In this document: piece after piece, positions 1 to 64,000 of the stretch
Position numbering within the stretch: position 1 is the first letter of the stretch
Layout: every line of letters begins with the position of its first letter
Assembly: GCF_001485575.1 (NCBI RefSeq)
Contig: NZ_BCNB01000002.1
Span: 310,001-374,000 of the forward strand
Length of the DNA stretch: 64,000 bases
From: Haloarcula sp. CBA1127
GTDB lineage: Archaea; Halobacteriota; Halobacteria; Halobacteriales; Haloarculaceae
Direction: 5' to 3'
Notes under the pieces: model-generated
What the model was told of the DNA's origin: nothing
The model's input: the letters and a program-made list of their open reading frames with translations, nothing else
Databases searched by the model: none
Position numbers and translations under genes: made by a program

Positions 1-251
1 TAGACACCGGCGTCGGAGAGGAGCCGACTGGTGTAGTGCGCGGTCTTCGTCTGTATCTTCGACGGCGACGTCTGGAACATTATTCCGGGGGCGTGGACCG
101 ACGAGCCGCCGGTGACCGGGAGCGGTCCCTGGTCGATGACGACAACGTCCTCCGCGCCGAGTTCCGTCAGGTGATACGCGACGCTACACCCGACGGCCCC
201 GGCACCGATAACAACAGTATCCGCCCGAGACGGGGGAGTCTCTGTGCTCAT
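1..251 (-). CDS. FAD-dependent dimethylglycine/sarcosine dehydrogenase-like protein, N-terminal part (runs off left edge)
   Basis: The first 83 residues of a flavoprotein begin at the ATG at 249-251 and the frame stays open to base 1, so most of the gene lies outside the window. It opens with a dinucleotide-binding motif GAGAVG (residues 16-21), then a GGSSVHAPG stretch whose His53 matches the histidine that binds FAD covalently in dimethylglycine dehydrogenases. It aligns closely with the start of the next gene on the same strand, so the two are tandem paralogues. The C-terminal GcvT half seen in the neighbour cannot be checked here. Substrate is not known; an oxidative N-demethylase role is inferred from the family. 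Confidence 0.85.
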   Translation of the reverse strand, partial: MSTETPPSRADTVVIGAGAVGCSVAYHLTELGAEDVVVIDQGPLPVTGGSSVHAPGIMFQTSPSKIQTKTAHYTSRLLSDAGV

Positions 252-467
252 GTATCTCGTTTGGGACTGTTTCTGTCACAATCTTAAATACACCGGTGAG
301 TAGACCCGCTTGTAGAAGAGATATCCGGTTAGAGCGGTCAATTACCGTCATTTCGCCCGGTATTGGAACGTCTGCTATCCGGCGGCGGGGAGAATAAACG
401 GCGATGCGGGACTGAACCACAGCGTGTTACAATTGCGATAGAACCAGCGACGGGTCCCAGACCGCTC

Positions 468-3038
468 TCAGACCAGCGGTTCCTCGCGGACGGTTGCGTC
501 GTACCGCTCGCCCTCGTAGAGGATTTCGACGCTGGTCCCGGGTTCAGCGTACTCGGGTGGCAGATACGTGTAGGCCACGCAAGCGCCGACGGTGTAGCCG
601 TACTCGGCGCTGTGGAGGTAGCCGATGGTCTCGTCGCCGTCGAGGACCGGTTTGTTATCGAGCACAACAGCGTCCTCGTCATCGAGGGTCAGACAGGCTA
701 CCTTGTGGTCGATGTTGTCACCGTCGGCGGCTGCTGCGACTGCCTCCTTACCGATGAAGTCGGTTTCGAGGTCAACGGCCCATCCGAGTCCGGCCTCGTA
801 GGGATTGTGCTCCGTGTGGAGGTCCTTCCCCCAGAGTCGGAACCCTTTCTCGATTCGCAGCGAATTCAGCGCACCGTTGCCGTATGGACGAATGCCGTAC
901 TCCTCGCCGGCCTCCATTATGTGCTCCCAGAGGCGTTCGCCGTATTCCGACGGCGTGTAGAACTCCCAGCCGAGTTCACCAGCATAGGAAACGCGGAGTG
1001 CAGTCACGGGGATGTTCTTGACGAAGAACTGCTGGCTCGTGAAGAACGGGAAGGCGTCGTCGGAGAGGTCGATGTCGGTGACCTTCGAGAGGACTTTCCG
1101 GGCGTTCGGGCCGGTACAGACCATCGCCGCCAGACTGGAGGTCACGTCGTTCACGACCACGTCGTCGGGGGACTGCTCGCGCACCCACGCGACGTGGTTG
1201 TTCCCGACTTCGCGACCCGTCGTCAGCAGAAGGTAGCGGTCCTCGCCGGTCCGCGTGACCGTGATATCCGCCCGGACGCCACCGCCTTCGTTGCACATCA
1301 GCGTGTACTTCACGTCACCCACGTCAATGTCCATGTCGTTCGTACAGAGGTACTGGACGAACTCGCCGGCGTCGCTCCCGATGACCTCCATTTTGTTGAA
1401 AGAAGTCATGTCGTGGAGGCCGACGTTGTTACGCACGTTCAACGCCTCGGCTCCCTCGATTGGTGACCAGTACTTCGCTTCCCAGCCCCCGCGGTCGGGA
1501 ATCCGGTCGCCGTACTCCGCTAGCAGGTCGGCATTGGAGTCGAACCAGTGTGGTTCCTCCCAGCCGGCCTCGGCCCACAGCTCGGCGTCGTACTTCTTGT
1601 GGGTGTGGTACATCGGGGTTCGGCGGATATCCCGCTGTGTGTCGGTCCAGACCCACTTGGGGTGCATGATGTTGTAGACAATGCGGTACTCCTCACCGCC
1701 GATGTCCCGAGCGAAGTCCCAGCTGCCTTCGTGCTCGTCGAAGCGGTTCACGTCACAGTGGGCGAGGTCAATCGGGCCGGATGGGAGCCGCGGAACACCG
1801 TGTTCCATCCACTCGGCGAGCGCCTTGCCGGCACCGCCGGCGTGCGTGACCCAGATGGCCGCTGCCGTCCAGAGGCCGTCGTACTCCTGCACGGGACCCA
1901 TCACGGGGAGTCCGTTCGGCGACTCCGCGAACATCCCGTTGTACTTGTGTTCGAGTTCCTTGCCGGCCGTCGCGGGCAGCAGTTCGTCGCTGGCCTGACG
2001 AGGCGCCTTGTCCGGCCGGTCCGGATGGGTCGCGTTGTTCATGTGATAGTCCGTGAACTCGTGGACCGACCCCTGCTCGCCGTCGGGGTCGTTCCCGCCG
2101 AGGTCCTGCGGGTCGGGCACGATGGGGTCGTGGTTGTACGAGCCGATACCGTAGGAATCCCCGTGGTTCCGGTAGTACATCGCGTTGTCCTGGTCACGGA
2201 GAATCGGCCGGTCCGGACCCACAAGAAGTCGCTTTGCCTTCTCGCCGGAGACGTTCTCGTAGTTCTCGAACAGCGGATGGTCGGTGATATCGACCGCGCT
2301 GTCGGCCAGTTCATCGAGGGACTCCGTCATCGTGTACTGGTGCTCGACCGGCGTTACCGGCAGATGCACGTCGAGTTTCTCGCCGAGCTGGCGGGCCCAG
2401 ATGTTCGTTGCGATGACGACTTCGTTGCACTCGATACTGCCGTTCTCGGTGACGACGGCCTGCACTGAGCCGCCCTCAGTCTCGACGTCCTCGGTGCGCG
2501 TGTGTGGGACGAACTTCGCACCCCTCTCCATCGCTTCTCTGGCCAGCGCATCACAGGCGACGACGCCCGAGACCTGCCCGTCTGTCGGGGAGTAGTAGCC
2601 GCCCTTGATCTGGTCGGCGTCGACCAGCGGGAGGTGCTCGGTGACTTCTTCGGGCGAGAGCAACTGCGGGTCCTCGATGCCCCAAGCCTTGGCATACTCG
2701 ACGCGGCGCTGGAGGAAGTCCATGCGCTCCTCGCTGCGTGCGACTTCGATGCCACCTGTTTCGTTGTACGCCTGCTGCCCGTCGGCCCCTTCGAGGTCCG
2801 AGTACAGCCGCCGGCTGTAGTCCGCAAACTGGCTGAGGACCTTCGGTTCCGCGGTCTGAAACATGATTCCGGGGGCGTGCGTCGACGATCCGCCCGTGGT
2901 CGGCATCGGCCCTTGATCGACCACGACCACGTCCTCGCGGCCGAGCTCTGTCAGCTGGTAGGCGATGTTGCAGCCGACGATTCCAGCACCGACGATGACG
3001 GTATCGGCCTGGGTCGGCAGGCTATCGGTAGGCTCCAT
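468..3038 (-). CDS. FAD-dependent oxidoreductase fused to GcvT aminomethyltransferase (dimethylglycine/sarcosine dehydrogenase family)
   Basis: This 856-residue protein has the full two-part layout of the DMGDH/SARDH family. Residues 1 to about 390 form a DAO-type FAD domain with GAGIVG at 17-22 and GGSSTHAPG, whose His54 is placed to hold FAD covalently. About 430-850 form GcvT N- and C-domains, including the folate-site-like motif YAGELGWEF. Known family members oxidise N-methyl groups and pass the carbon to tetrahydrofolate as 5,10-methylene-THF. The start is the ATG at 3036-3038, about 35 nt after an AT-rich box (minus-strand ACTATATTG). The exact substrate (dimethylglycine, sarcosine or another methylamine) cannot be read from sequence. 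MetF, a DmdA-like protein and DHFR nearby support a one-carbon role. Confidence 0.88.
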   Translation of the reverse strand: MEPTDSLPTQADTVIVGAGIVGCNIAYQLTELGREDVVVVDQGPMPTTGGSSTHAPGIMFQTAEPKVLSQFADYSRRLYSDLEGADGQQAYNETGGIEVARSEERMDFLQRRVEYAKAWGIEDPQLLSPEEVTEHLPLVDADQIKGGYYSPTDGQVSGVVACDALAREAMERGAKFVPHTRTEDVETEGGSVQAVVTENGSIECNEVVIATNIWARQLGEKLDVHLPVTPVEHQYTMTESLDELADSAVDITDHPLFENYENVSGEKAKRLLVGPDRPILRDQDNAMYYRNHGDSYGIGSYNHDPIVPDPQDLGGNDPDGEQGSVHEFTDYHMNNATHPDRPDKAPRQASDELLPATAGKELEHKYNGMFAESPNGLPVMGPVQEYDGLWTAAAIWVTHAGGAGKALAEWMEHGVPRLPSGPIDLAHCDVNRFDEHEGSWDFARDIGGEEYRIVYNIMHPKWVWTDTQRDIRRTPMYHTHKKYDAELWAEAGWEEPHWFDSNADLLAEYGDRIPDRGGWEAKYWSPIEGAEALNVRNNVGLHDMTSFNKMEVIGSDAGEFVQYLCTNDMDIDVGDVKYTLMCNEGGGVRADITVTRTGEDRYLLLTTGREVGNNHVAWVREQSPDDVVVNDVTSSLAAMVCTGPNARKVLSKVTDIDLSDDAFPFFTSQQFFVKNIPVTALRVSYAGELGWEFYTPSEYGERLWEHIMEAGEEYGIRPYGNGALNSLRIEKGFRLWGKDLHTEHNPYEAGLGWAVDLETDFIGKEAVAAAADGDNIDHKVACLTLDDEDAVVLDNKPVLDGDETIGYLHSAEYGYTVGACVAYTYLPPEYAEPGTSVEILYEGERYDATVREEPLV

Positions 3039-3408
3039 AACTCTGGGTAGAACGTGCTATGGCGTGGCAATATAGTTACCGCCTGCCCTACTTCTTTTGC
3101 AAATTGGCACTAGAACTACACTTAGTGTTTCAGAATAACAGGAGTACCATTGTTAATAGATTTGGGTCTCCCATGGTGATTGTCACTTCTGTTCAGGACC
3201 CTCTAATTGCTCCCAACTGCCTGATTGTACTGTAAAGTTATGTGTTAACACTCCCCTATAATGATTTCCACATGGTACTTTCACACCATTGAGGGCCACT
3301 GTATCGGACAGAACTTCTGTTCTGAAAGAGTATCACAGCCCCGCTCCATACGCCACAGCGGCCCTCCTGCTCCCACCGTTTTTTGTCTGCGCGCCACCAG
3401 ACAGTGAT
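3039..3408. other. Divergent intergenic region
   Basis: This 370-bp AT-richer gap separates the leftward flavoprotein from the rightward aspartoacylase-family gene, so it must hold both promoters. A TATA-like stretch for the leftward gene lies near 3069-3078, and a perfect palindrome lies at 3309-3324. No convincing coding frame is seen; the frame entering the next gene from 3289 has poor coding character before 3409. Confidence 0.6.
3309..3324. promoter_or_regulatory. 16-bp palindrome CAGAAC-ttct-GTTCTG
   Basis: There are two perfect 6-bp arms around a 4-bp centre, about 85 nt upstream of the start at 3409. The size and symmetry fit a dimeric repressor site. The cognate regulator is not identified. 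Confidence 0.4.
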
Positions 3409-4365
3409 ATGGACTACACGGCCGTCACGCACACGACGACTGACCGACGGCTCGGACGACTCCCGTCAGGACGAGACGTGTCCGTGACTGTCCACCAGTA
3501 CGTCGGCGGCTCCGGACCGACAGTGTACATTCAGGCGGCACAACACGGCATCGAACTCAACGGCCCAGCCGCGCTACGGCGACTGCACGACCGCCTGACC
3601 GACGCGGCTATCGCCGGGACAGTACTCGTCGTCCCGGTAGTGAACCAGCTCGCGTTCGACCACCGGTCATATATGACTCCTGGCGAGTACGACGTAATGA
3701 ATCCGAACCTAAACCGTGTGTGGCCAGGCGACGAGTGTGGAAGCCTACAGGAACAGTTTGCCGCTCGGCTGTGGGAGCTCGTGAAAGACGCCGACGCGGC
3801 GGTCGATCTCCACACTGGCACGGCAGATATGCTGGAACACGTCAGATGCCGGGCGGGCGACCCGGCCGCCGAGCGCCTCGCCGAAGCGTTCGGGACCTCC
3901 TACAGGCTTATCGACGGGTCCGAGGACACAGGCGACGACGGCTCTGGCGGGACGTTCCGTGCTGCGGCTGCAGAAGCTGGGATTCCAGTTATTACTGCAG
4001 AACTCTCGAACAGCCGCCGGATAGCACAGGATGCGGTTGCGGCGGGCGTCGATGGGATACAGAACCTCCTGCGCGAGCAGGCAGTCCTCCCCGCGGAGCC
4101 GGAGTCGAAGGCGACACAGATGGTACTCCGAAACGATGCGGAGCCGGTCACTGCATCGGAATCGGGCCTGTTTGAATGTCGACCGGACATCGCCGTCGGC
4201 GACACCGTCGACGCCGGGGAACGACTGGGGACGGTCTACGAACCCTCCTCGTTCGAGCAACAACAGGTCGTCTCGGCGACAGAACGAGGGGTGATATTCT
4301 CGCTTGCCAGGGAGTCTGTCGTCGTGAAAGGCGAGCGTCTCGCAGGCATCGCGACACCGCGTTAG
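3409..4365 (+). CDS. Succinylglutamate desuccinylase/aspartoacylase family zinc hydrolase
   Basis: This 318-residue protein is a member of the M14-like AstE/AspA family. The zinc ligands are visible as HGIE (His46, Glu49) and DLHTG (His135), with the substrate-binding segment NPNLNRVWPGD near 98-108. Family members remove acyl groups from N-acyl amino acids or related amides. I start it at the ATG at 3409; an upstream ATG at 3289 would add 40 residues with no homologous character. It is transcribed away from the DMGDH-like gene and followed by the 394-residue unknown. The substrate is unknown. Deacylation of an acylated osmolyte feeding the neighbouring one-carbon enzymes is possible but speculative. 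Confidence 0.85.
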   Translation: MDYTAVTHTTTDRRLGRLPSGRDVSVTVHQYVGGSGPTVYIQAAQHGIELNGPAALRRLHDRLTDAAIAGTVLVVPVVNQLAFDHRSYMTPGEYDVMNPNLNRVWPGDECGSLQEQFAARLWELVKDADAAVDLHTGTADMLEHVRCRAGDPAAERLAEAFGTSYRLIDGSEDTGDDGSGGTFRAAAAEAGIPVITAELSNSRRIAQDAVAAGVDGIQNLLREQAVLPAEPESKATQMVLRNDAEPVTASESGLFECRPDIAVGDTVDAGERLGTVYEPSSFEQQQVVSATERGVIFSLARESVVVKGERLAGIATPR

Positions 4366-4438
4366 CCGAGACGTATCCGAGGAGCCGCCCGCGGGCACTG
4401 TTTCAGACGTGTGTTGCTAGCCGCAGTTTTGGGGAAGT

Positions 4439-4453
4439 TTATAAATGGGTTCG
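4439..4453 (+). promoter_or_regulatory. Promoter box TTATAAATGGGTTCG (copy 1)
   Basis: This TATA-like core with a fixed 3' extension starts exactly 65 nt before the ATG at 4504. The same 15 bases recur at 5702-5716 at exactly the same distance from the metF start, so the two genes probably share basal and regulatory promoter elements. Confidence 0.6.
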
Positions 4454-4503
4454 GTATTCCACACCTATCTCTACACCATAACGTGTCATAGTCACTCAAT
4501 GAC

Positions 4504-5688
4504 ATGGGACTTCACACCGCTTTCACGGTGCTCGCGGAGGTCATCGATGCGTACGAATCCCGCGGTCGGTCTATCGAGACCGTCGAAGCATCGCCGGCCG
4601 ACACCGGTGATGCAGTCCTCGACGTGACGGTGGCGATGCCGGTCTCACTGCGTTCCGGCGGCGGCGCTGACGAGGGTCTCACGCCGGAGACAGCGAGGCT
4701 AACCAGCAGTGGCGACCTCGAAGTCACGTTCTCACCGTCGGCCACAGAACTCCCGTCAACCGCTGGTGCCGCACTGTCGATAGGTGATGCCTCGGCTACG
4801 GTCGCTGACGACGGCTTGCTCCTAACGGTACAGTTGACGATCGACGCCACAGGTGCGCCAGACGAGGCAGCCAGCGTCGACTGTGGGCCTGACCAAGGTG
4901 ACTCTAGCGACACAGCGACAGCTAGTGCAGTGAGTTCAGCTGGTACCGACGGTGGACCCTCACTCACCGATGCTGATATCGCGGATTCAGAATCTATCAG
5001 TGAGGGGGGCGACGGTTCACAGGAAAATCCACAGTCAGACGGCGCGGCTACAGCGACTCCTCAGTCTGGTCGCGAGAACGACTCTGAATCCGACCCGTTT
5101 GCCGCCGTCCGCGACGACTCCGTGCCACCGTACGAGGACACCGACTACCTGCAAGCACTGTACGACGAGTGCGACAACTTCAGAGCGATCGCCGAGCAGA
5201 TCCAGATGGACGTCTCCTCCGAGACAGTCCGACGGTACATGATAGAAGCGGACATCCACGTCCCGAACACGTACAATACGTCCAGTGATGGCGAGGAAAA
5301 ATCGTCGGCTAAATCAGGGACCTCGGATGAGGACGCGGCCCAGTCTGGGGCTGTGGATGAGGACGAGCAAATCAATGTCGCGGAGCCCGTCTCAACCGAG
5401 TCGTCCGGTTCGGTCGGAGAGCTCCCCGACGAGCAGCTGGTCACTGACGGAATTGGACTCCCGGCTGACGTCCAGCTAGAGGATGTCGCGGACGCGGTCG
5501 TCAATTCGGACACGGTGTACGAGGTCCAGCGACGCCTGAGTCTCGACCGTGGCCAGACCCGAGACCTGCTGGAACAACTCAATCTTCTAGATCTCGTCCT
5601 CTGCCGGCTCGCAGATGAACCTGACCATGCTGTCTCCTACGGGACTGTGGCCAGCCGGATCCGGCAGTGTGCGCCTCATAGCGCGTGA
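4504..5688 (+). CDS. Unrecognised acidic protein with HTH-like segments
   Basis: This 394-residue protein does not match a family I can name. The N-terminal ~125 residues look like a folded alpha/beta domain, beginning with a helix (HTAFTVLAEVIDAYESRG). A very acidic Ser/Asp/Gly-rich linker follows. Near 215-260 lies a helical stretch (ALYDECDNFRAIAEQIQM, then SSETVRRYMIEADIHVP) that resembles a homeodomain-like helix-turn-helix. After a second acidic linker comes a helical C-terminus with the pattern EDVADAVVNSDTVYEVQRRL. A transcription-factor or adaptor role is inferred from these segments. The gene shares its promoter box and spacing with metF, which starts 78 bp downstream. The ATG at 4504 is chosen because an ATG five bases upstream is in another frame. 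Confidence 0.7.
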   Translation: MGLHTAFTVLAEVIDAYESRGRSIETVEASPADTGDAVLDVTVAMPVSLRSGGGADEGLTPETARLTSSGDLEVTFSPSATELPSTAGAALSIGDASATVADDGLLLTVQLTIDATGAPDEAASVDCGPDQGDSSDTATASAVSSAGTDGGPSLTDADIADSESISEGGDGSQENPQSDGAATATPQSGRENDSESDPFAAVRDDSVPPYEDTDYLQALYDECDNFRAIAEQIQMDVSSETVRRYMIEADIHVPNTYNTSSDGEEKSSAKSGTSDEDAAQSGAVDEDEQINVAEPVSTESSGSVGELPDEQLVTDGIGLPADVQLEDVADAVVNSDTVYEVQRRLSLDRGQTRDLLEQLNLLDLVLCRLADEPDHAVSYGTVASRIRQCAPHSA

Positions 5689-5701
5689 TAGAAGCGACAT
5701 C

Positions 5702-5716
5702 TTATAAATGGGTTCG
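5702..5716 (+). promoter_or_regulatory. Promoter box TTATAAATGGGTTCG (copy 2)
   Basis: This is the second copy of the 15-base box, 65 nt before the metF ATG and just after the stop of the preceding gene. Similarity extends a few bases further (a shared CCAC). The spacing implies a short 5' leader of about 30-40 nt rather than a leaderless mRNA. Confidence 0.6.
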
Positions 5717-5766
5717 ATGCCCCACCCACAGAGAAAAGTACGGGTACGCCTTATCTCTGGCAACTC

Positions 5767-6627
5767 ATGGCCCTCGGAACACACGCTATCTCAGACAGTC
5801 AGGGTGTCCGGACGCTGCTGACGAGCGCCCGGTTCGAACTGATGCCGTTCGAGAGCTTCGACGAGGAGATCACCCACCTCCCTGACGACGCGACTATCGC
5901 GATCACGACCTCGCCACAGCTCGGCATCGAGAAGACCGTGGAAAAGACGGAGGAAGCCGCCGAAATGGGGTTCGGTGTCGTGCCACACATTGCGGCCCGC
6001 TATGTAGAAGATCAGGAGCAACTCGAAGCGATCGCCGAGCGACTGGAGCAGGCAGGCATCACGGACATCTTCGTCCCAGGTGGAGACCGCGAGGAACCGG
6101 CCGGTGAGTACGAGTCGGCACATGACCTGCTCGAAGCGCTCGCAGAGACCGACTACTCCTTCGAAGAAGTGGGAATCACAGGCTACCCAGAGGGCCACGA
6201 CTTTATCGACGACGAAACGTTGGCGGAGTCGATGGCACAGAAAGCACCGTACGCGACGTACATCGTCACGCAGTTGTGTTACGACCCGGATACCGTGTTA
6301 GAGTGGGTCGAAGACATCCGTGCTCGCGGTATCGAACTCCCGGTCGAAGTCGGTATCCCGGGCGTGATGAACTACCAGCGCCTGATGCAGATATCTCAGA
6401 AAGTCGGCGTCGGTGACTCGATAAAGTTCCTCAGGAAGACGACGGGCATTCTCGGGTTCGTCAAGCAACTGGTTGGCTCCCGCGGGACCTACGAACCTGA
6501 CGAACTCATCGATGGGCTCGCGCCCTACGTCGGAGACGACGAGTACAACATCCGCGGCGTCCACATCTACACGTTCAATCAGACGCCTGATACGGAGAAA
6601 TGGCGGCACAACCGTCTCGACTCATGA
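5767..6627 (+). CDS. metF: Methylenetetrahydrofolate reductase-family protein (MetF-like)
   Basis: This 286-residue TIM-barrel protein interconverts 5,10-methylene-THF and 5-methyl-THF. Family features include VPGGDREEPAGEY, GITGYPEGH, VTQLCYDP and GIPGVMNYQRLMQIS followed by SIKFLRK. The N-terminus (RFELMPFESFDEEI, then ITTSPQLGIEKT) looks more like the shorter MetF paralogues that accompany LigM/DmdA-type demethylases than the biosynthetic enzyme. The convergent neighbour is exactly such a demethylase. The inferred role is therefore oxidation of 5-methyl-THF released by demethylation, with methionine supply as the alternative. It has its own promoter box at 5702. Confidence 0.85.
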   Translation: MALGTHAISDSQGVRTLLTSARFELMPFESFDEEITHLPDDATIAITTSPQLGIEKTVEKTEEAAEMGFGVVPHIAARYVEDQEQLEAIAERLEQAGITDIFVPGGDREEPAGEYESAHDLLEALAETDYSFEEVGITGYPEGHDFIDDETLAESMAQKAPYATYIVTQLCYDPDTVLEWVEDIRARGIELPVEVGIPGVMNYQRLMQISQKVGVGDSIKFLRKTTGILGFVKQLVGSRGTYEPDELIDGLAPYVGDDEYNIRGVHIYTFNQTPDTEKWRHNRLDS

Positions 6628-6913
6628 AACCGACCTGCTTACTGTCTGGACTCGGGACACTCAACTACAAGTAGCCTATTTACGACATCTCGCTGGCAGA
6701 GACTACCAGCGTGTCATACTGTGGCCAGCGTATCGACGCAGTCCAACAAGAAGCGTCAGTTGAGCTTTTCCGGGCAGCATCTATACGGCCGCGGAACTGC
6801 AGGAGAGGGGGACGGAGCTACAACGGTATCAGTGAAAACCGGAAGCGGCAACCGGGCGATAAAAGATCGGCGAACGAAAGAGAGGTGCGTTGCTGGGACA
6901 GCCGGAGTGAGGA

Positions 6914-8290
6914 TTAGTCGTCGCTTTCGGCCTCTTTCCGGGCGTTGAGCTTCGCCTGCTCACGGGCGCTCGGGTTGACAGACTCCTTGAACGGCACTTT
7001 CGCGGCGGTCGCGAACACCGGCTCACCGGGTTCGTCGGCGTACTCGTCGGGGAGATGGACCTGAAACTCTAAGTCCAGCTCCTCATCGTATATCTCGTCG
7101 TTGAGCGGCGTGTCAGTGACTTCCTGAATCTTCTCAGCCGGGACAAAGCCCATGCCGATGTTGGTCTCCAAGTCCGGGTTCCACCATGGAGAGGTGAGGT
7201 AGCCACATTCCTCGCCCGTGTCCGGGTCGGAGATGAGCCAGAAGTCGGGGGCGTAGTCACGGATCGGTTCGCCAGCGATCTTCAGGCCGATGAGTTTGTG
7301 CTCGAACGGGTAGTTGCCGTTCTCGATCTGTTCTTTCTGTTCTTCGAGAACCTCTTTGCCGATGTAGTCGGCCTCCTTGTCGTCGGGAACGTGGTAGCCC
7401 AGGTTGACCTGGAACGGCGAGGTCTCGTGGTCGAGGTCCTGACCCCAGGACATGATACCGGCGGCGATGCGGCGGTGGTGTCCCGGTGCGATCTGGCGAC
7501 CGTCGTGGTCTTTGACGGACTCCATAACGGGGTCCCAGACCTGTTCGGCGTTTTCCATCGCGTCTTTGACGTAGACCTCGAAGCCTTTCTCGCCCGAGAA
7601 GCCGGTCTGGCTGATCAACACGTCACAGCCGTTGATTTCGGCGTCCATCAGGCCGTAGTACGGGACATCTTTGACCTGGTCACCGACGACATCGACCATC
7701 ACGTCGAGCGCCCTTGGGCCCTGGATCTGCATCGGCGCGACGTCGATCTCGTCGATTTCGACGTCGAACTCGTTGTCGACGTTGACGCCCTGCAGCCACT
7801 GCATCAGCGTCGAGTCCGAGATGGAGAACCAGAACTCGTCTTCCTCGGGACGCAGGAGAACGGGGTCGTTGAGGACGCCACCGTCCTCGTTACAGAGGAT
7901 GACGTACTTTCCGTCCATGGCGTCCATGCCTGTCACGTCGCGGGTGACGACGTAGTTCGTCAGCGCCTCGGCGTCGGGCCCTTTGACCCGAATCTGTCGC
8001 TCTACGGCGACGTCCCAGAGGGTGACGGTGTTAGTCAGTGCGTCGTACTCCTTCATCACGCCGCCGTCCTCGGGCTCGATGAGGCCGCGCGGGTGATAGA
8101 GGCGGTTGTAGACGGTTGCCCGCCAGGCACCCTCCTCGTTGAAGGACTTGTGGAAGAACGGGGACTTTCGAACGCGCGTTGACACCAACATCTCGATGTT
8201 GGGGTCACCAGTCTGGCGGAGGTTACGGGGGACGGTCCGGTCTGACTGGTCGACACTGGGATAGTTAGGATGTTCCTCGTTACCGGTCAT
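6914..8290 (-). CDS. THF-dependent methyltransferase/demethylase of the DmdA/LigM branch of the GcvT family
   Basis: This 458-residue single-domain GcvT-fold protein lacks a flavin domain. It resembles dimethylsulfoniopropionate demethylase DmdA and aryl-O-demethylase LigM more than glycine-cleavage GcvT. Seen features are VRKSPFF near the start, LWDVAVERQIRVKG, GGVLNDPVLL followed by DEFWFSISDSTL, IQGPRALDVM, TGFSGEKGFEVYV and a C-terminal barrel. GcvT carries an Asp pair (GGxxDD) where this protein has GGVLND, as in DmdA. Known members move a methyl group from sulfur or oxygen to THF, giving 5-methyl-THF. MetF is convergent next door and DHFR lies upstream. The substrate cannot be assigned. 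Confidence 0.8.
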   Translation of the reverse strand: MTGNEEHPNYPSVDQSDRTVPRNLRQTGDPNIEMLVSTRVRKSPFFHKSFNEEGAWRATVYNRLYHPRGLIEPEDGGVMKEYDALTNTVTLWDVAVERQIRVKGPDAEALTNYVVTRDVTGMDAMDGKYVILCNEDGGVLNDPVLLRPEEDEFWFSISDSTLMQWLQGVNVDNEFDVEIDEIDVAPMQIQGPRALDVMVDVVGDQVKDVPYYGLMDAEINGCDVLISQTGFSGEKGFEVYVKDAMENAEQVWDPVMESVKDHDGRQIAPGHHRRIAAGIMSWGQDLDHETSPFQVNLGYHVPDDKEADYIGKEVLEEQKEQIENGNYPFEHKLIGLKIAGEPIRDYAPDFWLISDPDTGEECGYLTSPWWNPDLETNIGMGFVPAEKIQEVTDTPLNDEIYDEELDLEFQVHLPDEYADEPGEPVFATAAKVPFKESVNPSAREQAKLNARKEAESDD

Positions 8291-8526
8291 GCCTATGAAA
8301 GAAGATGTGAAATACTAATAAAGGATATTGTTACTTGCTTCTGGGGTTTATATGCGGGGAGACTTTGCAGGCAGTGACGATACTCTGAACCGTTGTTTAA
8401 CAGCCCCAGAGCATGAATATTCAGCGAAATACGGTATCGCGTTTCTCGGCTGAGACTGGTAGCTGTCGTACGAAACGACCGGCACGGAACACGACCGAGC
8501 GGGCGCTGTGACTGCTCGGAAAAATA

Positions 8527-9024
8527 TCAGTCCGAGTCACTGCTGATTCGGGTGTATTTGACGATATCGAAGTCGCTGTGTGTCGTTCGTTCCGTCTCGG
8601 ACCAGCACGACCAGTCGACCGTCGGGAAGACGGTATCGCCGTCGAAAGCCGCCGTTAGTTCCGTGAGGATTAGCTCGTCGGCCTGTGGGAGAAACTGCTC
8701 GTACACAGTAGCGCCACCAATGACGTAGGTCGTAGATGCTCCGCTGTCGGCCGCTTCGGTCAACGCCGCCGTCGTCGAGGTGACAGCTGTGACGCTGTCA
8801 GGAAGGTGATGCGGCGTCGTAGTCAGAACAATGTTTACTCGCTCCGGCAGTGGGCCGTCGAGATCGCGGCGGATGCTCTCGAAGGTCCGCCGCCCCATAA
8901 TCACCGGATGACCGACAGTTGTCTCTTTGAAATGTGTCAGATCCTCGGGATACTGCCACGGAATGTCGCCGCCGGCACCGATCACTCTGTTTGCCGCGAC
9001 GGCGGCAATCAACGAGAGTTTCAT
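8527..9024 (-). CDS. folA: Dihydrofolate reductase
   Basis: This 165-residue enzyme is of normal DHFR length and reduces dihydrofolate to tetrahydrofolate with NADPH. Seen motifs are [12 protein letters not shown] at the N-terminus, [12 protein letters not shown], the cofactor-site segment [11 protein letters not shown] and [21 protein letters not shown] use the ATG at 9022-9024, not the longer frame from 9069, because a TATA-like CTTTATTA lies about 27 nt upstream, as expected for a leaderless haloarchaeal mRNA. It sits in the same orientation as the DmdA-like gene. It could supply folate for the neighbouring THF enzymes as well as for thymidylate synthesis. Confidence 0.95.
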
Positions 9025-9047
9025 GCACACACCTATGTTGGGCTGCT

Positions 9048-9055
9048 GGTAATAA
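9048..9055 (-). promoter_or_regulatory. TATA-like box CTTTATTA of the DHFR gene
   Basis: The box is centred about 27 nt from the ATG at 9024. It fixes the start choice and predicts a leaderless transcript. Confidence 0.5.
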
Positions 9056-9152
9056 AGCCGTCCTAGCACGACTTCGCGACGGCAGTGCTACCCCGGACCG
9101 TGATATCGTATCTCGCGCGCGACTTATGATGTTCTGCCAGATAAAATGCTGT

Positions 9153-9428
9153 ATGGATACGATTCACCTGTCGCCCGGTCCCGCCGCTGCTCAGGCGTTT
9201 CGCCTGGGAATCATCGCGAGCGCAGTCGGTGGACTCGCCGGGATCGCGACGCTGTACTGGCTAGATGTCCTGACACTGGTGTTTGCTGGATACGCACTCG
9301 TTCTTCTGTTCCCCGTGTATCTCGTCTTCGCCGCAACAGCGTTGAGCGTGTGGTTGGGATACAACAAAGACGCGACAGCATTACGACCGGTCTACCGTCA
9401 AAAGGATTCGAGTGGACGGTCCGAGTGA
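9153..9428 (+). CDS. Small two-helix membrane protein
   Basis: This 91-residue protein has two strong hydrophobic segments (about 17-36, LGIIASAVGGLAGIATLYWL, and about 40-65, ending VFAATALSVWLGYN) and a short charged C-terminus. No family was recognised. The ATG at 9153 is preferred over in-frame ATGs at 9126/9129 because the intervening residues are Cys-rich and unlike a haloarchaeal N-terminus. It is divergent from DHFR with a 128-bp gap and has no obvious partner. Confidence 0.6.
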   Translation: MDTIHLSPGPAAAQAFRLGIIASAVGGLAGIATLYWLDVLTLVFAGYALVLLFPVYLVFAATALSVWLGYNKDATALRPVYRQKDSSGRSE

Positions 9429-9600
9429 ACACCACCGTTAGATAGGTCCAGAATCCGCCCTGAAGACTCTCTTTTTGATAGTTTTACATACATACTATAG
9501 AATTCAGTTTCAAATGCGATTCGATGTCACGAGAGTTGGTTTAAATCGGTAAAACGATTGGGAGCGCCTTCCGAGCGCTCCCAGTGACGGATTTGTGAAC

Positions 9601-10254
9601 TCACTCCTCTCTGTCGATTATTGTTGCTGCAATGAGGTTCCGCATTCCCCGCCGGAGCCGGCCGCTCATCGCTGTCGAAGACAGTCCGATTTCGTCGGCG
9701 ACTTCGTTCAGGGAGATATCCCTGGGTTCTCCGAAATAGCCGTTTTCGTATGCGGTTGTCAGCGCGATCCGCTGTTCATCGGTCAAGCCGTACGACGACT
9801 CGCCGCCGGTATCCGTGTTCCCGTAGATTTCGATGATATCGAGCGAGATGTCGTTCTCGTTTGCATACTCCCAGATCGTATTGAGCGCTTCGCGGTCAGG
9901 GAGCAAGAGTCGGACGAGCCACCCGGTGCCCTTCGTCTCTGTATGGACGAGGAATCCGTTGACATCCGTGACGACAGAACTGATGAGTTTCGTTTCAGGA
10001 GTGTGTTCGATGTAGTATATGCCGGTCTGGTCGGTCCAGTCGACGAGTTCGTAGCTCTGGACTGTCGGATCAGCATCGAGCATCTCTTCGAGTCGGTCTC
10101 TGTCACGATACTCGATGAGGAACGGAAACACCGTGGAGCCCGGATCAGTATTTCCCTGCGTGATGACCCGTATCGCTATGTCTTCGAGGTTCTGTAACGT
10201 TGGAACCAGAGCGAGGCGTTCGTGTTCGATGTGTATTTTCGTAGTTATTGACAT
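9601..10254 (-). CDS. Bat-type HTH transcriptional regulator
   Basis: This 217-residue protein has a C-terminal bat (bacterioopsin-activator) HTH_10 domain at about 158-212, seen as YGLTDEQRIALTTAYENGYF, then ISLNEVADEIGLSSTAMSGRLRRG. The N-terminal ~150 residues match the ligand/sensor domain that usually precedes this HTH in haloarchaea; no metal or PAS motif is evident. Such proteins act as cytosolic transcription factors. The gene is monocistronic and divergent, across 408 bp, from a 55-residue reading frame. Its target is unknown; the adjoining nitrilase/MFS region is a candidate. Confidence 0.88.
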   Translation of the reverse strand: MSITTKIHIEHERLALVPTLQNLEDIAIRVITQGNTDPGSTVFPFLIEYRDRDRLEEMLDADPTVQSYELVDWTDQTGIYYIEHTPETKLISSVVTDVNGFLVHTETKGTGWLVRLLLPDREALNTIWEYANENDISLDIIEIYGNTDTGGESSYGLTDEQRIALTTAYENGYFGEPRDISLNEVADEIGLSSTAMSGRLRRGMRNLIAATIIDREE

Positions 10255-10662
10255 TTTGTGGTACGGAGATTACGATCGAGGCGTCAAAAACGAATACCAG
10301 TTCGACAACGGGGTATCATCATCTGTGAACTGCTGTATGTACGCGGGGTCTCAACGTGAATGTTTACATACACAGATGCACACACGAGGGCAAAAATAAA
10401 AAGCTGACTACCATCTCAAATACCCCTATCGTGTTAGCGAGACTGTATTTTCACCAATGAGAACGAGTCTACGGATGCAGTCTAAGCGACGAAGAAACGA
10501 GAAACAACTCAGACGACTTGTGTCATTGGAATACTCAATTCGGCGAGCAACACACCTCTCTATCGGAATCTGGATTAACAATCATTTATAATTTCACGTA
10601 ATAAATACCCGTGATTATCCTACAATGAGCTTAGCAGGCTGTACCCAGTATAGTATATTGAT
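10255..10662. other. AT-rich divergent intergenic region
   Basis: This 408-bp gap between the bat-type regulator and a small frame is clearly AT-rich from about 10375 to 10660. A TATA-like CATTTATAATTTC lies near 10583-10595. I see no other gene and no strong hairpin. It marks the left border of the proposed catabolic region. Confidence 0.6.
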
Positions 10663-10830
10663 ATGAGTGAACCGCAAAACCAATCCACCGCGGATAACGA
10701 GTTCTCAAACGACGATTTCTATCTACCGGCAGTCGCGCTACCACCGAACTTCGGTCGTATCGAGGCGGCTGTTTCCGACCTCTTTGACTTCCACGGCGTC
10801 GTGCTGATTCCAGATAGTTACAATAAGTAA
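10663..10830 (+). CDS. Hypothetical 55-residue protein
   Basis: This short frame runs from ATG at 10663 to TAA at 10830. The product begins MSEPQNQSTADNEFSNDD and continues with a less polar segment containing FYLPAVALPPNFGRIEA and a terminal GVVLIPDSYNK. The acidic, Ser/Asn-rich N-terminus and GC-biased third positions fit a real haloarchaeal gene, in contrast to the AT-rich DNA just upstream. No family was recognised and there is no membrane segment or Cys motif. It is divergent from the bat-type regulator and convergent with the nitrilase gene. Confidence 0.5.
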   Translation: MSEPQNQSTADNEFSNDDFYLPAVALPPNFGRIEAAVSDLFDFHGVVLIPDSYNK

Positions 10831-10881
10831 CTCAGCCGCGTAGCATTGTGTGATTTTTGACAGATATCCAACCAATCGTGG

Positions 10882-11982
10882 TTAGTCGGTCAGTTTATCC
10901 ACGACCGCTTCGACAGCCTCGACAGGAACGTCGTACTCGTCGGCGACCGCTTGTGCCTGTGCTGCCGAGAGTGAACCGGTTCCAGCGACTGTATGTTTGC
11001 TGGCTTCTTGAGGCTGTGAGGGGGCCAACGTTTCGTCGCTGATAGACAGGCTCACTGCGTCCCAGCGGGTGTAGTGACCCATTGCATCGAAGTACGCCTT
11101 TGTCGCCCGCCGTTCGTCGTCCCGGAACTCTGCAGTCAGGAGCCCCTCTTCGCCGACCAGCGGACCGGCTTTGACAATCCCCGCCGGGTTGACCAGCATA
11201 CTCCCGCCCGCTGCGACGTTGAATCCGAGTTCGTCCTCCGAAAATCCGTCCGGCACAGCCTCGCTCATGTACGCCGAGCACGCAGCGACGAACGACTGGG
11301 TTTCGAAGGCGTACTCACGCATGGCAGGATAGATATCACAGGTATCCACGGCTTCGCTCGTCTCCGCTCGGGTTTTGTCTCCAGGATGACCGTGCTGTTC
11401 CCAGAAACCGGGCCAGACAGCAGCGTGTATCTCCTCACCCATTGCGGTCAGCGCCGCTTTCGAGAGCGTCATATGGTTCTCATAGCAGATGAGCCCGCCG
11501 AGTCGGCCGACATCCGTTTCGTAGGTGGCTAGGCTCGACGGGTCGCCACGCCCCCAGATGGCACGCTCCTCGTGGGTCGGCATCAGTTTTCGGTGGCGAC
11601 CCATCAGTTCCCCTGTACTGTCGAAATAAAACAGCGAATTGTAGAGCGTCTCGCTGCCCTGCCGGTCGCTGACTTCGTTCGTCCCCAGCACCAGCGTGAG
11701 GTCTGCTTCCGCGACTGCCTCGCCGAGTATCTCGATAGCCTCGTCGTCAACGTGGAGACTGTGCTTCTGGAGGTCCACCATCAGATCAGTCCACCTGGAG
11801 ATAGAGACGCTGCCTCGCCAGTATGGGTATCCCGGGAAGTACGTCTCCGGGAAGACGACGATGTCCGCACCGTCCCGACCCGCCTGCTCGATGTACCGGC
11901 ATGTCTTGTCCAGCGTTCCCTCCTTGTCATGGTAGACGGGCTCTACCTGCGCGGCCGCGAGTGTGAACGATTCGGCTGGCAT
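10882..11982 (-). CDS. Nitrilase (carbon-nitrogen hydrolase superfamily)
   Basis: This 366-residue enzyme has the nitrilase-branch triad: Glu46 in VVFPETYFPGYPYW, Lys132 in GRHRKLMPTHEERAIWGRGD and Cys166 in GGLICYENHM. The extended context, especially PTHEERAIWGRGD, matches true nitrilases, which hydrolyse a nitrile to acid and ammonia, rather than omega-amidases or carbamoylases. I use the ATG at 11980-11982; a GTG 15 nt upstream is also possible. An MFS transporter is encoded upstream on the same strand, 99 bp away, and may import the substrate or export the product acid. The natural nitrile is not predictable. Confidence 0.9.
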   Translation of the reverse strand: MPAESFTLAAAQVEPVYHDKEGTLDKTCRYIEQAGRDGADIVVFPETYFPGYPYWRGSVSISRWTDLMVDLQKHSLHVDDEAIEILGEAVAEADLTLVLGTNEVSDRQGSETLYNSLFYFDSTGELMGRHRKLMPTHEERAIWGRGDPSSLATYETDVGRLGGLICYENHMTLSKAALTAMGEEIHAAVWPGFWEQHGHPGDKTRAETSEAVDTCDIYPAMREYAFETQSFVAACSAYMSEAVPDGFSEDELGFNVAAGGSMLVNPAGIVKAGPLVGEEGLLTAEFRDDERRATKAYFDAMGHYTRWDAVSLSISDETLAPSQPQEASKHTVAGTGSLSAAQAQAVADEYDVPVEAVEAVVDKLTD

Positions 11983-12081
11983 TGGTTTCCAATTCACAGG
12001 CCAGCGACAAATCAGTTGAGCCGATATCTTGGGTCGCGGTCTTAGAAGCGTATCGTGAGAGACGGGGTTGAGCGCCCTATC

Positions 12082-13320
12082 CTACTGGCGTCCCGGTTCT
12101 GGAGCCTGCCAAGCGACGATGATACCGGCGACGGCAACCGCGCCAGCCAGTAGAAACGCCGGCTCGAATCCAGCTCTGTTCACCACGGCGCCGCCGACAA
12201 TCGGTGCAACAAACGCCCCCGCAAGGCCAATACTAGTCTGGAACGCGACCGCCGTTGCAGCGACGCGTGGGTCAACGAGTTCGCGGACGTACGTAAACGA
12301 GAGGCCAAGCGTCAGTTGGACCGCAAACCCGATCAGCAGGAGGACAGCAACAAGTAGTGCCAGCGAGCGAAACTGCGTAAACCCGAGGAGAAGCGGAGCG
12401 GCAAGACCGAACGACCACAGCACGACCGGTCGCCGTCGGCCGTCGAAGACCCGGTCCGAGATGAGGCCGCCGCTGATTCGAGATATCACCCCAACAGCGG
12501 GGAATACGGCAACGACGAGCCCGCTCACGGCCAGAGAGAAGTCCAGACCCTGCGTGAGGTACGACGAGCCCCAGCTATTCACGAACAGGTACAGCGCGTA
12601 GCCAAGGAAGCCGAGGACTCCGACAAGCCAGACACTCGGGCTCCGCAGTACTGCCCCGAATTCTCGCAACGATGGGGCATCGCCTCTGCTCCCGCCGTGC
12701 CCGCGGCTCGCTGGCCAGAACACTGCCAGGCCCACAATTGCAGGGGCAATGAAGGCCAGAAAGACAGCCGGCCAGCCGAACCGCTGGGCAATGAGCGGCC
12801 CAGTTCCCTGTCCGAGCGCGAAGCCGACCGGCCCGCTGGCGGTGAAGATGCCGACTGCTGTTGCGCGGTGCGAACCATCGACCGCCCGGCTTACCATGTC
12901 GATGCCGGCGTTCCAGACGACGACATACGCGGTGCCCCCCAGTACGCGTGATGCAATGATTGCCTCGTACTGGCCACGCCGACCGGCTCGCCAGCCCCAC
13001 ACCCCAGCGACGACTAATATGCCCACCGCAAGTGCCATCGCAGTTCTCGAATCGGTCCGGTCCAGCGCAGCACCAGCAGGGAGGCTGACGACGACAGCGG
13101 TCCCGAACATGACTCCGACCAAGAGGCCGGCAGCTGTTGGCCCGACCTGTAGTGAGTCCTGAATAAGCGGTGTAACGCTTGCGGGAACGATCTCGTAGGC
13201 AGCCAGTCCCATCGAAATCAGGCTCGCACCAGCCACGAGCCACCACGTCGAGTTGGCTGTGCGGACAGATGTCTCAGCAGTGGCATCCGACATATCGGAA
13301 TCAGTAGCCTGTGGTGTCAT
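12082..13320 (-). CDS. Major facilitator superfamily transporter
   Basis: This 412-residue protein has about 12 predicted membrane helices. The signature loop GAALDRTDSRTAM lies between helices 2 and 3 and the repeat-type loop GGLISDRVFDGRRRPV in the second half. The first ~28 residues are polar and cytoplasmic. The layout matches MFS carriers of the nitrate/oxalate-formate or CynX type. It lies upstream of the nitrilase gene in the same direction and may be cotranscribed. The substrate is unknown; an organic acid or nitrile link is inferred only from position. An internal ATG at 13293 is an alternative start. Confidence 0.85.
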   Translation of the reverse strand: MTPQATDSDMSDATAETSVRTANSTWWLVAGASLISMGLAAYEIVPASVTPLIQDSLQVGPTAAGLLVGVMFGTAVVVSLPAGAALDRTDSRTAMALAVGILVVAGVWGWRAGRRGQYEAIIASRVLGGTAYVVVWNAGIDMVSRAVDGSHRATAVGIFTASGPVGFALGQGTGPLIAQRFGWPAVFLAFIAPAIVGLAVFWPASRGHGGSRGDAPSLREFGAVLRSPSVWLVGVLGFLGYALYLFVNSWGSSYLTQGLDFSLAVSGLVVAVFPAVGVISRISGGLISDRVFDGRRRPVVLWSFGLAAPLLLGFTQFRSLALLVAVLLLIGFAVQLTLGLSFTYVRELVDPRVAATAVAFQTSIGLAGAFVAPIVGGAVVNRAGFEPAFLLAGAVAVAGIIVAWQAPEPGRQ

Positions 13321-13956
13321 TCTGTCAGAGGGGAGCGTTCGGTCATCGCACTGTCGTAGTTGGCATCGGAGCGAGAAGTGAGAAGCGCAGCCAGTTCGAG
13401 TGGCGAACGTCTAGCGAACAGTTCCCGAACAACACCGAAAAAACTGCCTGGTGAGGAGCGGTGGCGACTGAGAGTCACTGTTTGCGAATGAGATAACAGG
13501 GCGTATTGAAACCATGGGGCCTGAAGCGGATGATACAACAGAGTGGTTGCCGAGTGCGGCGTAGCATGAACGTGGAACCCGTGGCACGACCACAAACAGA
13601 AACAGGAAAGCAATCGGATATATAGACGCCCACCCATATTATAGGAGTAAACATAGAAATAGGGCCTGGTATTTCCCGGTTTTCGTTTTATCTTTCCGTT
13701 TATACCGCCGATTAGTCTAAACTCAGTATTCTGTGGAGCCGTATTGAAAAGAACTGTGCCAGATATGTTTATACTCGCGAGAGGTGATACGTGATTCAGT
13801 ATTTGTATTGAGTCTCCAGGGTTGGCTATCACATCAGATCAGTGTGTTCCATCGGGCAAGTCGAGGAGACTCCACTTCCCCACCGGGATATCGGTTCCAA
13901 AGACGCTAGAATATCGTTGAAAAGGGTCGACCGCCGGATTTTGCGGCATTCTAGCG
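13321..13956. other. Long AT-rich intergenic region
   Basis: This 636-bp gap lies between the MFS gene and the upstream-oriented aldehyde dehydrogenase. The part from about 13600 to 13800 is AT-rich. A 171-codon minus-strand frame across it has a Cys/His/Tyr-rich, basic product unlike haloarchaeal proteins, and I do not call it. I recognise no IS ends, tRNA or hairpin. Confidence 0.55.
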
Positions 13957-15468
13957 TCAGATTTCGGGGCTGTCGAGGTTGACGTACACCGTTTTGGGTT
14001 GCTGATACTGCTCTACCGCCGCCCTGCCGAGGTCGTGGCCGATACCCGACTCCTTGAACCCGCCGTACGGACCTTCGGGTCGGATCGGTCCGTACGCATT
14101 GATGTAGACGACGCCTGCATCTATGTCTGCGGCAGCTTGGTGGGCGATATCAGTCGATTCTGTCGCGACCCCGCCAGCAAGGCCGAACTCCGTATCGTTC
14201 GCCAGCGCGACGGCCTCGTCATACGTCTTGAACGACTGGACAGTCTGGACGGGGCCAAAGATTTCTTCGCGCGCGATTCGCATATCGGGCTCGACATCTG
14301 TGAACACAGCCGGTGCAACGTAATGGCCGTCGGCGAGAGCGTGGTTCTCCGGGGCACTGCCGCCAGTGACGAGCGTAGCACCCTCGTTTCGGCCGATGGT
14401 GACATAGTCCGACACCGTCTCAAACTGGTCCTCGTTGGTCAACGGCCCCAGCGTCGTCTCATCATCGAGCGGGTCACCGAGCGTGTACGATTCAGCCCGG
14501 GCCACCAGTCGGTCGACGAACTCGTCGTGGATGTCTTCGTGGACGATTGCTCTGGACAGTGCGTCACAGATCTCACCGGTGCTGTAGTAGACGCCTGCTG
14601 CGGCAGCGTCGACAGCCGTTTCCATGTCCGCATCAGGAAAGACAACGAGCGGCGACTTCCCGCCCAGTTCGAGCGTCACGGGAGCGATACGGGCGGCGGC
14701 AGTCTGCATGACTTCCTGGCCGACGCTGCCACTCCCAGTAAACGAGAGCTTCCGGACATCTTCGTGTTCAGTTAGTGTGGCCCCAGTCGTCGACCCACCA
14801 CCGGTGACAACGTTGATGACGCCGTCAGGGAAGATCCCATCTGAGAGCTGTGCCATCCTGACCGTTGTTAACGGGGTGTACGCGGATGGCTTCAGGACAG
14901 AACAGTTGCCGGCGGCCAAAGCAGGCCCAAACTTCCATGCAGCCGCCCACGCGGGGAAATTCCAGGGCGTGATCTGTCCGACAACCCCGTATGGCTCCAT
15001 TCTCGTGTACATATGGAGGTCCCCCTGTGCCGGAATCTGACTTCCCTGTTGTGTCCTGGCTACTGCCGCGTAGTATTCGAGCGTCCTGAGCGCGCCTTCG
15101 ACTTCGCCGCGCGCTTCACTCAGTGGCTTGCCAGTATCAAGACACTCTAACAGGGCCAGTTCGTCAAGGTGTGCCTCCAAGACGTCAACCCACTCCGAAA
15201 GGCGCTGGGATCTTTCCGTGGGTGTTCGGTCACTCCATGTTTCAAAGCCGCCCCAAGCGACTTGCACGGCTTGGTTGACTAGGTCGCCATCACAGACCGG
15301 GACTGTCGTTATCGGTTCGTCGATGACTGGATCGCGCGTCGGAATCGTCTCTGAACCCGAGACAGAGGCCCCATCTATCCACGGCTCGATAACGATGTCC
15401 GCCAGCGCGTCCTCATGGGCCTCCAGATGTCGCTCCCGTATAGCGGTTCGCGTCTCGCTGTCAGGCAT
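13957..15468 (-). CDS. Aldehyde dehydrogenase (NAD(P)-dependent, betaine-aldehyde-dehydrogenase-like)
   Basis: This 503-residue protein is of normal ALDH length. The catalytic set is visible: Asn170 in QITPWNFP, cofactor-loop residues FTGSGSVGQEV near 243-253, general base Glu268 in LELGGKSPLVVF and nucleophile Cys301 in GEICDALSRAI. The segment around Cys301 departs from the usual GQxCxAxxR. C-terminal features EEIFGPV and GGFKESGIG are present. It oxidises an aldehyde to the acid. The gene is 3 bp from the upstream alcohol dehydrogenase, so the two probably act in sequence, alcohol to aldehyde to acid. The polyamine-type ABC transporter upstream makes an amino-aldehyde substrate plausible but unproved. 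Confidence 0.92.
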   Translation of the reverse strand: MPDSETRTAIRERHLEAHEDALADIVIEPWIDGASVSGSETIPTRDPVIDEPITTVPVCDGDLVNQAVQVAWGGFETWSDRTPTERSQRLSEWVDVLEAHLDELALLECLDTGKPLSEARGEVEGALRTLEYYAAVARTQQGSQIPAQGDLHMYTRMEPYGVVGQITPWNFPAWAAAWKFGPALAAGNCSVLKPSAYTPLTTVRMAQLSDGIFPDGVINVVTGGGSTTGATLTEHEDVRKLSFTGSGSVGQEVMQTAAARIAPVTLELGGKSPLVVFPDADMETAVDAAAAGVYYSTGEICDALSRAIVHEDIHDEFVDRLVARAESYTLGDPLDDETTLGPLTNEDQFETVSDYVTIGRNEGATLVTGGSAPENHALADGHYVAPAVFTDVEPDMRIAREEIFGPVQTVQSFKTYDEAVALANDTEFGLAGGVATESTDIAHQAAADIDAGVVYINAYGPIRPEGPYGGFKESGIGHDLGRAAVEQYQQPKTVYVNLDSPEI

Positions 15469-15471
15469 AGC

Positions 15472-16536
15472 TCAGGCGAACTCGTTGACAACGGGAATCC
15501 CAATTGTCTCGTAGTCGGTCATGGCAGCCAGTTCGTCGCTAACGCCCTCCAGACCGATTTTGTCGGTTATGACGGCACCGGGGTCGAGCTTGCCGTTCTC
15601 GACCATCCGGAACATCTCACCGTACTTCGACGGCGGGAGGCCGCTGGAGCCCTGCACCTGAATCTCGTTCATCACGATTGTATCCGTGGGCAGCGAGTTG
15701 TACCCTCGCTGTTCTTTCGTCGTCAGACCGATCTGGACGTGTCGCCCGCGCGTTCTAAGCGATTCGATAGCGTTCTGGCAGGTCTCCTCAATCCCCAGTG
15801 CGTCTAGAGAGACGTGCGCGCCGCCGTCCGTGATATCTCGGACCGCCTGTACGACATCGTCCTCTTCAGCTGCATTGACGGTGTCAATGGCCCCGAGCTC
15901 TTCGGCCATTTCGAGTTTCTCGTCCATCAGGTCGACACCGATGACGTTTCCACCCAGTGCGTCCGCGATGTGGACCGCCGACAGTCCGATACCACCAAGC
16001 CCCTGAACGACGACGTACTCGCCGCGACTCACGTCGGCCTGATGGGCCATTCCACGGTACGATGTCATGAATCGGCACCCCATGCCAGCGACCTCGACAG
16101 GGTCCACACCATCTGGGAGCTTCACAGCGTTGATGTCGGCGTTCGGAATCGGGACTTCTTCGGCAAAGGCCCCCGGCGCTCCGGGCTGGAAGCCGAGCCC
16201 CAGATGGTTCTCACACAGGTTTTCATAGCCAACACGGCACTCGTGACAGTGGCCACAGGCGAAATTGAACGGGATGGCGACCGTGTCCCCTTCTTTGACT
16301 GTGTCAACATTCTCGCCGACTTCGACGACCGTCCCCGACGGTTCGTGGCCGAGAATATGGCCCCGCGGTGGCTTATAATCAAACCAGTCCCAGTTGCCGA
16401 CCCATCCGTGCCAGTCGCTCCGGCAGACACCGCAGGCGTCGACCGTAGCGACGACGCCATCCGGGTCCGGGTCCGGGCGTTCGACGTCTCTGATAGCTAG
16501 CGGCTCCTCGTACTCCTCTAACACAGCTGCTCGCAT
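15472..16536 (-). CDS. Zinc-dependent medium-chain alcohol dehydrogenase
   Basis: This 354-residue MDR enzyme carries the catalytic zinc ligands in CGVCRSDWHG (Cys38) and GHE (His64, Glu65). The structural zinc set is Cys94, Cys97, Cys100 and Cys108. A nucleotide-binding motif VVQGLGGIGLSAVHIA lies near 170-185. It reversibly oxidises an alcohol with NAD(P). The start is the ATG at 16534-16536; the frame extends eight codons further but that extension lies in AT-rich upstream DNA. It lies directly before the aldehyde dehydrogenase with a 3-bp gap. The expected operon is alcohol dehydrogenase then aldehyde dehydrogenase. Confidence 0.92.
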   Translation of the reverse strand: MRAAVLEEYEEPLAIRDVERPDPDPDGVVATVDACGVCRSDWHGWVGNWDWFDYKPPRGHILGHEPSGTVVEVGENVDTVKEGDTVAIPFNFACGHCHECRVGYENLCENHLGLGFQPGAPGAFAEEVPIPNADINAVKLPDGVDPVEVAGMGCRFMTSYRGMAHQADVSRGEYVVVQGLGGIGLSAVHIADALGGNVIGVDLMDEKLEMAEELGAIDTVNAAEEDDVVQAVRDITDGGAHVSLDALGIEETCQNAIESLRTRGRHVQIGLTTKEQRGYNSLPTDTIVMNEIQVQGSSGLPPSKYGEMFRMVENGKLDPGAVITDKIGLEGVSDELAAMTDYETIGIPVVNEFA

Positions 16537-16731
16537 ACATATTGTGTGACGGTACCACATTATAAAAACATTTTCCCGATCTGCTCTTCAGATTGGGTGA
16601 TATATAATTTTTTGAGAATTACTTAGTAGCGGCATCGTCATTTAGTCTTGGACCAGAAATATAGCAATCTCAGAAATTCAGTTTTACCTGTTAGTCCGGC
16701 AGCATCACAATCGAAACGTCTCCCTGAAAAT

Positions 16732-17541
16732 TCAGGACAACCGTTTCGCCACGAATTCGATATTTGTGGCGAGAGCGGCGGCGAGAAGCCCGACAACGGA
16801 GATGAGGATGAGGAATGTCGAGACGACACTGACGATGGGCGTAAGGGACTGGCGCAGGGAGTTCCAGGCCAGCACGGGAATCGTCTGCGTCTGATAGTTC
16901 GACAGGAACAGCGCCATCACGAACTCCTGCAGGCTGATAATGAACGCCAGCAGCGCAGAAACGAGTATCCCGCTTTTGACGTTCGGCAGAATGACGTGGA
17001 TGAACACTCGGATCGGATTCGCCCCAAGGTCCATCCCAGCGTCGCGCAGTTGCCAGTCGAACCGCTGGAAGACGGACTGCATCACAAAGAACACGAGCGG
17101 GGTGGCCCAGAGACTGTGGGCCAAGATGATGCTGAGATACGACGACCGAAACCCAAGCCTGCTGAAATACACAAGCAGCGTCACCCCAAGGATGACCGGC
17201 GGAATGAGCAATGGTAGAATGACGATGGGCGTCAGGATATCACCGAACCGGCCTCTGTGTGCTTCAAGACCGAACGCCGCCGTGATCCCCATGAACGTAG
17301 CGACGACCGTCGTTCCGACACCGACGACGAGACTATTGTCGAACGCTCGCAGCCACACCACGTCAGCAAAGAACGCGCTGTACCACTTCACGGAGAGCGC
17401 TTGCGGCGGGAACTGTAGGTTCCCCGACGCAGAGAAGGACGTCGCGATGACAATCCCCAGCGGTAACAACATGACGACGAATATCGCTATGTAGCCGATG
17501 CGGAACGCTGCCGTCCCCAGCCGTTCAACGTTACGTGGCAT
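16732..17541 (-). CDS. ABC transporter permease, PotC type
   Basis: This 269-residue permease has about six membrane helices and the cytoplasmic EAA-type loop AGMDLGANPIRVFIHVILP, which docks on the ATPase. It resembles spermidine/putrescine (PotC) and iron/thiamine family permeases. The start is the ATG at 17539-17541, which overlaps the end of the upstream permease by 11 bp; the longer frame begins with TTG. It is the last gene of the operon of solute-binding protein, ATPase, permease, permease, read right to left. Substrate class is inferred from the family only. Confidence 0.9.
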   Translation of the reverse strand: MPRNVERLGTAAFRIGYIAIFVVMLLPLGIVIATSFSASGNLQFPPQALSVKWYSAFFADVVWLRAFDNSLVVGVGTTVVATFMGITAAFGLEAHRGRFGDILTPIVILPLLIPPVILGVTLLVYFSRLGFRSSYLSIILAHSLWATPLVFFVMQSVFQRFDWQLRDAGMDLGANPIRVFIHVILPNVKSGILVSALLAFIISLQEFVMALFLSNYQTQTIPVLAWNSLRQSLTPIVSVVSTFLILISVVGLLAAALATNIEFVAKRLS

Positions 17542-18451
17542 TCGTAACGTCACCCCCAAAGCGACCGAGAACAGTGTAGATGACCAGAATGCTCACGAAC
17601 ATCAGGACGAGCATTACCGTCGAGAGGGCAGTGGCTATCGGCCAGTTGAAATTGACTAGCATCTGCTCCTGCACTTCGAGCGCGAACGGACGGTCACTCC
17701 CTGCACCGAGCAGCGCCGGTGCGGAATACGCGCCGACGCTCCAGGCAAAGGAGATAACAGTCGCGACGGTGATTCCTGGCATAATCTCTGGCAGAACGAC
17801 CGCGAAGAAAGACCGGGTTCGGCTGGCTCCGAGGTCCCTGGCCGCCTCGACAAGCTCCCATTCAACGGTTGTCAGGACGCTGTAAATGGCCAGCATCGCA
17901 TACGGGAAGACGATATATACTTGTCCGATGACGACGCCAAGCGTGTTCGGGACTATCTGCAGGGGTGCCTGAATGAGGCTGACTGCGAGCAGGAGGCTGT
18001 TGGCCGTCCCGTTCGGAGCCAGCAACGGAACCCACACGTACGTCTTGATTACGAGTGTCGTCAGTAGCGGCAGCACAACCGAAAATAACAGAGCCGATTT
18101 CCGCACCCCGCTCGCGCGCCAGGTGGCATATGCATAGAAAACCGCGAGGACGACTGTGAGTAGCGTCGCAATGATGCCGAGCTTGAACGAATACACGATG
18201 ATTCCCTGGAGCAACTCAGACTGGAGGACCTGCACGTACGATGCGATGGAGAACGTCCCCTCGGCATACGGGAGGCCCTGTGACTGTTCGCTGAAACTGA
18301 TGCGAACCAACAACAGAAACGGAACCACGAACACCAGCAACTCGAACAGGATCAGTGGGCTCATCAGCAACAACGAGCGGCGAGAGCCGGATTGCCCTTC
18401 GAACGGCGACCAGAGGCGGTCTAACACAGTCGTTCGGGAGTCGACACTCAT
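17531..18451 (-). CDS. ABC transporter permease, PotB type
   Basis: This 306-residue inner-membrane permease has six or so helices after a short polar N-terminus and the EAA-type loop AARDLGASRTRSFFAVVLPE. Its start ATG overlaps the stop of the ATPase gene (ATGA), which indicates translational coupling. It pairs with the downstream PotC-type permease to form the transmembrane channel. The hydrophobic pattern and the long periplasmic loop after helix 1 fit the PotB family. Confidence 0.9.
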   Translation of the reverse strand: MSVDSRTTVLDRLWSPFEGQSGSRRSLLLMSPLILFELLVFVVPFLLLVRISFSEQSQGLPYAEGTFSIASYVQVLQSELLQGIIVYSFKLGIIATLLTVVLAVFYAYATWRASGVRKSALLFSVVLPLLTTLVIKTYVWVPLLAPNGTANSLLLAVSLIQAPLQIVPNTLGVVIGQVYIVFPYAMLAIYSVLTTVEWELVEAARDLGASRTRSFFAVVLPEIMPGITVATVISFAWSVGAYSAPALLGAGSDRPFALEVQEQMLVNFNWPIATALSTVMLVLMFVSILVIYTVLGRFGGDVTNAT

Positions 18452-19581
18452 TGTCGGTCCCTCACTCTCGTGCCGTCGGGACGGAACACCAGTATGTCAT
18501 CGATATCCCAGCTGAGCTCCACCGTATCTCCCTCGTCAATTGCTGAGTGGTCAGTAACGCTCTGTTCGACGAACAGTTGCTCCCCGCCGATGTCGACGAC
18601 ATGGCGGATGCTGGAGCCGCGATAAATAGTGCTCTCTACGGTCCCGGAAACACCACCACCGCCGTTACCGTCGGCACGGGTCTGGTGGGATGCCCGGGTT
18701 GAGTCATCGGTGAGAGGAGCTATTTGCATGAACTCGGGACGGAGCGAGACAGTAAGGGACGCTTCGGGCTGGATTTTCGAAGTCACCGGTACACGGATCT
18801 CCGAGTCGAACTCCGTCACCAGGTAGCCGTACTGGCCGTCAATGTCGCTTACAGTACCACTGACGAAGTTTGTATCACCCAGGAATTCCTCGACAAACTT
18901 GTTTTTCGGGTCCCGATACACCTCATTCGGCTCCCCGACCTGCACCAGTCGCCCATCGTTCATTATGCCGATACGATCAGCAAGGGTGAACGCTTCGTCC
19001 TGATTGTGTGTGACGTGAACGAACGTCTTCTGAAACTCTTCGTGAATGTCTTTCAGTTCGATCTCCATCTCCTCACGCAATCGCTTGTCCAAATTCGAGA
19101 GGGGTTCATCGAGCAGTAGCACGTCAGGGTCCACTGCCAGCGACCGTGCCAGCGCGACACGCTGCTTCTGGCCACCCGAGAGGTCAGTTGGACTGTGACT
19201 TTCATACCCGTCCATGTGGACGCGGTCCAGCATCTCACTGGCGCGGTCACGCCGCTGCTGTTTTCCCATGCCACGCATCTTGAGACCGAACGCAACATTC
19301 TCGAGTACGGTCTTGTACGGGAACAGCGCCCAGTTCTGGAACACCATCGAGGTGTCCCTGTCGTAGGCCGGTTCGTCGGTCACGTCCGCATCTCCGATGT
19401 AGACCGTCCCGGACGACGGTGTCTCCAGCCCACTGATCATTCGCATCGTCGTCGACTTGCCACAGCCACTGGGACCGAGTAAGCACAGCAGTTCCCCGTC
19501 TCGAACAGACAGGGAAACGTCTGTCACCGCATCGATATCGCCGAACGATTTCGAGAGGTTCTGTAGTTCTATCTCCGACAT
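18448..19581 (-). CDS. ABC transporter ATP-binding protein, PotA type
   Basis: This 377-residue ATPase has Walker A GPSGCGKST at 36-44, Q-loop FQNWALFPYKT, signature LSGGQKQR from 134, Walker B LLLDEP at 155-160 and an H-loop in VHVTHNQDEAF. A TOBE-like C-terminal region (about 250-377) carries an acidic, Gly-rich insert (RADGNGGGGV). It energises the PotB/PotC-type permeases encoded next. The permease downstream overlaps it by 4 bp, and the binding-protein gene lies 64 bp upstream. Confidence 0.95.
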   Translation of the reverse strand: MSEIELQNLSKSFGDIDAVTDVSLSVRDGELLCLLGPSGCGKSTTMRMISGLETPSSGTVYIGDADVTDEPAYDRDTSMVFQNWALFPYKTVLENVAFGLKMRGMGKQQRRDRASEMLDRVHMDGYESHSPTDLSGGQKQRVALARSLAVDPDVLLLDEPLSNLDKRLREEMEIELKDIHEEFQKTFVHVTHNQDEAFTLADRIGIMNDGRLVQVGEPNEVYRDPKNKFVEEFLGDTNFVSGTVSDIDGQYGYLVTEFDSEIRVPVTSKIQPEASLTVSLRPEFMQIAPLTDDSTRASHQTRADGNGGGGVSGTVESTIYRGSSIRHVVDIGGEQLFVEQSVTDHSAIDEGDTVELSWDIDDILVFRPDGTRVRDRQ

Positions 19582-19645
19582 GAATTATGCAATTCGTGTT
19601 GGCCACTGAGACACTGGTCCGTTGTAAACATCGGTCCCGACATCG

Positions 19646-20839
19646 CTAGTTCGAACTCGCCTCCATCTCCGAGATCCGCTGGTTGAAGCTGTCAAAGTTC
19701 GAGTTGATGTAATCGAACTCCGGCCAAGCGACGAGCGCTGCTTCGTCACTGTTGTTGGGGAGGTCCTCGTTGAGTTTCTCAGTCGCGTATTCCATGTCCG
19801 TATTCGTAAACAACGTCGGGCTGTTTTCCGACCACCGTGTCTGGGTCTCGGCGTCCAGCAGGAAATTCAAGAAGTCCTCCGCCATCCGCCGTTTGTCAGT
19901 GCCACGGACCGGACACCAGTGGTTGACGAAACCGCTGTTTCTGTCCGGTGCGGTGTGGCTCAGGTCAGGATAGTCGTCAATATCGTACGCGGTCTGTTCG
20001 TAGTACCACTGCGCGTGGTCGATAATGCCGTTCGCGAACAGTTGCCAGATGTCTTCCCCGGAAGACGCCCAGCCCTGGATGTTCCACTGCTCTTTCATAT
20101 AGTCAAACACGTTCATCGAGAGGTCCTCATCGTACACTTCCCCGGCAAGCTCCTTTTCATCCATCGCGACAGCAGCGTCATGCTGCGGGAACCACCAGAA
20201 CCCTTTGTCGATGCCGATTCCATTTCCGTTGGCGGCTTCTGGGGCGGCAAGGTCGGCCCAAGTGGTCGGTTCGAAGTCTAGATCGTTTCGATAGATGAGC
20301 GTCGTCGGTGCACCGTCGACGGGGACGCCGAACTCCGTGGTTCGGAAGTCAGTGTAATAATCGATGACGCCGTCCAGATTCGGCACGTTCTCCTCTCGTA
20401 CCGGCAAGAACAGGTCATCGTTGCGACCAAGGAGGTAAAAATACCCCTCTGTGATGGTGACATCGAACGGCGGCTGCTCCGCCGGTGCTGATCTGATTTT
20501 CGCCAGGATCTCGTTCCAGCCGCGGTTGACCTGTAATCGACCACCAGTCCGCTCCTCGTACATCGGCTTTATCGTTTCTTCGAAGCGGTCAGCGTAGTTC
20601 CCGCTCCAGACCATTACGCGCAGTGTCTCACCGCTGAAATCCTGGCCACTACTACTGTCGCCCGTGCTGGCACCGCCACTTTCACCACCAGTCCCACCGT
20701 CGCCGTCATCGCTGGCTAACGAAGCGCAGCCAGCGAACACTCCGACGGTTCCGGCTCCGGTGGCGGTCAGGAACCGTCGACGGCTGGTTCCAGACTGTCG
20801 GATCGGTTCGCTCTCGGTATGCTCGTTATTGCCACACAT
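19646..20839 (-). CDS. Extracellular solute-binding lipoprotein, PotD type
   Basis: This 397-residue protein has a twin-arginine signal (TSRRRFLTATGAGTVGVFAGC) ending at a lipobox cysteine. A Gly/Ser/Asp-rich tether follows, then a periplasmic-binding fold with FSGETLRVMVWSGNY. It resembles binding proteins for polyamines and related cations; I cannot see enough to confirm the acidic residues that bind amine groups. I start at the ATG at 20837-20839, since the seven residues before it are not needed for the signal. It is first in the transporter operon. The adjacent alcohol and aldehyde dehydrogenases may process the imported compound. Confidence 0.9.
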   Translation of the reverse strand: MCGNNEHTESEPIRQSGTSRRRFLTATGAGTVGVFAGCASLASDDGDGGTGGESGGASTGDSSSGQDFSGETLRVMVWSGNYADRFEETIKPMYEERTGGRLQVNRGWNEILAKIRSAPAEQPPFDVTITEGYFYLLGRNDDLFLPVREENVPNLDGVIDYYTDFRTTEFGVPVDGAPTTLIYRNDLDFEPTTWADLAAPEAANGNGIGIDKGFWWFPQHDAAVAMDEKELAGEVYDEDLSMNVFDYMKEQWNIQGWASSGEDIWQLFANGIIDHAQWYYEQTAYDIDDYPDLSHTAPDRNSGFVNHWCPVRGTDKRRMAEDFLNFLLDAETQTRWSENSPTLFTNTDMEYATEKLNEDLPNNSDEAALVAWPEFDYINSNFDSFNQRISEMEASSN

Positions 20840-21029
20840 TGCTATACGCACATATTCCACGCATATTATAAAAAACTACCTTCGATACCCCCACTCTGAT
20901 ACAACCACAGTCCGCGATTCCAGCAGAAAGCATCGCTTGGGAAGAGATGAAGTGGGATGTTGCAGCCAGAGACGGACTAGTAGTCGGTGGCTAGAAAACA
21001 GGGTGTTGTTACGAAACGCGCTGCCAAGA

Positions 21030-21812
21030 TTAGCTCGTCGTTCGGAGGCGCTCTTCAAGTTCGTCGACGACATCCCTGAGCGCATTCGGAACTTCCTGTT
21101 CGAGAACCATCCCATCAACCCGATACGTCGGTCCCGAGACACTGAGCGCGCCAATCACGTCCCCCTCCGGCCCGTGAACAGCTTTCCCGATGCTTCGCAT
21201 CCCATCAGTGTACCCCTGGTCGTCGACAGCGTAGCCGCGTTCTCGAATCTGCTCCAGTTCGGCGTGCAACTCTTCCCGCGACGTGATCGTGTGGTCAGTC
21301 CGTGCAGGGAGCCCCCACCGCTCGATAACGTCTTCGACGCGGGACCTGGAATAGGTGGCTAACACTGCCAGCCCAGAGGCGGTCGCGTGCATATGATAAT
21401 ACGACCCAGTCCTGGCCCGATACTCCTTCGATGGCCCCTCAGTAGTCGTATCCCCGAACTTTGCCCACTTGTGATAGGACTCGGCGATTGTGATAACCCT
21501 GCCACGGTCCGGAGCCACGAAGTCACACTCTTCCTCTGTGCGTTCGGTGAGAGCTGCGATTGCTTCCTCGATGTGCGGGTAACCGGGCCATCGACTTCGT
21601 GCCTGCTCGCCGTAATTCAGGAACCGCAACCCGACCTGATATATTTCGCCGCGTTTGACCAGAAAGCCGCTATCGCGGAGCGTGGTGAGATGCTTGTGTG
21701 CAGTACTCTTGGCCACGTCTACCTCTTCGACGATGTCCCGAAGCCGTGCACCGTCACGGTCGGAGACGATATCGATAATCTCGATCGATAGTTCCGTGGT
21801 ATCGACGGACAT
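21030..21812 (-). CDS. IclR-family transcriptional regulator
   Basis: This 260-residue regulator has an N-terminal winged HTH (about 8-60: GARLRDIVEEVDVAKSTAHK, then LTTLRDSGFL) and a C-terminal IclR effector-binding domain. The latter shows AHKHL-linked motifs and MHATASGLAVLAT, ending in a SVSGPTYRVD segment typical of the family. It lies directly upstream of the PotABCD-type operon in the same direction, 190 bp away, which suggests it controls that transporter and perhaps the two dehydrogenases. The effector is unknown. Confidence 0.92.
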   Translation of the reverse strand: MSVDTTELSIEIIDIVSDRDGARLRDIVEEVDVAKSTAHKHLTTLRDSGFLVKRGEIYQVGLRFLNYGEQARSRWPGYPHIEEAIAALTERTEEECDFVAPDRGRVITIAESYHKWAKFGDTTTEGPSKEYRARTGSYYHMHATASGLAVLATYSRSRVEDVIERWGLPARTDHTITSREELHAELEQIRERGYAVDDQGYTDGMRSIGKAVHGPEGDVIGALSVSGPTYRVDGMVLEQEVPNALRDVVDELEERLRTTS

Positions 21813-22243
21813 ATATCAGTTGTGCGTCTGATGGGATTTAGTAGTTCGGTAGAGCAAAACCAGAATTGTAAATTGTCATACGCTATTATGTTTTGTGTGA
21901 GCGTGTAACAATATCTGTGGGGCTAGTTCGATTGAGCGAAATAGTGTCGATGTACCCTGCTGGCATCGGAAGAGAAATAACAGAAGTACAGACGTTATAT
22001 GGGGCGTGGTCGGACCCGAGAACTAGTCGCGCAATCAGTGTGAGAAAGGGACTCAGATGGCTTCCCAACGATGGTTCCCAGTTCGATTATATGAAACAGT
22101 TGGGTCGAAACACGGGATTTAGAGTTGGAACCGGAAGGGCCCAATAGCCACGTAACGAATTTTGGTGATTAAACTCCGTCCAGGCTGTCACTAATTCTCT
22201 AATTTTATGTATGCAATATCGTGCTTCAACGTCAGCCACCCGT
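21813..22243. other. Intergenic region between two IclR genes
   Basis: This 431-bp AT-rich stretch has an 84-codon plus-strand frame (21893-22147) with no recognisable features, which I do not call. It must contain the promoter of the leftward IclR gene and the 3' end of the other. Nothing else is seen. Confidence 0.5.
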
Positions 22244-23026
22244 CTATCCGTCTATAGTACTGTATTCGTAGTATTGGCTTCGAACTTCGATTTCGTTTTT
22301 CGTATATCGAAGTATCTCTAACAGATTCGCCATATACCTAGAGGTAAATCTATCTCTGGGGCCAGTGATACCAAGGGAGACCATGACTTCCTGTTCGTCA
22401 TTGAATATCGGAACGGCGACACCTCGAACGCCCCTGAGATGCTCTTCATCGTCTATCGCATAGCCCTGGTCACGGATTCGCTCGAGGGCTGCTTCGAGAG
22501 CGGCCCGGGATGACAGCGTGTTGTCAGTCCCTTTCGGAAGCCCATGGTCAGCAACGATTTCGTTTCGTTTTTCCACCGGAAGATGTGCCAGAATAACTTT
22601 GCCCAGCGATGTCCAGTGCATCTCGGTATGATTACCGATCGGGATTTCGTCGCCCGCAGCTTTTCCGCCCGAACTTCTGTAGAGGATGACCCGCTGTCCG
22701 TTCTCCTCGATGCCGGCACCAGCAATCTCGCCAGTTTCTCTGCTGAGGTCTTCAACTTTATTGCGAAGCAGTCGGCCGATATCCAGTCTCTGCCGAACAC
22801 TGCCACCGAGCTCCAGAAAGCGGAAAGACCGGCGATACTGCCCGGATTCCTTGACCACGTAATCACGCTGGACGAGTGTGTTGAGGTGAATAAACACAGT
22901 GCTTGTGGGAATATCCAGATGAGACGCAAGATCTGAGAGACCGACCGGTTCACGTTTTTCGAGCGCGGCGAGAATATCCAGCGTTGTCTCGACCGCACTG
23001 ATCGTTTTCTTGTTTTGCGAGGGCAT
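22244..23026 (-). CDS. IclR-family transcriptional regulator (second)
   Basis: This 260-residue IclR protein has a winged HTH at about 10-65 (VGLSDLASHLDIPTSTVFIH) and an effector domain with MHWTSLGKVILAHL and GVRGVAVPIF, ending in SLGITGPRDRF. Codon use is visibly richer in A and T than in its neighbours, which suggests a different origin. It is divergent from the Ugp/Mal-type ABC operon that starts at 23556, so it is the natural candidate regulator for that operon. The inverted repeat at 23291-23309 between them could be its operator. Confidence 0.9.
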   Translation of the reverse strand: MPSQNKKTISAVETTLDILAALEKREPVGLSDLASHLDIPTSTVFIHLNTLVQRDYVVKESGQYRRSFRFLELGGSVRQRLDIGRLLRNKVEDLSRETGEIAGAGIEENGQRVILYRSSGGKAAGDEIPIGNHTEMHWTSLGKVILAHLPVEKRNEIVADHGLPKGTDNTLSSRAALEAALERIRDQGYAIDDEEHLRGVRGVAVPIFNDEQEVMVSLGITGPRDRFTSRYMANLLEILRYTKNEIEVRSQYYEYSTIDG

Positions 23027-23290
23027 AGATGCGCTTTTTTTTGCAGGCTGAAATAGATTCCGCCGAGAGCCAAAACGTTTCCCATCACGTTGGAAAATGG
23101 TACTGTCAACTGGTATAGCCCATTCTAACAGGAGTACGGATGTTATTTTTTACAACCTCGCCACTCGCGAAGAGTGGCAACACATCACATGAAGATGCGG
23201 GCCGGGTGACTCGGACCCTAATTCAGCAGTTACAGTTCCTCTAGCGTCGTTTTGTGACATTCGTCTGTTCTACACGAGCGCAACAGGTGG

Positions 23291-23309
23291 CTTTCAATCT
23301 CGTTGAAAG
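23291..23309. promoter_or_regulatory. Inverted repeat CTTTCAA-tctcg-TTGAAAG
   Basis: There are two perfect 7-bp arms around a 5-bp centre, between the divergent IclR regulator and the ABC operon. The size and symmetry fit a dimeric regulator site; a short hairpin is the alternative. Confidence 0.45.
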
Positions 23310-23397
23310 TGATTGGAACCGCTCTGATATCCCATTTCCCGCGAGGAAGCAGTTCTCTGCTCCGTCTTCTGTATCACGGAGTGGGTTCGTACGTACG

Positions 23398-23407
23398 GGT
23401 GTGACGT
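23398..23407. promoter_or_regulatory. Palindrome CGTACGTACG upstream of the ABC/creatininase operon
   Basis: This perfect 10-bp palindrome lies about 150 bp before the first gene of the operon. The identical 10-mer occurs upstream of the other creatininase-family gene (51215-51224). Confidence 0.3.
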
Positions 23408-23555
23408 TTTGGCCTCGGTTCAGAACCGCCGGCTACGCGGTCAAACCGGGCGTTACTCCGCATGGTGCTACCGGTTTCGATGTGATCGGTCTACCTAACT
23501 GTGCAAGTACTACCAACATTTATTAATGATGATTGCGATGCTTCTTCTACTCGGT

Positions 23556-24653
23556 ATGAGCGAAGTTACACTATCAAACGTCAGCAAGGTATACGACGAC
23601 AACGTCCTTGCAGTCGAAGACCTTTCTCTGGCCGTCGAGGATGGGGAGTTTGTCGTCGTTGTCGGACCATCCGGGTGTGGGAAGTCGACCACGCTTCGGA
23701 TGATCGCCGGGCTCGAAACAGTCACCGACGGCGAGATCGCCATCGGCGAGGACGTCGTCAACGACGTCCGTCCACAGGACCGGAACATTGCGATGGTGTT
23801 CCAGAGTTACGCCCTGTATCCGCACATGACCGTGCGCGATAACATGTCCTTCGGGCTCCGGCTGTCAGGCGAGTACGATGATCAGATCGAGCAACGCGTG
23901 ACCGAGGCTGCCGAACTGCTGGAGATTTCGGACCTCATGGAGGACCTACCGAAACAACTCTCGGGTGGCCAGCAACAGCGCGTCGCGCTCGGGCGGGCTA
24001 TCGTCCGCGACCCGGAGGTGTTTCTGATGGATGAACCGCTGTCAAATCTCGACGCCAAGCTTCGGACACAGATGCGCACGGAGATACAGCGGATTCAAGA
24101 AGAGCTTGACGTGACGACAATTTACGTTACGCACGATCAGACGGAAGCGATGACGATGGCCGACCGTATCGTGATTCTCAATCAGGGGGAACTCCAGCAG
24201 GTTGCGCCACCGGAACGCTGCTACGATGAGCCCAACAACAAATTCGTTGCGGGGTTCATCGGATCACCGTCGATGAACTTCTTCGAAGTGAGTGTGACTA
24301 ACAGCGGCGGGCGCGCGACGCTGCACTCGGCGACTGTCGAGTTCACGGTCGACGTCGATATTCCGGACGGGGAGTACACGCTGGGCGTACGGCCGGAGGA
24401 TTTCGTCGCCGGAGACGCTGGGGAGTACATCGAGACAGTCGTCGATGTCGTGGAACCAATGGGCTCTGACAACTTCCTCTATCTGGAGACTGGGGGCGGA
24501 TCGAAAGAAGTCGTCGCCCGGGTCGATAGCGAATACCGTCCGGAGCGGGGCGACAAAATCGCGCTCGGGTTTCATACAGAGGATATGCATCTGTTTGGTC
24601 CCGATGGCGAGCGAGTGGAACTGAATCAGCCACAGCGGACAGAATCAGTGTAA
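23556..24653 (+). CDS. ABC transporter ATP-binding protein, UgpC/MalK type
   Basis: This 365-residue sugar-importer ATPase has Walker A GPSGCGKST at 37-45, Q-loop FQSYALYPHMT, signature LSGGQQQR from 135, Walker B FLMDE at 156-160 and the switch YVTHDQTEAMTMADR. The C-terminal regulatory/TOBE region carries FIGSPSMNFFEV and GVRPEDF, as in MalK/UgpC proteins. The start at 23556 is chosen because the ten codons before it are a run of Met/Leu unlike the family start. It is followed after 1 bp by the creatininase-family gene, so the transporter ATPase and that hydrolase are cotranscribed. Confidence 0.95.
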   Translation: MSEVTLSNVSKVYDDNVLAVEDLSLAVEDGEFVVVVGPSGCGKSTTLRMIAGLETVTDGEIAIGEDVVNDVRPQDRNIAMVFQSYALYPHMTVRDNMSFGLRLSGEYDDQIEQRVTEAAELLEISDLMEDLPKQLSGGQQQRVALGRAIVRDPEVFLMDEPLSNLDAKLRTQMRTEIQRIQEELDVTTIYVTHDQTEAMTMADRIVILNQGELQQVAPPERCYDEPNNKFVAGFIGSPSMNFFEVSVTNSGGRATLHSATVEFTVDVDIPDGEYTLGVRPEDFVAGDAGEYIETVVDVVEPMGSDNFLYLETGGGSKEVVARVDSEYRPERGDKIALGFHTEDMHLFGPDGERVELNQPQRTESV

Positions 24654-24654
24654 T

Positions 24655-25455
24655 ATGTTGTACGATACTATCGGACGGAAAGAGAGCGAGTGGGCTGGAA
24701 TGACTGCGAGTCAGATCCGAGGTGTCGGCGAACAGCCGGGCTCGGTCCTTGTTATTCCCGTCGGAAGCGTCGAACAGCACGGGAACCACCTCCCAGTCAT
24801 CACCGACACACTCCTCGTCGAGGCGATGGTCGACACTGCTATCGAGCGCCTAGATGGCGTTCCTGTCGTCGTGACACCGCCGGTCTGGAGCGGGTTCTCA
24901 CCACACCATCTGTCGTTCGGTGGGACCCTCTCACTCGAATTCGCGCACTTGCGAGCGACACTTGAGGATATCGCACACGCTGGCATCCAGAACGGATTCG
25001 ACGCGGTGCTGTTCGTCAACGGCCACGGCGGGAACAGTTCACTCATCGACGCCGTCGTGAGTACCGTGGGCGTCGACACTGATGCGGAAGTCCTCGGAAC
25101 AACGTACTTTCACCTTGCGTCGGATAGAATCGAGGAGCTCCGAACGACCGAGACCGGGGGGATGGCGCACGGCGGTGAGTTCGAGACGTCCCTCATGCTC
25201 GCGCTCCGACCAGACCTCGTGGGCGACCCGGCGGTCCGTGACGGTGAACCGATGGATGAACACTACAGCTGGGGCGGGCAAGACTTGCTCGACGGAGGTA
25301 CCGTCTCCGTCTACCGCTCGTTCGACGAGTATTCCTCATCCGGAGCTATCGGGACGCCGAAGCAGGCGAGCGCAGAAACAGGCGAACGAATACGCTCGGT
25401 CATCGGCGACGAACTCGCGGCCCTCATGACCGCGATCCACGAGAACAATGCCTGA
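24655..25455 (+). CDS. Creatininase-family amidohydrolase (first copy)
   Basis: This 266-residue metal-dependent hydrolase has the family metal ligands GSVEQHGNHLPVITDT (Glu40, His42, Asp51) plus FVNGHGGNSSL and MAHGGEFETS with its glutamate. Members cleave cyclic or linear amide bonds, as in creatininase or the archaeal ArfB formamide hydrolase of riboflavin/F420 synthesis. Its place inside a sugar-type ABC operon argues for a catabolic rather than a cofactor role. Starts at 24655 and 24700 are both possible; I keep the first, one base after the previous stop. The substrate is unknown. Confidence 0.85.
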   Translation: MLYDTIGRKESEWAGMTASQIRGVGEQPGSVLVIPVGSVEQHGNHLPVITDTLLVEAMVDTAIERLDGVPVVVTPPVWSGFSPHHLSFGGTLSLEFAHLRATLEDIAHAGIQNGFDAVLFVNGHGGNSSLIDAVVSTVGVDTDAEVLGTTYFHLASDRIEELRTTETGGMAHGGEFETSLMLALRPDLVGDPAVRDGEPMDEHYSWGGQDLLDGGTVSVYRSFDEYSSSGAIGTPKQASAETGERIRSVIGDELAALMTAIHENNA

Positions 25456-25510
25456 CCAATGAGCGACACAACACAAAGAATTATGTACATGGAAATAGGT
25501 GACATTAACG

Positions 25511-26869
25511 ATGCAGCCCGATAACAACGACAGGTCTGTCGAGGACAGTATCGACCGCCGACGGCTTCTCCAGGCGCTTGGCGCAGGCGGCGCCATCGCC
25601 ATCGCCGGGTGCAGCGGCGACGGTGGGAGCGGCAGTGACGGTGGTGAGGGTGACAGCGAAAGCGGCGGTGATGGCGGCGACGGCGGTACGCAGAGCGTGC
25701 AGTTCCTCACGATGGGCGTCGGGGACAACATCAAGCAGTTCTTCGAGGAGAACAATGCGGCCTTCGAGGACGAACACGACGTCGACGTAGAGTTCACCAG
25801 CGTTACGTGGGACAACGCACGGCAAACCGTGAACAACCGCGTCGACGGCGGCGAAGCACCCGATGTCAGTCGGTGGCCTGCGCGCTGGATCCCCCAGCTC
25901 GTGGGCAAAAACGCGCTGGAACCGCTCGATGGCATGATGGACGGGGAGTTCGGTGAACAGTTCTACGACGGCGTGGCCGAAGGGACGATGTACAACGGCT
26001 CCCACTACGGCGTGCCGTGGGCCGCCTCGAACAAGTGTCTCTACTACAACAAGGATGTCTTCGAGGCGGCGGGGCTCGACCCCGAAGACCCATCGCTCGA
26101 CTCGTGGCAGGATATGCTGGATGCCGCAACGCAGATCCGCGACAGTGATGGGAGCGTTCCAGCACTGGGCCTTGCAGGGGCCGACGCAATCGAAACCGGG
26201 TCGCAGTACTACCACTACCACTGGTCACACGGCGCAGACCTCGTCAACGACGAGGGAATGCCGGTCGTGAACTCCAGTGGCGCTGTCGATGCCCTCTCGT
26301 TGTACACCGACCTCCATCTCGAACACAACGTCACGCAGTCATCGCCGCTCTCCTCGACCCGGCAGGACATCCGTCAGCTGTTCGAGAACGGTGACCTCGG
26401 GATGGTTATCGGGCACGTGTACACGGGACTCAACATCACCGCCGCGAAGGAAAACGGTGACGTCGACTTCGACTACGGTATCGTGCAGGTGCCGCGTGGC
26501 CCAGAGGGCCGGTACAGCCTCTTTACTATCGACACGCTCGCAATCCTGAGTCAGAGCGAACACAAGGACCTCGCCCGGGACCTGATCCGGTTCTACTTCG
26601 ACGAAGAGCGGCGGTTCCAGTACTCGAAGGAGAAAGGGTTCCTCCCCGTCGTCGAAGCCGTCGGGGAGCGCTCGTACTTCTCAGAATCGAAGAACTGGGG
26701 ACCGTTCGTCGAGGCAGGGCAGTACGCCCGTGCCCGACCGAAGCTCAGTAACTTCAGCGAATTCAACGACCGGATGGTCCAGGCCATTCAGGAAGCACTG
26801 GCGGACCGGAAGTCACCACAAAAAGCGCTCAACGATGCCCAGAGTGATCTCGAAGATGCCATGGAGTGA
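25511..26869 (+). CDS. Extracellular solute-binding lipoprotein (UgpB/MalE type)
   Basis: This 452-residue binding protein has a twin-arginine-like signal RRRLLQALGAGGAIAIAGC ending at a lipobox Cys, then a Gly/Ser/Asp-rich tether, then a type 1 sugar-binding fold. Family features include QFLTMGVGDNIKQFFEENN and PWAASNKCLYYNKDVFEAAG followed by DPSLDSWQDML. It captures the ligand outside the membrane for the two permeases that follow, 9 bp and then 4 bp overlapped. The ligand is likely a carbohydrate or carbohydrate-like compound. I start at the ATG at 25511. Confidence 0.92.
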   Translation: MQPDNNDRSVEDSIDRRRLLQALGAGGAIAIAGCSGDGGSGSDGGEGDSESGGDGGDGGTQSVQFLTMGVGDNIKQFFEENNAAFEDEHDVDVEFTSVTWDNARQTVNNRVDGGEAPDVSRWPARWIPQLVGKNALEPLDGMMDGEFGEQFYDGVAEGTMYNGSHYGVPWAASNKCLYYNKDVFEAAGLDPEDPSLDSWQDMLDAATQIRDSDGSVPALGLAGADAIETGSQYYHYHWSHGADLVNDEGMPVVNSSGAVDALSLYTDLHLEHNVTQSSPLSSTRQDIRQLFENGDLGMVIGHVYTGLNITAAKENGDVDFDYGIVQVPRGPEGRYSLFTIDTLAILSQSEHKDLARDLIRFYFDEERRFQYSKEKGFLPVVEAVGERSYFSESKNWGPFVEAGQYARARPKLSNFSEFNDRMVQAIQEALADRKSPQKALNDAQSDLEDAME

Positions 26870-26878
26870 CAGACAGGG

Positions 26879-27817
26879 ATGAGTCTGGCAGAGGAATACA
26901 CCGAAACATCTGATAACTCGCGTCTCGAACGAGGGCTGGCGTATGTCCAGCGCAATAGCCGCGCGTACCTCCTCATCGCCCCCGCAGCGGTGTTCCTGCT
27001 GGCCGTCGTCGGATACCCGATTATCGAGACGTTCCGGCTGTCACTGTACCAGTCACCCGCCGACTCAAACATTGAGACGTTCGTGGGACTCCAGCATTAC
27101 GTCGAAATATTCAACAGCGACATCTTCTACCGACTGCTCTGGCAGACCGGTCGCTGGGTCGTCGCCGGTGTCGCGGGCAAGACACTGCTTGGACTGCTCA
27201 TCGCCGTTCACCTCAAGGGAGATATCCGCGGTCGGAAGTTCTTCCGCACGGCGTTTCTCATTCCGTGGGGGATTCCCTACGCGATTTCCGCTGTGGTGTT
27301 TCGCTGGATAGAGCACCCGCAGTTTGGCTACCTCAACGCGATCTTGCTGAAACTCGGCATCATCGAACAGGGTATCGGTATCCTCGGAAATCCGAGTCTG
27401 GCGTGGCTCGGCGTCGTCGTGGCTGATATCTGGATTGGGACACCGTTCATGGCAATCATCTTCCTTGCGGGGTTGCAATCGATACCCCAGGAACTGTACG
27501 AGGCAGCTGCCATCGACGGTGCCGAGAAGTGGCATCAGTTCCGGTACATCACGCTCCCACAGCTGAAAAGCGTCGTCCTGATTGCCACGCTGCTGTCGAC
27601 AATCTGGACGTTCGTCAGCTTCGACGTCATCTGGACGATGACCGGTGGGGGGCCGATCAGTTCGACAGCAACGCTCGTCATTCACATCTATCAGGTGGGC
27701 CTCCAGAACGGGAACCTCGGGCGCGGAGCCGCCTACAGTGTCATCGGGTTCCTGTTCCTGTTCGTCTTTGCCATCATCTACCTGCGCATCTACACGCGCG
27801 GGGGTGACGAGCTATGA
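26879..27817 (+). CDS. ABC transporter permease, UgpA/MalF type
   Basis: This 312-residue permease has six predicted helices and the EAA-type loop EAAAIDGAEKWHQFRYITLP, typical of carbohydrate uptake transporter family 1. It begins 9 bp after the binding-protein gene and its 3' end overlaps the next permease by 4 bp. It forms the channel together with that protein. Confidence 0.93.
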   Translation: MSLAEEYTETSDNSRLERGLAYVQRNSRAYLLIAPAAVFLLAVVGYPIIETFRLSLYQSPADSNIETFVGLQHYVEIFNSDIFYRLLWQTGRWVVAGVAGKTLLGLLIAVHLKGDIRGRKFFRTAFLIPWGIPYAISAVVFRWIEHPQFGYLNAILLKLGIIEQGIGILGNPSLAWLGVVVADIWIGTPFMAIIFLAGLQSIPQELYEAAAIDGAEKWHQFRYITLPQLKSVVLIATLLSTIWTFVSFDVIWTMTGGGPISSTATLVIHIYQVGLQNGNLGRGAAYSVIGFLFLFVFAIIYLRIYTRGGDEL

Positions 27818-28659
27818 CGATGGCAGGCCACGACCGGAGCAGTCTTCGAAAGGTTCGCCTCTACGGCGTGCTGATCGGACTGCTCGGGCTCATGATGTTG
27901 CCGTTCTACGCGATGTTCTCGAGTACGCTCAAGCCGGAATCGGAGATATTCGCTGCGCCAGCGACACTGGTCCCCAGCGACCCCAGCGTCCAGGCGTATC
28001 TGCAGGTCTGGACACAGACCGACGTGTTGCTCTGGGTCGGGAATAGCTTCATCATCTCGGTAGGGACGGTCGTGTTGACGCTGCTGTTGGCGATACCGGC
28101 CGCGTACTCGTGTGCCCGGAACGACTTCGTGGGGAAACGGACCTTTCTCCTCTCCGTGCTGGTCGTACAGATGTTCGCACCGGTCGTGTTAATCGTCGGC
28201 CTCTTCGACGTTATCTCCCAGATGGGACTGTTCAACACCTATCTGGCTGTGATCGTCCCGGCGGCGGCGTTCACACTGCCGTTCAACGTCTGGATGCTGT
28301 ACGGGTATTTCAAGACAATCCCCGTCGCGCTCGAAGAGTCAGCGCGTATCGACGGCGCGAGCCAACTGCAGATCCTCACGAAGATCGTGCTCCCGCTGAC
28401 GAAGCCAGCGCTTGTCGCCAGTGTCACCTACACCTTCCTCTACGCGTGGAATCGGCTGCTGTTCGTGCTCACCTTCCTCACTGACAGTGCGAAGTACAAC
28501 ATCCCGCGCGGTGTCTTCTCGATGGTCGGTGCGCTGCAGACCGACTGGCGGATGATGCTCACCGTCTCTGTTATCGGTATCATCCCGCTCCTAATTCTGT
28601 TCGCCTTCCTAGAGGAGTATATCGTGGCTGGCATGACGGCTGGCGCAGTCAAGGAGTAA
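27814..28659 (+). CDS. ABC transporter permease, UgpE/MalG type
   Basis: This 281-residue permease has six predicted helices, the EAA-type loop ESARIDGASQLQILTKIVLP and the short MalG-like C-terminus. Its ATG overlaps the stop of the UgpA-type gene (ATGA), implying coupled translation. It is the last transporter gene before the metabolic genes of the cluster. Confidence 0.93.
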   Translation: MTMAGHDRSSLRKVRLYGVLIGLLGLMMLPFYAMFSSTLKPESEIFAAPATLVPSDPSVQAYLQVWTQTDVLLWVGNSFIISVGTVVLTLLLAIPAAYSCARNDFVGKRTFLLSVLVVQMFAPVVLIVGLFDVISQMGLFNTYLAVIVPAAAFTLPFNVWMLYGYFKTIPVALEESARIDGASQLQILTKIVLPLTKPALVASVTYTFLYAWNRLLFVLTFLTDSAKYNIPRGVFSMVGALQTDWRMMLTVSVIGIIPLLILFAFLEEYIVAGMTAGAVKE

Positions 28660-28699
28660 CCGCCTCTACTTTTATTATCGCCGCGATAGTTGTCCGCGT

Positions 28700-29848
28700 A
28701 TGGAATTTGCGATGTGGGCGTACCCATGGGACCTGCTTGACGAAGGGCCGGCCAAGGTGGAAACACGACTGCGTGGCGTCGGCGTTGACGAACTGAACCT
28801 CGCGACGAACTATCACACTGTGCAGGCATTCACGCCACACAATCCGGAGCGACGGACGCTGTTTGCCCGCGCGAGTTCGTATTTCGAGCCCGGGCCAGAG
28901 TACGGGGACCTCGAACCAGTGCCGTACGAGCAGATGGACGGGGACTGGGTCGCGGACGTCGCCGCCGGCCTGTCAGAGCTTTCACTCACTTCCTGGACAG
29001 TCGGCTGCCACAACTCTCGGCTCGGGATGGCCAACCCCGAGTACACGCTGGAATCTGCACACGGTGACGACCTGATCTTTGGCCTGTGCCCGTCCCAGCC
29101 CGCAGTCCAGACGTATCTCTCGGCACTGGTCTCGGATCTGTCGTCTCGCGATGAGTTCGCTCGGATCGAACTGGAAACGTTCGATTACTTCTACGGGACG
29201 GGCTTTGGATGGCACCATCAGAAGATTCACGCACGGCTGGGGGTGCTCGGAGAGTTCCTGCTCGGGATGTGTTTCTGTCCACACTGTCAGGAGAATGCGA
29301 CGGCTGCGGGTGTCGATGCTGAACAAGCACGCGAGACGGTAGCCAACGCGCTGGACAGTATTGTCGCTGGCGACGTACCACACGACCGCACACCGGAAGA
29401 GTGGCTCGCGGAGCACAGTACCGTCGCTGCGTACGTCGATGTCCGCGAACAGACGTTGTCATCACTGTACGCCACGCTGGCCGACGCCGCGGGAACGACA
29501 CCGCTTGGCTACTACGTCGGTGCCCCGGAACCCGGCCGCGAGTGGATTGTCGGGGCGGACCTGCAAGCGCTCTCGGAGCACGTCGATTATTACTGTCTGC
29601 CGGCCTACGAGTCGTCACGTGACGCAGTCATAGAGGCGTACAACGCCGTTGAGACAGTGATCGATGATGTGCCACTTCACGTTGGCCTCTTACCGGGCCA
29701 TCCAGCCATCGACGACGAGGCTACCGTGGTCGATATCGTGGAAACCCTCGACTCGAAGGGAGTGCCGCGGCTCTCGTTCTATAACTACGGACTGCTTCCG
29801 GAGCGGTCACTGGAGTGGGTCGAAACCGCCATCGAGACAGTGAGCTGA
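28700..29848 (+). CDS. Unknown protein with CFCPHC motif, possible TIM-barrel hydrolase
   Basis: I cannot name this 382-residue family with confidence. Seen: alternating beta/alpha pattern, VTSWTVGCHN-like early motif (SLTSWTVGCHNSRLGMANPE near 95-114), GLCPSQPAVQTYL at 128-140, LETFDYFYGTGFGWHHQKIH at 158-177 and a tight CFCPHC at 191-196 that could bind a metal. The acidic LETFDY and HH stretches resemble active-site strands of a TIM-barrel glycosidase-like fold; this is inference. It follows the permeases by 40 bp and precedes an enolase-superfamily gene, so it probably acts on the imported compound. No signal peptide is seen, so it is cytoplasmic. Confidence 0.7.
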   Translation: MEFAMWAYPWDLLDEGPAKVETRLRGVGVDELNLATNYHTVQAFTPHNPERRTLFARASSYFEPGPEYGDLEPVPYEQMDGDWVADVAAGLSELSLTSWTVGCHNSRLGMANPEYTLESAHGDDLIFGLCPSQPAVQTYLSALVSDLSSRDEFARIELETFDYFYGTGFGWHHQKIHARLGVLGEFLLGMCFCPHCQENATAAGVDAEQARETVANALDSIVAGDVPHDRTPEEWLAEHSTVAAYVDVREQTLSSLYATLADAAGTTPLGYYVGAPEPGREWIVGADLQALSEHVDYYCLPAYESSRDAVIEAYNAVETVIDDVPLHVGLLPGHPAIDDEATVVDIVETLDSKGVPRLSFYNYGLLPERSLEWVETAIETVS

Positions 29849-29895
29849 GAGGGGGAAGCGGTACTTTGATATCGGTTCCCGGACGACAGAATGGC

Positions 29896-31065
29896 ATGGA
29901 GATAACCGGCGTGTCAGCGGTAACTGTAGATGTACCGTTGGCCGACTTGGATGAGTACCTCGGAATCGGGCCGTACGTGACCAACCACGGAGAGTTACAG
30001 TCGATGGAACGCGTCCTCGTCCGTGTCGACACGAATGAAGGCATTAGCGGCTGGGGCGAGATGCGTGTCTTCCTGTCACCAGAGGCTACTGAGTCGATTA
30101 TCGAAGACGGTGTCGGCCCGATGATTGAGGGCCAGTCGCCGTTCGAAATCGAGCGCCTCCGCCGGCAGGTGTTCGTCGAGTACACCAACGTCGATATGTT
30201 CTTTGCCGCCGTCGAAACGGCCTGCTGGGACATCGTCGGGAAAGCCCTCGATAGACCTGTGTACGAACTTCTCGGCGGGTGGACAGCACCGACACAGGGG
30301 GCTCAGCAACACCGACAAAGCGTCGATGGCAACAGTACTGCACCCGCTGACGTCCCCGTTGCCTTCTGTCTCGGCATCCTCTCACCCGAGGAGTCCCGTA
30401 TCAAGGCGCGAGAAGCGCTCGAAGCTGGCTTCACTGTCCTCAAAACGAAGGCTGGGCGGGACTGGCGACGGGATGTCGAGCGAATCAAAGCGATGCACGA
30501 TGAGGTCGACGGGCAGTTAGCGTTCCGACTCGACCCGAATCAGGGCTGGACGCTCGACCAGGCGGTTCGGGTCGGGGCGATGCTCGAAGATGCGGGAATC
30601 TACCTACAGTACATGGAACAGCCGATTCGGGTCGATTCACACACGTCGCTAGCTCGGCTCAGGCAACGACTCCGCCAGCCGATCGCGCCGAACGAGGACA
30701 CGTATATCTCGCATAATCTGCAATCGCTCGTGGAAGCTGGCGCGATGGATGTCGGCGTTATCGACCTGACCCCAGCCGGCGGCATCAGTGGGATTCGACA
30801 GCAGGCCGCTATCCTCGAAGACGCCGGAGTTCCCTTTACACACCACTGTGCGTTCGATTTGGGGATTCGGACTGCGGCGATCCTCCACGGGGTCACCGGC
30901 ATCCCGGGCTTTTCGTTGCCCCCGGATTCGACGTACTACGGCTGGGAAGCGGACGTCATCGAGGCACCGTTCGAGGTCAGCGACGGCTGCCTCCCAGCCC
31001 CTGAGGGACCCGGCCTCGGTATCACTGTGGATATGGCTGCCATTGAGGAGTATCGAATCACATGA
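29896..31065 (+). CDS. Mandelate racemase/muconate lactonizing enzyme family protein (enolase superfamily)
   Basis: This 389-residue enzyme shows Lys183/Lys185 (LKTKAG), metal ligands Asp213 (RLDPNQGW), Glu241 (YMEQPI) and Glu267 (PNEDTY), and a later His pair in FTHHCAFDLGIR (316-317). Superfamily members abstract the proton alpha to a carboxylate, giving acid-sugar dehydration, racemisation or cycloisomerisation. I start at the ATG at 29896, because the earlier in-frame ATG at 29815 lies inside the preceding gene. Linked to a sugar-type transporter and an SDR, an acid-sugar dehydratase is the best guess. Confidence 0.88.
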   Translation: MEITGVSAVTVDVPLADLDEYLGIGPYVTNHGELQSMERVLVRVDTNEGISGWGEMRVFLSPEATESIIEDGVGPMIEGQSPFEIERLRRQVFVEYTNVDMFFAAVETACWDIVGKALDRPVYELLGGWTAPTQGAQQHRQSVDGNSTAPADVPVAFCLGILSPEESRIKAREALEAGFTVLKTKAGRDWRRDVERIKAMHDEVDGQLAFRLDPNQGWTLDQAVRVGAMLEDAGIYLQYMEQPIRVDSHTSLARLRQRLRQPIAPNEDTYISHNLQSLVEAGAMDVGVIDLTPAGGISGIRQQAAILEDAGVPFTHHCAFDLGIRTAAILHGVTGIPGFSLPPDSTYYGWEADVIEAPFEVSDGCLPAPEGPGLGITVDMAAIEEYRIT

Positions 31066-31114
31066 GCGGACAAGAGCAACTTTCAATAGGGCAGCTTACG
31101 TGGGTGACCCTGTC

Positions 31115-31957
31115 ATGGTAGAGTTATCACTAGCGGACCGGCCGGCCATTGTGACTGGCGCGTCGCGGGGTATCGGGCGCGAAATCGCAGCCCGGTTCGC
31201 CGAAGCGGGTGGCGACGTCGTCGTCTGCTCGCGCACCTACGAGGATGTGGAAGCGGTTGCGACGGAGCTAACCGACACACATGAGGGTCGCGTTGTTCCG
31301 GTCGAGTGTGACGTCACAGACCGTGAAGCGGTGCGGGACCTTGTCGACACGGCCATCGAAGAATTCGGGGACATCCGGGTACTTGTAAACAACGCTGGCG
31401 GGGCAGACGAATCCGCCAACCTGTTGCACCGGTGTGACGAGGAGACCTTCGAATCGATGGTCGACCTGAACCTGAAGAGCCAATTCCTCCTGAGCAAAGA
31501 GGTACTGCCGGCGATGGTCGCTGCTGGCGGCGGGTCGATAATCCACATGGGCTCGGTCAACGGCCTGTTCGGTATCGGGCTCTCCGGCTACTCCGAGGCG
31601 AAAAGCGGACTCCTGGCGCTCTCCCGAAACATCGCCGCCCACTACGGACAACACGGGGTCCGGTCGAACGTTATTTCAGCAGCGACCATCGAAACGGCGA
31701 ACAGGCGGGCAGAGATGGAAAACACGGAAGAACGGACCGGTGAGACCAGCGCCCGGGAGCGCTGGCTCGACCAGTATCCGCTCGGTCGGTTCGGCACACC
31801 GCGGGAGGTCGCTGATACGACCCTGTTCCTTGCCTCCGAAATGTCGAGTTTCGTTACCGGTGAGAATCTGGTGCTTGACGGCGGATTGACGACGAGCCTG
31901 CCGACATCGTTCATCAACAAAGTCTACGACGCGAACGACCAGCCGACAGCCAATTAA
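31115..31957 (+). CDS. Short-chain dehydrogenase/reductase
   Basis: This 280-residue classical SDR has cofactor motif TGASRGIG at 14-21, NNAG at 92-95 and catalytic Ser147, Tyr159 and Lys163 (GYSEAKSG). The substrate-closing loop contains an unusual stretch of about 20 charged residues (near 199-220). It catalyses NAD(P)-dependent oxidation or reduction of a hydroxyl/keto group. The start at 31115 is set by the family N-terminus; the frame is open well upstream. It lies 49 bp after the enolase-superfamily gene and 5 bp before a RidA gene. Confidence 0.92.
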   Translation: MVELSLADRPAIVTGASRGIGREIAARFAEAGGDVVVCSRTYEDVEAVATELTDTHEGRVVPVECDVTDREAVRDLVDTAIEEFGDIRVLVNNAGGADESANLLHRCDEETFESMVDLNLKSQFLLSKEVLPAMVAAGGGSIIHMGSVNGLFGIGLSGYSEAKSGLLALSRNIAAHYGQHGVRSNVISAATIETANRRAEMENTEERTGETSARERWLDQYPLGRFGTPREVADTTLFLASEMSSFVTGENLVLDGGLTTSLPTSFINKVYDANDQPTAN

Positions 31958-31962
31958 CACCC

Positions 31963-32337
31963 ATGGAAGAACTAACAACTGACGACGCACCTGATAGTAT
32001 CGGCCCGTTCTCGCAGGGAATCGCTAGCGGCGACCGTATTTACGTGTCTGGACAGGGGCCAGTCGACCCGGACACCGGCGAGATAATCCAAGGCACGCCC
32101 GGTGAACAGACCCGACGCACACTCCGGAACGTCGCTGCCGTACTGCAGGCCGGTGGCGCTTCGCTCGACGATGTCGTGAAATCGACGGTGTTCGTGAAGG
32201 ATATGCGATACTACGACGAGGTGAACGAGGTGTACGGTGAACTCATGTCACCCCCCTATCCCGCACGCAGTGCTGTTGAAGTCGTTAAATTGCCAGTCGA
32301 TATCGACGTTGAGATAGAGGTTGTTGCAGAACGGTAG
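31963..32337 (+). CDS. RidA/YjgF family protein (first copy)
   Basis: This 124-residue protein belongs to the RidA/YER057c family, which hydrolyses reactive enamine/imine intermediates to keto acids and ammonia. Family motifs are IGPFSQGI near the start, YVSGQGPVDPDTGEI, and the Arg-bearing PPYPARSAVEVVKLP near the C-terminus. Its place in a cluster with an enolase-superfamily enzyme and an SDR suggests removal of a nitrogen-containing unsaturated intermediate. Its stop codon overlaps no start; the HAD gene begins 2 nt later. Confidence 0.92.
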   Translation: MEELTTDDAPDSIGPFSQGIASGDRIYVSGQGPVDPDTGEIIQGTPGEQTRRTLRNVAAVLQAGGASLDDVVKSTVFVKDMRYYDEVNEVYGELMSPPYPARSAVEVVKLPVDIDVEIEVVAER

Positions 32338-32338
32338 T

Positions 32339-32977
32339 ATGTCGCATCTGGTAGTGTTCGACCTCGACGGGACACTCACCCGACAGCGCGGCGGGTTTGA
32401 GCTGTTGCACACCCTCTATGGAACGACACCGGAAGCCGAGGCGCTGATGGACCAATTCGAGGCCGGAGAAATTACGTTTGCAGAGTGGTGTCGAGGAGCA
32501 GTCGATGTGTGGCGTGCGAACGATATCACCAAGTCAGACATCGAGCGCGCGACCCGGGCCGTCAAGCCGAAAGCGGGTGCCGTCGACCTCCTCAACCATC
32601 TCCAGCATACGGATATCCGATTCGGCATTCTCAGTGCCGGCGTTGCGAACCTCGCGACGCAGTTCGAGCAGTACGAGCCAGCGTTTGTTCGCGGAAACTG
32701 GCTTCGGTTCGAGGATGGGCGGATTTCGGGTATCGATGTCTGTGTCGGTCCCGATCAGAAAGGAGAACTACTGAGAGAGATCCGAACCAAACAGAACCCT
32801 TCTTCAATCACCTATATCGGTGATTCACACACTGATACCGAGGCGTTCGCCGAGGCAGATACCGCGGTGTTGTTCGACCCGGACGACCGCGTTCCCGAGA
32901 CAGCAATCGAGGAAGCGGATACAATCGTCGAAGGTGCGGATATACGAGAGGTTCAAAACCGTATTCCAAGAATTTAG
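32339..32977 (+). CDS. HAD-family phosphatase (SerB-like)
   Basis: This 212-residue HAD hydrolase has motif I DLDGTLT (Asp8, Asp10), motif II near GILSAGVANLA, a conserved Lys in QKGELL and motif III GDSHTDTEAFAEAD. The helical cap between motifs I and II is of C1 type, as in phosphoserine phosphatase. It dephosphorylates a small phosphorylated metabolite. The start at 32339 follows the RidA stop by 1 nt, so it is the last gene of the proposed operon. The substrate is undefined. Confidence 0.88.
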   Translation: MSHLVVFDLDGTLTRQRGGFELLHTLYGTTPEAEALMDQFEAGEITFAEWCRGAVDVWRANDITKSDIERATRAVKPKAGAVDLLNHLQHTDIRFGILSAGVANLATQFEQYEPAFVRGNWLRFEDGRISGIDVCVGPDQKGELLREIRTKQNPSSITYIGDSHTDTEAFAEADTAVLFDPDDRVPETAIEEADTIVEGADIREVQNRIPRI

Positions 32978-33300
32978 TCATATATTTTTCAGAAAAGGCC
33001 AGATATTCTCAAAAATATAGATTATCCCAGTATTTTCTACGATACGTGCCTTCAGAATCGTTATATCCTAGGTCATATGGGAGAGAGTATATCCAGACAC
33101 CCGTTCTGAAGGAGACGGAGCGTGCGGTGTGAGAGTTGGACCGCTGTCGAAGTTACGTACTGGTCCCAGCCGATATTACCCGGACAGATACGACGTAGCC
33201 GTCAGCACTGGTCGGGTGTTCGCTGGCGCAGTGGCAACATCTAGCAATTTGCAACGGGCTTCGACGGCCCTTTTACCGTCGGGGGGTGACTGACAATTGA
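32978..33300. other. AT-rich intergenic region at the right edge of the catabolic cluster
   Basis: These 323 bp are strongly AT-rich from 32978 to about 33080. A likely TATA-type element (CCCTTTTACC) sits about 30 nt before the next start at 33301. No gene or repeat was recognised. Confidence 0.55.
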
Positions 33301-34233
33301 ATGAGTCGCTATCGAACGACCGGTTGCTTTCTCCTCCTGGCTGCAATCTGGGGTACTGCATTCATGGCGACAGACGTCGGCCTCGCCGACCTGCCGCCGG
33401 TACCGTTCGCCGCCGCCCGCTTCGACATTGCCTCCGTTCTCCTGTTTGCTGCGTTGGCTGTGACAGGCTCCTTAGAACGGCCACAGACGCGCGACGACTA
33501 CGTGTACGTCCTCGCTGGGGGGACGCTCATGATCGGAGTCCACCACGTATTCCTGTTCACCGGGCAGCAGTACGTCACCGGGGCCGTCGCCGCCGTGTTG
33601 CTCGGTCTCGTTCCCGTCGTGACGCCCGCACTGACGAAGCTCGCGTCCAGCGATGACACGTTCACCGCGAATACGGGAGTCGGCGTGGTACTCGGGTTCA
33701 TCGGCGTTATCGTCATTGCTGACCCCGACCCGGCGAACCTCCTCAGCAGCACGATCGGAATCGCGCTCGTGTTCGCGTCGGCGCTGGCATTTGCCATCCC
33801 GGCCGTCGTCACGCACGACACCAGTCCGTCAATGTCGTTTCTGGCCACGCAAGCGTGGTTGATGGCTATCGGGGCCGTTGTCCTCCATGTCACCGTGCTC
33901 GCGCTCCCCGGACAGTCGTTTGCAGACGCATCGTGGACGCCGTCCGCGTTTGCGGCGCTGTTGTATTTAGCCGTCGTCGCCGGTATCGGTGGTTTCCTGC
34001 TGTACTTCCGGCTACTTGACCAGCTGGGTCCTATCGAGATGAGCTTCATCGAGTACGTGATTCCGCTGTTCGCCGCGCTCGCCGGCTGGCTCGTGCTCGG
34101 ACAGCAAGTCACACTCGCTACGGTTGGCGGGTTCGCGTGCATCCTCATGGGATTCATGGCAGCGAAGTGGACAACGTTGCGAGCGGAACTGCGTCGGGTC
34201 GTCGAACCGAAAACCAGTCCGCCGGCTGACTGA
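33301..34233 (+). CDS. EamA/DMT-family transporter
   Basis: This 310-residue protein has about ten membrane helices in two EamA repeats; the second repeat contains LGPIEMSFIEYVIPLFAALAG. DMT proteins usually export amino acids, metabolites or drugs. The N-terminal WGTAFMATDVGL matches the family start. It is monocistronic with its own leaderless-type promoter. The substrate is not predictable. Confidence 0.88.
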   Translation: MSRYRTTGCFLLLAAIWGTAFMATDVGLADLPPVPFAAARFDIASVLLFAALAVTGSLERPQTRDDYVYVLAGGTLMIGVHHVFLFTGQQYVTGAVAAVLLGLVPVVTPALTKLASSDDTFTANTGVGVVLGFIGVIVIADPDPANLLSSTIGIALVFASALAFAIPAVVTHDTSPSMSFLATQAWLMAIGAVVLHVTVLALPGQSFADASWTPSAFAALLYLAVVAGIGGFLLYFRLLDQLGPIEMSFIEYVIPLFAALAGWLVLGQQVTLATVGGFACILMGFMAAKWTTLRAELRRVVEPKTSPPAD

Positions 34234-34537
34234 TCGGGAACAGAGCCTGCAGGCTATCACTCGGTGGCCGATGCTGCCGGATTCAAAGAAATCGACAGTG
34301 GAGCGAAAGGCGGTAAGAATGACCGTCAGGCCGGAGGGACAGCGGCCTCGCGCTTCTGAAGACAACTGAATTACAGCCGCCATTTTGCTATCTTTTCAGA
34401 GGATCAGTAGCAGCACTCGGCATTTACCGGTAAACCCGGCTCCAAACGGAATCTTGTAAGAGCAGACCGCATCATAGCCGCTCACACATACTGGCGGGGC
34501 TAACGGGTTTTTATAAGACCGTCTGTTGCCCTATAAT
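34234..34537. other. Intergenic region with leaderless promoter of the symporter gene
   Basis: This 304-bp gap contains TTTTTATAAG at 34508-34517, centred about 25 nt before the ATG at 34538. That fits a leaderless transcript and supports that ATG over a TTG at 34526. Nothing else was recognised. Confidence 0.55.
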
Positions 34538-35842
34538 ATGATACAATCCGCTCGCACGCTATGGAGCCGGTATCGGTCCATCCCACTCATCTGGCGTATT
34601 TTCATCGCCTTCGTACTGGGCGCAGGTGCCGGTATCGCGTTCGGGGAGCAGATGGCCGTAGTCAGGCCAGTGGGCGACCTCTTCCTTCGGCTGCTCAATA
34701 TGCTGGTCATCCCGATCATTGTCTTCACACTGCTGACCGGGATTCGGCAGCTTTCGCCCGCAAAGCTCGGAAAGATCGGCGGTGCGACAGTCGGTCTCTA
34801 CGCCCTGACGACGACTCTCGCAGGTATTATCGGCCTCGCAGTTGCAAACGTGCTCCAGCCGGGCCGGGGACTCGAATTCGGCGGCGGTGAAGCGCAATCG
34901 AAAGCGCCGCCGTCGTTGCTGGATGTCGTTCTCGGTATCGTGCCGAACAATCCCGTCGCGGCGCTTGCAGAGGGGAATCTGCTGGCGACGGTGTTCTTCG
35001 TCATCGTCTTCGGAATCGCGCTGACATACGTCCGCGCCCAGCAGGGCGGACTCGCAGAGAGTGTCGATTCAGTGTTCGAGGCCTTCGAAGTGGGTGCTGA
35101 AGCGATGTTTGTCATCGTTCGAGGGGTCCTCGAATTCGGTGTGCTCGGCGTGTTCGCGCTGATGGCGTCCGGAATCGGCACTGAAGGTATCGGCCTGTTC
35201 TCCTCGCTGGGCGAGCTCGTGTTGGCAGTCACTATCGCAATCGTCATCCACATCGGCTTCACCTATCTCGTTCTGTTGATGGGCGTGATTGCCGACGTGT
35301 CGCCGATTGCGTTCCTCAGCGGGGCGAGAGACGCGATGGTGACTGCGTTCGCGACTCGGTCGTCGAGCGGAACGCTCCCCGTCACGATGCGTAATGCGGA
35401 CGAAGACCTGCAGATCGCCGAGCGAGTGTATTCGTTCACGCTTCCAGTCGGTGCCACGGCGAACATGGACGGGGCCGCCATCCGGCAGGCAGTCACCGTG
35501 ATGTTCGCCGCGAACGTCGTCGGACAGCCACTGGTGCTTACTGAACAGGTTTTCGTGTTGATTGTGGCCGTCCTCATCAGTATCGGAACCGCCGGTGTTC
35601 CGGGAGCGGGCATCGTCATGCTCACTGTAATTCTCACGCAGGTCGGTCTCCCGCTGGAAGTTGTCGGGTTCGTCGCCGGCGTCGACCCCATTCTCGGGCG
35701 GGTTGCGACAATGAACAACGTCACTGGCGACCTCGCGGTTTCGACCGTCGTCGGGAAGTGGAACGACGGACTCGACCTGAATGAGGGCGTCTGGTCACGA
35801 AATCTGAGCGGCGTCGCCGAGTTCGTTCCCGGCGACGACTAG
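34538..35842 (+). CDS. Dicarboxylate/amino acid:cation symporter (DAACS family)
   Basis: This 434-residue Na+ or H+ coupled carrier has the GltPh-like fold. The Ser-rich hairpin 1 motif ATRSSSGTLPVTM, helix 7 motif NMDGAAIRQAV, hairpin 2 GTAGVPGAGIVML and helix 8 MNNVTGDLAVSTVV are visible. The family normally has NMDGT in helix 7, so the Ala here (NMDGAA) is a small departure. Likely cargo is glutamate, aspartate or C4-dicarboxylates. The gene is monocistronic. Confidence 0.93.
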   Translation: MIQSARTLWSRYRSIPLIWRIFIAFVLGAGAGIAFGEQMAVVRPVGDLFLRLLNMLVIPIIVFTLLTGIRQLSPAKLGKIGGATVGLYALTTTLAGIIGLAVANVLQPGRGLEFGGGEAQSKAPPSLLDVVLGIVPNNPVAALAEGNLLATVFFVIVFGIALTYVRAQQGGLAESVDSVFEAFEVGAEAMFVIVRGVLEFGVLGVFALMASGIGTEGIGLFSSLGELVLAVTIAIVIHIGFTYLVLLMGVIADVSPIAFLSGARDAMVTAFATRSSSGTLPVTMRNADEDLQIAERVYSFTLPVGATANMDGAAIRQAVTVMFAANVVGQPLVLTEQVFVLIVAVLISIGTAGVPGAGIVMLTVILTQVGLPLEVVGFVAGVDPILGRVATMNNVTGDLAVSTVVGKWNDGLDLNEGVWSRNLSGVAEFVPGDD

Positions 35843-36040
35843 AGAGGAACAGCGGTCGCGATTGAAACAGAAACTAATGCTGGTACAGTTGTTATTCTAA
35901 TCTATAAGAACAGAATCACGTCTCACGGCTGGACTGACAACGACAGTATGAGCGGGTCCGGAGCGAGTACACCAGTCAAAAGCGGTCGTCTGTCCAGTCC
36001 GGAGCAGCCCTGCGTGAACTTCTGTGTGTCAGTTTTAACG

Positions 36041-36904
36041 TTATTTCGTTCGTTTCCGTTCCTGCGTCGGGTGGTCCGTGACATACACCTTCGTATCGTC
36101 CGGAACGTCGTCGGTGACCCAGGAGTTCGCCCCGATGCTAACGTGGTCGCCGACGGTAATAGCACCCAGAACTTTCGTGCCCGCGCCGATGACGACGTGG
36201 TCGCCGATATCCGGGTGTCGTTTGTATCCCTTCTTGAGTCTGTGTTCGTCGCTCTCGTCGGCTTCGAAGTGGAGTGCGCCGAGCGTCACGTCCTGATAGA
36301 GGCGAACCCACTCCCCGACAGTCGTGGTTTCACCGATGACGACACCGGTCCCGTGATCGATGAAAAAGTAGTCGCCGATTTCAGCGCCGGGATGGATGTC
36401 GATGCCGGTCTCAGTCTTGGCGTATTCGGTGAGTTCACGAGCGTACTCAGAGGCACCGGCCTCGTAGAGAGTGTGTGCAACCCGTTGTACGAGTATCGCC
36501 ATGAACCCCGGATAGGACCGGATTATCTCCATGTACGTCTTCGCCGCCGGATCGCCCTTGAACGCGGCCTCGACGTCTTTTTTAAGTCGCGTGCGAACCG
36601 CTGGGAGTTGATCGATGATGGCGTCGACTGTCTCAGCGGGGTCAGAGCCGGAGTACGGTCTGATACCGGCAAAGAAGAGGCCGCCAAGAGTGTCGAGACG
36701 GTCCAGCACGGCGAGTTCGTCCCGGACCAGTTCAGCAGCGTTCCAACAAGTCGGGAAGAACAGTCGTTTGAGGATGTCGATTTCCGGCCTTCGGTGTTCC
36801 CGCCGCGGGAACTCCATCTGTGTCTGGGTCGGGAACGGCTCCTCGTCGGCCCGGTACGCCGCGAAGAGTTTCTCGTGTGTGTCGCCCGTGTAACAGTAGT
36901 CCAT
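36041..36904 (-). CDS. cysE: Serine O-acetyltransferase
   Basis: This 287-residue enzyme makes O-acetylserine from serine and acetyl-CoA, the first step of cysteine synthesis. An N-terminal helical domain (about 1-165) precedes a left-handed beta-helix of hexapeptide repeats, with catalytic-site segments GIDIHPGAEIGDYFFIDHGT, VVIGETTTVGEW and LYQDVTLGALHF. The C-terminal tail ends in KRTK; the usual Ile-terminated feedback tail is not obvious. It is encoded alone, next to a small zinc protein and FolD. Confidence 0.92.
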   Translation of the reverse strand: MDYCYTGDTHEKLFAAYRADEEPFPTQTQMEFPRREHRRPEIDILKRLFFPTCWNAAELVRDELAVLDRLDTLGGLFFAGIRPYSGSDPAETVDAIIDQLPAVRTRLKKDVEAAFKGDPAAKTYMEIIRSYPGFMAILVQRVAHTLYEAGASEYARELTEYAKTETGIDIHPGAEIGDYFFIDHGTGVVIGETTTVGEWVRLYQDVTLGALHFEADESDEHRLKKGYKRHPDIGDHVVIGAGTKVLGAITVGDHVSIGANSWVTDDVPDDTKVYVTDHPTQERKRTK

Positions 36905-37055
36905 ATCGGATTGTTGGGCTGAACCACCTTAGTCTTGAAACAACAGTTATCTCTTTGTCTATATGTTGTGTTCTCGCTGGCGCAGTAGAACTGAAAACGA
37001 GCGGAATCCCACACTGAGAGGTAGCTATTTGATACTGGCTTGTCATCGAGTCTGT

Positions 37056-37256
37056 ATGAACGGCGAGTGTTACTTCTGTCACGGCATCGTCTCCCCACCG
37101 GAGGAAGGCCACATCTGGCTGCGTGAGCACGACAGCCACGAGGTATATATGCACGAACAGTGTGCCAGCGGTCACAACGTCATCGAAGGTGGGCAGAACC
37201 CGGCCGGTGAACTCCTGATTACGTGCCCGGAATGTGGCGAAGTCGAAACCGTGTAG
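37056..37256 (+). CDS. Small zinc-ribbon-like protein
   Basis: This 66-residue protein has two pairs of cysteines, CYFC at residues 5-8 and CPEC near 58-61, plus His and Cys residues between (HEQCASGH). It could fold as one or two zinc ribbons. Haloarchaea encode many such small zinc proteins, mostly uncharacterised. It is divergent from cysE and convergent with folD. The start at 37056 is supported by an AT-rich TATA-like TATTTGAT about 28 nt upstream. Confidence 0.75.
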   Translation: MNGECYFCHGIVSPPEEGHIWLREHDSHEVYMHEQCASGHNVIEGGQNPAGELLITCPECGEVETV

Positions 37257-37298
37257 CAATCCACGCAGGCAGCCCTGTGGACGGGCCGTGGCTCCGTC

Positions 37299-38192
37299 CT
37301 AGGGAAGTGTAATATCGACGCCGGACTGCAGGCTAGCCGCTTTCACGGTGTTGTACATTAGCATTGCAATGGTGAGCGGGCCGACACCGCCGGGAACCGG
37401 GGTGATGGCGTCCGCTTTCGCTTTGGCGCTCTCGAAGTCCACGTCCCCGACGAGTTCGTACCCCTTCTCCGTGTCAGCAGCAACCCGGTTGATACCCACG
37501 TCGATAACTGTCGTGCCCGCCGAGAGCATCGACCCGTCTATCATTTCCGGAACCCCGGCGGCGGCGATCACGATGTCCGCGTTGCGAGTCTTGTTCGCGA
37601 GGTCATCAGTCCGGGAGTGGCAGACGGTCGTTGTCGCGTTCCCGCCCGGCCCGTACTGGATGAGCAGGTTCGCCATCGGTTTGCCGACGATGTCCGAGCG
37701 TCCGACGACAACGGCGTCTTTCCCCTCTGTCTCAACACCAGTTTCGGCCAGTATCTTCTGTATTCCGTGGGGCGTGCAGGGTTTGTATCGCGCGTTCCCT
37801 GCGACGAGCCGACCGACGTTTTCCGGGTGGAACCCGTCGACATCTTTCATCGGGTCGATGCGCTCCAGTACGTCACGCTTGTTCACGTGGTCGGGGACCG
37901 GCATCTGGACGAGGATTCCGTGGACGGCCGGGTCCGCGTTCAGTTCGTCGATGGTCCCAAACAGCGTCTCGGCCGGTTCGTCCGCGCTGATTTCGTAATG
38001 GAACCCCTCGATGCCGATCTCCTCACAGGCCTGTTGTTTCATCGAGACGTACGTCTCACTCGCGCCGTCGTCGCTCATTAGCACCGTCGCCAGCCCCGGT
38101 GTGACACCCTCGCTGACGAGCGTGTCCGTACACGCCGCGACGCCCTCCGTGATCTGGTCGCCGATTTCGTTCCCGTCGATTACTGTAGTCAT
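37299..38192 (-). CDS. folD: Bifunctional methylene-THF dehydrogenase/methenyl-THF cyclohydrolase
   Basis: This 297-residue FolD oxidises 5,10-methylene-THF to 10-formyl-THF in two steps. Seen motifs are the catalytic lysine in ETYVSMKQQACEEIGI, QMPVPDHVNKRDVLERIDP, the NADP-binding VVVGRSDIVGKPMANLL and the C-terminal PGGVGPLTIAMLMYN. It is monocistronic. In this window it links the methylene-THF-producing flavoproteins and MetF at the left edge to formate, if a formyl-THF-releasing enzyme exists elsewhere. Confidence 0.96.
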   Translation of the reverse strand: MTTVIDGNEIGDQITEGVAACTDTLVSEGVTPGLATVLMSDDGASETYVSMKQQACEEIGIEGFHYEISADEPAETLFGTIDELNADPAVHGILVQMPVPDHVNKRDVLERIDPMKDVDGFHPENVGRLVAGNARYKPCTPHGIQKILAETGVETEGKDAVVVGRSDIVGKPMANLLIQYGPGGNATTTVCHSRTDDLANKTRNADIVIAAAGVPEMIDGSMLSAGTTVIDVGINRVAADTEKGYELVGDVDFESAKAKADAITPVPGGVGPLTIAMLMYNTVKAASLQSGVDITLP

Positions 38193-38507
38193 TGTTGCTA
38201 GATTTGCTGTCGGCCCCGAAGTCCCCAGTTAGATGTCCAGAGTGAGCAGACTGCTGCACGGTCAACTGCTGGGGTTGGCCAAGCGTTCGATGTTCCCCTC
38301 AAGCCCCGTCGGAATAGTGGGTGATGCGGAATAGTCCAGCCTTTGAAATGATACCGGCTATTCGTCCAGTGTTTAGCCGTAACCAGTCGACAGTTCGGCA
38401 ATATTTCGGGCAGTGGGACGGAGTACCGAAGGTTTTTGTCCTGACCCATGCTTGGTCTACACAACCACACCGGGAGGCAGGGCCTCTCGCTTAGGAGCAA
38501 CTGCACT
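38193..38507. other. Divergent folD-trpE intergenic region
   Basis: This 315-bp gap contains promoters in both directions. A GGAG sequence lies about 11 nt before the trpE ATG at 38508, and a T-rich box (AAGGTTTTTGTCC) lies near 38428-38440. No leader peptide with tandem Trp codons is seen. Confidence 0.5.
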
Positions 38508-40019
38508 ATGACTGAGATTCGATTCAGCACCGACAAAGAATCGTTCATCGAAACTGCGAGGGCAGCAGCGGACGGCGCCCGTGTGCCGGTCGAGGCGCGC
38601 GTCACCGTTGCTGACCCGTTCGAAGCGTATCGCCGCGCCCGCGACGAGAACACAGACGGCTTCTATCTCGAAACGACCGGTGGGCAGTCGGGCTGGGGGT
38701 ACTTCGGCATCGAGCCAATCGAGCGCGTCGAGGTGTCCGCAGGAGCGACACCCGCACAGGATGGCGGAAGTCCGAGTCTCGAAGCTATCGACAACCTACT
38801 CGACCGCGAACACCTAGAACGGGGCGACTGTACGGTTCCATACCCGTGTGGCGCGTTCGGGTGGCTTTCCTACGACGTAGCACGGGAACTAGAGGACATC
38901 CCAGAGACGACCGTTTCGGATGGCCTCCCACGGCTTCAGTTTGGCGTGTTCGACTGCATCGCCGCGTGGGAGGAGCCACACGACGGGGACGTCGAGATGC
39001 ATGTAACGGCCTGTCCCACCGTCGACGGGTCGCCTGAATCGGCATTCGAGCGTGGCCGGACGATGGCCCAAGAGCTAGCACAGGACGCCATCCACGGCGA
39101 GAAACACGTCCAGTCCCAGCCGACCGCTGCAAGTCAGGCCACGTTCGAAAGCGAGTGCGGCGAGGCAGCGTTCGCCGACCGCGTCCGACAAATAAAACAG
39201 TACGTCAGGGACGGCGACACGTTCCAGACAAACGTCTCACACCGGCTGACCGCCCCGGCGGCCGTCCACCCGGTCGACACCTTCGACGCTGTCCGTCGGG
39301 TGAATCCGGCTCCGTACTCAGCCCTGCTTGAGTTCCCCGGCGTCGACCTTGTCAGCGCCAGCCCGGAGCTGTTGCTGGACGTCGATGGGGACCAGTTGCT
39401 CACTGAGCCGATTGCCGGAACGCGGCCGCGAGGCGCGACGCCGTCCGAAGACGAGGATCTTGAGGCAGACCTCTGTAGCGACGAGAAGGAGCGGGCCGAA
39501 CACGCCATGCTGGTCGACCTCGAACGCAACGACCTCGGCAAGGTCAGCGAGTACGGGTCCGTCGATGTCGCCGAGTACCGCCGCGTCGACCGGTATTCAG
39601 AGGTGATGCACCTCGTTTCCCTCATCGAAGGGGAGTTACGCGACGACGTGAGCATTGCCGACGCGGTCGCAGCCGTGTTCCCCGGCGGAACCATCACCGG
39701 CGCGCCGAAACCGCGGACGATGGAGATTATCGACGAGGTGGAGCGGACCCGACGGGGGCCCTACACCGGCAGTATCGGGATGTTCGGTTTCGACGAGCGA
39801 GCGACGTTGAACATCACGATCAGGACGCTGGTTCACTACGACGGCGAGTATCGCCTCCGTGTCGGGAGTGGCATCGTACACGACTCCGTTCCAGAGGCGG
39901 AGTACCGGGAGACACTGGACAAGGCCCGGGCGCTCGTTACTGCCGTCGACGAGGCACTCGGCGAACAGGGGTCGTTCGCGGTCGAATCCGGGACCGAACC
40001 GATGGAGGGAATGCGATGA
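38508..40019 (+). CDS. trpE: Anthranilate synthase component I
   Basis: This 503-residue chorismate-using enzyme shows [11 protein letters not shown] near 266-276, [18 protein letters not shown] at 301-310, [23 protein letters not shown] and [16 protein letters not shown]. The residue in PIAGT is Ala, as in anthranilate synthases; aminodeoxychorismate synthases (PabB) carry Lys there (PIKGT). I therefore call TrpE rather than PabB despite the neighbouring folate gene. The start is the ATG at 38508, not 38448. It overlaps trpG by 4 bp, so the two subunits are cotranslated. Confidence 0.92.
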
Positions 40020-40588
40020 TACTCATCATCGACAACTACGACTCCTTCGCATACAATCTGGTCCAGTACGTCGGCGAGTTCGACGAGGTCACGGTCCGTC
40101 GGAACGACGCTATCGACGTCGCGGGCATCCACGAACTCGACCCGGACGGCATCGTCGTCTCACCGGGGCCCGGGACGCCAGCGGAGGCCGGCGTGTCCAT
40201 TGACGTGTTCGCCGAGACAGAGTACCCGGCGCTTGGCGTCTGTCTGGGCCACCAGGCGCTCTGTGCGGCCCACGGGACTCCTGTTGGCCACGCACCGAGC
40301 GTGGTCCACGGGAAGCCCTCGGAGGTCCGCCACGATGGAACGAGGCTATACGACGGCGTCGACGACCCGTTCGAAGTCGGGCGGTATCACTCGCTGGCCG
40401 TCGAAGCAACGGAACTCCCGGACACGCTTTCGGAAACGGCCCACACGAACGACGAGCAGGGCATCGTGATGGGCGTCCAGCACGCCGAAAAACCGCACAT
40501 CGGCGTCCAGTTCCATCCGGAGAGCATCCTCACTGACGCCGGGAAACAGATCGTCGAGAACTTCTGTACCGGAATCGCCAAGGCCTAA
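40016..40588 (+). CDS. trpG: Anthranilate synthase component II (glutamine amidotransferase)
   Basis: This 190-residue class I amidotransferase supplies ammonia to TrpE. The triad is visible as Cys76 in GVCLGHQA and the His/Glu of [21 protein letters not shown] and VVSPGPGTP are also typical. It could in principle serve a PabB as well, but only the PIAGT-type partner is adjacent. Confidence 0.95.
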
Positions 40589-40607
40589 ATCACAGCACCC
40601 GCGCGGT

Positions 40608-42464
40608 CTATTTCTTTTCAGGTGGGTCGACGTCGTGGTGTGTCTGAATGTCCGGCAGTTTCCTGACGGCGCGTCGGAAGAGGGAGGTGTGGCCCTGCTC
40701 GTCCCGGTACCAGGTCACGGTCAGCCCGCCGACCGCCACAAGTGATATTACGGCGAACGGGCCGCCAGTCAGAACGGCCAGCGCCTGGAGCGTCTCGGCA
40801 CCACCGAGAAGCAACACCGAAACGGCGACTGCACCCTGAAAAATGCCCCAGAAGACGATATGCGTCGCCGACGGTGCCATCCCCCGTCGCGTTGCCAGAA
40901 CCGAGACGACGAGCGTCGAGGTGTCCGCCGAGGTGGCCATGAACACGATGATGAGCGCAAGAAACAGGAACATCAGGAGCTGTCCCAGCGGCAACGACGC
41001 GAACAGCGGGAAGCCGGCGACCGCCTCCGAACCGCCACGTTGTGCGATCGCGGCGAGAATATCGGCCTGCCCCGTCTGCTGGATGAACAGCGACGTGCCA
41101 CCGAGCAGCAGGAACCAGACCATCGTCGCCGCTGAGGTCGCGACGACACTCGTGAACACGACAGTTCTGACCCGGCGACCGCGGGAGAGTGCGGCGATGA
41201 ACAGCCCCGCGAAGGGTGCCCACGAAAACCACCACAACCAGTTCCAGACGGTCCACGCCGCGACCCACTGCCCGCCCGTGTGAAGACTCAACGGAACGAA
41301 CTCCACCACGTAGGTCCCGAGTGCCTGCGTTCCTCGCTGGAGAATGAACGACCGTGGACCGACGGCAGCGATGAGAAGCGCGAACAGGCCGAACAAGACA
41401 ATATTGAGACCGGCGATGCGACGGATGCCACGGTGGATTCCAGTCGCGCTAGAGACAACGAATATCAGCGTCAAGCCGCCGACGAACAGGACCGGTCCGA
41501 CCTCACCGGCTGCCACGTCCCACTGGTAATTGATTCCGGCGAGAAACTGCTCGCTCACGAGTGCAACCGAGGTGGCGATGCCCCCGATAGTGGCAAAGAC
41601 GGCCAGCGTATCGACCAATGTAGCCCAAGCCGAATCCAGTTCATCGACACCGAGCAACGGGGCCAGCACCGTCGAGACCCGGAGCGGTGCGCCCCGCGTG
41701 AACGCGAAGTACGCGATCGGGACGCCGATGACGGCATAGGCGCTCCAAGCCGAGACGCCCCAGTGAAAGAGGGTGTACACCAGCGCGCCGTTGATCGCGC
41801 CCGGCGACCTGGGGGCTGCCCCGATGTACGGCGGTGGCTGATCGTAGTGAAACAGAGCCTCAGTGGGGCCCCAGAACACCAGTCCGGCCGCGATGCCGGC
41901 CGTGAACACGAGCGTAAAGTACGTCGGATACGTGTAGCTTGGTTCCGTGTCTGGACCACCGAGTTTGATTTCACCCCAGGGCCCAACCAAGAGAAACAGA
42001 CAGTAACAGACCGAGAGGAAGACCGCGGCGAGAAACAGCGGGCCGCCGCCGCGAAGGACTGTGGCAGCAGCGGCGTCGACAGCACCCGTCGTCCGTGCGG
42101 GGAATGCGATCTGGAGCCCGAAGAACGCGGCAAACACGAGCACCGGGAACGCGAGGATGGCTGGCTCGTGCTGTGTGAGGAACTCTCTGACGGCCCGTCT
42201 GACATTGGTCCGCCGAACACGGAGCAGGACATCGGCCGCGGCCGGCGCAGTAGCGTCTTCGGAGTAGGGAAGGAGCGCGATGTAACAGAGTCCCGAACTG
42301 AAAAACACGAGCGCGATAGTCAGCCATGCCGGACCAGTCACGGCTTCGCCGACAAGCGTCGGAAAGAAGAACCCTGCGAGCACGAGCGCCCCGGACGCGG
42401 CGCACAGTGGCACCAGTAGCCGGCCGACAATCTCCGCAATGCCACAGGCGTCCGAGGTGGCCAT
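40608..42464 (-). CDS. BCCT-family betaine/choline/carnitine transporter
   Basis: This 618-residue secondary carrier is longer than the usual 500-550 residues because of an N-terminal extension with one or two extra hydrophobic segments. The family signature appears as AAWTVWNWLWWFSWAPFAGL, and ATSADTSTLVVSVL matches the late conserved segment. BCCT proteins import quaternary-ammonium osmolytes such as glycine betaine. It is convergent with trpG and has a leaderless-type promoter. It may feed the demethylating enzymes at the left of the window, an inference. Confidence 0.92.
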   Translation of the reverse strand: MATSDACGIAEIVGRLLVPLCAASGALVLAGFFFPTLVGEAVTGPAWLTIALVFFSSGLCYIALLPYSEDATAPAAADVLLRVRRTNVRRAVREFLTQHEPAILAFPVLVFAAFFGLQIAFPARTTGAVDAAAATVLRGGGPLFLAAVFLSVCYCLFLLVGPWGEIKLGGPDTEPSYTYPTYFTLVFTAGIAAGLVFWGPTEALFHYDQPPPYIGAAPRSPGAINGALVYTLFHWGVSAWSAYAVIGVPIAYFAFTRGAPLRVSTVLAPLLGVDELDSAWATLVDTLAVFATIGGIATSVALVSEQFLAGINYQWDVAAGEVGPVLFVGGLTLIFVVSSATGIHRGIRRIAGLNIVLFGLFALLIAAVGPRSFILQRGTQALGTYVVEFVPLSLHTGGQWVAAWTVWNWLWWFSWAPFAGLFIAALSRGRRVRTVVFTSVVATSAATMVWFLLLGGTSLFIQQTGQADILAAIAQRGGSEAVAGFPLFASLPLGQLLMFLFLALIIVFMATSADTSTLVVSVLATRRGMAPSATHIVFWGIFQGAVAVSVLLLGGAETLQALAVLTGGPFAVISLVAVGGLTVTWYRDEQGHTSLFRRAVRKLPDIQTHHDVDPPEKK

Positions 42465-42488
42465 GCGTCAATATTCAGTATCGAATAC

Positions 42489-42497
42489 ATATATTAC
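42489..42497 (-). promoter_or_regulatory. TATA-like box of the BCCT gene
   Basis: TAATATATG on the minus strand is centred about 29 nt before the ATG at 42464, as expected for a leaderless haloarchaeal promoter. Confidence 0.5.
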
Positions 42498-42553
42498 TAT
42501 CCCACAGCACGATGCAAGCCGGTCGACACCGTCGCTGACGAGCGTTGGGACCG

Positions 42554-43801
42554 CTACTCGGTGGTGTCTCCGCTCTCCTCGTCGTCCGCGACGATTCCGT
42601 CCAGTAGTGGTTCGCTCGACTCACGGCCCAGCACCGACTTTCCCAGAAGCCGTCCGCCGATAGAACGGGGGTTGATAACTTCGTCCGCCCCGACCGCGCG
42701 GAACTTCTCGACGTGTTTCTCGGCAGTCGCCGCTGCGACTGTGCGGATGTCAGGATTGACGTTTTTCGTCGCGATGACCGCAAGCACGTCGCGGGCATCG
42801 TCGTTACTCCCCACCACAACACCGCTTGCGGTCCCGACGCGTGCGTCCCTGAGGACATCCTCATCGGTGGGATCACCGGTGAGCAGATTCACGCCCTCGC
42901 CCTGCAGCGACGCGACCGTCTCCTCGTCGGGGGTAACAACCACAACCTCCGTCTCGTCGCCCAGTTCCTCAAGCAGCGATGCCGTAACGTCTCCGTACCC
43001 AAGAACCACGACGTGGTCCTCGAGGAGTGTGAGTTCTGATGCTGTCATGACTCCGAACGCTGTCGCCATTCTGGATTCGATAGCCGGCCCGATGAGCGCG
43101 CCCACGGCGACGGTGAACGCGCCGGTCCCGAACAGGATAATCGAGAGCGAGAACCATCGTGCTTCCGCCGTCACAGGTGTGATATCGCCGTAGCCGACCG
43201 TCGCGATTGTGACGACGACGTAGTACACGGCGTCGCCCCAGCTGTCGAGTTCGAGGAACTGGCCTCGTAGCCCGTAGGCACCGACGGTCCCGTAGAGAAC
43301 AACGCCGAAAATCGCCGACAACGATGCGATCTGAATCGGCGAGAGGTCAAGAGACTGGTCGAACCGGTGACGGTTGCGGACCAGCAGCGGGTACGTGACC
43401 AGTGTCAGCAACAACAGCGGGATGTCAGTTGGCTGAAACGTGGTAAGCGGCAGGACTACCAGACCGAGTAGCACGACGGCCGCCACGCGCCACGCGAGTT
43501 GTTTGCGCCGCTGGAGTCCAACCGTCACGATGCCGAGGATAAACGCGAACAGCACCCCACCGAACCTGACAAAAAGTATCGGAAGGTCGACGACTGCGGT
43601 CAACGGGCCATTGAGGGTAAGCGACGCCTGGCTGAGGTTCGAAAGACCGGTCACGAACGCCAGCAGCGCGACCGTGCCGGTCAGAACGACTGTTGGTTTT
43701 GCGCCGGATAGCTCGTCCCACTCGACGAACGGGACTCTGTCAGCCGGATAGAACACGTCCTCCAGCGTCCGGTCCGACGAGTCCTCAGGGACGTTAGCCA
43801 T
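42554..43801 (-). CDS. Potassium channel protein with RCK (TrkA-N) domain
   Basis: This 415-residue channel has several N-terminal helices (about 37-175) before a pore loop with selectivity filter TVGYGD (201-206) and a last helix. A cytoplasmic NAD-type Rossmann domain starts at HVVVLGYGDVTASLLEEL (263 onward), and further motifs (GDPTDEDVLRDARV) are present. The extra helices before the pore could form a sensor-like or transport domain without the Arg-rich S4 of voltage sensors. The start at 43801 is supported by a TATA-like box 26 nt upstream; an ATG two codons earlier is possible. Confidence 0.92.
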   Translation of the reverse strand: MANVPEDSSDRTLEDVFYPADRVPFVEWDELSGAKPTVVLTGTVALLAFVTGLSNLSQASLTLNGPLTAVVDLPILFVRFGGVLFAFILGIVTVGLQRRKQLAWRVAAVVLLGLVVLPLTTFQPTDIPLLLLTLVTYPLLVRNRHRFDQSLDLSPIQIASLSAIFGVVLYGTVGAYGLRGQFLELDSWGDAVYYVVVTIATVGYGDITPVTAEARWFSLSIILFGTGAFTVAVGALIGPAIESRMATAFGVMTASELTLLEDHVVVLGYGDVTASLLEELGDETEVVVVTPDEETVASLQGEGVNLLTGDPTDEDVLRDARVGTASGVVVGSNDDARDVLAVIATKNVNPDIRTVAAATAEKHVEKFRAVGADEVINPRSIGGRLLGKSVLGRESSEPLLDGIVADDEESGDTTE

Positions 43802-43821
43802 TAACATACTTTTGTCGGAGT

Positions 43822-43832
43822 CAATATAAAAA
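43822..43832 (-). promoter_or_regulatory. TATA-like box of the K+ channel gene
   Basis: The minus-strand TTTTTATATTG is centred about 26 nt before the ATG at 43801, which favours this start over 43807. Confidence 0.5.
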
Positions 43833-43973
43833 ACACGCGGCGAGCGGGCACCGAACTCAAGTCAGCGGACCACATACGACCACATCAATGCGTCGATTGC
43901 ACGAGCATGGGTGTCGCCATTCGCCAAGGGCGCTTAGAGGGAGCGGGGACCGACTCATCTGGAGGGCGGACAG

Positions 43974-44384
43974 ATGAACGCCGCCGTCCTGTTCGGACTG
44001 GGAACGATGATAGCCTGGGGGTTCTGGATAGCGTTTGGCAACGTCGCGTCGAGTACAATGGACCCGGAGACCGCGGCGTTCGTGTCCTACGCCGCTGCAA
44101 CGGTCGTCACCGGGATATACGTCGTTGTCTCAGACGCATCGTTCGTCGTCACGAACCGGGGGATGATGTTCGCCGGCGCGGCGGGCGTCGCGGCGGCCGT
44201 CGGCGTGGTCTCGACGTTCGTCGGCGTGACTGTGGGGCCCACGTCGATTGTGTCCACCATCGGCGGGATGTACTTCATCACTGCCGCGGTCATCGGCGTC
44301 ATCGCGTTCGGGGAGTCAATGACGTTGACGAAAGCCGCCGGCATCGGTCTGGCGCTGATAGCGATTGTCGTCATCAATCAGTGA
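43974..44384 (+). CDS. Half-size EamA/DMT membrane protein
   Basis: This 136-residue protein has about four to five hydrophobic helices and ends in an EamA-like motif (FGESMTLTKAAGIGLALIAI). It is about half the usual ten-helix DMT length, so it probably works as a dimer. A GGAGG at 43961-43965, 8 nt before the ATG, is a good Shine-Dalgarno site. It lies upstream of a RidA gene in the same direction. The substrate is not known. Confidence 0.8.
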   Translation: MNAAVLFGLGTMIAWGFWIAFGNVASSTMDPETAAFVSYAAATVVTGIYVVVSDASFVVTNRGMMFAGAAGVAAAVGVVSTFVGVTVGPTSIVSTIGGMYFITAAVIGVIAFGESMTLTKAAGIGLALIAIVVINQ

Positions 44385-44474
44385 CTGGACACAACTGGTA
44401 AGCGCCCGAGAATGTTGTGCGAGCGTGACTCGTCACGGCGGGGGTTTATCAGATGGGGGCAGGTACGGCCGAAT

Positions 44475-44855
44475 ATGAAGCACGTAATCAGCACCGACGA
44501 AGCACCGGCCGCGGTCGGCGCGTACAGTCAGGCAACGTCGAACGGCGACCTCCTCATCACCGCCGGACAGCTCCCGCTAACGACAGACGGCGAACTCCTC
44601 GACGACGAGCCAGTCGCTGACCAGACGCGGCAATGCCTTCACAATGTCGCGGCGATTCTGGAATCAGAAGGGCTCTCGCTGGACGACGTACTCAAGACAA
44701 CGGTCTATCTCGACGATATCGACGACTTCGATGCGTTCAACGAGGCCTACAGCGAGTTTTTTGAATCGGAACCACCGGCGCGGAGCGCCGTCGGCGTTGG
44801 TGCGGTCCCGAAAGGTGCAGCGGTCGAAATTGAAGCTATCGCGACCACCGAGTAG
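44475..44855 (+). CDS. RidA/YjgF family protein (second copy)
   Basis: This 126-residue RidA protein shows AAVGAYSQA, LLITAGQLPLTTDGELL, DDVLKTTVYLDDIDDF and the Arg-bearing EPPARSAVGVGAVPKGAAVEIEA. Compared with the copy at 31963 it is closer to the canonical enamine/imine deaminase, since it has the GxYSQA motif. The start at 44475 replaces a longer frame (44412) whose extension has no family match. It is likely a housekeeping RidA. Confidence 0.93.
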   Translation: MKHVISTDEAPAAVGAYSQATSNGDLLITAGQLPLTTDGELLDDEPVADQTRQCLHNVAAILESEGLSLDDVLKTTVYLDDIDDFDAFNEAYSEFFESEPPARSAVGVGAVPKGAAVEIEAIATTE

Positions 44856-44876
44856 CGAGCGCGGCCGTTCCGTATC

Positions 44877-45146
44877 CTACCGCAGCTCCATCTGTTCTGC
44901 TCGCTCTGCGGCGAGCGTCGTCAGTTCGTCGACGCTGCTGTCCGAGCGGTCCGCGAGGACGCGAAGCAACATCCCGAGCTGTATCGCCGCTGCCTCGCGG
45001 AGTTCAGCCGCCTCCTCGGTGTCGTTACCGAAGTAGTACTCGTGGCGGCCGTCCTCGTGGATAATACCGGTGTACACCGAGCGCAGGTCGGCCTCGGTTA
45101 TTGCGGCTGACGCCTCCGCCTTGACTTCCTTGAACCGTGGATTCAT
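44877..45146 (-). CDS. Conserved-looking 89-residue protein next to formate dehydrogenase
   Basis: This 89-residue acidic helical protein (EVKAEASAAITEADLRSVYT, then HEDGRHEYYFGNDTEEAAEL) has no Cys, membrane segment or DNA-binding motif. I do not recognise a family. It is divergent from the formate dehydrogenase genes and convergent with the RidA gene. Its acidic composition and codon use support a real gene. Confidence 0.65.
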   Translation of the reverse strand: MNPRFKEVKAEASAAITEADLRSVYTGIIHEDGRHEYYFGNDTEEAAELREAAAIQLGMLLRVLADRSDSSVDELTTLAAERAEQMELR

Positions 45147-45294
45147 GATTTCGATTGGGGGTAACGTCCCGCTGCCTCATTGTTTCGACGGAACAGTCTG
45201 ACCAGCGCTGTCTCATCAATGTATAAGCAAGTGATATGTTGTGGGGGCCGACGACGCCACTGCAACCAGTGGTCCCGGGACCGCTCGGCTGGGG

Positions 45295-45303
45295 TTTTTA
45301 ATC
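45295..45303 (+). promoter_or_regulatory. TATA-like box of the formate dehydrogenase operon
   Basis: TTTTTAATC is centred about 26 nt before the ATG at 45325, which predicts a leaderless transcript and supports this start over 45241. Confidence 0.45.
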
Positions 45304-45324
45304 GTTCAACACGAGGCACAGAGT

Positions 45325-46848
45325 ATGACTCGGGAAACCACGGCCCTCGCTCATTCGACCGCCGTCCGGGTATCGACGGACGGCCGGTCACAGAACGAGG
45401 ACAGGGTCCTCTCCGCGGCGCGAGCGACAGCGGATTCGACGCCGGTCGTCAGGACGGGACCGACGGGCATCACAGCAGCCACACCGCTTGTGATGGTCAC
45501 GCGTAGCGGACGGACAGCGTTCTACGGCGACCCGCCGCCGGGTACTGTCCGTGACCTCGTCAGTGAACTGGAAGCGGGAACAGTACCGACAGCCGATGCG
45601 GACGCCGTCGTCGAACACGACCCCGAAACGGCCTCGCTCCCCATCCCCGAGCGTGGCCCGCTCTCGGTCGGCCGCCGCGACGTACTCGGTCCCTGCGGCT
45701 GGGTCGCCCCACTGGAGCCGGCCGACTGGTCGTTCGTCTCGCCCGAGCAGACTGCCGACGCTGCAGCAGCAGCCGGGCTGCTGGGCCGGGGCCGCGGGGA
45801 CGCCGCCGCTGACGAACCGGTCGCCGATACGTGGGAAACAGCCAGCGAAACCGACGGTGACCCAGTGGTCGTCTGTAACGCCAACGACGCCAGCGACCTC
45901 CCAACAGGCGACGACACTCTACTGTCCGGCGCACCGATGGCAGTCCTGGACGGGATTGGAGCGGTCGCCGAGTACGTGGACGCTGTCGACGCTGTCGTCT
46001 ATGTAAACGAGTCGCAGACCGACTTGCAGGCGCACCTCCGCGAGGCAATCGACGCGGCCGCCGACACCCTGCCTGTCGTTCCGCAGCTGGTGGCCGGTCC
46101 GGACGAGTTCCGCGCCGGCGAGCCCACGGCGGCGCTCGAAGCACTGGAAGGAGCCGACCGCATCGAGCCGCGGCTCCAGCCGCCCGCACCGGCCAAACGC
46201 GGCCTATACGGCCGCCCGACAGTCATCCACACCCCGCGAACGTTCGCGCACGTCCAGCGAGCAGTTGCCGATCCCGATAGCGTCGACGCTGACGCGGCGG
46301 ACCCCGGGACGCGACTTGTCACGGTCACCGGTGACGTTGCCAACCGGGCGACGGTCGAACTTGGGTCCAGCGCAAGCCTCGCAGCGGTTCGCGGAGCGGT
46401 CGAGATGGACGGGTCGTTCAAGATGGCCTGCGTCGGCGGCGTTCTCGGCGGTGTCACTCGCAGCCTCGACATGGCACCGACCGCACAGTCGCTCCGAGCG
46501 GCCGGGCTCGGAACCAATGGCGTCGTCGAACTGTTCGACACCGGTCGATGTACCGTTGAAACGGTTGGGAAGCGGGCGCGGTTCGCATCGATGGAGAACA
46601 GCGGCCGGTGTGTGCCCGGTCGCGAGGGAACGAAGCAGCTCGCAGAACTCCTTCGTGACGTATATGACGGCTCGTTCGAGAGCGACAAGATACGTGAACT
46701 CGGCCGCGTGATGCGTCAGTCGAGTAACTGCCAGACCGGCGCGCATGCGCCACGGCCGGTGACCACCGCCATCGACGAGTTCGAACCCGAGTTCCGCGCT
46801 CACACGAACGGACACTGTCCTAGCGGTACCTGTACGGAGAAACTATGA
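45325..46848 (+). CDS. NuoF/HndC-like formate dehydrogenase accessory subunit with degenerate cofactor motifs
   Basis: This 507-residue protein follows the layout of NuoF/HndC subunits. There is a thioredoxin-like N-terminus (GPTGITAATPLVMV at 45-58), an FMN/NADH domain (about 140-320), an SLBB-like segment (about 328-361) and a C-terminal Fe-S region (about 424-480). The key motifs are altered. The FMN loop expected as RGRGGAGFPTG reads RGRGDAAADEP (154-164), and the N-terminal CxxxxC is absent. ESCGxCxPCR reads ENSGRCVPGR (424-433), keeping one of three cysteines. It overlaps the catalytic subunit gene by 4 bp. It may be structural or use another electron acceptor. Confidence 0.8.
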   Translation: MTRETTALAHSTAVRVSTDGRSQNEDRVLSAARATADSTPVVRTGPTGITAATPLVMVTRSGRTAFYGDPPPGTVRDLVSELEAGTVPTADADAVVEHDPETASLPIPERGPLSVGRRDVLGPCGWVAPLEPADWSFVSPEQTADAAAAAGLLGRGRGDAAADEPVADTWETASETDGDPVVVCNANDASDLPTGDDTLLSGAPMAVLDGIGAVAEYVDAVDAVVYVNESQTDLQAHLREAIDAAADTLPVVPQLVAGPDEFRAGEPTAALEALEGADRIEPRLQPPAPAKRGLYGRPTVIHTPRTFAHVQRAVADPDSVDADAADPGTRLVTVTGDVANRATVELGSSASLAAVRGAVEMDGSFKMACVGGVLGGVTRSLDMAPTAQSLRAAGLGTNGVVELFDTGRCTVETVGKRARFASMENSGRCVPGREGTKQLAELLRDVYDGSFESDKIRELGRVMRQSSNCQTGAHAPRPVTTAIDEFEPEFRAHTNGHCPSGTCTEKL

Positions 46849-49800
46849 GCACAGACAGATCGATTCCACGAGTTCCAGATCTACACGACCCACAGCCCGA
46901 GACGCCAGTTACCCGCGAGTTCGAGACCGGAACCGCTAACGACCCGGCCGTGGGGACCGACACGGACGACCCGACGACGCTGACAGTCGACGGCGAGCGG
47001 GTCACGGTCGCCCCGGGGTCGACCATCATCGACGCTCTGCAGGACCTCGACGACGATATCGTCAGTGTCGACCCCGGCGCAGAGGGCGTCGAAGACGATG
47101 CTGACGTACCTGCGCTGTGTTACTACGACCGTGACGGTGACTGTAGCGATGAGATCGGCCCGCGCAGTGAGTGTCGGACCTGCATGGTCGAGACAGAGGA
47201 GCACGGTCTCGTCCCATCGTGCTCGTTCCCTGCCGAAGACGGCCTATCCGTCTCGACGGACACCCCCGATGCCGAGGAAGCCCGCAGCGTCAACCTCGAC
47301 CTCGTGCTGTCGAACCATAACCTCCGGTGTACCACCTGCAACGGCAACGGGCGCTGTGAGTTGCAGGACGCCGCCATCAGCGAGGGCGTCGACCACCCCA
47401 GATACGGCGTCTTCGACGAGCGCGACCAGTACGAACCCATCGACGACACTTCCTCGTTCATCCAGATCGACCGCAACAAGTGCATTCTCTGTAACCGGTG
47501 TGTCGACGCCTGCAACGACGTGCAGGTGGAAGGTGTCCTTCGAATCGAAGGTCACGGCGAGGACACCCGCATCGGCTTCCAGTCCGACGCCGAGACGATG
47601 CACGACTCTGAGTGCGTCTCCTGTGGGCACTGCGCCACCGTCTGCCCCACCGGCTCGCTGACCGAGAAGGGCATCGACGGCGCGGCGACGCTCCCGCTGC
47701 CGGGGTTCACGCAACGGAACTCCATCGGGACCGTCATCGAACACGAGGACGCCGAGACCATCGACGACACCACCGCCCCGAATCGCGGATTCGAACCCGA
47801 CGACCCGAGAGCAGCGAAGGGGAAGCAAGGCCTCGCCAGATTCGCCTCAGCGGCCAAACGCCGCGCTGGGGACATCGCCAAAGACTACGGCAAAAAGGCG
47901 TTCCTCGCCGGCGAACACACCGCCGAGAGCATCGCAGCAAACACGATGCCCGAGGGCCGACTGTTCGACATCGCCGACCTGGTCAGCGACTACCGACTCT
48001 CGAAAATTGACAAAGAGGAAACGACCTGCGGGTTCTGTGCCGTCGGCTGCCGGTTCGAGATGTGGGGCAAAGACGGCGACTCGCTCGGCGTCGTTCCGGT
48101 CGATGACCCCGACGACGCGCCCGCGAACAACTTTTCGACTTGCGTAAAAGGGAAGTTCGGCCACGAGTTCGCCAACAGCGAGCAACGGGTCACCGAACCA
48201 CTCATCCGCAACGACGACGGCGACCTCGAACCGACGACCTGGGACGAGGCGCTTGAGTATGTCGCCGAGCGCTTCACCGAGATTCAGGACGCCCACGGCA
48301 TCGACTCGCTTGGCTGTCTCGCCTCTTCGAAGGGGAGTAACGAGGAGGCATACCTCGTCCAGAAGTTTGCCCGACAGGTGCTTGGGACGAAGAACATCGA
48401 TAACTGCGCGCGACTGTGTCACTCCTCGACGGTGGCGGCGCTCCAGCAAACGCTTGGCTACGGCGCGATGACCAACCGTATCAACGAGGACATCGGCGAG
48501 GCTGACGCCTACCTCATCAGCGGCTCCAACACGACGGAGTCCCATCCGGTGCTCGCCACGCGAATCAAGCAAAACGTCCGGGATGGAGCGGACCTCGTCG
48601 TGTTCGACCCACGGAAGGTCGGTATCGCCGAACACGCCGACCAGTACACCCGGACCAACCCCGGCTACGACGTGGCCTGGCTCAACGGCCTGATTCGGTA
48701 CATCATCGAACACAACCTCCACGACGAGGACTTCATCGAGCGCAACACGAAGAACTTCGAGGAGGTCAGGGAGAAAGTTCAGGCGTTCACGCCCGAGAAA
48801 GTCGAGGAACTGGCAGGCGTGTCGCCGGACGAACTCGCCTCGGCCGCCGAAACGCTTGCCGAGGCCGACAGCGTTGTCTTCGGCTGGGCGATGGGGATGA
48901 CCCAGCAGAGCCACGGCACGGAGAACCTCATCGCGATGGCCGACCTCGCGCTCGTCCTCGGGCAGGTCGGCAAGCCTGGTGCCGGCCTCTCGCCGTTCCG
49001 CGGGCAGAACAACGTTCAGGGCGGCGGCGGCGACATGGGGACGCTTCCGGGGAGCCTGCCAGGGTATCAGAACCCGGCGGACGACGAGGTCGGCGAGAAG
49101 TTTGCCGACGCGTGGGGCGAGCGACCGCCCGAGGAACCCGGACTCAAAGTGCCGGAGATGCTCGCCGAGGCCCACGCGGGGAACCTCCGCGGGATGTACG
49201 TCGTCGGCGAGAACCCGGCGCTCTCGGAACCCGACATCCAGCACGCCGCCGAGGCGCTGGAAGACATGGAGTTCCTCGTCGTTCAGGATATCTTCATGAC
49301 CGAGACGGCGGAGTATGCCGACGTGGTGCTCCCAGCGGCTACCTCGCCGGAGAAACACGGGACGTTCACCAATACGGAGCGACGCATCCAGCGAGTTCGG
49401 CCCACGTCCGAGCCGCCAGGCAAGGCCCGCCAGGACTGGGAGATAACGCAGGCGCTGGCCCATCGGCTCGGCTACAACTGGGACTACGACCACCCACGTG
49501 AGGTCATGGACGAAATCAACTCGCTCGCGCCAATCTACGGTGGCGTCACCTACGACCGCCTCGAATCCGGCGCGGAACACGGCCTCCAGTGGCCCTGCTG
49601 GGACGAGGATCACGAGGGCACGCCGTACCTCTATGACTACGACGAGGGGAAGTTCAACTTCGAGGACGGGAAGGCCCGCTTCGTTCCCGCCGATGGTGGA
49701 CACCCCGGCGAGATTCCCGACGAGGAGTATCCGCTGACGCTCACTTCGGGGCGCGTGCTGTATCACTGGCACACGGGTCAGATCACCCGCCGCGTCGAGG

Positions 49801-50156
49801 GACTGATGAGCCACGTCGGCGAGAGCTTCGTCGAGGTGCATCCCGAGACGGCCGAGAAACTCGGCATCGCCGATGAGGAGTACGTCCGCGTCGAGTCCCG
49901 ACGGGGTGACATCGTTGTCAAGGCGCAAGTGACCGAGCGCGTCGGCCCGGGGACGCTATTCATCCCGATGCACTTCGCTGCCGGCGCGGTCAACAAACTC
50001 ACCGGCGAGACGTTCGACCCGACAGCCGGCATTCCTGAGTACAAGGTGTCCAGCGTTCGTGTGGAAGTGCTGGGGCCGGAGACAGACGAACAGGTGCTCC
50101 GGACGCCAGACGCTGGTGGGAAACAGATCCGGAAGCGAGGCGCTGGCGACGACTGA
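46845..50156 (+). CDS. fdhA: Formate dehydrogenase catalytic subunit with NuoG-like N-terminus
   Basis: This 1103-residue molybdopterin oxidoreductase oxidises formate to CO2. The N-terminus binds a [2Fe-2S] cluster (Cys92, Cys110, Cys113, Cys126), then a His/Cys cluster (His158, Cys162, Cys165, Cys171) and two ferredoxin-type clusters (Cys213/216/219/223 and Cys257/260/263/267). After a linker rich in basic and helical residues (about 320-390) comes the catalytic domain with a [4Fe-4S] set Cys395/398/402/433. The Mo/W ligand is Cys525 followed by His526 (CARLCHSSTV). The C-terminal domain (about 970-1080) binds the cofactor. It has no signal peptide, so it is cytoplasmic, and pairs with the NuoF-like protein. 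Confidence 0.93.
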   Translation: MSTDRSIPRVPDLHDPQPETPVTREFETGTANDPAVGTDTDDPTTLTVDGERVTVAPGSTIIDALQDLDDDIVSVDPGAEGVEDDADVPALCYYDRDGDCSDEIGPRSECRTCMVETEEHGLVPSCSFPAEDGLSVSTDTPDAEEARSVNLDLVLSNHNLRCTTCNGNGRCELQDAAISEGVDHPRYGVFDERDQYEPIDDTSSFIQIDRNKCILCNRCVDACNDVQVEGVLRIEGHGEDTRIGFQSDAETMHDSECVSCGHCATVCPTGSLTEKGIDGAATLPLPGFTQRNSIGTVIEHEDAETIDDTTAPNRGFEPDDPRAAKGKQGLARFASAAKRRAGDIAKDYGKKAFLAGEHTAESIAANTMPEGRLFDIADLVSDYRLSKIDKEETTCGFCAVGCRFEMWGKDGDSLGVVPVDDPDDAPANNFSTCVKGKFGHEFANSEQRVTEPLIRNDDGDLEPTTWDEALEYVAERFTEIQDAHGIDSLGCLASSKGSNEEAYLVQKFARQVLGTKNIDNCARLCHSSTVAALQQTLGYGAMTNRINEDIGEADAYLISGSNTTESHPVLATRIKQNVRDGADLVVFDPRKVGIAEHADQYTRTNPGYDVAWLNGLIRYIIEHNLHDEDFIERNTKNFEEVREKVQAFTPEKVEELAGVSPDELASAAETLAEADSVVFGWAMGMTQQSHGTENLIAMADLALVLGQVGKPGAGLSPFRGQNNVQGGGGDMGTLPGSLPGYQNPADDEVGEKFADAWGERPPEEPGLKVPEMLAEAHAGNLRGMYVVGENPALSEPDIQHAAEALEDMEFLVVQDIFMTETAEYADVVLPAATSPEKHGTFTNTERRIQRVRPTSEPPGKARQDWEITQALAHRLGYNWDYDHPREVMDEINSLAPIYGGVTYDRLESGAEHGLQWPCWDEDHEGTPYLYDYDEGKFNFEDGKARFVPADGGHPGEIPDEEYPLTLTSGRVLYHWHTGQITRRVEGLMSHVGESFVEVHPETAEKLGIADEEYVRVESRRGDIVVKAQVTERVGPGTLFIPMHFAAGAVNKLTGETFDPTAGIPEYKVSSVRVEVLGPETDEQVLRTPDAGGKQIRKRGAGDD

Positions 50157-50396
50157 GTCGGCGCGGCCGCTTCCAGCCAGTACACGGAATTGCAAGCGGT
50201 GTCATAACAGATCCAGACAGTTACGTCATAGACAAGTATAAGTAGTTATTATTTAGTCTTAATTCTCATCTTTGGCTGTTGTTCAGCCCCTTTCAAATCG
50301 TATAAATATTTTTACCAAGAAAATAGACACAAACAATCTCGAAGGGTAGCCAGATACTGTGGTTTCAATAGAAGATATCTGCTTTCGCCTCGACTC

Positions 50397-51128
50397 TCAC
50401 TCACGAGGCCCAGCCGGTCGGTCAGCGATTTCATCAAGGAGGTCAATGAGCGACTCGGTCGCCAGTTCCAGCAGCGTCTCGCCGCGTTCGGCGCTGCCCT
50501 CACGCGGATCACCGACAACCCCGTTCTCAGTGAACTCGTCGGAATCGAACGCAAGGTTGACGCCGCTTTGCCACTCCCCCCAGCCGTCGCTACCACCGTC
50601 TGCGGCCTCATCCAGCCGGTCCTCGTGGACTGTTTCGGGATTCGTGTGCCGGAGGAGCGAAGTCTCCAGCGGCCCGCCGTGGCCCATGTCGGCGCTGTGG
50701 TCACCGACCGCGTTGAACCACGTGAACGGGACGGCGAAAGCCTCGTCGTGTCGGGTTATCGTGCCCGAAACTTCCCGTAATGCGTCGATGTTGCCGCCGT
50801 GGCCGTTGACCAGCACCACGTGGTCCCAGCCGTGGCTGGCGAGACTACCGACGATGTCACGGATGTAGGACCGAAACGTCGATTCGGAGGTCCAGAGCGT
50901 CCCGGTAAACGCTCGATGCTCCTCGGCGACGCCGACGGGGACTGCTGGTGCGACGACGACGGGGTCATCGTGGCGCTCAGCACCGTGTTCGGCGACTGCC
51001 TCAGCGTCGAGCGTGTCCGTTCCGAGCGGCGCGTGTGGCCCATGTTGCTCTGTGCTCCCAACGGGGAGCAGCGCCAGATTCGTCTCCACGTCCGCCATAT
51101 CAGTCCAGGTTTCCGTCTGTAGATCCAT
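50397..51128 (-). CDS. Creatininase-family amidohydrolase (second copy)
   Basis: This 243-residue metal-dependent hydrolase has family ligands in LPVGSTEQHGPHAPLGTDT (Glu, His, Asp), LVNGHGGNIDALREV and MGHGGPLETSL. It differs from the copy at 24655 in standing alone and in being shorter, which fits ArfB-like formamide hydrolase of riboflavin/F420 synthesis as well as a creatininase; I cannot decide. The start at 51126-51128 is set by the family N-terminus, while the frame extends to 51242. It is convergent with the formate dehydrogenase operon across an AT-rich gap. Confidence 0.82.
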   Translation of the reverse strand: MDLQTETWTDMADVETNLALLPVGSTEQHGPHAPLGTDTLDAEAVAEHGAERHDDPVVVAPAVPVGVAEEHRAFTGTLWTSESTFRSYIRDIVGSLASHGWDHVVLVNGHGGNIDALREVSGTITRHDEAFAVPFTWFNAVGDHSADMGHGGPLETSLLRHTNPETVHEDRLDEAADGGSDGWGEWQSGVNLAFDSDEFTENGVVGDPREGSAERGETLLELATESLIDLLDEIADRPAGPRE

Positions 51129-51214
51129 GGGTACGTCTCTGTCCGAAGCGAAAATAAAGCCCAGTTTCTCCCCACCTGTTACGGTTGGTTGCCACTTAGC
51201 CACAGAATTGGACA

Positions 51215-51224
51215 CGTACGTACG
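51215..51224. promoter_or_regulatory. Palindrome CGTACGTACG upstream of the second creatininase gene
   Basis: This perfect 10-bp palindrome lies about 90 bp before the start at 51128 and is identical to the one before the first creatininase operon (23398-23407). Confidence 0.3.
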
Positions 51225-51257
51225 ATCCGGCCCATGCCTCACAGACAGAGAGAGTCG

Positions 51258-52109
51258 TCAGTCCCCGGCTGAGGCGTGGTTGTTGCGTTGTGACCAGATA
51301 AGCGGCGTCTCAACAGGATCAACCACCCGAACGGTCAGATAGACCAGCGTAACCATGATAGTGTATTCGAGCACGCTGACCACCAGATGTAGCTCAGATG
51401 GGACGGTCACCTTGACGAGGAACGGGGGGTGATTCATCGATGCATGGAACAGCGCGACGAGCCAGAGGTTCCCCGAGAGCGCGTACACGCTCCCGTAGGC
51501 AAGACCCATGAGCGCCAGTCCGAGGAGCCTGACTGCAAGCCCGGAGCTAACGCCGTGCCCCGATGCGAGAAACCACCGCGGGAGATGAAACAGGGCGAAC
51601 AGGACCGCGGCAAGGCCGATACCGGACAGCACTGCGCGACGAGTCGTCTCACCGGCCAACCACGTGAATTTCTGCTGGAGGTACGTACGGAAGAGGAACT
51701 CTTCCGGGATCGCAGTGAACAGAAGTGAACTGAAAAGCGCCGCGAGATACAGCAGCGGGTGGGCAGCGGTTCTCGACAACGAGGCTTCGAATCCGGAGAT
51801 GCCACCCATCGCGAGAGCGACCGCAACAAGATTGTACAGTCCCCAGAACACGGTGACCACCCCGATCACGGGGCCCAGTGTGCGAACAGACGGGAGCAGA
51901 GAACGCGGTGAGACGGCCTCTATTCTGAGCGTCCCAACCGTGAGTGCGACGAGGAAGACACCCCAGATCATTCCCAGGACGGGTGGCGGCGATGCGCCGG
52001 GGGAGATGGTCATCAGTCCGGAGAGGACCACAATCACCAGGAGGTACGTTGCAACGGGAACCAGCGGCCCGCCGCTGAATCTCGGCAGGCCAATGTCAGG
52101 GCGCAACAT
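51258..52109 (-). CDS. CPBP-family intramembrane metalloprotease
   Basis: This 283-residue membrane protein has about eight helices and the CPBP/Abi motifs EEFLFRTYLQQK (Glu-Glu and Arg) and FALFHLPRWF (His), followed by a third segment LFHASMNHP. These are glutamic-type intramembrane proteases that mature or inactivate membrane-bound substrates. The start is the ATG at 52107-52109; nine codons upstream only a TTG is available. Its target is unknown. Confidence 0.88.
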   Translation of the reverse strand: MLRPDIGLPRFSGGPLVPVATYLLVIVVLSGLMTISPGASPPPVLGMIWGVFLVALTVGTLRIEAVSPRSLLPSVRTLGPVIGVVTVFWGLYNLVAVALAMGGISGFEASLSRTAAHPLLYLAALFSSLLFTAIPEEFLFRTYLQQKFTWLAGETTRRAVLSGIGLAAVLFALFHLPRWFLASGHGVSSGLAVRLLGLALMGLAYGSVYALSGNLWLVALFHASMNHPPFLVKVTVPSELHLVVSVLEYTIMVTLVYLTVRVVDPVETPLIWSQRNNHASAGD

Positions 52110-52136
52110 CCAGTCGGAATCCGATGGCCGACCCAA

Positions 52137-52675
52137 AATTATCTTTCATCTCGCAGTCCGGTACAAACCTGTCGACGACGAGTACCGAAGTGTGTGAGTT
52201 GGCTACAACCCAGATGCATTGAGATTTAAAACCAGTTTTTAGTCTTTGATAGTTTTAGTATGCTCCCGTCCGACGGTTCAAACGCCGGCGACCGCCTGAG
52301 ACGGGTCCCGGCTGCCAGCGCCCTCCCCATGTGCCACCGGTTTCCCCGAATCGGAATCCATCCCGGTCCGGTTGTCCACACGACAACGGGCACAAACCGC
52401 CCTCCCCGTTGTCGATTGCTCGAATCAGAGTTCGTTGGTCCTACAGTCGGATCTTGCCACACCACACAGACTGAAAGTAACGATGAAACGACGTGTCCGC
52501 TGGGTAGACTGTTCCTATGTGAATGGACGTGTGTCGGTTTTCACAGACAACGTATTCCGCGCTGCGTATGCCCGAGTAGCCGAACGTCTCGGTACAGCGT
52601 TCGATACTCACCCAATGTTCGTTGAGAGCCTGTCGCTCTACGTTCCGGTGGTCGTATCGCAGCAGGTGGTCAGCA
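52137..52675. other. Intergenic region upstream of the subtilase gene
   Basis: This stretch is about 540 bp. A T-rich promoter-like sequence (TTTAAAACCAGTTTTTAGTC) lies near 52224-52245. The frames inside give basic, Cys- and Arg-rich products; one short frame at 52483-52683 is listed with low confidence. No repeats were recognised. Confidence 0.45.
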
Positions 52676-52683
52676 GTGCGTGA
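52483..52683 (+). CDS. Possible short protein overlapping the subtilase start
   Basis: A 66-codon frame from ATG at 52483 ends at a TGA that overlaps the GTG start of the subtilase by 8 bp. The product is basic (RRVRWVDCSYVNGRVSVFTD) and does not look haloarchaeal. It might be a translation-coupled leader or nothing. No family was recognised. Confidence 0.22.
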   Translation: MKRRVRWVDCSYVNGRVSVFTDNVFRAAYARVAERLGTAFDTHPMFVESLSLYVPVVVSQQVVSSA

Positions 52684-53977
52684 TCGGACTGTACTGCTAC
52701 TGACCGTCGTCGCAATCGTGTCACTCACCGGTAGCATCGCACTGCTCGCAGTGACGGGGCCGACGGACCCCCGCCCGAATAGGGCCGATACCGCATCAGT
52801 ATCAGTGTCAGACGGATCAGCCGACCGGTTCGAACGTCTCCACGCGGCCGGGGTTACAGGTTCGAACGTCTCGGTCGGTATCGTCGATCCGACCGGATTC
52901 GACACGGAGTCGGAAACGATTGCTGGACAGGTCTCCGAGACACGGAGCTTCGGCGGTGGGTCCGTAGACGACACCCGGGAGGCACACGGAACCGCGACGG
53001 CCGCCGTCGTGTCGCGGACCGCACCGGGCGCCGCCCTCTATCTCGCCCGGGTCGACAGCGTCAGCAGTTATCGGCAGGCAGTTGACTGGCTCGTTCGAGA
53101 GGACGTCGACGTTATCGTCGCACCTGTTTCCTTCTACGGACAGCCGGGCGATGGAACCGGGCCAGTCGCCCGGAGTGCGACGCGAGCGACGGAGCGTGGG
53201 TCAGTGTTCGTCGCCCCAGCCGGGAATCTCGCACAATCCCACTGGTCAGGACGGTACACCACCGAAACCGTCCAAAACCGGACAATCGAGTTTACCAACA
53301 GGAGCAGGCAGAATTACATCCGGGGCGGGACCGAAATCACGGTCTGGCTCTCGTGGGACCGGAGCCATGCAGACGAGGAGTACACAGTCGAACTGTATCG
53401 AACGAACGGAACCGATTCCCGTCTCGTCGCTCGTTCACAGCCCTACCGCGGCGACGACGTACCAAACGAGCGAATCGTTGCCGACGTCAGGCCCGGCGAC
53501 TACTATCTCGTGATTCGTGGGCCCGCATCGCCGACTGGCGCACGGTTACGGCTTGTCTCACCGACGCACGACCTCCAGCACACGTCGACTCGAAACAGCA
53601 TTGTCGCTCCAGGGACGGCCCGCGAAGTCATTACTGTCGGGGCATACAACAGCCGTGTCAAGCAGCTCGAACCGTTCAGTTCCCGCGGCCCGACAGTCGA
53701 TGGACGGACCGGTATTGACATCGTGGCCCCGGACAGGCAGTTCGCCGCTGCCGCACCTGACGGCTTCGTCGGCTCTTCGGCCGCAGTCCCGTACGTCGGT
53801 GGAACCGCGGCCCTGATGCTAGAGGCGAACGAGTCGCTATCGCCCCGCGAAACAGAACGCCTGCTGGAACAGACCACGAGAGACGTGGGGAGGCAGAGGC
53901 TCGACAACGAGACCGGCCACGGGGCGGTCCGTCCAGTCCATGCAGTCCGGAGTGCACAGAACCGCACGGACGGTTAA
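52676..53977 (+). CDS. Membrane-anchored subtilisin-like serine protease (S8 family)
   Basis: This 433-residue protease has a single N-terminal membrane segment (about 5-28), so the catalytic part probably sits outside. The triad is Asp71 (GIVDPTG), His104 (EAHGTATAA) and Ser368 (GSSAAVPYVGG), with the oxyanion Asn184 in APAGN. Between Asn184 and the Ser motif lies a beta-rich insert of about 110 residues (about 190-300), PPC-like in appearance (WLSWDRSHADEEYTVELYR, then RPGDYYLVIRG). The motif usually read GTSMAAPHV is GSSAAVPYV here. I choose the GTG at 52676; the ATG at 52622 adds 18 basic residues. A membrane-linked HTH regulator follows. Confidence 0.82.
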   Translation: MRDRTVLLLTVVAIVSLTGSIALLAVTGPTDPRPNRADTASVSVSDGSADRFERLHAAGVTGSNVSVGIVDPTGFDTESETIAGQVSETRSFGGGSVDDTREAHGTATAAVVSRTAPGAALYLARVDSVSSYRQAVDWLVREDVDVIVAPVSFYGQPGDGTGPVARSATRATERGSVFVAPAGNLAQSHWSGRYTTETVQNRTIEFTNRSRQNYIRGGTEITVWLSWDRSHADEEYTVELYRTNGTDSRLVARSQPYRGDDVPNERIVADVRPGDYYLVIRGPASPTGARLRLVSPTHDLQHTSTRNSIVAPGTAREVITVGAYNSRVKQLEPFSSRGPTVDGRTGIDIVAPDRQFAAAAPDGFVGSSAAVPYVGGTAALMLEANESLSPRETERLLEQTTRDVGRQRLDNETGHGAVRPVHAVRSAQNRTDG

Positions 53978-54041
53978 ATCTAGTTTTAAGCCAGCCACAG
54001 GGCTTTGATGGGTCCAGTATCATATATCCGACAGTGACGCT

Positions 54042-54653
54042 ATGTCGAGTCTCATCGAAACGATACAAGAGCGGACCGGGACAGCGGACGAATCGCCGCG
54101 GGTACTCGGTGTTGCGGAGAACGAAACCGACGACGTCCTCGACGCGCTCGCATCGGACACCAGCCGGTCGCTGTTCCGCACGCTGTACGACGAGCCCGGA
54201 ACGCCGTCCGAGATAGCGGACCGGTGTGACACGTCGGTCCAGAACGTCCACTACCACGTTTCGAACCTCAAAGACGCAGATCTCATCGAGCCGGTCGAGA
54301 CGGTATACTCCTCGAAGGGCAACGAGATGACCGTGTACGGCCCGGCGAGCGACCCAATTGTGCTGGTCGGCGACAACGACCTTGCGCCGCGCATCCAGCA
54401 ATCGATGAGCAACGTTATTACGGGGATAGGACTCATCGGCTTTGCGAGTCTCTTCGTCCAGTGGGGCGCAGAAAGACTGGCGGACGCAACCGCCGGATCC
54501 GAGGTCCTGGCCCCCGCAAGTCCGCATGCAGGGCCAGTCAGTGGAACCAGCACACTCGCATGGTTCGTGTTCGAAGTCGTCGAGCCGGGTGTGCTGTTTT
54601 TCTGTCTCTGCATCACCGTGCTCGGTATCGCTGCGCTACTGACTGACGGGTGA
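54042..54653 (+). CDS. ArsR-like winged-HTH regulator with two membrane helices
   Basis: This 203-residue protein has an N-terminal winged HTH (about 25-100) with TPSEIADRCDTSVQNVHYHV then LKDADLIEPVE, of the type found in many haloarchaeal ArsR-like regulators. It then has two hydrophobic helices (about 125-145 and 168-200). It is thus a membrane-bound transcription factor. It lies 64 bp after the subtilase gene in the same direction. One possibility is that cleavage by the protease controls it, or that it controls the protease. This is inference from position. Confidence 0.8.
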   Translation: MSSLIETIQERTGTADESPRVLGVAENETDDVLDALASDTSRSLFRTLYDEPGTPSEIADRCDTSVQNVHYHVSNLKDADLIEPVETVYSSKGNEMTVYGPASDPIVLVGDNDLAPRIQQSMSNVITGIGLIGFASLFVQWGAERLADATAGSEVLAPASPHAGPVSGTSTLAWFVFEVVEPGVLFFCLCITVLGIAALLTDG

Positions 54654-54710
54654 CTCTGGCGAACCGCTGTCATAGGAAGGACCGCTCTGCCGTGGCGATT
54701 TGAGGATAAA

Positions 54711-54800
54711 ACCCACAGACCTCAGTCTCAGATCGCAACGTGACAGCCGTGGGTAAGGCAATGGGATCAGGCCTCAGACGAGGGTAGCCCGATCGCCAAA
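54711..54800. other. Possible structured or decayed mobile-element sequence
   Basis: Non-coding stretch with perfect 6-bp arms ACCCAC (54711-54716) and GTGGGT (54749-54754), and repeated CTCAG words. It sits in a 193-bp gap between convergent genes. It reminds me of right ends of IS200/IS605-type elements in haloarchaea, but I cannot prove this and no tnpB is present. Confidence 0.2.
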
Positions 54801-54846
54801 CCCGAGATGGTTTCAAAAACCGTGCGTATAGCCCACTGTCGCGACG

Positions 54847-56208
54847 TCAGTCCATCACGGACCGAAGACCGATGCCTACGCCAACGATAGCGAGCACCCC
54901 GCCGACAGCGAGAGCGCCGACACCAACCCCAAAGTCACCAGCCTGTGACTGCTGCGCGGCCGGCGTTTCGCCGGTAACTGAATCGACGCCGTCAGAAGAT
55001 GCGTCTGTAGATGTGGTGTCCCCATCTGTGATGAGCAGCGTGCCGACCGTGTCGGGCCGCCCGTCGGCCACTTCGTCCCCACGGTACAGCGACAGGTCGT
55101 AAGTGCCCGCGTCAAGGTGGGAATCGAGGGCGACCTCCGAGCCGGATTCGACCGCCACGGCATCGGCATCCGCAGCGGTTTCGAGGGTCGGTTCGTCGTG
55201 ACCGGCCGCCATGGTGTCAAACAGGAGGGCGACACGATCATCGCCGTTCCCGTCACGGACAGTCGCATTGATCTCGTAGTTGATTTCCGGGTTTCCGATA
55301 GAAATGGTGGCTGCGTCGGCAGTCGCGAGGACGATGTGGATTCGGGCAGTCTCTCCCTGCCGCCCTTTGACGACTGGTTCCTCTAGCCCAAAGTCGGCCG
55401 ACTCCTCAACCTCGAATTGCTCGCTTGTCGTCCCGTTGGCTTCGATGACGATCGTTCCGACAGTCGGTCTCCCGTCAGTCGACTGCCCATCGAACACGCG
55501 GTACGAGTACGCAGCGGCGGCGAGCGTGGACGAGAGGTCCGGCTCCGACTCGGTCACGGTCAGCGAGTCACCGTCGTCCGCCACGCTGAGCGTCGCTCCG
55601 TCCGTACCGGCGACCGCAGTATCGAAGAGGACCAGCACCTCGCCGTCATCATCGTCGTCACTGACGGTCGCGTTGATCCGGTAGTTAGCCGCCTCGCTGC
55701 CAATGGAGAGCGTTTTGGTTCCTCCATCAGTCATTGAGACCGGAATTTCGGCGGTGTCGCCCTGGGAGACCTCGACGACGTTTTCGCCATCATCAGTCGA
55801 TTCCGGGGTCTCTATCTCCGGTACCGTATCAGTACAGTTGCCGTCACACGGGGCGATAGTCTCAGTACGTTCAAACAGCGTGTCGCCATCGACATGAGCG
55901 GACAGCTCGTAGGATATGTTCGCTGGGGGGCGAGACAGATCAAACTGGGCGACGAATGTCCCATTGGGCTGTACTATGACCTGCCTTTGGTAAAGGAACG
56001 GGTTCGACGAGTTCTCTGACAGGATTCTGACCGTCATTTCCGTCCCGGGCTCCAGCGTGGTCTCTCCAGTGACTACCTGTTGTTCGTCGGCGTGCAGCGG
56101 GAGGCTGTCCTCTGAGACCGTGGCTTGCTGCTCCGCAGCGGCAAGCCCCGGACCCGTCGCCGCTGCAGCGATAAGCACTGCGGCCAACGCCACCGACCGA
56201 ACGCTCAC
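54847..56208 (-). CDS. Secreted/surface protein with two tandem repeated domains and a C-terminal membrane helix
   Basis: This 453-residue protein has a Sec-type signal peptide (VALAAVLIAAAATGPGLAAA) and a first beta-rich domain (about 30-120). Two homologous repeats follow. Both run from a VxxxQGxTAxI start, through INATV, LLFDT/LVLFDT and AGxD/AGHD, to DGRPxxVGTxxI (about 144-260 and 281-395). A Thr/Ser/Asp linker and a last hydrophobic helix follow (about 428-450), which would tether it to the membrane. The repeats look like the BGTF/DUF7827-type surface domains of haloarchaea. N-glycosylation sequons are present. The start is GTG at 56206-56208, not 56292: a GGAGGTGATT sits 2-3 nt before it. 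Confidence 0.8.
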   Translation of the reverse strand: MSVRSVALAAVLIAAAATGPGLAAAEQQATVSEDSLPLHADEQQVVTGETTLEPGTEMTVRILSENSSNPFLYQRQVIVQPNGTFVAQFDLSRPPANISYELSAHVDGDTLFERTETIAPCDGNCTDTVPEIETPESTDDGENVVEVSQGDTAEIPVSMTDGGTKTLSIGSEAANYRINATVSDDDDDGEVLVLFDTAVAGTDGATLSVADDGDSLTVTESEPDLSSTLAAAAYSYRVFDGQSTDGRPTVGTIVIEANGTTSEQFEVEESADFGLEEPVVKGRQGETARIHIVLATADAATISIGNPEINYEINATVRDGNGDDRVALLFDTMAAGHDEPTLETAADADAVAVESGSEVALDSHLDAGTYDLSLYRGDEVADGRPDTVGTLLITDGDTTSTDASSDGVDSVTGETPAAQQSQAGDFGVGVGALAVGGVLAIVGVGIGLRSVMD

Positions 56209-56210
56209 AG

Positions 56211-56220
56211 AATCACCTCC
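56211..56220 (-). promoter_or_regulatory. Strong Shine-Dalgarno site GGAGGTGATT
   Basis: On the minus strand this sequence lies just before the GTG start of the surface protein. Such perfect sites are unusual in haloarchaea, where leaderless mRNAs dominate; it decides the start. Confidence 0.65.
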
Positions 56221-56547
56221 TGTGGTGCGGGCAACTGTCCGTGCGTTTGAGAGTGATGCTGCCAACAGTACCGCGTTGCAGGTGGAGGGCAATTCGCTGG
56301 CATACAGTTAGCGGTTACGCCGGGACTGAAAAAGCACCAGCGATAGGTTAAAGCCGTCTTGAACCCCGTAATGCTGATCCGATCAGTGCGCCGGCGAGTC
56401 CGTCATAATGTACCGGTCATATCTGTGACACAGTTTCGGCGGCGACCATGTTCATCGTATCCACGTACGCACCCGCTTTGTAGTAAGAGACGATATGCCA
56501 CAGGAAGATGCAGTAATTTTATGGTAATTTCGGGATTATTGACCAGT

Positions 56548-56826
56548 ATGCGAACGGTCCTCGCAAACCAGCTCTCCAACGTCCGGGTCGTGAGTACCGA
56601 TGGCCGCGAAGTCGGCACACTGCAAAACATTACGCTCGATACAGCTACGGGAGAACTTCAGACAATTGTCATTAGCAGCGAGGTTCAGGAGATATTCGGC
56701 GTTGAGCGGGATTCCGACGGCGACATTCGATTACCGGCGTCCCTCATCGAATCGATGCGGGACCACCTGACCATTCAGCCGCCTGCAGAACAGAGTGTTA
56801 CAGGCCGCGATACTGTGGATTCATAG
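56548..56826 (+). CDS. PRC-barrel domain protein
   Basis: This 92-residue protein is one PRC-barrel: MRTVLANQLSNVRVVSTDG, then GREVGTLQNITLDTATGELQ. Small PRC-barrel proteins in haloarchaea include CdpB-type cell-division factors; whether this one is such a protein cannot be decided. The start at 56548 is supported by a TTTTATGG box about 28 nt upstream (leaderless). It stands alone after a 339-bp gap that holds the start of the leftward surface-protein gene. Confidence 0.8.
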   Translation: MRTVLANQLSNVRVVSTDGREVGTLQNITLDTATGELQTIVISSEVQEIFGVERDSDGDIRLPASLIESMRDHLTIQPPAEQSVTGRDTVDS

Positions 56827-56970
56827 GTAACCCGTCGGGTGTTCAAGCGGGCCAGTCCGAGTGCAGTTGTTAGTCATGCGTATTCAAATATCGTTGGCTG
56901 ACAGGTCTGTCAGCGCAAATACGAACGAGTTCGGGCGAATACTCTTCTTTACAAATAGCTGAGGAGGTTT

Positions 56971-57150
56971 ATGGAAGCATTATCGCCTGCACAGCACTAT
57001 CCCGGCGTTGTCCTTGGTATCCTCTGTGCTGGTGTCGGAGCCGTGTTGCAGGGCGTCGAAAGTAGCGTTCTGTGGGGCCTTGTCGGGTACTTTGTAGGCA
57101 AATCGCTACAGAGTACGCTCTGGACTATTACCGGCGAACGGACCTCGTGA
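56971..57150 (+). CDS. Small 59-residue membrane protein
   Basis: This frame is too short for routine calling but well supported: a GGAGG site (56963-56967) lies just before the ATG at 56971, and the frame ends at TGA 57148-57150. The product begins MEALSPAQHYPGVVLGILCA and has two hydrophobic stretches (about 12-27 and 33-46). No family was recognised. It may be an integral membrane or stress peptide. It lies upstream of the decayed membrane gene fragment. Confidence 0.6.
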   Translation: MEALSPAQHYPGVVLGILCAGVGAVLQGVESSVLWGLVGYFVGKSLQSTLWTITGERTS

Positions 57151-57209
57151 CACGAAGACAGTCAGCGCGAAATGCCGACTCAGCCGTGGTGGAGGTCGGT
57201 AAATCCGAT

Positions 57210-57431
57210 CTATCCGTTTCGCTTGAAGCTGGCGGCCACCATTGCGGTCAAGACGGCGAGGACGAGCAGTTTGACGGCGACGAGGTGCCCGATTGGGGAA
57301 GCGAGCAGCGCTGGAGCGGACAGCCCGATGAGACCGGTAGTCTGGTAGACGCCGGTCACGAGCACAACCGAGATAACGACGAGGAGGTGGCGACGGAACG
57401 CGTGTGCCTGTGGTTTCAGCGCCCAGCCGAT
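57210..57431 (-). pseudogene. C-terminal remnant of a membrane protein, CopD-like
   Basis: An open stretch of 73 codons on the minus strand, bounded upstream by an in-frame stop (57432-57434) and lacking a credible start, reads as two membrane helices. It contains AFRRHLLVVISVVLVTGVYQ and GHLVAVKLLVLAVLTAMVAA. The pattern VTGxxxxxGL, then a KLLVLAVL helix, resembles the end of CopD-type copper-resistance/cytochrome-associated membrane proteins. The adjoining frames carry no continuation of the protein. I read it as the decayed 3' end of a gene. Confidence 0.5.
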
Positions 57432-57434
57432 TCA

Positions 57435-57810
57435 GTATCGAATCGACGCGGATTCCCCGCCAGGAAAGGCCCTCTGTGACCTCTTTCGTCCGCTGGTGAG
57501 CCATTCGCATAGTCGACAGTCAGACAGAGTGAGTCGATGATGCTCGCCGTCGGAGCCTGCCGAGCCAGGGACGATTCTATCGTGTTGGTCACAGACATAG
57601 TCACACGTCATTATACAACAGATCAGCCGAAGAACGCGATGGCGAACGTATTAGCGAGCGGATCCGGGCGGCCCGTTTTCAGTCTCGAAACGGGTGTGAC
57701 AGTGACGGATACTTGACTAGTTGCTGTCCAATCGGTGGGGTGATCCGGATGCGACCGAACCCCTTCGGGACAGGTGACATCAGTCCACTTGTGTACCATC
57801 CAGTATAGAG
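57435..57810. other. Intergenic region upstream of the DUF2249 gene
   Basis: This 376-bp gap holds no recognisable gene. Minus-strand frames here (such as 57416-57604) give low-quality products. It must contain the promoter of the DUF2249 gene at 57811. Confidence 0.45.
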
Positions 57811-58875
57811 ATGCCAACAGAGATTCAGTTGCGAGACCAGTCGGAAGGAAAACGTCGTGAACAGCTTTTCGACGTACTGTCGGGAGCCGAGGTCGGTGAT
57901 ACCATCGAAGTCGTGGCCGACAGGGATATCGACCCCTGGCTGGTGCGCTACCAGCTAGAACAGGGCCGGTCGCTGGAGTGGGTATACGCACATCCCGACG
58001 CAGAGCCGCGAGAGCTCCAAGTGACCGTCGGCGAGCCGATTGGGGACGAGTCACTCCCCTCAATCGACGTCCGTGACCTGAAGCCACAGCGACGACACGA
58101 GGTGCTTCTGGAGATCTTCGACGGTCTGGCGGCGGGTGACGGGTTCGTCCTCGTCAACGACCACGACCCCAAGCCGCTGTACCACGAGCTCAAATCGATG
58201 CATGGAGATGTAATCGAGTGGGACTACGCGAGTCAGGGCGGCGGCGAATGGCGGGTCGAGATCGTCAAGACCGGCGCTTCCGAGACCACCGACGAAGACA
58301 TCGTTACGCGGTACGACGTCCGCGAAATCCCCAAACAGGAGCGGCATCCGACGATCCATCACCGCTACGGAATGATACCCGAGGGCGGGACGATGGAACT
58401 CATCGCCCCACACGAGCCGCGGCCCCTGCAACGGGAGTTCAAACAGCAGTACGGCGACGCGTTCGCCTGGGAGGTCGTCGAGTCTGAGCCCGGCCGCTGT
58501 CGCGTCCAGATCACGAAAACAGAGAGTACGGGGGAATCCGATGAATCGGATACCGCTGCCGATGCCGTGTCGGCAGCCCCGTCTGACGACGAGTCACTCA
58601 ATATCACCGAGGAACTCGATGTCAGAGATCTCCCGCCAGCACAGCGACACGAGCAGATCTTCGAGGCGTACGCCGAACTGGACACCGGGAGCGGATTCGT
58701 CCTCGTCAACGACCACGACCCCAAGCCGCTGTACCACCAGTTCGAGGCCGAGGCGGGCCCGGAGTTCCGCTGGACCTACCGGCAGCAAGACCCCGGCGAG
58801 TTCAGAGTCCTGATCGGAAAGGCCGAGACGACCGTCGACGAGTCAGCTGACGAAGAGACGGAGGCCCCGTTCTAA
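57811..58875 (+). CDS. Protein with four DUF2249 repeats
   Basis: This 354-residue protein consists of four DUF2249 domains at about 4-74, 84-153, 165-237 and 267-337, separated by acidic linkers. Each repeat has the pattern of a D-R-x-L start, HE/HP, then a central NDHDPKPLYH-type loop and a C-terminal beta strand (VEIVKT, VQITKT, VLIGKA). DUF2249 proteins are small, found with denitrification and NO-stress genes, and poorly characterised. Repeats 2 and 4 are most alike and share a 42-bp DNA identity. It lies 76 bp upstream of the RIC/ScdA gene, which fits a nitrosative-stress role. Confidence 0.85.
   Translation: MPTEIQLRDQSEGKRREQLFDVLSGAEVGDTIEVVADRDIDPWLVRYQLEQGRSLEWVYAHPDAEPRELQVTVGEPIGDESLPSIDVRDLKPQRRHEVLLEIFDGLAAGDGFVLVNDHDPKPLYHELKSMHGDVIEWDYASQGGGEWRVEIVKTGASETTDEDIVTRYDVREIPKQERHPTIHHRYGMIPEGGTMELIAPHEPRPLQREFKQQYGDAFAWEVVESEPGRCRVQITKTESTGESDESDTAADAVSAAPSDDESLNITEELDVRDLPPAQRHEQIFEAYAELDTGSGFVLVNDHDPKPLYHQFEAEAGPEFRWTYRQQDPGEFRVLIGKAETTVDESADEETEAPF
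58144..58185 (+). repeat. 42-bp direct repeat, copy 1 (inside DUF2249 repeat 2)
   Basis: These 42 bases are identical to 58696-58737. They encode the loop FVLVNDHDPKPLYH in both domains. Third-codon positions are identical, which points to recent duplication or gene conversion. Confidence 0.85.
58696..58737 (+). repeat. 42-bp direct repeat, copy 2 (inside DUF2249 repeat 4)
   Basis: Second copy of the 42-bp identical stretch, 552 bp (184 codons) downstream of copy 1 and in the same frame. Confidence 0.85.
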
Positions 58876-58951
58876 CCATGATCTACGGACTCAAGCTCCG
58901 AGAGCAGGAGAACAGAGTGCTCCCAGCAAGGAACGCAAGTAACAGCTACCA

Positions 58952-59662
58952 ATGACTGAACCAATCAACCCGAACCGACCGCTCGGCGTACTCGTCAGAG
59001 AGAACCCGGCGTTCGCTCGCGTCTTCGAAGCGGTCGGGCTCGATTTCTGCTGTGGCGGTGACCAGACGCTCCGGACAGCCTGTACCGAAGCGGACCTCGA
59101 TATCGATGCCATCCGGGAGCGTCTAGACGAGGCGCGCCGACAAAGCGAGGATCCCGGGGACGAATGGAAGTCGATGACTGCACTCATCGAACACGTCGTC
59201 GACAGCCACCATCAGTACCTCCGCGAGGAGCTGCCAGCCCTAGAACAGCTCGCTGAAAAAGTTCGGGTCGTCCATGCGGAAGAGCATCCAGAGCTGGCGG
59301 ACATCGAGCGGGAAGTCCTCGAACTGGCCGAGGAGATGCGTCAGCACACGACAGAGGAGGAACGGGACGTGTTTCCCGTCATCGAGAAACTCGATGGGGG
59401 CGCTGCACTCACGGACGAGGAGAGAGCGCTTCTGGACGAGGCGCTCGCGGATCTCGAATCGGATCACGAAGCGACAGCCGAGCACCTCGAACGGATTGCG
59501 GAGCTGAGCGACGGGTACGCAGTCCCGGACGACGCCTGTCCGAGCTATCAGAGCCTGCTCGAACGACTCGAAACACTGGAACAGGACACGCATATGCACG
59601 TCCACAAGGAGAACAACGTCCTGTTCCCGCAGGTGGAATCACAACTTGCGGGCCAAGTCTGA
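58952..59662 (+). CDS. Iron-sulfur cluster repair di-iron protein (RIC/ScdA/YtfE)
   Basis: This 236-residue protein has the DUF542 N-terminal domain with adjacent cysteines (Cys33, Cys34 in DFCCGGDQTL) and a C-terminal hemerythrin-like four-helix bundle. Di-iron-ligand residues appear in VDSHHQYLREEL, EMRQHTTEEERDVFP, SDHEATAEHL and HMHVHKENNVLFPQV. Known RIC proteins restore Fe-S clusters after nitric-oxide or peroxide damage. It follows the DUF2249 gene in the same direction. Confidence 0.95.
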   Translation: MTEPINPNRPLGVLVRENPAFARVFEAVGLDFCCGGDQTLRTACTEADLDIDAIRERLDEARRQSEDPGDEWKSMTALIEHVVDSHHQYLREELPALEQLAEKVRVVHAEEHPELADIEREVLELAEEMRQHTTEEERDVFPVIEKLDGGAALTDEERALLDEALADLESDHEATAEHLERIAELSDGYAVPDDACPSYQSLLERLETLEQDTHMHVHKENNVLFPQVESQLAGQV

Positions 59663-59677
59663 CGGTCAAAAGGCCGA

Positions 59678-59908
59678 TTGGCAGCCGTTACAGTACTGCT
59701 CCTCTCCGTCTGAGGTGGGATAACACTCGGAGCGTTGCTCTCGCTTCCGATATTCGGAACTGGTGTCCGTACTCTGGGAAGTGTGCTGAGCCTCGGTCGA
59801 TTCGTCGTTCCGTTGCTAGTTCTCGCGCACGTTCCGGCCGTTATTGCACTGATCGCTCTCTGGTCGATAGGCTGTGACATCCGTGGACCCGAATATTCAA
59901 TCCAATGA
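59678..59908 (+). pseudogene. Membrane protein gene broken by an in-frame TGA
   Basis: Downstream of the RIC gene, a plus-strand frame reads as a hydrophobic protein (AAVTVLLLSV, stop, GGITLGALLSLPIFGTG). It continues as FVVPLLVLAHVPAVIALIAL and ends at TGA 59906-59908. The in-frame TGA at 59711-59713 interrupts an otherwise continuous helix. No ATG precedes it; a TTG at 59678, 15 nt after the RIC stop, is the possible start. It looks like a small membrane gene once cotranscribed with RIC. Confidence 0.5.
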
Positions 59909-59978
59909 CAGTTGGTATCGTCAGGCCACTGTGATGCAGATACAAGGCGACTGAGCGGTGGCGGCACAAGGCGACTGG

Positions 59979-60569
59979 TCACCGTAACATCGCGTCGGCG
60001 TACTCACTCGCCGTCTGTCGGGCCGTTTCAAGTTCCTCGGTGTCGTCCAGCATTACGGCACGGGTCCGGGCACCGTCGATGATCGTCAGCAGCGAACGAG
60101 TAACGTGATCCGCATCGACGTCGGTGAACACACCCTCGTCGATTCCGTGGTTGATGACCGCCTTGAGCAGATAGCGAATGTACTCGTCGTTCTGGCGGAA
60201 CCGGTCGCTGAACGCCTCCTTGTACGGTGCTTGACTCCGCATCTCTAGCAAGGCGACCGAGAGATCGGGGTTTTCCTGCGGCTTGACGAGCAGTTCATCG
60301 AGCAATATTTCCAGTCGGGCTTCGGGGTCCGTTGTCTCAACGTCGTGAATCGAATCGACGAACCGCTCCAGCAGATAATCGAGAAAGGCCGCAAGAAGGT
60401 CGTCTTTCGTGTCGTAGTAATAGTGCACTGCAGCCGTCGATTTGCCGTACTCGTCCGCGATTCGTTTTATTGTGAGATCAGCGTACCCGTGTTCGCGCAA
60501 CGCCCGGTAGGTTGCCTGCATTATCTCCTCGGTCTGTTCCGAGAAGGTGCGGTCCGATGGTCCACCCAT
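59979..60569 (-). CDS. TetR-family transcriptional regulator (first)
   Basis: This 196-residue TetR protein has the DNA-binding helix-turn-helix YADLTIKRIADEYGKSTAAV followed by HYYYDTKDDLLAAFLDYLL, and an all-helical ligand-binding domain. It is clearly a paralogue of the regulator at 60747 (shared HGYAxLT, HYYYDxK and FLDxLxERx). It is divergent from that regulator and the MATE pump across 177 bp with candidate operators. The ligand is unknown. Confidence 0.93.
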   Translation of the reverse strand: MGGPSDRTFSEQTEEIMQATYRALREHGYADLTIKRIADEYGKSTAAVHYYYDTKDDLLAAFLDYLLERFVDSIHDVETTDPEARLEILLDELLVKPQENPDLSVALLEMRSQAPYKEAFSDRFRQNDEYIRYLLKAVINHGIDEGVFTDVDADHVTRSLLTIIDGARTRAVMLDDTEELETARQTASEYADAMLR

Positions 60570-60631
60570 TGGCTAACAGTTTCGCCTATGGTTGGATAAC
60601 CGTTGTGACCTGTATGCTATTACGGACTGAA

Positions 60632-60647
60632 TTATTAGTTAGTAAGT
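60632..60647. promoter_or_regulatory. Candidate TetR operator 1
   Basis: TTATTAGTTAGTAAGT shows the dyad pattern TTAnTAnnTAnTAA. It shares GTTAGTAAGT (60638-60647) with the second site at 60722-60731. Confidence 0.45.
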
Positions 60648-60712
60648 CTAAATTCGCCCGGATAGATCCAATAGTCGTCGGTAGCCCAGATTGTGGACTT
60701 CAAAGCGTTTTT

Positions 60713-60731
60713 GACTAATCGGTTAGTAAGT
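60713..60731. promoter_or_regulatory. Candidate TetR operator 2
   Basis: GACTAATCGGTTAGTAAGT contains ACTAA-TCGG-TTAGT dyad arms. It lies immediately upstream of the second TetR gene, about 16 nt before its ATG, and so would block its transcription start when bound. Confidence 0.5.
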
Positions 60732-60746
60732 TTTGTCACAGCCGCC

Positions 60747-61346
60747 ATGGATGACGATACAGCTACCGAAATTCTCGAGGCGACGTACCGCGCCCTCTGC
60801 CAGCACGGGTACGCCGCGCTCACGGTCAAGGACATCGCTGCCGAGGCAGACCGGAGCAAAGCGTCTATTCACTACTACTACGACAGCAAAGAGAACCTCT
60901 TTGCGGAGTTTCTGGACTTCTTGTACGAACGATACACTGCAAAAATAGCGGGAGTGGAGGGGAACACGCCGCGGGAAGAACTCGATTCGCTGTTGGATAC
61001 AGTTCTCACCGATGGGCGACGAACGCCCGGCCAGGAGTTCAGAACAGCGTTACTCGAAATAAAGGCACAGGCCCCGTACAACGACGCTTTCCGGACACAA
61101 CTGGCCAAGTTCGATGCTGCTCTCTTTGACCAGTTGCGGGAAATTATCGCGGCCGGCGTCGAAACCGGGGAGTTCGATAGCGCGGTCGAGCCGGCCGTCG
61201 CAGCGGAGTTCCTCGTGACGGCGATCACAGGTGCCTACACCCGGCACGTCGCCACAGATCGTTCGATAGACAGATTCAACGAGACGATTACGCGATACGC
61301 TGAGACCCATCTCCTGGCGGACACGCCAGTGGAGGCGACCCGCTGA
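60747..61346 (+). CDS. TetR-family transcriptional regulator (second), cotranscribed with MATE pump
   Basis: This 199-residue TetR protein has HTH segment YAALTVKDIAAEADRSKASI followed by HYYYDSKENLFAEFLDFLY and a helical effector domain. I start it at ATG 60747; the in-frame start at 60693 would include the operator. Its stop overlaps the MATE start by one base, so it is coupled to that gene. It most likely represses its own operon at the sites upstream. The effector is unknown. Confidence 0.92.
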   Translation: MDDDTATEILEATYRALCQHGYAALTVKDIAAEADRSKASIHYYYDSKENLFAEFLDFLYERYTAKIAGVEGNTPREELDSLLDTVLTDGRRTPGQEFRTALLEIKAQAPYNDAFRTQLAKFDAALFDQLREIIAAGVETGEFDSAVEPAVAAEFLVTAITGAYTRHVATDRSIDRFNETITRYAETHLLADTPVEATR

Positions 61347-62815
61347 TGGGGATTCGAAGTCGCGTTGGTGCTCTGTTCAAGGGCCCTGAGGAGTTCGACC
61401 TCACGTCGGGTGGCATCGGGAAGCCGCTGTTCTTCCTCTCGATGCCGATTGTCATCACGAACCTCTTCCAGACTGCGTACAACCTCGCGGACACGTTCTG
61501 GCTCGGCCAGTACAGCACGGATGCGCTGGCGGCAATCAGCTTCGCGTTCCCGATGGTATTCCTCCTCATCTCACTCGGAATGGGCATATCCGTTGCCGGC
61601 AGCGTCCTCGTCGCACAGTTTACCGGTGCGGGCGAGGAGCGCGACGCCGAGTACGCCGCCTCACAGACGGTGACGTTCGCCGTCATCGTCTCGTTCGTTC
61701 TCGGTATCGTGGGCTATCTCGGCGTCGATACGTTTCTCAGCCTGATGGGCGCGTCAGAAGATGTCCTGCCCATGGCGACCAGCTACATGGAGGTCATCTC
61801 GCTCGGCCTACTGTTCATGTTCGGCTTCTTCGTCTTCGTCGCGCTCATGCGGGGCTACGGTGACACGATAACGCCGATGCTCGTCATGTTCGGCTCGGTT
61901 GTCCTCAACATCATCATCGACCCGTTCCTGATATTCGGCTGGACGGTCGTCGAGAACGCGCCGCTCGTCGGGACAGTCTCGTTCCCCGAGCTCGGCATCG
62001 AAGGGGCTGCCATCGCGACCGTCTTTTCGCGGGCGCTGGCGCTGATCGTCGGGCTGGCGATCATGTTCCGAGGGAACCGCGGCGTCCAGATTCACCTCCG
62101 CGATATGGCTCCAGACCTGTCGTATCTCCGCCGTCTCGTTCGCATTGGCCTACCCGCCTCCGTCGAGGGGACGGGCCGTGCGCTGTCGATGAACCTGCTG
62201 CTGGTCATCGTCGCGATGTTCCCGGATACGGTTGTCGCCGCCTACGGCATCGGGACGCGCGTGTTCTCGGTCGTCTTCCTGCCAGCTATCGCAGTCGCCC
62301 GCGGCGTCGAGACGATGACCGGTCAGAACATGGGGGCGGATAAGCCGGACCGGGCAGCGAAAGCGGCCGGCCTCGCGGCGACGGTGCTTTTCGGCGTGCT
62401 CACCCTGGCTGGAGTCCTCGTCTGGTTCACCGCCGCACCGATAGCCGACCTGTTCACGACGGACCCCGAGGTGGTCGAAATCACGACGCAGTTCCTCCGG
62501 TACGTCGCGCTTTCCTTCGGCTTCATCGGCATCATGCGGGCCTACACCGGGAGCTTCCGTGGTGCCGGGAAGACGCTCACCGCCGCGGCAATCTCGGTGT
62601 TGATGCTCGGGATCATCCGCTTCCCGATTGCGTGGTTCGCCGCTGTGCCACTCGGCGAAACCGGAATCTGGATATCGTTCGCCGTCTCGAACGTCGCAGG
62701 GGCGCTCATTGCCTACGGCTGGTATCGACGCGGGACGTGGCGAGACAGCAACCTCACCGAAGCCAAAGTTGATATTGATGAAGCGGGCGTCGAGATGTCG
62801 GCGGATGGAGACTGA
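61346..62815 (+). CDS. MATE-family efflux transporter
   Basis: This 489-residue membrane protein has about twelve helices in two six-helix halves. The first half has LFQTAYNLADTFWLGQYST and ISFAFPMVFLLISLGMGISV, the second ETMTGQNMGADKPDRA and a late MRAYTGSFRGAGKT. MATE pumps exchange Na+ or H+ for cationic drugs or metabolites. It is coupled to the upstream TetR regulator. Confidence 0.94.
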   Translation: MGIRSRVGALFKGPEEFDLTSGGIGKPLFFLSMPIVITNLFQTAYNLADTFWLGQYSTDALAAISFAFPMVFLLISLGMGISVAGSVLVAQFTGAGEERDAEYAASQTVTFAVIVSFVLGIVGYLGVDTFLSLMGASEDVLPMATSYMEVISLGLLFMFGFFVFVALMRGYGDTITPMLVMFGSVVLNIIIDPFLIFGWTVVENAPLVGTVSFPELGIEGAAIATVFSRALALIVGLAIMFRGNRGVQIHLRDMAPDLSYLRRLVRIGLPASVEGTGRALSMNLLLVIVAMFPDTVVAAYGIGTRVFSVVFLPAIAVARGVETMTGQNMGADKPDRAAKAAGLAATVLFGVLTLAGVLVWFTAAPIADLFTTDPEVVEITTQFLRYVALSFGFIGIMRAYTGSFRGAGKTLTAAAISVLMLGIIRFPIAWFAAVPLGETGIWISFAVSNVAGALIAYGWYRRGTWRDSNLTEAKVDIDEAGVEMSADGD

Positions 62816-62891
62816 CAGCAGTGGGTGGCGAGCGCGTGTGATACTCTTCGAGTGAACCAATGCTTTCAGGGGAGCCACCGGTACTACTGCT

Positions 62892-63560
62892 ATGCCCACA
62901 GAGCCGAACGCCAATCAGAATCCCTCGTCGCCGCTGTTTGCAGCTATCTACGATCCGGCAACGACGCTCATCGAACGGACCCTCCTACAGCCACATCGTG
63001 AGTATCTGGTAGCAAATCTGGATGGAACGGTGCTGGACCTCGGCGCTGGAACCGGCGCGATGTTTCCGTATTTCGATAGCGTGGCGACCGCCTCGACGGA
63101 GTTTCACGCTGTCGAGCCGGACCCACATATGCGGCGGCAGGCAGCAGAGAAGGCGAACGCGCAGGCCAGGCCGATTCGCATCGAGGCGTCACCGGCCGAA
63201 GCCCTCCCGTACGACGAGGAATCCTTCGACGTCGTTATCGCGTCGATGGTGTTCTGTACGATACCGGACATCGAATCCGCGATGAGTGAGGTTGCCCGCG
63301 TACTCAAACCCGGCGGCGAACTGCGGTTCTTCGAACACGTCATCGACGACGGCTGGCGCGCCCGGATTCAGTCGGCTCTCGCACCGCTCTGGAAACGACT
63401 CGCCGGCGGTTGTCATCTCACTCGGCAGACAGGGACACGGCTCGTCGCTGACCAATCATTCGCTGTCGTCGAAATCGATCGACTCAATCTGGGCGTAACA
63501 CCAATCCGTCCGTTCGTTCGGGGACGGCTCCGCAAGCGCTCGGTGTCTTCGACGCAGTAA
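62892..63560 (+). CDS. Class I SAM-dependent methyltransferase
   Basis: This 222-residue methyltransferase of the UbiE/type 11 kind has the SAM-binding motif I LDLGAGTGAMFP (about 48-59), post-I EPDPHMRRQA, DVVIASMVF (motif II) and VLKPGGELRFFEH (motif III). It methylates an unknown small molecule or lipid. It is 76 bp downstream of the MATE pump in the same direction and may be in the same transcript. Its function cannot be set. Confidence 0.88.
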   Translation: MPTEPNANQNPSSPLFAAIYDPATTLIERTLLQPHREYLVANLDGTVLDLGAGTGAMFPYFDSVATASTEFHAVEPDPHMRRQAAEKANAQARPIRIEASPAEALPYDEESFDVVIASMVFCTIPDIESAMSEVARVLKPGGELRFFEHVIDDGWRARIQSALAPLWKRLAGGCHLTRQTGTRLVADQSFAVVEIDRLNLGVTPIRPFVRGRLRKRSVSSTQ

Positions 63561-63571
63561 CTCGACGGCGA

Positions 63572-64000
63572 TTAGCTCTGACTCTGTGTGACAGACCCCT
63601 CCTCGTTCGGCTGGATGACGACGAACCCGTCGTCGCCGGTGAACTCCATCTGTAGCGACTCCCCGGAGGTCTGGCCGATTTCGAACGTCTTGTTCATCTC
63701 GATAGACGGCGAGAGGTTCGAACTCCACGCAACGGTCGCGTCCGGGTCGGTGAAGACCGGCGGCGTCATTACCAGCGGGTCGCCGTGTGTCGTCAGTGCG
63801 ACTTCGCCGGGGCCGGTGAGGTAGACGTTCGTCAGGCCGCCGGCGGCCATGCCGGAGAGGCTGCCGACAGTGTTGATTTCGTAATCGATGGTTGATTCGA
63901 ACGCGAGCACGTCAGTCCCGTTGACCGATATCGATTCCCCGTCAGCGAGAGTCAGCACCTGTACCTTCTTGCCGTTCTCGGCCACGTAGAGGTGGCCGTT
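63572..64000 (-). CDS. AIM24-family protein, C-terminal part (runs off right edge)
   Basis: About 142 residues of an AIM24/TIGR00266-like protein are seen; the frame is open to base 64000, so the N-terminus lies outside the window. Visible features are NGHLYVAENGKKVQVLTL, GGLTNVYLTGPGEVAL and a Gly-rich segment SLSGMAAGG. The C-terminus ends in QSQS. AIM24-like proteins form beta-helical or barrel folds of unknown function. Confidence 0.85.
   Translation of the reverse strand, partial: NGHLYVAENGKKVQVLTLADGESISVNGTDVLAFESTIDYEINTVGSLSGMAAGGLTNVYLTGPGEVALTTHGDPLVMTPPVFTDPDATVAWSSNLSPSIEMNKTFEIGQTSGESLQMEFTGDDGFVVIQPNEEGSVTQSQS

Follow-up and report, generated by a model that had tools for sequence, protein, structure and literature searches.

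A haloarchaeal formate dehydrogenase subunit with the NuoF/HydB fold and a replaced FMN/NAD site

Introduction

In the characterised NuoF, HydB and FdsB proteins that we considered, FMN mediates the exchange of electrons with NAD. In Haloarcula sp. CBA1127, a gene for a subunit of this type, with degenerate FMN and NAD motifs, overlaps the gene for a formate dehydrogenase (FDH) catalytic subunit, which raises the question of what such a subunit does for its partner and where the electrons of formate go. We analysed the window of 64,000 nucleotides that holds both genes (contig NZ_BCNB01000002.1, positions 310,001 to 374,000); all coordinates below refer to this window, and features lie on the plus strand unless indicated otherwise. 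A search confined to open-licence literature found no paper on this subunit.

Fold of the NuoF-like subunit

The gene (45325..46848; protein P0001, 507 aa) has the position, strand and frame given in the initial annotation. Its product matches the Pfam families Complex1_51K (1.9e-13) and NADH_4Fe-4S (9e-19), whereas the NuoF models score far under their cut-offs (TIGR01959, 115.8 bits against 558.65). The best sequence match among solved structures is HydB of an electron-bifurcating hydrogenase (7t2r_B, 3.4e-41). An AlphaFold2 model built from 88 relatives reached a mean pLDDT of 94.6 and could be superposed along its entire length on FdsB and HydB/NfnB (Z 38-44, rmsd 2.3-3.0; Z 34-44 for the full-length fold matches taken together). 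An N-terminal thioredoxin-like domain (residues 12-112; 45358..45660), aligned in the fold comparison, is followed by Rossmann, SLBB and four-helix domains, whose presence in this order identifies the NuoF/HydB (complex I 51-kDa) fold. No other Complex1_51K gene is present in the genome.

Flavin, NAD and N-terminal [2Fe-2S] sites

To follow the cofactor sites through the family, we aligned 107 non-identical family members with 12 homologues of the same class that are intact, and scored the positions that contact FMN or NAD in A. mobile HydB (PMC8880783), leaving out the equivalent of F307. The former FMN-phosphate loop (residues 154-170, GRGRGDAAADEPVADTW; 45784..45834) is four residues longer than the canonical loop, carries a near-invariant D159, and has T169 at the position of the FMN lysine; among the 107 homologues, the equivalent of this lysine (K177) is A, T, E, V or another residue. 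The former acidic FMN/NAD segment (residues 183-197, VCNANDASDLPTGDD; 45871..45915) is likewise altered, and the F180 equivalent is mostly T. In the former CGEETAL segment (residues 264-275; 46114..46149), the glutamate that contacts the NAD ribose (E287) corresponds to P267, with proline in 91 of the 107 sequences. The former NNVET segment (residues 302-306; 46228..46242) reads HTPRT, its asparagines being replaced by H and T and its glutamate by R305, which is invariant in all 107. The only contacts that survive are N194 (103/107) and E197, as E or D (87/107), so that the set expected of an FMN/NADH enzyme (K177, N194, E197, E287, F180 and the NNVET contacts) is largely gone. The two canonical cysteines of the N-terminal [2Fe-2S] site are replaced in every one of the 107 sequences.

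These results bear out most of the initial annotation, which had pointed to an FMN loop reading RGRGDAAADEP and an acidic segment reading NDASDLPTGDD, both exact in the translation, and to the loss of the N-terminal Cys motif, whose canonical GCxGxC positions are occupied by P46 and T50. It had also proposed that the subunit is incapable of normal NAD use and suggested examining the altered loop in haloarchaeal homologues; the same replacements are common to the 107 sequences. K177, E287, F180 and the asparagines of NNVET are exchanged in every one of them or almost every one, which argues against normal NAD use. The residues for NAD reduction in NAD-dependent FDHs of the FdsABG type likewise appear to be missing from the NuoF-like subunit. 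Most replacements are fixed rather than scattered, with D159, E272, E281, R283, H302 and R305 conserved at 98-100%. The best explanation is that flavin and NAD were given up before the haloarchaeal family diversified. By fold the protein is a NuoF/HydB subunit; judged by its residues, it lacks the chemistry that defines that family.

Iron–sulfur and metal sites of the four-helix domain

The B1/N3 [4Fe-4S] loop of the window protein (residues 424-435, ENSGRCVPGREG; 46594..46629) retains one of its three cysteines (S426, C429, G432), and the fourth ligand, C469 (residues 467-472; 46723..46740), is cysteine in 107/107. With the canonical rows of intact homologues omitted, the ligands are C-C-C-C in 53 of the 107 family members, C-C-G-C in 7, C-S-C-C in 1 and S-C-G-C in 46, the last group including Haloarcula. 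Thus the initial annotation's string ENSGRCVPGR is exact for the window protein, but the loss that it implied does not extend to the whole family, half of which has the full set. FMN and Fe-S ligands elsewhere in a correct alignment would have refuted the initial annotation; none came to light for FMN or NAD, while N3 goes partly against it, half of the family having all four ligands and the Haloarcula clade two cysteines and an invariant serine.

In a quick tree calculated without the B1 ligand columns and with SH-aLRT support only, the family is separate from the intact HydB proteins (starred support, 100), and the S-C-G-C members form one clade (starred support, 99) that spans several families. 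As the loss of the FMN/NAD site is family-wide and S-C-G-C is a single clade inside the family, flavin and NAD were lost first and B1 was altered later. The third B1 cysteine was replaced several independent times, always by glycine; the C-C-G-C state accounts for four label changes on the tree, at least three of them forced by starred branches. C429 and C469 are invariant throughout the Haloarcula clade, and for this reason we do not call the B1 cluster simply lost. The whole stretch N425-T436 around the altered ligands is invariant in 25 representatives of the clade.

The initial annotation did not mention a further metal site of HydB type, which is intact. Its ligands, matched by alignment to those of A. 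mobile HydB, are C409 (AmHydB C438; 46549..46551), H493, C498 and C503 (AmHydB H525, C531 and C536; 46801..46833), conserved in 107/107, 107/107, 107/107 and 105/105 sequences with data, respectively; Tyr447 is the semi-conserved fifth ligand. Only four residues follow C503 (the last is residue 507), and the C-terminal 2x[4Fe-4S] domain (B3, B4) of Bfu enzymes is absent, as are the FMN residues. The HydB site has been read as [2Fe-2S] in A. mobile (PMC8880783) and as Zn in T. maritima (PMC9499530). The family studied here keeps this site even though FMN and the C-terminal ferredoxin domain are missing and B1 is altered, so that a structural metal, as expected of Zn, would be the simpler reading.

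The catalytic partner FdhA

The stop codon of the NuoF-like gene and the start codon of fdhA share an ATGA overlap (46845..46848), which is kept in all 13 Haloarcula loci checked. FdhA (46845..50156, 1103 aa) scores 827.6 bits with TIGR01591, over the cut-off of 666.25, and with C525-H526 and R719 (CH/RGQ motif) it is a formate dehydrogenase alpha subunit with a complete Mo domain. Its NuoG/HydA-type Fe-S module (46968..47669), recognised by profile match and ligands, contains a [2Fe-2S], a His-Cys [4Fe-4S] and two further [4Fe-4S] sites; none of these ligands varies among the partners, regardless of the B1 type (one partner sequence being incomplete). The earlier proposal of a retained subunit translationally coupled to a full catalytic partner thus holds.

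The association extends through the family. Of the 105 loci that could be tested, 104 have fdhA directly downstream of the NuoF-like gene, and all 141 genomes that encode the NuoG-like Fe-S module of FdhA also encode the NuoF-like subunit. Two apparent cases of a NuoG module without NuoF (G356 and G180) proved false, tblastn having located a NuoF gene upstream (L142, L143). Three genomes have the NuoF-like gene only: one holds a deletion remnant (G063; L150:7995-9026), where the first part of the NuoF-like gene continues in frame into the last part of fdhA, as though a single deletion had cut both, one is truncated by a contig end (G368), and the third is G339. Real exceptions are found in one genus (G330 and G358; L097, L144-L146), where fdhA and the NuoF-like gene are separated and the split fdhA operons contain no copy of the latter; the copy in L097 is an orphan with serine for one B1 cysteine. 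In a number of split-type operons (L110:13462-15504; similarly L102, L107, L111, L116, L119 and L145), a second Mo-enzyme-like protein is encoded after a DUF1641 gene. No RGQ was found in it, the L110 copy has no Molybdop_Fe4S4 domain, and it is possibly a degenerate FdhA paralogue.

Further differences of FdhA were considered. In the S-C-G-C clade, the His-Cys loop (FdhA residues 162-171; 47328-47357) reads CTTCNGNGRC instead of CTTCG[KQ]NGRC, and such fixed differences may reflect plain descent. Cys100, an extra cysteine in the FdhA [2Fe-2S] loop, was rejected as a replacement ligand, because only 29 of the 44 S-C-G-C partners have it and it also occurs in L121. The FdhD sulfurtransferase is an accessory trait of known bis-MGD FDHs. 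Despite the standard CH/RGQ site, a single HMM (PF02634) detected no FdhD in the Haloarcula genome or in 25 related genomes; absent from all 26, it explains nothing here as a missing partner.

Family distribution, selection and genomic context

The NuoF-like family is present in 144 of 391 haloarchaeal genomes, about a third, and no member was detected outside haloarchaeal kin in a phylum sample at E 1e-60. Haloarcula homologues are mostly 82-93% identical to the window protein. The dN/dS of the NuoF-like gene against other Haloarcula is 0.10-0.19, compared with 0.03-0.10 for fdhA, and is lowest (0.048) in the four-helix domain, which houses the altered cluster. Relative to FdhA, the NuoF-like subunit evolves at a rate of 1.72 in the S-C-G-C clade and 1.80 in the C-C-C-C group, and its helix domain at 1.22 and 1.44, respectively. 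The ruined domain of the S-C-G-C clade is therefore not under relaxed constraint, and the gene, far from being a pseudogene or a purely local peculiarity, is under purifying selection.

Upstream of the NuoF-like gene lies a small divergent gene (44877..45146, minus strand, 89 aa) without a family match, which is kept beside FDH loci of the S-C-G-C type (25 loci with a match). Farther away, family and domain matches identify genes of folate and C1 metabolism: folD, for methylene-THF dehydrogenase/cyclohydrolase (37299..38192, minus strand); pabB and pabA, for folate precursor synthesis (38508..40588; PabB-clade2, 410.7 bits against 408.55); MTHFR (plus strand), a GCV_T protein (minus strand) and DHFR (minus strand) within 5767..9024; and a DAO-GCV_T fusion with the architecture of sarcosine/dimethylglycine dehydrogenases (468..3038, minus strand). 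A gene for FTHFS (formate-THF ligase) is located 10.9 kb before the window. A syntenic segment of H. hispanica pHH400 carries these genes too and, in addition, those for EtfBA and dihydropteroate synthase, and in named records the nuoF-like and fdhA genes reside on replicons of about 400 kb. This folate/demethylation island could oxidise methyl groups via folate to formate, with FDH completing the pathway. About half of the S-C-G-C loci that were mapped have genes for FolD and PabAB no more than 8 kb away, but just two or three C-C-C-C loci do, which makes the folate link strongest in Haloarcula and Haladaptatus; the folate-gene neighbourhood is a feature of these genera and a few others, not of most of the family.

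Discussion

On balance, we favour the view that the NuoF-like subunit is a redox-silent, or nearly silent, cap or docking partner derived from a HydB-like ancestor, and that a soluble, Fe-S-rich FdhA hands on electrons one at a time to a one-electron carrier, of which ferredoxin is the likeliest. FdhA would oxidise formate, which, to judge from gene content, is plausibly released from folate-bound C1 units by the demethylation genes, and the electrons would pass along its full Fe-S chain as in homologues. With no FMN in the NuoF-like subunit, no two-electron hydride acceptor would be served and the electrons would exit one by one. In four-Cys members the exit would probably be the B1 [4Fe-4S] cluster; for the Haloarcula clade it would be either the [2Fe-2S] cluster of FdhA or a B1 in altered form. 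The acceptor would most likely be the [2Fe-2S] ferredoxin that takes the place of NAD in other redox reactions of haloarchaea: in these archaea ferredoxin is reduced by oxidative decarboxylation and also used in nitrate assimilation, and NuoEFG are missing from the Nuo complex (PMC8305020). The identity of the acceptor is thus suggested by haloarchaeal physiology and not by a linked gene, as no ferredoxin gene was seen linked to the nuoF-fdhA locus. A role in structure and docking would agree with the invariant metal site and the constrained four-helix domain. Of the fates listed in the initial annotation (structural, or transfer to ferredoxin, quinone or another acceptor), the analysis narrows the choice but does not decide it.

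Not every observation fits a silent cap. The new fixed polar residues D159, H302, R305 and E272 could mark a new ligand in the flavin pocket rather than an empty or plugged one, and a remodelled pocket that holds another cofactor or carrier (for instance F420, FAD or some other nucleotide) and continues to act as the catalytic exit would account for positions fixed on new residues at 98-100% instead of drifting. We consider it quite unlikely, because no match to other cofactor-binding families was obtained and fixed salt-bridge residues would equally fit a plugged structural pocket. The exit might instead lie at B1, rebuilt and not lost, with Ser426, Cys429, Cys469 and perhaps the clade-invariant C124 or C369 holding an Fe-S cluster with one open iron position as a new outlet for single electrons. 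The recurrent exchange of the third cysteine for glycine alone and the invariance of N425-T436 would fit this; we regard it as a possibility, though a doubtful one. That the subunit is a functionless relic in the course of being lost is hardly credible: its cofactor sites were lost stepwise, and the deletion remnant and the orphan copy are of the expected kind, but dN/dS is low, the ruined domain is the most constrained, no acceleration followed the B1 change, and co-occurrence with the Fe-S module is complete.

Other readings place the difference in the acceptor. The FDH could be loosely membrane-bound and reduce menaquinone like ForCE of Bacillus, the NuoF-like subunit merely stabilising it. 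ForCE has a catalytic subunit of the FdhA architecture seen here and functions in the absence of a NuoF (PMC8808070), and some distant family members, in split-type operons, adjoin a gene for DUF1641, the partner in menaquinone-linked ForCE, which also speaks against a silent cap feeding ferredoxin. However, none of the 71 partners with a visible site has the CQ/RGH of ForC, all being CH/RGQ or CH/RGH, and DUF1641, which occurs only in the split-type relatives, is not found beside the window operon or in the S-C-G-C loci mapped, so we judge menaquinone an unlikely acceptor. In a further reading, taken from a proposal for the cytoplasmic Halodesulfurarchaeum FDH (PMC5437934, PMC6176080), the enzyme would bifurcate electrons with the help of a separate EtfAB, for which the EtfBA pair carried by the same replicon in H. 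hispanica would be a candidate. That pair is encoded next to an FAD oxidoreductase, some 52 kb away from nuoF-fdhF, and would more simply serve the demethylating dehydrogenases; with no etf gene recognised among the recurrent neighbours, this route seems very improbable.

The silent-cap reading can be set against known systems. HydB/BfuB of bifurcating hydrogenases (7t2r, 7p8n) and NfnB/StnB have the same thioredoxin-like, Rossmann, SLBB and four-helix domains and the same C-His-C-C site; compared with HydB/BfuB, the NuoF-like subunit lacks the FMN/NAD site, the N-terminal [2Fe-2S] cysteines and the C-terminal 2x[4Fe-4S], and in its clade B1 is altered. FdsB of the NAD-dependent FDHs of Rhodobacter and Cupriavidus (9ktl, 6tg9, 6vw7; fold Z 42-44) likewise partners a homologous FDH catalytic subunit, but it binds FMN and reduces NAD, and the residues responsible are replaced in the NuoF-like subunit. 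ForCE of Bacillus subtilis carries the same N-terminal Fe-S module on its FDH catalytic subunit and works without NAD, indicating that an FdhA architecture of this type can serve menaquinone too (PMC8808070); it combines CQ/RGH with a DUF1641 partner, whereas the Haloarcula FDH combines CH/RGQ with a NuoF-like partner. Within the same class, the homologous NiFe-Bfu HydB of Halorhabdus-like haloarchaea (L128-L139) has all motifs intact, is encoded in a [NiFe]-hydrogenase operon (L147-L149) and is the outgroup to the NuoF-like family (starred support, 100).

The haloarchaea thus possess a class-wide family in which the FMN/NAD site is switched off while the fold, the partner and the metal site are kept, a natural dissection of what the NuoF/HydB fold does without flavin. 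The family warns against gene names such as 'NADH dehydrogenase FAD-containing subunit' for its members. It also bears on the dispute over Zn or [2Fe-2S] in the HydB site, which is invariant here where neighbouring redox centres are gone. Finally, it shows how an NAD enzyme could become a one-electron partner in lineages run on ferredoxin.
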